A DNA stretch of 13,947 nucleotides from Candidatus Peregrinibacteria bacterium. Its GTDB lineage: Bacteria; Patescibacteriota; Gracilibacteria; Peribacterales; Peribacteraceae. Of this stretch, positions 1-13,947 are shown in pieces; within the stretch, counting starts at the first letter, position 1; each line of letters opens with the position of its first letter. A program made the position numbers and the translations under genes. The stretch is taken from positions 1-13,947 of the forward strand of contig DAOWDW010000060.1 in assembly GCA_030638845.1 (NCBI GenBank), given 5' to 3'. The notes beneath the pieces are model-generated. The model saw only the letters and a program-made list of their open reading frames with translations, made no database searches and had not been told where the DNA came from.

Positions 1-2258
1 ACTACTTCTAGTGCGGTAGTTGGGGAGGTTGTTCCTATTCCGACGTTGCCACCAGTATCTATTCTCATTCGTTCTAAAGAATTTGTCCAAAAAGTTAAAC
101 CTTCATTTAAATAGGTATATCCTTTAATTTTTGTTTTAACTATTCCATCACTACCTGCAAATTGTAACTCTCCGTAAGCATGTGTACTATCTGTTCTTTG
201 TAATAATATATTATTATTATTAATAGTTCCGCTTATATGTAGTTTTTCACTTGGAGTCGCCGTCCCAATACCAACATTCCCAGTTGTTGTATCTATATTC
301 ATTACTGGCGTTCCACTTGCATTCATAAATTGGAATGCAGTAGTAGAATTTACTTCTGGAATAAAACGCAATTGTCCTTCATCACCGTTAAATGCAAAGA
401 CCGTAACACCAGTTGAAGTTGTAGAACTTGTCCACTCATTACTTCCATCATATTGAACTCGAAACTGCGGTTGTGATGTATCTGTAATAGTTAGTGCACC
501 ACTGGAATTAAATCCGCTTGAATGTACTATTCCAGAATTATCTACTCGGAAAAGTGTGGTGTCGTCTGCGGCATTCCTATATAAAATAAAGTCACCAGAT
601 GGCGCTGTATCTGTTACACGATTTGCATAAAGAATAGTACTTCCATTTGTTGTTTGTCTCATGGTAGTTGTACCTTCAACTATTAAAGCTCCAGAAGAAG
701 ACAATGTATTAGACGCATGAAGAGAAGTACCAGACATAGTGCCTACAACTTCTAATGCCAGCCCTGCATCTGCTATTGCACCTGTTGTAAGATTACCAAG
801 AATTGTGGAGCCAGAAATTGTAAGAGCAGATCCTGTACTAGATGTACCAACAGCTAGTGAACTTAAATTATAAATTTGTAGATCACCCGCATCTCCTGCC
901 CCTAGCCAAACTCCATATCGCACTTCACTTCTTCTTACCAAAGAATTATAAATTCCAAGAGTTGGGCCTGCGGGACCTTGCGGACCTTGCGCTCCTGTAT
1001 TTCCTGTTTCTCCTGCAGATCCACCTCCACGACCGCTTCCTCCAGAACCCCGACTTATGTATCCACCATGTGGACTGTCTTCATTAACTTCACTCATAAC
1101 AATGTGTTTCCACATAGGTTGCCCATTTACAATCATAAGTATTTCTCCTTCACGCCCTTCCCCTAAAAAATCCAAAACATTTCCATTATATGAAATTAAA
1201 TTATCTCCTACCAAATCTGTTGCACTAGAGTGAAGAGTTTTTGGATCTTCAAAAATATTCATATTCGCAAGTCTTTGTAGGCGACGCTCTTCGGTTCTTT
1301 GTAGTATTGCTACAACATCTTGTGAATATTCATTGTATGTTTGTGCAGTTTGAACTGGCACTGTACTTTTGTCGTCCCACACTTGTGGAATAGTTGCACC
1401 AGATAGAGAAATAACCCTTCGGCCAGAGACATGTTCTTCTATTGCAAACTCAGATTTTGTAGAACTTACCCAAGTACGTATTGGAGATGGAATAAGATTT
1501 GACCACAGTCTACTTTTTCTACGATTAGCTACGTTTTCAACCAGTGAAGATAAATTTGCTGATGCACTAAGAACAGAGTTACTTTCTATATTACCAAATT
1601 GATTAACTATTTCATTTTGATAAAAAAGCGGATTTGTATTTCCAGTCGCGCTATCTAGTACTCGCATTGCTGTGACTATAGAAATAGGTTGACCAAATGC
1701 CGTGCTTCTAAGATTTTTTTCCGAGATAGAATTTATATTGTCATCACTTAAGTTCCAACTCCCTCCAACATTGGCTGTTAAAAATTGAAGTGGTTCGGTT
1801 GAAGTTTGCATTACTGTGTAAAGCACCGAAAAACAAAGAGCAGTTGAACTAAGACCTATGGACCAAGTTCTAAACTTGGGATGAGAAATTAATTCTTTTC
1901 TGCGACTCCAAAATTTTTCAGTCGCATTACGAATTAGTTTTTTAACTGTAAGAGTTTCAGAAATTGCATTACCAAGAATTTTATCTGCTCCCTGCTCAGC
2001 AATAGTTTGAAGGCTCACTCGAATAAGGCGAGTGCTTTGGGCTCGTGAGTATCCAGTTTCTCGCAAAATATATTTGCGAATAATTCCTTTGTCTTCTCTG
2101 GATAAATTATTGTAATTAAAAATTGCGAGGAGTCGTGTCATCCACTCCTGCTTTACATTTGCATTTGCATTTATTAGATGCCCTTCCTTCTCGCGCGTGA
2201 GCATGCGTGTGATTTCTGCAAGTGAGCCTGGTAGTTTTTGTGTGTTGGCTGAAGACAT
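1..2258 (-). CDS. Giant membrane-anchored surface protein, partial (C-terminus off window)
   Basis: The reading frame is open from an ATG at 2258 to the left edge: 752 codons with no stop. Seen in order: a soluble, basic N-terminus (1-130) with a possible helix-turn-helix-like stretch (about 52-85, SREDKGIIRKYI and GYSRAQSTRLIR); one hydrophobic segment (about 131-150); a region rich in Asn, Ser and Thr (150-400), with a charged helix near 315-335; a Gly/Ser/Arg hinge (403-415); six collagen-type Gly-X-Y triplets (416-433); then a beta-rich region with NVGIGT-type units, TGNVGIGTATPSEKLHISG near nt 240-300 and NVGIGTTSPTTALEV near nt 1-50, about 78 residues apart. These units are known from tail-fibre-like proteins and large CPR surface proteins, which often end in an intramolecular chaperone domain. 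I infer an outward-facing adhesin or fibre anchored by one N-terminal membrane helix. Function unproven. No Shine-Dalgarno precedes the start. Confidence 0.8.
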   Translation of the reverse strand, partial: MSSANTQKLPGSLAEITRMLTREKEGHLINANANVKQEWMTRLLAIFNYNNLSREDKGIIRKYILRETGYSRAQSTRLIRVSLQTIAEQGADKILGNAISETLTVKKLIRNATEKFWSRRKELISHPKFRTWSIGLSSTALCFSVLYTVMQTSTEPLQFLTANVGGSWNLSDDNINSISEKNLRSTAFGQPISIVTAMRVLDSATGNTNPLFYQNEIVNQFGNIESNSVLSASANLSSLVENVANRRKSRLWSNLIPSPIRTWVSSTKSEFAIEEHVSGRRVISLSGATIPQVWDDKSTVPVQTAQTYNEYSQDVVAILQRTEERRLQRLANMNIFEDPKTLHSSATDLVGDNLISYNGNVLDFLGEGREGEILMIVNGQPMWKHIVMSEVNEDSPHGGYISRGSGGSGRGGGSAGETGNTGAQGPQGPAGPTLGIYNSLVRRSEVRYGVWLGAGDAGDLQIYNLSSLAVGTSSTGSALTISGSTILGNLTTGAIADAGLALEVVGTMSGTSLHASNTLSSSGALIVEGTTTMRQTTNGSTILYANRVTDTAPSGDFILYRNAADDTTLFRVDNSGIVHSSGFNSSGALTITDTSQPQFRVQYDGSNEWTSSTTSTGVTVFAFNGDEGQLRFIPEVNSTTAFQFMNASGTPVMNIDTTTGNVGIGTATPSEKLHISGTINNNNILLQRTDSTHAYGELQFAGSDGIVKTKIKGYTYLNEGLTFWTNSLERMRIDTGGNVGIGTTSPTTALEV

Positions 2259-2281
2259 TGTTTGTTTTTATTTTTTTTCAT

Positions 2282-2298
2282 ATGAGCCTTAGGCTCAC
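2282..2298. repeat. TGAGCCTNAGGCTCA palindrome, copy 1 (in 5' leader)
   Basis: A 15-bp dyad, TGAGCCTTAGGCTCA, at 2283-2297. It is one of four copies in the window, all outside genes. This copy lies between the predicted promoter and the ATG of the left-hand gene, so it would form a hairpin in the mRNA leader. Confidence 0.7.
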
Positions 2299-2312
2299 GA
2301 AGTAATCATTAA

Positions 2313-2341
2313 ATTATAGCAAAGTTTGAGAAAGTACACAA
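2313..2341 (-). promoter_or_regulatory. Sigma70-type promoter of the giant surface protein gene
   Basis: Read on the minus strand, TTGTGT (2341-2336) is followed by a 17-nt spacer and TATAAT (2318-2313). The spacer ends in TGC, which makes an extended -10. Transcription would start near 2306 and give a leader of about 48 nt that contains the TGAGCCTAAGGCTCA hairpin. This is one of the best promoter matches in the window. Confidence 0.6.
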
Positions 2342-2369
2342 GGGCAACTTTTTGAATAAAACAATGAAG

Positions 2370-2397
2370 GTAGAGGCGCAAAATTTTGCGCCTCTAC
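2370..2397. repeat. Perfect 28-bp palindrome
   Basis: The two strands read identically from GTAGAGGCGC through AAAATTTT to GCGCCTCTAC. It could fold into a strong hairpin on either strand. There is no T-run after it, so it is not a typical intrinsic terminator, although it sits between divergent genes. A near-identical copy lies at 5043-5070. Confidence 0.85.
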
Positions 2398-2414
2398 TGT
2401 GTTAATCGCTTGCG

Positions 2415-2453
2415 TATTGTTTACCATGAGCTAGTCGAATGGTTTTATTGTTT
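2415..2453. repeat. Small TGAGC...CGAA palindrome flanked by 8-bp direct repeats
   Basis: TATTGTTT (2415-2422) and TATTGTTT (2446-2453) flank a 23-bp segment containing CCATGAGCTAGTCGAATGG, an imperfect palindrome with CCAT/ATGG ends. In arm B of the composite repeat the same junction is continuous, with one octamer and no palindrome. This looks like an insertion with duplication of an 8-bp target, or an exact loss from the other arm. Confidence 0.7.
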
Positions 2454-2513
2454 TATTAACGCATTGTTTTATTTAATTATGTTGCTTCAATAATTTACTG
2501 ATACACTCCCATC

Positions 2514-3314
2514 ATGAATAACTTCCTAATCGTTGCCAATTTTAAAATGAATCCTGCCCCAGAAGGGTGGTGTAATGCTGGTAGTCCATATCTACCAAGA
2601 AATTCTGTAGATGTCGTCGTTTTTCCTTCGCTACCAGATATTGAACACAGTGTCAGAGCAAAGCTAAATACTGGAGCACAATATGGTAGAGCAGAAGATA
2701 AAGGTGCTTTTACAGGGGATATTAGTATGAATATGATTAATAAACTTGGTTGTAAGTATGTTATATGCGGGCATTCAGAACGCAGACAATATCATGGTGA
2801 AACAGATGAAGATGTCGCGGCTCAAGTAATGTCAGCAATTGAACATAATCTTCATCCCATAATTTGCATAGGTGAAACTGTCGAAGAAAGAAATGCTGGA
2901 CAGGCTAAAGAAGTAATTACACGTCAACTAGAAGCTATCAGCAAGCTCCAAGCTCCAAGCTCCAAGCTCCCTCTCGGCCATGAGCTCGAGGCCGAATGGC
3001 AAGCTCATAGTTTTTCTATTGCGTATGAGCCGGTATGGGCCATAGGTACTGGGGAGACCGCAACACCAGAAATGGCACAAGAAATGCATGCTTTTATTCG
3101 AGAAAAATTCTGTATTCTATTTAGCTTGAGCGAAGCCGAAGGGCATTCTGCATTCTGCATTTTATACGGTGGTTCTATGAACCCAGAAAATGCAGCTGAT
3201 TTGTTGTCTCAACCAGACATAAATGGGGGGCTCATAGGGGGTGCATCACTGGTTCCATCATCATTTTCTGAAATTATCGAGATTGCAGGAAATTTGCAGA
3301 GAAACGCAGAATAG
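2514..3314 (+). CDS. tpiA: Triosephosphate isomerase with two repeat-derived insertions
   Basis: Interconverts dihydroxyacetone phosphate and glyceraldehyde 3-phosphate in the cytosol (glycolysis and gluconeogenesis). The protein has 266 residues against about 250 for the family. Visible hallmarks are NFKMN with catalytic Lys11, CGHSERR with His87, AYEPVWAIGTGET with catalytic Glu172 and the mobile loop 6, YGGSMN (218-223) and GGLIGGASL (238-246). All active-site residues are present, so the enzyme is probably functional. It is longer because two loops carry repeat DNA: residues about 144-166 before strand 6, and about 199-214 before strand 7. Both are helix-to-strand loops on the face of the barrel away from the active site. 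The start at 2514 gives the usual short lead to strand 1; no Shine-Dalgarno is visible. It stands alone between repeat-rich gaps, divergent from the left-hand gene. Confidence 0.97.
   Translation: MNNFLIVANFKMNPAPEGWCNAGSPYLPRNSVDVVVFPSLPDIEHSVRAKLNTGAQYGRAEDKGAFTGDISMNMINKLGCKYVICGHSERRQYHGETDEDVAAQVMSAIEHNLHPIICIGETVEERNAGQAKEVITRQLEAISKLQAPSSKLPLGHELEAEWQAHSFSIAYEPVWAIGTGETATPEMAQEMHAFIREKFCILFSLSEAEGHSAFCILYGGSMNPENAADLLSQPDINGGLIGGASLVPSSFSEIIEIAGNLQRNAE
2943..3006. repeat. In-frame heptamer array plus palindrome inside tpiA (insertion 1)
   Basis: Four tandem copies of AAGCTCC (2943-2970), six spacer bases, then a 24-bp palindromic segment (2977-3000) with GCCAT/ATGGC ends and an inner GAGCTC, then AAGCTC again (3001-3006). 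The palindrome has the same frame (CCATGAGCT...CGAATGG) as the one at 2423-2445. It encodes about 21 residues of tpiA that the E. coli enzyme lacks or has in a shorter loop. Confidence 0.75.
3107..3158. repeat. In-frame heptamers around a TTGAGCGAAGCCGAA core inside tpiA (insertion 2)
   Basis: Two heptamers (ATTCTGT, ATTCTAT) at 3107-3120, a 24-bp core at 3121-3144 containing TTGAGCGAAGCCGAAGGGC, and two heptamers ATTCTGC at 3145-3158. The 14+24+14 layout mirrors insertion 1: short tandem units on both sides of a TGAGC...CGAA core. The right-hand heptamers encode the beginning of barrel strand 7 (HSAFCIL before YGGS). Confidence 0.65.
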
Positions 3315-3330
3315 ATGCGAAAATAGGAGC

Positions 3331-3347
3331 GTGAGCATAAGGCTCAT
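3331..3347. repeat. TGAGCCTNAGGCTCA palindrome, copy 2 (degenerate)
   Basis: GTGAGCATAAGGCTCAT begins 17 nt after the tpiA stop codon. One arm has diverged from the 6301 and 5109 copies. It may cap the 3' end of the tpiA mRNA, but no T-run follows, so intrinsic termination is not supported. Confidence 0.5.
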
Positions 3348-3355
3348 AAGAGAAT

Positions 3356-3391
3356 GAAGCAACATATTGAATAAAACAATGAAGCAATAAA
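3356..3391. repeat. Octamer-type repeat array
   Basis: The reverse complement reads TATTGCTT-CATTGTTT-TATTCAAT-ATGTTGCTTC, close to the outer parts of both composite repeat arms (2454-2487 and 4985-5014). This is a third dispersed copy of that module, without the 28-bp palindrome. Confidence 0.6.
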
Positions 3392-3409
3392 TATCTGATT
3401 TTCTTTAGG

Positions 3410-3465
3410 ATATTTTCCTAATTTTTAGGAAATATAGTTGACTTGGAGGTGTACATTCGTATACC
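3410..3465 (+). promoter_or_regulatory. Inverted repeat and putative promoter
   Basis: An AT-rich inverted repeat (3410-3421 with 3425-3435; TTTTCCTAA against TTAGGAAA, one bulge) lies directly upstream of TTGACT (3438-3443). A 16-nt spacer and TATACC (3460-3465) follow. This could transcribe the truncated gene at 3474 and, through it, the DUF559 gene. The inverted repeat is placed like an operator, but that role is inferred. Confidence 0.4.
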
Positions 3466-3473
3466 ATAAAAAT

Positions 3474-3560
3474 ATGTATGACTTGGAAGAAAGAACAGGG
3501 AAATTTGGAGACAATATCATTGAAAAAAGCAGTATCATTTTCAATAAAAATTTAAACATA
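3474..3560 (+). pseudogene. Truncated four-helix-bundle (S23-like) protein remnant
   Basis: The frame from ATG 3474 reads MYDLEERTGKFGDNIIE, which I recognise as the usual N-terminus of the four-helix-bundle family named after 23S rRNA intervening-sequence proteins. Family members run to roughly 115-130 residues with a helix carrying GANYxEA. Here the match fades after about 17 residues and the frame runs straight into the G-rich inverted repeat at 3563. No remainder of the family is visible after that element (4043-4194). It is therefore a 5' fragment, and the DUF559 unit or an earlier deletion removed the rest. Confidence 0.5.
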
Positions 3561-3562
3561 TT

Positions 3563-4042
3563 CCCTCTCCCGTGGGGAGAGGGACAGGGAGAGGGGACAG
3601 CAATTTTATGTCTTATTTTTCTTCCTCCATCATGCTGAATAATAAAGAATGCACCAGCTACGATCCAAAGACATCATTTGCACGCGAGTTACGAGTAAGA
3701 CAAACATCAGGGGAAAAATCTCTTTGGGGAAAGCTTCGTGCAAAAAGATTTCATGACCTTAAATTTAGAAGACAAGTACCTATAGGACCTTTTATTGTTG
3801 ATTTCTTATGTATAGAGAAGAAATTGATAATAGAAGTTGATGGTTGGACACACGGAGAACTTGGTGCAAAGGAATATGATAATATGAGAGAGAATTATCT
3901 TAAAAAACAAGGATTTGTTGTTTTTCGCATAAGTAATAGTCTAGCTAAAGATGATACAAGTATTGCTATTGAGAAACTTAGGTGTGTGCTTGGCTATCCC
4001 ACAGAATAGCCCCTCTCCTCTTTCCTCTCCCCTCGGGAGAGG
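3563..4042 (+). mobile_element. Putative 480-bp DUF559 element with terminal inverted repeats
   Basis: Left repeat 3563-3596: stem CCCTCTCCC-GTG-GGGAGAGGG, followed by ACAGGGAGAGGGG. Right repeat 4010-4042: its reverse complement begins CCTCTCCC-GAG-GGGAGAGG and ends GAGGAGAGGGG. Aligned by eye, 28 of 33 positions agree between 3564-3596 and the reverse complement of 4010-4042. Each end is itself a hairpin with a 3-nt loop. The only gene inside begins 12 nt after the left repeat, and its stop codon (4007-4009) touches the right repeat. I see no clear target duplication at the outer edges. Calling it mobile is inference from this architecture. Confidence 0.55.
3608..4009 (+). CDS. DUF559 (Vsr-like, PD-(D/E)xK fold) endonuclease-domain protein
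   Basis: A small protein of 133 residues, almost entirely one DUF559 domain, the family related to very-short-patch repair endonucleases. Visible motifs are TSGEKSLWGKLR (33-44, Glu36 in the first helix), FRRQVPIGPFIVDFLC (53-68, Asp65), LIIEVDGWTH (73-82, Glu76 and Asp78) and R94 with GFVVFRISN (102-110). The acidic residues are those expected for metal-dependent DNA cleavage, so the domain looks intact, though the substrate of these stand-alone proteins is not known to me. The start is uncertain: ATG 3608 is used here, and ATG 3632 would remove eight Ser-rich residues. A longer in-frame start at 3572 would translate the inverted repeat and is unlikely. The gene is enclosed by inverted palindromic repeats, which suggests it moves with them or acts on them. 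Confidence 0.85.
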   Translation: MSYFSSSIMLNNKECTSYDPKTSFARELRVRQTSGEKSLWGKLRAKRFHDLKFRRQVPIGPFIVDFLCIEKKLIIEVDGWTHGELGAKEYDNMRENYLKKQGFVVFRISNSLAKDDTSIAIEKLRCVLGYPTE

Positions 4043-4091
4043 AAGTAGTCTATATATTGTCTTCTAATGATTGATACTGCGAATTGCTGAG

Positions 4092-4119
4092 AATTTTCTC
4101 CGACTAATTTTCTCCTGAC
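4092..4119. repeat. Short direct repeat, two units of 14 bp
   Basis: AATTTTCTCCGACT (4092-4105) is followed at once by AATTTTCTCCTGAC (4106-4119). It lies in the 152-bp gap between the DUF559 unit and the slipin gene. No function is apparent. Confidence 0.4.
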
Positions 4120-4142
4120 CCTATTATTTCATTGTTTTATTG

Positions 4143-4189
4143 TTTACACTGAGCTTGTTTACACTGAGTGTAATTGAAGTGTCGAAGTG
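4143..4189. repeat. Split CACTGAGCTTG/TCGAAGTG palindrome with nested copy
   Basis: CACTGAGCTTG (4147-4157) and TCGAAGTG (4182-4189) would join into the palindrome CACTGAGCTTGTCGAAGTG. A 24-nt segment (4158-4181) sits between them and begins with a second TTTACACTGAG, so one copy seems to lie within another. The sequence just before is again TATTGTTT. It ends five bases from the slipin stop codon. Confidence 0.55.
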
Positions 4190-4194
4190 CTTCA

Positions 4195-4950
4195 TTACTT
4201 CATTTTCCCCAACCCTTCCATTGCCTTAAGTGCTTCTATCGGAAGCATCCAAATAGTTGTATTGCTTTGGTCGGAGCTTAGGTCATTTATACTCTGTAGA
4301 GTCCTTAAATGAAGGGCTCCATTTTGCTGAGATAAAGTTTGTGCTGCCTTTGCCATGTTAGATGCAGCTGCTACTTCTCCTTCGGAATTGATAATAACTG
4401 CTTGTTTTTCACGCTGGGCTTCTGCAACTTTGGCGATAGTCCTTTTTAGGCTATCTGGAAGAATAATATCTTTAAGCTCAAGACTTTGTACGTCTATTCC
4501 CCAAGGGTCAGATGCCGAATCTACGCTTTTCTTAATTCTATCACCTACCTCCGTCTTTTTTGCGAGTAATTCGTCTAAGGTTACTTCTCCTACTGCATTA
4601 CGCATGGTGGTTTGTGCAAGCTGAGAAACAGCGTAAAAGTAGTTTTCTACTTCCAATACAGATTTCATTGCATCTATAATGCGAAAATACAGCACAGCAT
4701 TTATACGAATAGGAATGTTATCCTTCGTAATTGCCTCTTGGTCTGGTACATCTACTGCTTTAACGCGAATATCCACTTTCATAAGTCTCTGGAATACTGG
4801 AATTACTATTTTCCAACCAGGTTCCCATGTTGCTTGGTATTTTCCCATTAAAAGCACTATTCCACGTTCATATTGGTTAATTTGTCGTATTATAAGTGGT
4901 AAAACAAAAACAATTGGCCAACCGAAGGCTAAAATTGCAAAGAGCTCCAT
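4195..4950 (-). CDS. Slipin / stomatin-like SPFH-domain membrane protein
   Basis: A 251-residue bacterial slipin. The N-terminal hydrophobic segment (about 3-21) would sit in the membrane as a hairpin or single span; the SPFH domain follows. Typical slipin motifs are visible: YERGIVLLMGKY (27-38), PGWKIVIPVFQRLMKVDIR (44-62), QEAITKDNIPIRINAVLYFR (71-90), QTTMRNAVGEVTLDELL (113-129), DPWGIDV (148-154) and AEAQREKQAVIINSEGE (176-192), which starts the coiled coil. Slipins form oligomeric rings or cages in membrane microdomains and often pair with an NfeD-like protease partner, but no nfeD is adjacent here. An upstream in-frame TTG at 5007 would add 19 residues encoded by repeat DNA. The ATG at 4950 is preferred because MELFAILAF gives a normal slipin N-terminus and a TATACT box lies between the two. 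Confidence 0.92.
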   Translation of the reverse strand: MELFAILAFGWPIVFVLPLIIRQINQYERGIVLLMGKYQATWEPGWKIVIPVFQRLMKVDIRVKAVDVPDQEAITKDNIPIRINAVLYFRIIDAMKSVLEVENYFYAVSQLAQTTMRNAVGEVTLDELLAKKTEVGDRIKKSVDSASDPWGIDVQSLELKDIILPDSLKRTIAKVAEAQREKQAVIINSEGEVAAASNMAKAAQTLSQQNGALHLRTLQSINDLSSDQSNTTIWMLPIEALKAMEGLGKMK

Positions 4951-4974
4951 AATAGAAGGGGGAAATACAGATGA

Positions 4975-4980
4975 AGTATA
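4975..4980 (-). promoter_or_regulatory. Possible -10 box of the slipin gene
   Basis: TATACT on the minus strand, 24 nt upstream of the chosen ATG. It lies just inside the edge of composite repeat arm B, so a -35 region, if any, is supplied by the repeat (T-rich, no clear TTGACA). Weak support. Confidence 0.3.
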
Positions 4981-4984
4981 GATC

Positions 4985-5078
4985 AAGCAACACATTGAAT
5001 AAAGCAATGCGTTAATAAAGCAATACGCAAGCGATTAACACAGTAGAGGCGCAAAATTTTGTGCCTCTACCTTCATTG
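4985..5078. repeat. Composite inverted repeat, arm B
   Basis: Counterpart of 2362-2487 in opposite orientation. The 58 bp at 5021-5078 differ from arm A by one base. Octamer-like sequence (4985-5020) continues directly into this core without the palindrome and extra octamer found in arm A. Further octamer-like DNA (CATTGATTTTATT and similar) continues to about 5104. The two arms enclose about 2.5 kb. Confidence 0.85.
5043..5070. repeat. 28-bp palindrome, second copy (one mismatch)
   Basis: GTAGAGGCGC-AAAATTTT-GTGCCTCTAC. It differs from the perfect copy at 2370-2397 by one base, which breaks one pair of the dyad. Confidence 0.8.
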
Positions 5079-5108
5079 ATTTTATTGATTTCATTGTTTT
5101 ATTCCATC

Positions 5109-5125
5109 ATGAGCCTCAGGCTCAT
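5109..5125. repeat. TGAGCCTNAGGCTCA palindrome, copy 3
   Basis: ATGAGCCTCAGGCTCAT, a perfect 8+1+8 dyad, 42 nt downstream of the dprA stop. No T-run follows in the dprA direction, so it is unlikely to be a standard terminator. Confidence 0.8.
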
Positions 5126-5167
5126 ATGCAATTTTTTAAATAGAAATGATGATTTACTTTATTTTTT

Positions 5168-6250
5168 TCATTTCTTCACCCATTGCCCATTCCCAACGTT
5201 TTTAGCAACTCCTTGTAGTTCTAACATTGTTAATGTTGCATTTATAGAAGAAGGTGAAAGTGCAGATTTTTCAACAATGTCTCCTGTACTTTGTGGCATA
5301 GTAGTTAAAGTCTGTAAAAGTGTTTTTTCCGTTTCATCTTTAGGCTCATAATGCACAAAATTTTGTTTTGTATTACTTATTATGCCTATATCTTGCAATA
5401 CAGCATTTGGATTACAAGCAATTTTCGTCATATTACGAGCAATACTTGTATGGCATCCTAAATATGTATCTTCGAATATTTGACCTGGAACTGCGTAAGC
5501 ATCTCTTCCATAATCAACCGCAAGGTCTGCAGTAATTAGAGCGCCACTACCCTTCCCAGCCTCCAAGACCACTGTTACAAGACATAATCCTGCAATTATT
5601 CTATTTCTGGCTGGAAATGTATACTTATCTGCAGAAGCATCTAAAGGATATTCGGATAATAATAATCCGCCGTTTTTAACTATTTCTTCTGAAAGTCTCT
5701 TACTTTCTACAGGGGTAATAAGAGGAAGCCCATGTCCAAGCACAGCAACGGTTTTTCCTCCTGCTTTTATAGTTTCTTTTGCGACTTCAGTATCTATACC
5801 TCTGGCAAGTCCGCTTACAGTAACTATTCCACTTTTTACGAATGCATTAGTAAATTCTTCGGTGACCATTTTTCCATATAGGCTTATGTCTCTGGTTCCA
5901 ACCAGTGCTATACATGGTTGTTTCAAAATATTTAAAGATCCAATATATGAAAGAAAAATTGGTGGATCTGGTAATGAACGTAGTGCATTTGGATATTCAT
6001 CATCTTCTATACTGATTAAAGTAATTCCTCTTTTATGAAGTTGCTGTGTATACCAATCTACATCAAATTCTTCTAATCGGTTTAATGTTTTAAATATTGT
6101 TTCTTCTCTACAGCCAAGACTTTTTAATAGGCTTTCATCTATTGCCGAAAGCGCATCATCTAAATTTCCGAAAACGGAAATAAGAGCGTCATATCTTTTT
6201 TTTGTAAGAACATTGAGCCAAGACCATGTAAGGGCAGTATTTATGTGCAT
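5168..6250 (-). CDS. dprA: DNA-processing protein DprA
   Basis: DprA binds incoming single-stranded DNA during natural transformation and loads RecA on it; it acts in the cytosol. The 360-residue length is normal for the three-part form. An N-terminal helical domain (about 10-60, with FGNLDDAL and LLKSLGC) precedes the Rossmann-like core (about 70-285): PDPPIFLSYIGSL (94-106), ALVGTRDISLYGK (115-127), VSGLARGIDTEVA (145-157), TVAVLGHGL (167-175), LLSEYPLD (197-204), FPARNRIIAGL (212-222) and GSGALITADLAVDYGRDAYAVPG (234-256). A C-terminal winged-helix domain (about 305-360) ends in LELQGVAKNVGNGQWVKK. All core motifs look intact. It stands alone, with repeats on both sides. A TATAAT box ends 10 nt before the ATG and no Shine-Dalgarno is present, so the mRNA may be nearly leaderless. 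Confidence 0.97.
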   Translation of the reverse strand: MHINTALTWSWLNVLTKKRYDALISVFGNLDDALSAIDESLLKSLGCREETIFKTLNRLEEFDVDWYTQQLHKRGITLISIEDDEYPNALRSLPDPPIFLSYIGSLNILKQPCIALVGTRDISLYGKMVTEEFTNAFVKSGIVTVSGLARGIDTEVAKETIKAGGKTVAVLGHGLPLITPVESKRLSEEIVKNGGLLLSEYPLDASADKYTFPARNRIIAGLCLVTVVLEAGKGSGALITADLAVDYGRDAYAVPGQIFEDTYLGCHTSIARNMTKIACNPNAVLQDIGIISNTKQNFVHYEPKDETEKTLLQTLTTMPQSTGDIVEKSALSPSSINATLTMLELQGVAKNVGNGQWVKK

Positions 6251-6260
6251 GAGGATTGCT

Positions 6261-6287
6261 ATTATACTTGATAATAAGGTTACGCAA
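6261..6287 (-). promoter_or_regulatory. dprA promoter, near-leaderless arrangement
   Basis: On the minus strand TTGCGT (6287-6282), a 15-nt spacer and a consensus TATAAT (6266-6261) precede the dprA ATG (6250). Transcription would start about 3-5 nt before the ATG. The spacer is short, so the -35 assignment is the weaker half. Confidence 0.5.
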
Positions 6288-6300
6288 GTGAAAAAGTACT

Positions 6301-6317
6301 ATGAGCCTAAGGCTCAT
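6301..6317. repeat. TGAGCCTNAGGCTCA palindrome, copy 4 (possible terminator)
   Basis: ATGAGCCTAAGGCTCAT, a perfect dyad between the SLH gene stop (6385) and the dprA promoter. Read in the SLH gene direction, the hairpin is followed by AGTACTTTTTC, so this copy could end transcription of the SLH gene. Confidence 0.65.
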
Positions 6318-6384
6318 GATATGAGCATGAGTAATTTACTTTATTTATTTTATTTCCTTTATTTCTTTCATTTTCGCATTTCTT

Positions 6385-8862
6385 TTATTTGTACTCTTCT
6401 ATTGTACGAGAAACAATCTTTGCAACTTCTGCTCTATTTACAGAAGAATTTGGTCTGAAAGTTGAAGCACCGTCATCCCCAGAAACAATAGAATCTGCAG
6501 TTGCAGTTTCAATAGCACTAGCATAAGAGTGAGATGCAGGAACATCACTATATGTATTTCCATTTGCCTCTTGTATTGAAACATTAAATGCTTCCAGTAA
6601 AATCTGAACTATAGCTCCTCTTGGCGCTGGGTCGTTAACATCCAAACTTGCTCTATCAAATACCGAAACGCCTATTGCCTCCAAAGAAGATACGTACTCC
6701 GCAGACCATTCGTTACGCGCACTTCTGTTCTGTGGAACAGACGATTTAATAGATATCCCTGCAGCTTCTACCACCATTTTGGCAATTTCACCGTAAGTTA
6801 CTGAATTTTCTGGACCGTACTCACCAGTTGGCTTTCCTCTAGAATCACGATATCCTGAAAGAATACCACTTTGTGCCAACCCATAAACATACGGAGCGTA
6901 CCACCTGTCAACGCTAACATCTCCCAAAACAACATTCTCTCCATCTATCAAAATGGAGAGTTTGCCTCTGGTTTCTGGAAGATTTACACCATCAGATTCC
7001 TCAGTTCCTGATGAAGTTTGTGCAACTGTACGCCTTCCTCTTCCTCCTCCACTACCTCCAGTGGAAGTTGTTGCAGTAGTACCCGTAACGGCAGATGAAC
7101 GAAATATCCATCCAGTATTATTTCCACTATCTGTACACGTCAAACACGTAATAGCTGTGCTTGCAAGACTATCTTTTACATCCAACCACATAATATCTGT
7201 TGTAGAAGCGACAACTGTCCATTGTGTACTAGGCAGAGAAGAACGAAGACTTATTACATTTGTACCTCCACCATTTAGTACAACTTTTAAAGAAAGAGTT
7301 CCTAATACAGTATGTGTAGTACCTGCAGCAAATGTAAGAGTAGTAGCACTGGATGGTGTCTTAGTTAAGTTGTTGTAGGTAATAGATCCGCTCAAAGTCT
7401 GGCTAGTTCCATCAAGCGTTAGTGTAGAACCTGTAAGATTTAGTTCGCCTAACAAATTCTTCGTTATGTTTCCGGCAACAGCAAGTGTACCTGTCGCAGT
7501 CATTGTCGCATCGGTATCATTAGCAATGACAAGGTTACCTTCCAAATCCAAAATATTACCACCAAGTGCCAACTTACCCTGCGTAACAGTAAGTGCGCTA
7601 TCCACATTTAGTGCTGATCCTACAACTACCACATCGCTTCCAGAAGTTGGTAAATTAAGTGTTAAATTGTACAACCCCTGACCATCAAAATCGACTACCT
7701 GATTTCCATCGTCATTCAAAGTCCATGTTCCAGCAGTTACAGTAATAGTTGCAGCATCGTTAACAAGAATTGTGCCAGATGCAGATACATTTGAATTAGT
7801 TGTCAATGTTGCCTGTGCGGCGTCTGCTAATGTAATTCCTCCATCTGCAAGCAACGCCTGACTATTTGAAGTCAAATCAAGATTGCCTAAAGTTATAAGC
7901 AAGGCACCAGATACTGTAAGCCCTCCACCTGCAATTATGACATTATCACTTGTTCCTCCTCCCGTGTTATTTATTGTTAAACCATTTATCTTTTGCCCAT
8001 CTAAATCAACTGCTTGATCTCCATCATCATTCAAAATAAAAGTACCACCCGAAATAGTTATTATTGCAGCATCGTTAACAAGAATTGTGCCAGATGCTGT
8101 AATATTAGAATCTGTTGTTAATGTTGCCTGCGCTGCGTCCGCTAATGTAATTCCTCCAGATACAATAAGTACAATATTATTTGTATTAAGATCGAGATTC
8201 CCAAGTGTAATTGTTAGAGCTCCGCCAAGAGTTAATCCGCTCCCACTTACAATTATATCATCACTTGTTCCTCCTGCAGAATTATTAATAGTCAATGCAT
8301 TAAATGATGTTGATATGTTACCTGTTTGTATAAAATTTTGATCTGCAGATGAACTATTGAGCAAAATTGTTCCAGTAGAGGTAAATGATGCAATAGTAGA
8401 ATTAACATTAGTAATTGATAGACTACCTGACAATGATAGATTTTTAATTTTTACTATTCCTCCTGTCTGAGTATAACTACCAGCATTACTTACAGTTCCA
8501 TCTATCGAAATAAGACGACCACTACCAACTCGAATTCCTGTTGTACCTACAGTAATCGTACCAGTACCCATTAAAACAGATCCTGTCCATGACTGATGCA
8601 TATACATTCCAGCAACAGACACATTACTTGCAGCCTGCACTGTCCCTCCAGTTCCATAAAAAATCGCAACATCAGATGCCGCTGGAACACTTACCCCTCC
8701 TGCTCCAATATGTAAAGCAGACCAGTTGTTTGTATCTTCCCACATAGTTGAGTTATTTCCTGTTCCTACCCAATACCTGTCTGCGGCATGCACAACAGCA
8801 CTGAAAAATAACAGAAATACAGAAACAGAGGCAAGAGAAATTTGAAGCATTATTCTTTTCAT
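6385..8862 (-). CDS. Exported S-layer-homology (SLH) surface protein with 105-residue repeats
   Basis: 825 residues. A signal peptide covers 1-27: basic MKR, hydrophobic core, then SAVVHA-A with a likely cut after Ala26 or Ala27. Residues 28-190 are a Gly/Ser/Thr-rich beta region (RYWVGTGNNSTMWEDTNNW at 29-47). Three repeats follow at about 191-295, 296-400 and 401-500. Repeats 1 and 2 are nearly identical (TINN..GGTSD, LGNLDL, GGITLADAAQATLTT at 236 and 341, exactly 105 apart); repeat 3 is degenerate. A Cys pair (CLTC, 573-576), a Gly/Arg linker (602-611) and three SLH motifs follow: about 647-702 (clear), 717-763 (weak) and 770-823 (clear, FRPNSSVNRAEVAKIV). SLH domains hold proteins to cell-wall polysaccharide, so I infer a beta-helical envelope or S-layer-like protein. 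It starts about 300 bp after rpsE, probably as a separate transcript. Confidence 0.9.
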   Translation of the reverse strand: MKRIMLQISLASVSVFLLFFSAVVHAADRYWVGTGNNSTMWEDTNNWSALHIGAGGVSVPAASDVAIFYGTGGTVQAASNVSVAGMYMHQSWTGSVLMGTGTITVGTTGIRVGSGRLISIDGTVSNAGSYTQTGGIVKIKNLSLSGSLSITNVNSTIASFTSTGTILLNSSSADQNFIQTGNISTSFNALTINNSAGGTSDDIIVSGSGLTLGGALTITLGNLDLNTNNIVLIVSGGITLADAAQATLTTDSNITASGTILVNDAAIITISGGTFILNDDGDQAVDLDGQKINGLTINNTGGGTSDNVIIAGGGLTVSGALLITLGNLDLTSNSQALLADGGITLADAAQATLTTNSNVSASGTILVNDAATITVTAGTWTLNDDGNQVVDFDGQGLYNLTLNLPTSGSDVVVVGSALNVDSALTVTQGKLALGGNILDLEGNLVIANDTDATMTATGTLAVAGNITKNLLGELNLTGSTLTLDGTSQTLSGSITYNNLTKTPSSATTLTFAAGTTHTVLGTLSLKVVLNGGGTNVISLRSSLPSTQWTVVASTTDIMWLDVKDSLASTAITCLTCTDSGNNTGWIFRSSAVTGTTATTSTGGSGGGRGRRTVAQTSSGTEESDGVNLPETRGKLSILIDGENVVLGDVSVDRWYAPYVYGLAQSGILSGYRDSRGKPTGEYGPENSVTYGEIAKMVVEAAGISIKSSVPQNRSARNEWSAEYVSSLEAIGVSVFDRASLDVNDPAPRGAIVQILLEAFNVSIQEANGNTYSDVPASHSYASAIETATADSIVSGDDGASTFRPNSSVNRAEVAKIVSRTIEEYK

Positions 8863-8872
8863 AATTATTAAA

Positions 8873-8895
8873 GGAAAATTCTCTACGAATTTTCC
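8873..8895 (-). promoter_or_regulatory. Leader hairpin just upstream of the SLH gene
   Basis: GGAAAATT (8873-8880) and AATTTTCC (8888-8895) pair around a 7-nt loop, ending 10 nt before the SLH protein ATG. In the mRNA it would sit where a ribosome first contacts the message. No Shine-Dalgarno is present. It may stabilise the message or limit its translation; the role is inferred. Confidence 0.4.
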
Positions 8896-9166
8896 CCTAA
8901 AAAGGATTCATAGTAAATATATTACACTTGCAATATATTCATAGTTATTTTTGATATTTTTACATCTTAAAAACACACAAATATCCAATTTTAAACACAG
9001 CTCTTGCTTAAGCTAAATTCACTTTTCACCATCTTAATTCTTTCAGACTAACTACCATTAAAATGCAACAAGCTTGGCTGTTCCTACATTTAATATTGTT
9101 AACCTAATAAGTCCCCCCTTTAGAATTATTTCATTTTGCACTTGCCTGCCGGCAGGCAGATTTCTT
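8896..9166. other. Intergenic region between rpsE and the SLH gene
   Basis: About 300 bases (from 8863) with no convincing reading frame and no tRNA-like fold. It holds the SLH leader hairpin at the left end, AT-rich DNA that must contain the SLH promoter (several weak TATAAT-like boxes near 8905-8950, none decisive), a six-G run on the minus strand near 9113-9118, and the 16-bp palindrome at 9143-9158. The rpmD, rplO and secY genes that normally follow rpsE are not here. Confidence 0.6.
9143..9158. repeat. TGCCTGCCGGCAGGCA palindrome downstream of rpsE
   Basis: A perfect 16-bp dyad beginning 8 nt after the rpsE stop, far more GC-rich than its surroundings. In the rpsE direction no T-run follows, so it is not a classical terminator, but it could protect the 3' end of the long ribosomal mRNA. 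From memory, similar palindromes are scattered in other CPR genomes. Confidence 0.7.
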
Positions 9167-9838
9167 TTATTTATTAATCGCTTCCCCCTTCAAATGACCT
9201 TCGGAATCGATGTCTTCTCTAGAAACTTCTTTAACTTCTACTCCTTCTAAAACTTCTTCATCTGCTGCTGCTGTTTCTCCTTCTTTTACTTTAATATTTT
9301 TTGTAGACTTTTTCTTTGTGCCATCTTCTTCTGTTGTTTCTTCTACATCTTTTACTTCACCACGAAAAGATGAAAGAGCCAAAATTGCACATTGAGCGTT
9401 AACTAACTTGTTTGTTGTTCCATATCTCTTACTTAAAACATTATTTACTCCTGCATGCTCTAAAATAACACGAAGCGAACTACCTGCTTTAATGCCAGTA
9501 CCCTCGCCAGCAGGAATCAAACGAATACGAGATGCCTTAAATTTTTTATCTATTTCGTGTGGAATTGTTCCATCTACTATTGGCACACGAATCATTTCAC
9601 GCTTTGCATCTGCTGCTGCTTTTCTAACTGCTGTTTGCACATCGTTTGCTTTTCCTGTTCCTAGTCCCACTTTCCCTTTCTTGTTTCCAATTACTACAAC
9701 TGCTCTAAAACGCATACGTCTACCTCCGGCAACAACACGTGTTACACGGTCTACAGATAACGTAGTCTCTTCAAACTCTTTTGGTTCTCGTGATTTTCTA
9801 TTTGTGCGCTTTCTATCTGGTCTAGAACTTTTTGCCAT
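9167..9838 (-). CDS. rpsE: Ribosomal protein uS5 with acidic C-terminal extension
   Basis: Small-subunit protein near the mRNA entry channel that contributes to decoding accuracy. The N-terminal double-stranded-RNA-binding-like domain has VDRVTRVVAGGRRMRFRAVV (29-48) and GNKKGKVGLGTGKANDV (51-67). The C-terminal domain has IRLIPAGEGTGIKAGSSLR (105-123), ILEHAGVNNVLSKRYGTTN (125-143) and AILALSSF (151-158). The family is usually about 165 residues; here 223. The extra 60 (about 164-223) are charged and low in complexity (VEETTEEDGTKKKSTK, then Glu/Val-rich). It is the last gene of the cluster, 24 nt after rplR. No Shine-Dalgarno precedes the ATG. Confidence 0.97.
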   Translation of the reverse strand: MAKSSRPDRKRTNRKSREPKEFEETTLSVDRVTRVVAGGRRMRFRAVVVIGNKKGKVGLGTGKANDVQTAVRKAAADAKREMIRVPIVDGTIPHEIDKKFKASRIRLIPAGEGTGIKAGSSLRVILEHAGVNNVLSKRYGTTNKLVNAQCAILALSSFRGEVKDVEETTEEDGTKKKSTKNIKVKEGETAAADEEVLEGVEVKEVSREDIDSEGHLKGEAINK

Positions 9839-9862
9839 GTAACAAGGAATGAAAAAAGGAAA

Positions 9863-10210
9863 TTAAAATTTTAATCCTGCACCACGGGCTGCATCGGCCA
9901 AAGCCTTTACTCGTCCATGGTACTTGTAACTATTTCTATCAAAAATAACTTCAGTTACTTTTGCTTCTTTAGCTTTAGCAGCAATAGCCTCTCCAAGTTT
10001 TGTAGCTCCTTGCAAATTAGGTTTTACTTTTAATTGCTTTGTATTTACAGCAGCAATAGTTTTTCTTGCATCGTCATCTATTAATTGAACGGAGATTTGA
10101 AGCAATGACCTAAATACAGACATACGTGGTCTTTTGGCTGTACCATGCAAACTTGCACTTGTACGCCTTTTTCTTGCTAGCCTGTTAATTGTCTTTTTAG
10201 AAATTTTCAT
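9863..10210 (-). CDS. rplR: Ribosomal protein uL18
   Basis: Large-subunit protein that binds 5S rRNA together with uL5 and forms part of the central protuberance. The 115 residues are of normal length. The sequence shows RLARKRRTSASLHGTAKRPRM (10-30, basic rRNA-binding start), SVFRSLLQISVQLIDDDARKT (31-51), and the C-terminal VIFDRNSYKYHGRVKALADA with ARGAGLKF at the end, the usual L18 terminus. It has no tail extension, unlike several neighbours. It begins 15 nt after rplF, with an AT-rich leader and no Shine-Dalgarno. Confidence 0.97.
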   Translation of the reverse strand: MKISKKTINRLARKRRTSASLHGTAKRPRMSVFRSLLQISVQLIDDDARKTIAAVNTKQLKVKPNLQGATKLGEAIAAKAKEAKVTEVIFDRNSYKYHGRVKALADAARGAGLKF

Positions 10211-10225
10211 AAAAATAAAATAAGA

Positions 10226-10780
10226 TTACTCGCCAGCTTTACCAGCGGCTTTACCAACTTTTCGAATAATATATTCACCAACATATTTAATACCTTTACC
10301 TTTGTAAGGCTCTGGTGGTCTGTAAGAACGAATGTCTGCAGCAGCTTGTCCTACTTTTTGCTTATCTGCACCCGATATTACTAATATATTCTTGTTTTCA
10401 GCATCTTGCACAATCTCAACTCCTTCTGGTACATCAAAATTTATAGGATGAGAGAAACCAAGATTTAATGTAACTACTTTTCCTTTTGCCTGCGCCTTAT
10501 AACCAACTCCAACTATTTCTAGTTTCTTTTCAAATCCTTCACTTACACCAGTCACCATGTTAGCAATAAGCTGACGCGTAAGACCATGTCTTGCTCGTCC
10601 TTCTTTTGTATCTTTCTTCTTTTCTACTATTACAGTATCTCCTTCTACCTTTACGGTAACCTCTGGCAAAGTAACTATAGATAGTTCTCCTTTTGACCCG
10701 TTAACTTTAACGGTATCTCCGCTAACCTCTACGGTCACACCGGATGGAATTGCCACTGGTTTTCTTCCAATTCGAGACAT
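10226..10780 (-). CDS. rplF: Ribosomal protein uL6
   Basis: Large-subunit protein near the factor-binding site and the sarcin-ricin loop. The 184 residues match the family length. MSRIGRKPVAIPSGV is the classic N-terminus and fixes the start at 10780; a frame extending to 10801 overlaps rpsH and adds seven unrelated residues. The second domain shows GVGYKAQAKGKVVTLNLGFSH and the signature RPPEPYKGKGIKYVGEYI near residues 157-174. It begins 5 nt after the rpsH stop, so translation is probably coupled. Confidence 0.97.
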   Translation of the reverse strand: MSRIGRKPVAIPSGVTVEVSGDTVKVNGSKGELSIVTLPEVTVKVEGDTVIVEKKKDTKEGRARHGLTRQLIANMVTGVSEGFEKKLEIVGVGYKAQAKGKVVTLNLGFSHPINFDVPEGVEIVQDAENKNILVISGADKQKVGQAAADIRSYRPPEPYKGKGIKYVGEYIIRKVGKAAGKAGE

Positions 10781-10785
10781 AATTG

Positions 10786-11175
10786 TTATGAAATAGTACA
10801 TAAAACTTCTCCTCCAATATTTTTTCCTCTTGCTTCTTTATCTGTCATTATTCCCTGACTTGTAGAAAGAATAGCTATACCAAAACCGTTAAGAACTGGC
10901 TTTAGTGCATCGCAATTTTTATACATTCGTCTTCCTGGTCTACTTATTCTCTTTAGTTCTAACTTTGGTTTTTCTGGTGAAAATGTAACTTCAAGATCAA
11001 ATTTAGGATTTTCACCAATCTTTTTAAAATCAGATATCCATCCATCTCTTTTAAGAGTTTCTAGCAATCCCATTTTCACTCTAGAAAATGGTGCAGAGCA
11101 TGTTGTGTGCCCAACACTTTGTGCATTTCTTATGCGGGTTAGCAAGTCGCCAATGGGGTCTGTTACGTAAGTCAT
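10786..11175 (-). CDS. rpsH: Ribosomal protein uS8
   Basis: Small-subunit protein that binds 16S rRNA helix 21 and is needed for assembly of the central domain. The 129 residues are a normal length. The N-terminus TDPIGDLLTRIRNAQ (5-19) is typical, and the C-terminal half has LKRISRPGRRMYKNCDAL (74-91), GFGIAILSTSQGIMTDKEARGKNIGGEVLC, which are the family's RNA-binding motifs. In E. coli S8 also represses the spc operon; whether that holds here cannot be judged. It begins 19 nt after rpsN, with no Shine-Dalgarno. Confidence 0.97.
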   Translation of the reverse strand: MTYVTDPIGDLLTRIRNAQSVGHTTCSAPFSRVKMGLLETLKRDGWISDFKKIGENPKFDLEVTFSPEKPKLELKRISRPGRRMYKNCDALKPVLNGFGIAILSTSQGIMTDKEARGKNIGGEVLCTIS

Positions 11176-11194
11176 ATAAAATAAGAAAATCGAT

Positions 11195-11419
11195 TTACCA
11201 TGAAGATTTTTTTACACCGGGAACTTCACCATGGCAAGCAAGTTCGCTAAAGCAGATTCTGCAGATTCCAAAGAATCTCATGTATCCATGCCTTCTACCG
11301 CATAGTTCACAACGGTTATACACTCTAGTAGGAAACTTTAGGGTAAGACCATTTGCCTTGCGCCTAAGGTGCTTCTCTAGAGCTTTTCGTTGCTTATGCT
11401 TTATTGAGGTTCTAGCCAT
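11195..11419 (-). CDS. rpsN: Ribosomal protein uS14, zinc-binding type
   Basis: Small-subunit head protein. The two CxxC pairs of the zinc-ribbon form are visible: [10 protein letters not shown] (36-45) and [11 protein letters not shown] (51-61), followed by the usual end [11 protein letters not shown]. The typical zinc form has about 61 residues; here 74, because the N-terminal basic segment ([24 protein letters not shown]) is about 13 residues longer. The cysteine-bearing form makes the ribosome dependent on zinc at this site. It lies between rplE (36 nt upstream) and rpsH. Confidence 0.96.
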
Positions 11420-11455
11420 AGTAAGTAAAAAATGTAAATATAATCAGCCTCTTGA

Positions 11456-12196
11456 TTAAGAGGTGCTTTCAGTATCGGGGGAAACGGTCTTTTCTTCAAC
11501 AGAATCGTCTTCTTTCTTTTTAGAGCTTGTAGATTTTTCAGCTGCCTTGGTTTCCTCAGTTTCCTTAGTTTCCTCAGCTTCCTTAGCTTCTTTAGGCTCC
11601 TCAGCTTCCTTAGCTTCCTTTTTTTCGGATTTTTTGTTTGTCTCTTCCTGTTTCCTTCGGAAAGGTAATCCAATCTCTTTTAGTAGTACCATCGCCTCTT
11701 CATCTGAATTGGTTGTAGTAGTTATTTGTATCTGCATTCCAAAAATCTGCTTCGCATCTGGTGGTGGAACTTCTGGGAAAATTGAGTGATCACGAATTCC
11801 AATGCTGTAGTTACCATGACCATCCAACTTTGTAGAAAGTCCACGAAAATCTCTTATACGAGGTATGGAGTAGCTAATTAAACGATCTAAAAACTCTTCC
11901 ATGTGCTTACCACGCAAAGTTACCATTGCTCCAACAATCATATTCTCACGAACCTTAAAGTTAGATATTGCTTTTCTTGCTCTTGTAAATACAGGTTTTT
12001 GACCCGTTATTTGTGCAAGTGTATCTCCAATGTATCCAATTCTTTCTTTACCATCCATCTTAGATTTGTTTATACCAACATTTATAACTACCTTTTCGAT
12101 TTTTGGAACAGCTAAAGCATTGGAGATTTTTAACTCCTTTGCAGTGTCTTTTGCTATTTTTCCGTGGAGCCGTTTATGGAGAGAGTCGTAAGACAT
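11456..12196 (-). CDS. rplE: Ribosomal protein uL5 with Lys/Glu-repeat C-terminal tail
   Basis: Large-subunit protein that binds 5S rRNA and contacts the P-site tRNA and S13. The L5 fold covers residues 1-181: PKIEKVVINVGI (31-42), ITGQKPVFTRARKAISNFKVREN (63-85), VTLRGKHMEEFLDRLI (92-107), PRIRDFRGL (112-120), DGHGNYSIGIRDHSIFPE (125-142) and MQIQITTTTNSDEEA (154-168). The family normally ends near residue 179. Here about 64 residues follow: KKSEKKEAKEAEE, PKEAKEAEETKETEETK, then STSSKKKEDDSVEEK. At the DNA level the tail is a near-tandem array of short units such as TTCCTTAGC and TTCCTCAGC (11520-11620). The same kind of tail ends rpsQ. No frameshift is needed to reach the stop. Confidence 0.96.
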   Translation of the reverse strand: MSYDSLHKRLHGKIAKDTAKELKISNALAVPKIEKVVINVGINKSKMDGKERIGYIGDTLAQITGQKPVFTRARKAISNFKVRENMIVGAMVTLRGKHMEEFLDRLISYSIPRIRDFRGLSTKLDGHGNYSIGIRDHSIFPEVPPPDAKQIFGMQIQITTTTNSDEEAMVLLKEIGLPFRRKQEETNKKSEKKEAKEAEEPKEAKEAEETKETEETKAAEKSTSSKKKEDDSVEEKTVSPDTESTS

Positions 12197-12210
12197 TTAT
12201 AATATGATTA

Positions 12211-12837
12211 TTATTTACCGCGTTGATGAGAGAAAGAATCTGTAGTTTGACCTTGGTCTGGAACTGAATTATCTTTTTCGAATGATGAGCCTTTAGATGA
12301 ATCTTCTACGTCTTCTAATGCCGCTTCTCCAAATCCCATTTTCTTCCAGAATGGTTTTGCATTTTGTGGCTTTGTTCCTGCTTCTGCCTTCTTTACATCT
12401 TTTTCTTTTTTGGATGACCCCTTAGCTTCTTTAGACTCTTTCTTGCCGACCGTAGCTCCGTTAGGAGCGGAGGCTGGAGCTTCTTCAGCTTCTACTTTAC
12501 CGCTCTTCTTCTTAGATACCGATGCCTGATGCTTAATTACTTCTCCACTTTTCTTTGCAATGCGGTTTTTCTTTCCTTTCTCATCTTTGCTATATCCAAT
12601 GCGTGTTCTTTTCTTAGTTTTATTATCTATAAGCATTACGTTACTTGCATGAAGACTTGCTTCGTACTGCACTCTTTGCCCTGCAGATTGTGCTGTTTTT
12701 TTAACGTGTTTTGTTCTTATATTGCAATCTGCGACAACAACTCTATTTTTCTTTTCTAAGACTCTAAGTACCTTTCCGGTCTTTCCTTTATCTTTGCCTG
12801 TAATAATTACGACGGAATCGCCGGTATGGATATTCAT
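12211..12837 (-). CDS. rplX: Ribosomal protein uL24 with about 100-residue C-terminal extension
   Basis: Assembly initiator of the large subunit that sits near the peptide exit tunnel. The KOW domain is at the start ([20 protein letters not shown], 3-22), followed by the normal L24 body to about 107 ([17 protein letters not shown] at 66-82, [10 protein letters not shown] at 92-101). The family is usually about 105 residues; this protein has 208. The extension runs from a Lys-rich segment (SVSKKKSGK) through [20 protein letters not shown] (133-152) to [20 protein letters not shown] (159-178), a short aromatic patch in otherwise charged sequence, and ends Ser/Gln-rich. The start overlaps the rplN stop as ATGA, so translation is coupled. 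Confidence 0.96.
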
Positions 12838-13202
12838 AATACGTCTGGTGCCTGAGAAATAATTTTTTGGAATTTCTTACCTCTAAGTTCCCTTGCGACT
12901 GGGCCAAAAACCCTAGTCCCTTTTGGGAGTCCATCCGTTCCAATAATAACGCAAGCGTTATCATCGAATCGAATACCACTTCCATCTGTTCTTTTTGTCA
13001 TTTTCTTTGTACGTACCACAACAGCTCTTTGTACACTCTTTTTCTTTACCGTTCCACGTGGCACAGCTTGTTTTATAGCAACAACAATAATATCACCAAC
13101 ACCTGCATATCTTCTACGAGATCCACCAAGTACCTTTATGCACATGGCGCTTTTAGCTCCTGTATTATCTGCCACATTTAGTAAGGTCTGTACTTGAATC
13201 AT
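12834..13202 (-). CDS. rplN: Ribosomal protein uL14
   Basis: Large-subunit protein at the intersubunit face (bridges to 16S rRNA). The 122 residues are exactly the usual size. [74 protein letters not shown] and [26 protein letters not shown] are all textbook L14 segments. No tail is added. It overlaps rpsQ by one base (TAATG) and rplX by four (ATGA). TGA is its stop codon, evidence that TGA is not reassigned. Confidence 0.98.
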
Positions 13203-13600
13203 TATTCTTTATCTGGGGAATCTTCTTCTTTCTTTTTAGAACTTTTGGCTTCTTTAGCTTCCTCAGCTTCTTTAGCTTCCTCAACTTCCTTAAGCTCCTC
13301 CCTTCCAAGTCTATTCATAGCAGTATTAAGTCCCTCCTCTTCGCTTAACTCACTAACACGTGCTGCCTGTTTAATAACTTCTATTACTTTGAAATACTTA
13401 TTTTTACTTATAGGTTTGCACTCTCCAATAAGTACCTCGTCACCTTCGTGTAAATCTTTAAAGTCTTTTGTATCTACAAGATATTTCTTACTTATTCTGT
13501 ATCTCTTCCTATATTTTGGATGCACTGCATGCCTGTTCACAGTAACCGTTACGGTTCCTGTCATTTTTGCCGATGTAATAATACCCTTTTTCGTTCTCAT
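13202..13600 (-). CDS. rpsQ: Ribosomal protein uS17 with Lys/Glu-repeat C-terminal tail
   Basis: Small-subunit primary binding protein for the 16S 5' domain. The OB-fold region shows [20 protein letters not shown] (4-23), [16 protein letters not shown] (27-42), [20 protein letters not shown] (54-73). The family is usually about 85 residues; here 132. The last 30 or so ([20 protein letters not shown], then [12 protein letters not shown]) closely resemble the tail of uL5, encoded at 11456-11638 in the same operon. The DNA has the same short units, and a stretch TCTTCTTTCTTTTTAGA is identical in both tails. It overlaps rpmC by four bases (ATGA). Confidence 0.96.
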
Positions 13601-13872
13601 GACTTCTTAGTTTGGGAAGATGTATCTTTTGGAGCTGAGACTTTAGTTGGTACTGCACTCTCCTGCAACTCTTCTTTACGTTTTTCATTTAGCGCCATGG
13701 TAACGCGTGCAAAATGCTTTTTCTCACGAGTGTACTTCATTGTATTTTTTTCCTTTTGAAGAGTAACTCCCAGACGCAGTTTTTTTAATGTTTTTTGCGC
13801 GTCGCGTAGCTCTGTTTCAAGATCCTTTACGGACATTTTTCTAAGCTCTGTAGCGGATACGTGTGCTGCCAT
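13597..13872 (-). CDS. rpmC: Ribosomal protein uL29
   Basis: Two-helix large-subunit protein at the exit tunnel, where it helps dock trigger factor and SRP. The helices are visible: ELRKMSVKDLETELRDAQKTLKKLRLGV (9-36) and MKYTREKKHFARVTMALNEKR (45-65). About 25 extra residues (Glu/Ser/Lys-rich, ending SSQTKKS) extend the C-terminus beyond the typical 65. It overlaps the rplP stop by one base (TAATG) and rpsQ by four (ATGA), so translation is coupled on both sides. Confidence 0.94.
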   Translation of the reverse strand: MAAHVSATELRKMSVKDLETELRDAQKTLKKLRLGVTLQKEKNTMKYTREKKHFARVTMALNEKRKEELQESAVPTKVSAPKDTSSQTKKS

Positions 13873-13947
13873 TATCGAGTAATTCGGGTAACAATTTTAC
13901 ATTTCATTGGTAATTTATGACTTGCAAGACGAAGTGCTTCTCTTCCT
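13872..13947 (-). CDS. rplP: Ribosomal protein uL16, C-terminal end only
   Basis: The last 24 codons are present, reading GREALRLASHKLPMKCKIVTR, and the frame ends ITR-stop at 13872-13874. This is the usual L16 end (EAxxLAxxKLP). Its position directly before rpmC is the standard S10-operon order. The start lies beyond the right edge. The stop codon shares one base with the rpmC ATG. Confidence 0.93.
   Translation of the reverse strand, partial: GREALRLASHKLPMKCKIVTRITR

Follow-up and report, generated by a model that had tools for sequence, protein, structure and literature searches.

Intrastrand triplex repeats in bacteria were described by Holder et al. 2015 (PMC4666352) as the PIT/TM_ECO pattern CCCTCNCCC-N3-6-GGGNGAGGG-N3-GGGNGAGGG, with a linker of TTA or CCG. 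In the passages of that paper concerned with these repeats, TM_ECO is counted at 23 copies in E. coli MG1655, five inverted pairs among them, and at 3610 copies across 262 genomes, with no function assigned. The same passages report the triplex as stable in vitro as DNA, give no support for it in vivo, and tie TM_ECO to genome instability while stating that mobility activities were never found nearby. DUF559 is absent from the text of that paper. In the REP/REPIN systems with a RAYT enzyme, as described in part of PMC3116915, one gene lies between palindromes that are also dispersed as singlets and inverted doublets.

The DUF559 (YcjD) family has been approached from a different side. YcjD was linked to Vsr in 2005 in a passage of PMC1189080, a DUF559 gene is assigned to the EDxHD family in a section of PMC9403480, and the Caulobacter DUF559 protein VsrA is described as responsible for the SOS response when the cytosine methyltransferase is absent. 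In the passages on VsrA the string "palindrom" has 0 occurrences and repeats go unmentioned. A literature search that had most subscription journals and bioRxiv outside its scope returned no paper joining DUF559, COG2852 or ycjD with triplex repeats.

A DUF559 gene between inverted repeats

The window is the whole 13,947-nucleotide stretch of Candidatus Peregrinibacteria DNA that was analysed, and the assembly holding it has 807,646 bases in 115 contigs with a completeness of 76. The original prediction described a DUF559 gene enclosed by 33-base inverted repeats, each end a hairpin, with the stop codon touching the right repeat, and the sequence bears this out (Table 1). Segments 3564-3596 and 4010-4042 agree at 28/33 positions, a repeat search lengthened them to 38 nt at 82% identity, and the listed open reading frame at 3572-4009 matches PF04480 in Pfam with E=3.1e-31. 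Folded as single-stranded DNA, the left end reaches -10.6 kcal/mol (z -3.6 against shuffles) and the right end -9.8 kcal/mol (z -2.4), and the stop codon occupies 4007-4009, adjoining the right unit at 4010. A gene fragment had also been thought to end at the left repeat; no open reading frame of at least 80 amino acids ends there, as tpi stops at 3314 and is followed by ~250 bp without such a frame.

Table 1. Features of the 3563-4042 unit and its neighbours in the window
Feature	Position	Strand	Details
Left triplex unit	3563..3595	+	Y arm 3563-3571 CCCTCTCCC; loop 3572-3574 GTG; R arm 3575-3583 GGGAGAGGG; linker 3584-3586 ACA; third strand 3587-3595 GGGAGAGGG, mirror of R arm
Right triplex unit, inverted	4010..4042	-	Y arm 4042-4035; loop 4034-4032; R arm 4031-4024; linker 4023-4019 AAAGA and third strand 4018-4010 GGAGAGGGG (- strand reading), mirror of GGGAGAGG
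DUF559 / EDxHD-like nuclease gene	3608..4009	+	PF04480; 10 invariant columns; model pLDDT 89; predicted fold matches 3hrl and 3r3p
tpi (triosephosphate isomerase)	2514..3314	+	Name from its sequence; left neighbour of insertion
band7/SPFH-like gene	4195..5007	-	Presumed name, from sequence; right neighbour

Each end carries a stem with a 3-nt loop (3563-3583 and 4042-4024), as in the PIT/TM_ECO pattern. The left unit, with 9/9 triads and the linker ACA, fits the published pattern and has its third strand on the gene side and its hairpin on the outer side; the right unit, whose third strand likewise faces the gene, has 8/8 triads and a 5-nt linker, which lies outside the 3-nt rule. The triplex finder returned nearly the same intervals, 3563-3594 and 4012-4043. 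Judged by sequence, the window's repeats are of the known PIT/TM_ECO kind: both have a Y stem, a loop, an R stem, a linker (3 nt in the published motif and in the left unit) and a third purine strand, and, in the passages of the published description, the known repeats are likewise intergenic and sometimes in inverted pairs. They differ in that the published repeats were linked to no gene or enzyme, whereas the repeats here form the ends of a nuclease gene unit, and in that the stems here vary between elements. Because the listed start codon, GTG 3572, forms the hairpin loop, translation probably begins at ATG 3608 or further on, and the "PLPxGEGxGEG" N-termini of other DUF559 genes could likewise reflect a start called through the repeat.

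Solitary palindromes did not turn up in this assembly, where the exact palindrome CCTCTCCCN0-14GGGAGAGG occurs in just these two places in 807,646 bases (reversed-pattern control 0). A second DUF559 match, a partial domain in a 55-aa open frame, lies on contig C103, and no unit was seen in the surrounding stretch that was read. Other repeats also populate the window. The band7 gene is bracketed by inverted GAATAAAACAATGAAGCAATAAA-like copies (3354-3391, 4122-4145, 4982-5019), which may have caused a separate inversion of band7; TGAGCCTNAGGCTCA-like palindromes occur at 2272, 3321, 5099 and 6291; a 28-bp palindrome, GTAGAGGCGCAAAATTTTGCGCCTCTAC, has two copies 96% alike at 2370-2397 and 5043-5070; and the tpi frame contains repeat-like stretches at ~2935-3020 and ~3105-3165 (SKLQAPSSKLPL; LSEAEGHSAFCIL) that resemble short insertions.

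The window's protein is predicted to have a nuclease fold resembling the EDxHD homing endonucleases and Vsr. Ten residues are invariant in 71 aligned sequences (R29, E36, W40, F53, Q56, E76, D78, G79, H82 and D91, counted from ATG 3608), and we take E76, D78, H82 and D91 to match the EDxHD residue layout. The structure model (pLDDT 89, pTM 0.78) finds its best match in 3hrl (6e-8), the solved putative endonuclease NGO0050 of N. gonorrhoeae, followed by the homing endonuclease I-Bth0305I (3r3p, E 1.1e-3). Vsr (1cw0) follows at E 0.045 and probability 0.99, amid mitochondrial-ribosome proteins and a 5hmC restriction enzyme. A profile search gave 3hrl at 7e-37 and I-Bth0305I at 5.7e-6, with nothing else at 0.001. 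On this modelling, the fold and the E-D-H-D residues of the EDxHD homing endonucleases appear to be present in the protein.

Likeness to I-Bth0305I, in structure, in profile and in the invariant E, D, H and D, does not extend to the genetic setting. No intron or intein was seen, with four Rfam matches up to E 1 that each lie far under their gathering scores and no intron family over 3300-4300; instead, the DUF559 gene is free-standing between triplex repeats and its copies sit at different sites. The unit does not look like a typical homing gene. Vsr and Caulobacter VsrA have a related fold, the substrate of Vsr being T:G mismatches. The family of ycjD and NGO0050 is the same, and triplex units lie near both ycjD and a gonococcal DUF559 gene, although those of ycjD are downstream only. 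Classical IS elements and MITEs also have inverted ends, whereas the sole inner gene here is DUF559, not a DDE transposase, and no duplication was seen by eye.

Triplex units at DUF559 loci

DUF559 genes had been expected to be flanked by palindromes beyond this locus, and the proposal withstood this test, the enrichment being strong. In Patescibacteria, a unit lies beside 127/135 DUF559 loci compared to 9/196 shifted positions, and on both sides of 103 loci compared to 1; the other 8/135 loci have no unit. In the plasmid collection, 16/16 DUF559 loci examined have a unit compared to 4/48 shifted positions, with units on both sides in 5 compared to 1. These counts cover up to 260 bp upstream or up to 330 bp downstream, with one finder throughout and loci L002 and L007 dropped. 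The permissive finder was devised after linker hairpins had been noticed, and its controls were run at the same settings; a stricter finder without linker hairpins places units at 93/135 and 4/16 loci. Inverted flank similarity of at least 36 was found at 75/137 DUF559 loci and at 2/570 other open reading frames of the same loci, whose windows were placed slightly differently. The plasmid-collection loci come from Alpha-, Beta- and Gammaproteobacteria, Deinococcus and cyanobacteria, including two E. coli and two Azospirillum brasilense records. In that collection 42/72,556 records match the window's protein in a single-query search, which is insensitive; 17 places were fetched for spread and 16 counted, H1 being left out as it lies inside a gene of ~1620 codons. 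The association of units with DUF559 across several phyla is well supported. Phage-borne spread was considered and rejected, as a similarly insensitive single-query search matched the protein in 2/50,697 phage records.

In a purine-motif (reverse Hoogsteen) triplex the third strand lies antiparallel to the purine strand, G pairing with G.C and A or T with A.T, and because of this orientation it must mirror the purine arm. In the flanks of 137 DUF559 loci (140 domain matches minus 3 identical copies, among the matches listed; 16 listed places were left out, 15 of them with the lowest scores), a pyrimidine/purine hairpin is present on 233/274 element sides, and the purine "tail" after the hairpin often mirrors the purine arm instead of complementing it. 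In the 224 distinct units whose arm is followed by 40 nt or more, the mirror match exceeds that of shuffled arms (200 shuffles) with z 18.9 over 22 nt and 21.3 over 45 nt. A direct repeat of the R arm also exceeds shuffles, by a smaller margin (z 8.7 and 7.9), an effect of the near-symmetry of many arms; as a substitute for the mirror it was rejected, since in 218 asymmetric arms the mirror is better in 131 and the direct repeat in 31, with 56 ties.

The geometry of the third strand is also regular. There are 161 good mirror matches, of which 93 begin exactly 3 nt past the arm, and TTA is the most frequent linker. At a fixed, unfitted offset of 3, a stem G stands opposite G in 66% of cases and a stem A opposite A or T in 65%, compared to 38-51% and 34-45% at seven other offsets. 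In the 137 units whose tail starts G-rich, agreement at positions 2-8 is 0.806 compared to 0.534 when shuffled (z 15.2), and a stem A is opposite A 133 times, T 128, G 61 and C 12. Stems are almost wholly purine/pyrimidine, with the third strand present. Long linkers that close into a small hairpin of their own occur in 59/298 units near the gene (the finder requires this closure of long linkers), and such a hairpin would hold the third strand beside the stem. The permissive finder gives 298 mirror and 228 direct units in Patescibacteria, and 29 and 30 in the plasmid-collection loci; as the direct version does equally well in the latter (15/16), the mirror rule rests on Patescibacteria. There it is well supported that the ends obey the triplex rule, the folding itself being predicted.

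Several variants of the ends were observed. In two loci on Deinococcus and Azospirillum plasmids (L213, L211) the third strand points outward, a layout unlike that of the window's ends, and the Deinococcus unit of this group has an extra inverted repeat, GCCAGCGTTGCTG, beyond the third strand. Units at L090 and L106 end in GCAGTT...AACTGC outside the hairpins, and like hexamers border some other hairpins.

Copies, empty sites and dispersed repeats

The two ends of an element resemble each other more than they resemble other ends: the median similarity is 37 for own ends and drops to 21 between elements within one genome (260 pairs) and to 19 between genomes (18364 pairs). Among loci with an open frame of <230 codons, end similarity also follows nuclease similarity, both between different host families (r=0.249, compared to a maximum of 0.076 in 500 permutations) and within the same genome (Spearman 0.47, n=121). 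This tracking could have been left by a nuclease that reads its own ends, and co-inheritance as one unit gives the same pattern.

Direct comparisons show gene and repeats behaving as one unit in the pairs examined, as had been proposed. Four same-genome pairs (in G135, G207, G267 and G259) and one pair between genomes (G237/G053) share the hairpin-gene-hairpin segment within unrelated flanks, at 70-83% identity over 462-533 bp, with edges at or within ~30 nt of the units. These five pairs were selected from 60 listed alignments, and in others, such as L110/L116, the flanks match as well, which is what inheritance would produce. A single empty site emerged: opposite the unit of genome G354 (L083, three triplex units plus the gene), 489 bases separate the flank matches in the query and 2 in the target genome, G140. 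No repeat is present at this empty site; its right match, 120 bp long, lies at a contig end and continues in another contig. A third genome, G328, has 243 bp of other DNA there. The corresponding comparison for the unit at L038 gave no empty site. No target-site duplication was seen by eye in the five unit pairs or at the G140 site. The unit character of gene plus ends is well supported. Apart from these pairs, one locus (L099, G251:C13:33253 and 33818) has two equal-score DUF559 matches at a distance of 565 bp and seems to carry a tandemly duplicated unit.

At the window's own site, tpi adjoins band7 without DUF559 in 7 relatives, with both genes on one strand, in the order tpi-band7 in six and reversed in G106; in the window the two genes are on opposite strands. 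Band7 was found in 24/40 genomes including the window's, and in the rest no tpi turned up within 1.5 kb. The tpi-band7 intergenic stretches of 6/7 relatives show no unit by eye. Another unit, in Sphingomonas, lies between two pnt subunit genes, and the pnt matches of other records, among the matches listed and by span only, cover ~0.9-1.3 kb compared to 1.5 kb.

Beyond the loci themselves, palindromes are dispersed across the family's genomes, although in the window's incomplete assembly they are flanking only. The pattern CCYCYCCN1-14GGRGRGG was counted in 379 genomes together with a reversed-polarity control. In the 72 genomes with a DUF559 match at E<1e-20 the median is 16 (total 1980, control 146), compared to 0 in the 278 genomes without DUF559 (total 323, control 116; p=2e-35, with host relatedness not removed); the 29 genomes with weaker matches also have a median of 0 (total 134, control 14). 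The two classes overlap, as 8/72 strong-DUF559 genomes have <3 palindromes, and at least 5 occur in 12 genomes without DUF559 and 4 with weak matches. In G183 (338 kb), 71 units include 11 non-overlapping tail-out pairs, 8 of them with a 15-nt spacer, compared to 2 tail-in pairs; 6 more tail-out pairs overlap and represent one hairpin read on both strands. In genome G140, a ~95-bp insert, itself palindromic, splits a DUF559 gene mid-gene (L279/L285, contig C22), and the genome keeps 12 palindromes.

These dispersed singlets and inverted doublets, the latter with near-constant spacing in G183, together with a single palindrome-flanked gene, are what the family shares with REP/RAYT systems. The unit differs in its enzyme, an EDxHD-like nuclease (PF04480) and not the Y1 HuH transposase TnpA-REP, and in its stem feet, as GTAG (2) and CGTC (6) are not enriched within 8 nt 5' of 233 stems (~4.6 expected); the GTAG at 4045-4048 in the window lies on the 3' side of the right hairpin. 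A Y1-family match was found in 16/30 genomes tested and was absent from 14/30, including G354, G328, G159, G259, G135 and G010, which have DUF559 and 157 to 43 palindromes. The DUF559 unit would work like REP/RAYT and is not a member, having no Y1 enzyme and no tag, and the earlier comparison with REP/RAYT, with a different enzyme, was apt.

Units also occur where no intact DUF559 gene was found. At the palindromes opened in 11 of the 12 palindrome-rich genomes without a first-search DUF559 match (1-2 places each), a triplex unit is present in eight (G022, G038, G061, G086, G088, G129, G145 and G234, with G061 and G088 at 1/2 places) and absent in G072, G085 and G314. A more sensitive family-profile search gave no DUF559 match in G038, G086, G088, G129, G145 and G234, and weak broken matches with no intact gene in G022 and G061; for these genomes one has to suppose that the gene was lost, that the assembly is incomplete or that a different enzyme is at work. 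The weak DUF559-like matches in G022 and G068 were not counted as remnants of the system because the strict finder placed no unit in their flanks.

Judged by its protein sequence, E. coli ycjD belongs to the window's nuclease family. A ycjD query (sapF-fabI interval) matches 3365/5426 complete E. coli genomes, 3362 of them over at least 80% of the query. TM_ECO-type units lie downstream of ycjD only, and the upstream hairpin is not of the triplex type; triplex units also lie near a gonococcal DUF559 gene (L212). In 60 of 5393 matching records, sampled in even steps, 37 with ycjD have a median of 18 places like the TM-bearing query (12-27) and 23 without it a median of 11 (1-18), a difference (p=1e-9; 4e-9 with the ycjD place itself removed) that is confounded with lineage. 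Two O157:H7 records have 12 places without ycjD. According to part of the Eef paper, ycjD is distributed in phylogroups A, B1 and C with ST69 and ST182. The locus was rejected as a clean empty site, as the ycjD-minus genomes that were opened hold a TetR-efflux operon there (compare the same part of the Eef paper). In E. coli ETEC6 (L221), the ycjD gene holds an IS1 insertion.

Explanations and significance

We consider it somewhat better than an even chance that 3563-4042 is a minimal mobile element, a DUF559 EDxHD/Vsr-type nuclease gene between inverted triplex-forming ends. From the evidence above we infer nuclease cutting and mobility as follows. When single-stranded, the ends would fold into purine-motif intrastrand DNA triplexes; the nuclease would recognise its own ends by their folded triplex, probably while the DNA is briefly single-stranded, and would cut at the triplex foot; and the freed or copied unit would be joined elsewhere by host repair. 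No covalent intermediate is known for EDxHD/Vsr-type enzymes, which would therefore depend on the host for this joining step. The same enzyme would also mobilise dispersed singlets and inverted doublets in trans as non-autonomous copies, much as RAYT is proposed to move REPINs. The broader reading, that DUF559 is the missing mobilising enzyme of bacterial intrastrand-triplex repeats, E. coli K-12 included, with the folded triplex as its recognition signal, is advanced more tentatively, at slightly under even chances.

The best surviving alternative, though an unlikely one, is homing, in which the nuclease cuts a pre-existing solitary repeat, the gene is copied into the break via matching repeats, and the repeats themselves spread otherwise. 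The nearest characterised fold is that of the homing endonuclease I-Bth0305I, and solitary repeats are abundant as potential targets; however, the G140 empty site has no repeat, nor do 6/7 tpi-band7 stretches show a unit by eye. A shade less probable still is that another enzyme (RAYT or one not yet named) moves the repeats and DUF559 genes are merely captured. Triplex units in 8/11 palindrome-rich genomes without a DUF559 match and some Y1-family match in 16/30 genomes are in keeping with such capture, but 14/30 genomes lack Y1, six of these being repeat-rich with DUF559, which rules out RAYT as the mover in at least those six. Nor would ends that track the nuclease sequence across host families, or comparably matching flanks in just 2/570 other open reading frames, be expected of captured genes. 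For the proposed link between DUF559 and the palindromes, then, the enrichment, the unit pairs and the empty site stand in favour and the units in 8/11 genomes without a DUF559 match stand against, with the protein as mover a matter of inference.

It is improbable that DUF559 is a Vsr-like protein with a host role in repair or defence, as proposed for Caulobacter VsrA, the repeats being recombination hot spots or protective sites. The SOS response attributed to the Caulobacter protein in the absence of the cytosine methyltransferase, in the passages concerned, and partial resemblance to nucleases of defence systems (a weak match at 0.0023 for the window's protein, up to 4.5e-10 for that of L083) speak for such a role; yet it does not account for the match between inverted ends, for copies that stop at the repeats or for dispersed doublets, and DUF559 is patchy, with profile-search matches in 101/379 genomes. 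Least probable is a role of the hairpins as transcription terminators or as RNA controls of the DUF559 gene, for although there is one weak terminator-like match (left hairpin, - strand) and the palindromes of G072 and G085 look terminator-like by eye, that 1 match compares with 0.7 expected by shuffling, no Rfam family comes near its gathering score, and a covarying third strand and presence at both ends are not terminator features.

Beyond the original prediction, the repeat is an intrastrand-triplex motif, its stem varies per element and follows the nuclease, and ycjD is a relative. The components are each known, and the literature search above gave no paper that brings them together. As the pairing of gene and repeats recurs at most of the related genes examined, the DUF559 family is a strong candidate for the spreader of long-unexplained repeats in bacteria, E. 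coli included. If the mobile-element reading is true, it would give a function to a protein family named for "unknown function" and a natural biological role to intrastrand DNA triplexes; it would mean that the REP/RAYT way of life arose more than once and would be a further route, beside RAYT/REP and classical transposases, for spreading short palindromic DNA. If the nuclease is indeed the cognate enzyme of these repeats, a single gene and one 35-base oligonucleotide would suffice to test the spread of TM_ECO directly in E. coli K-12.
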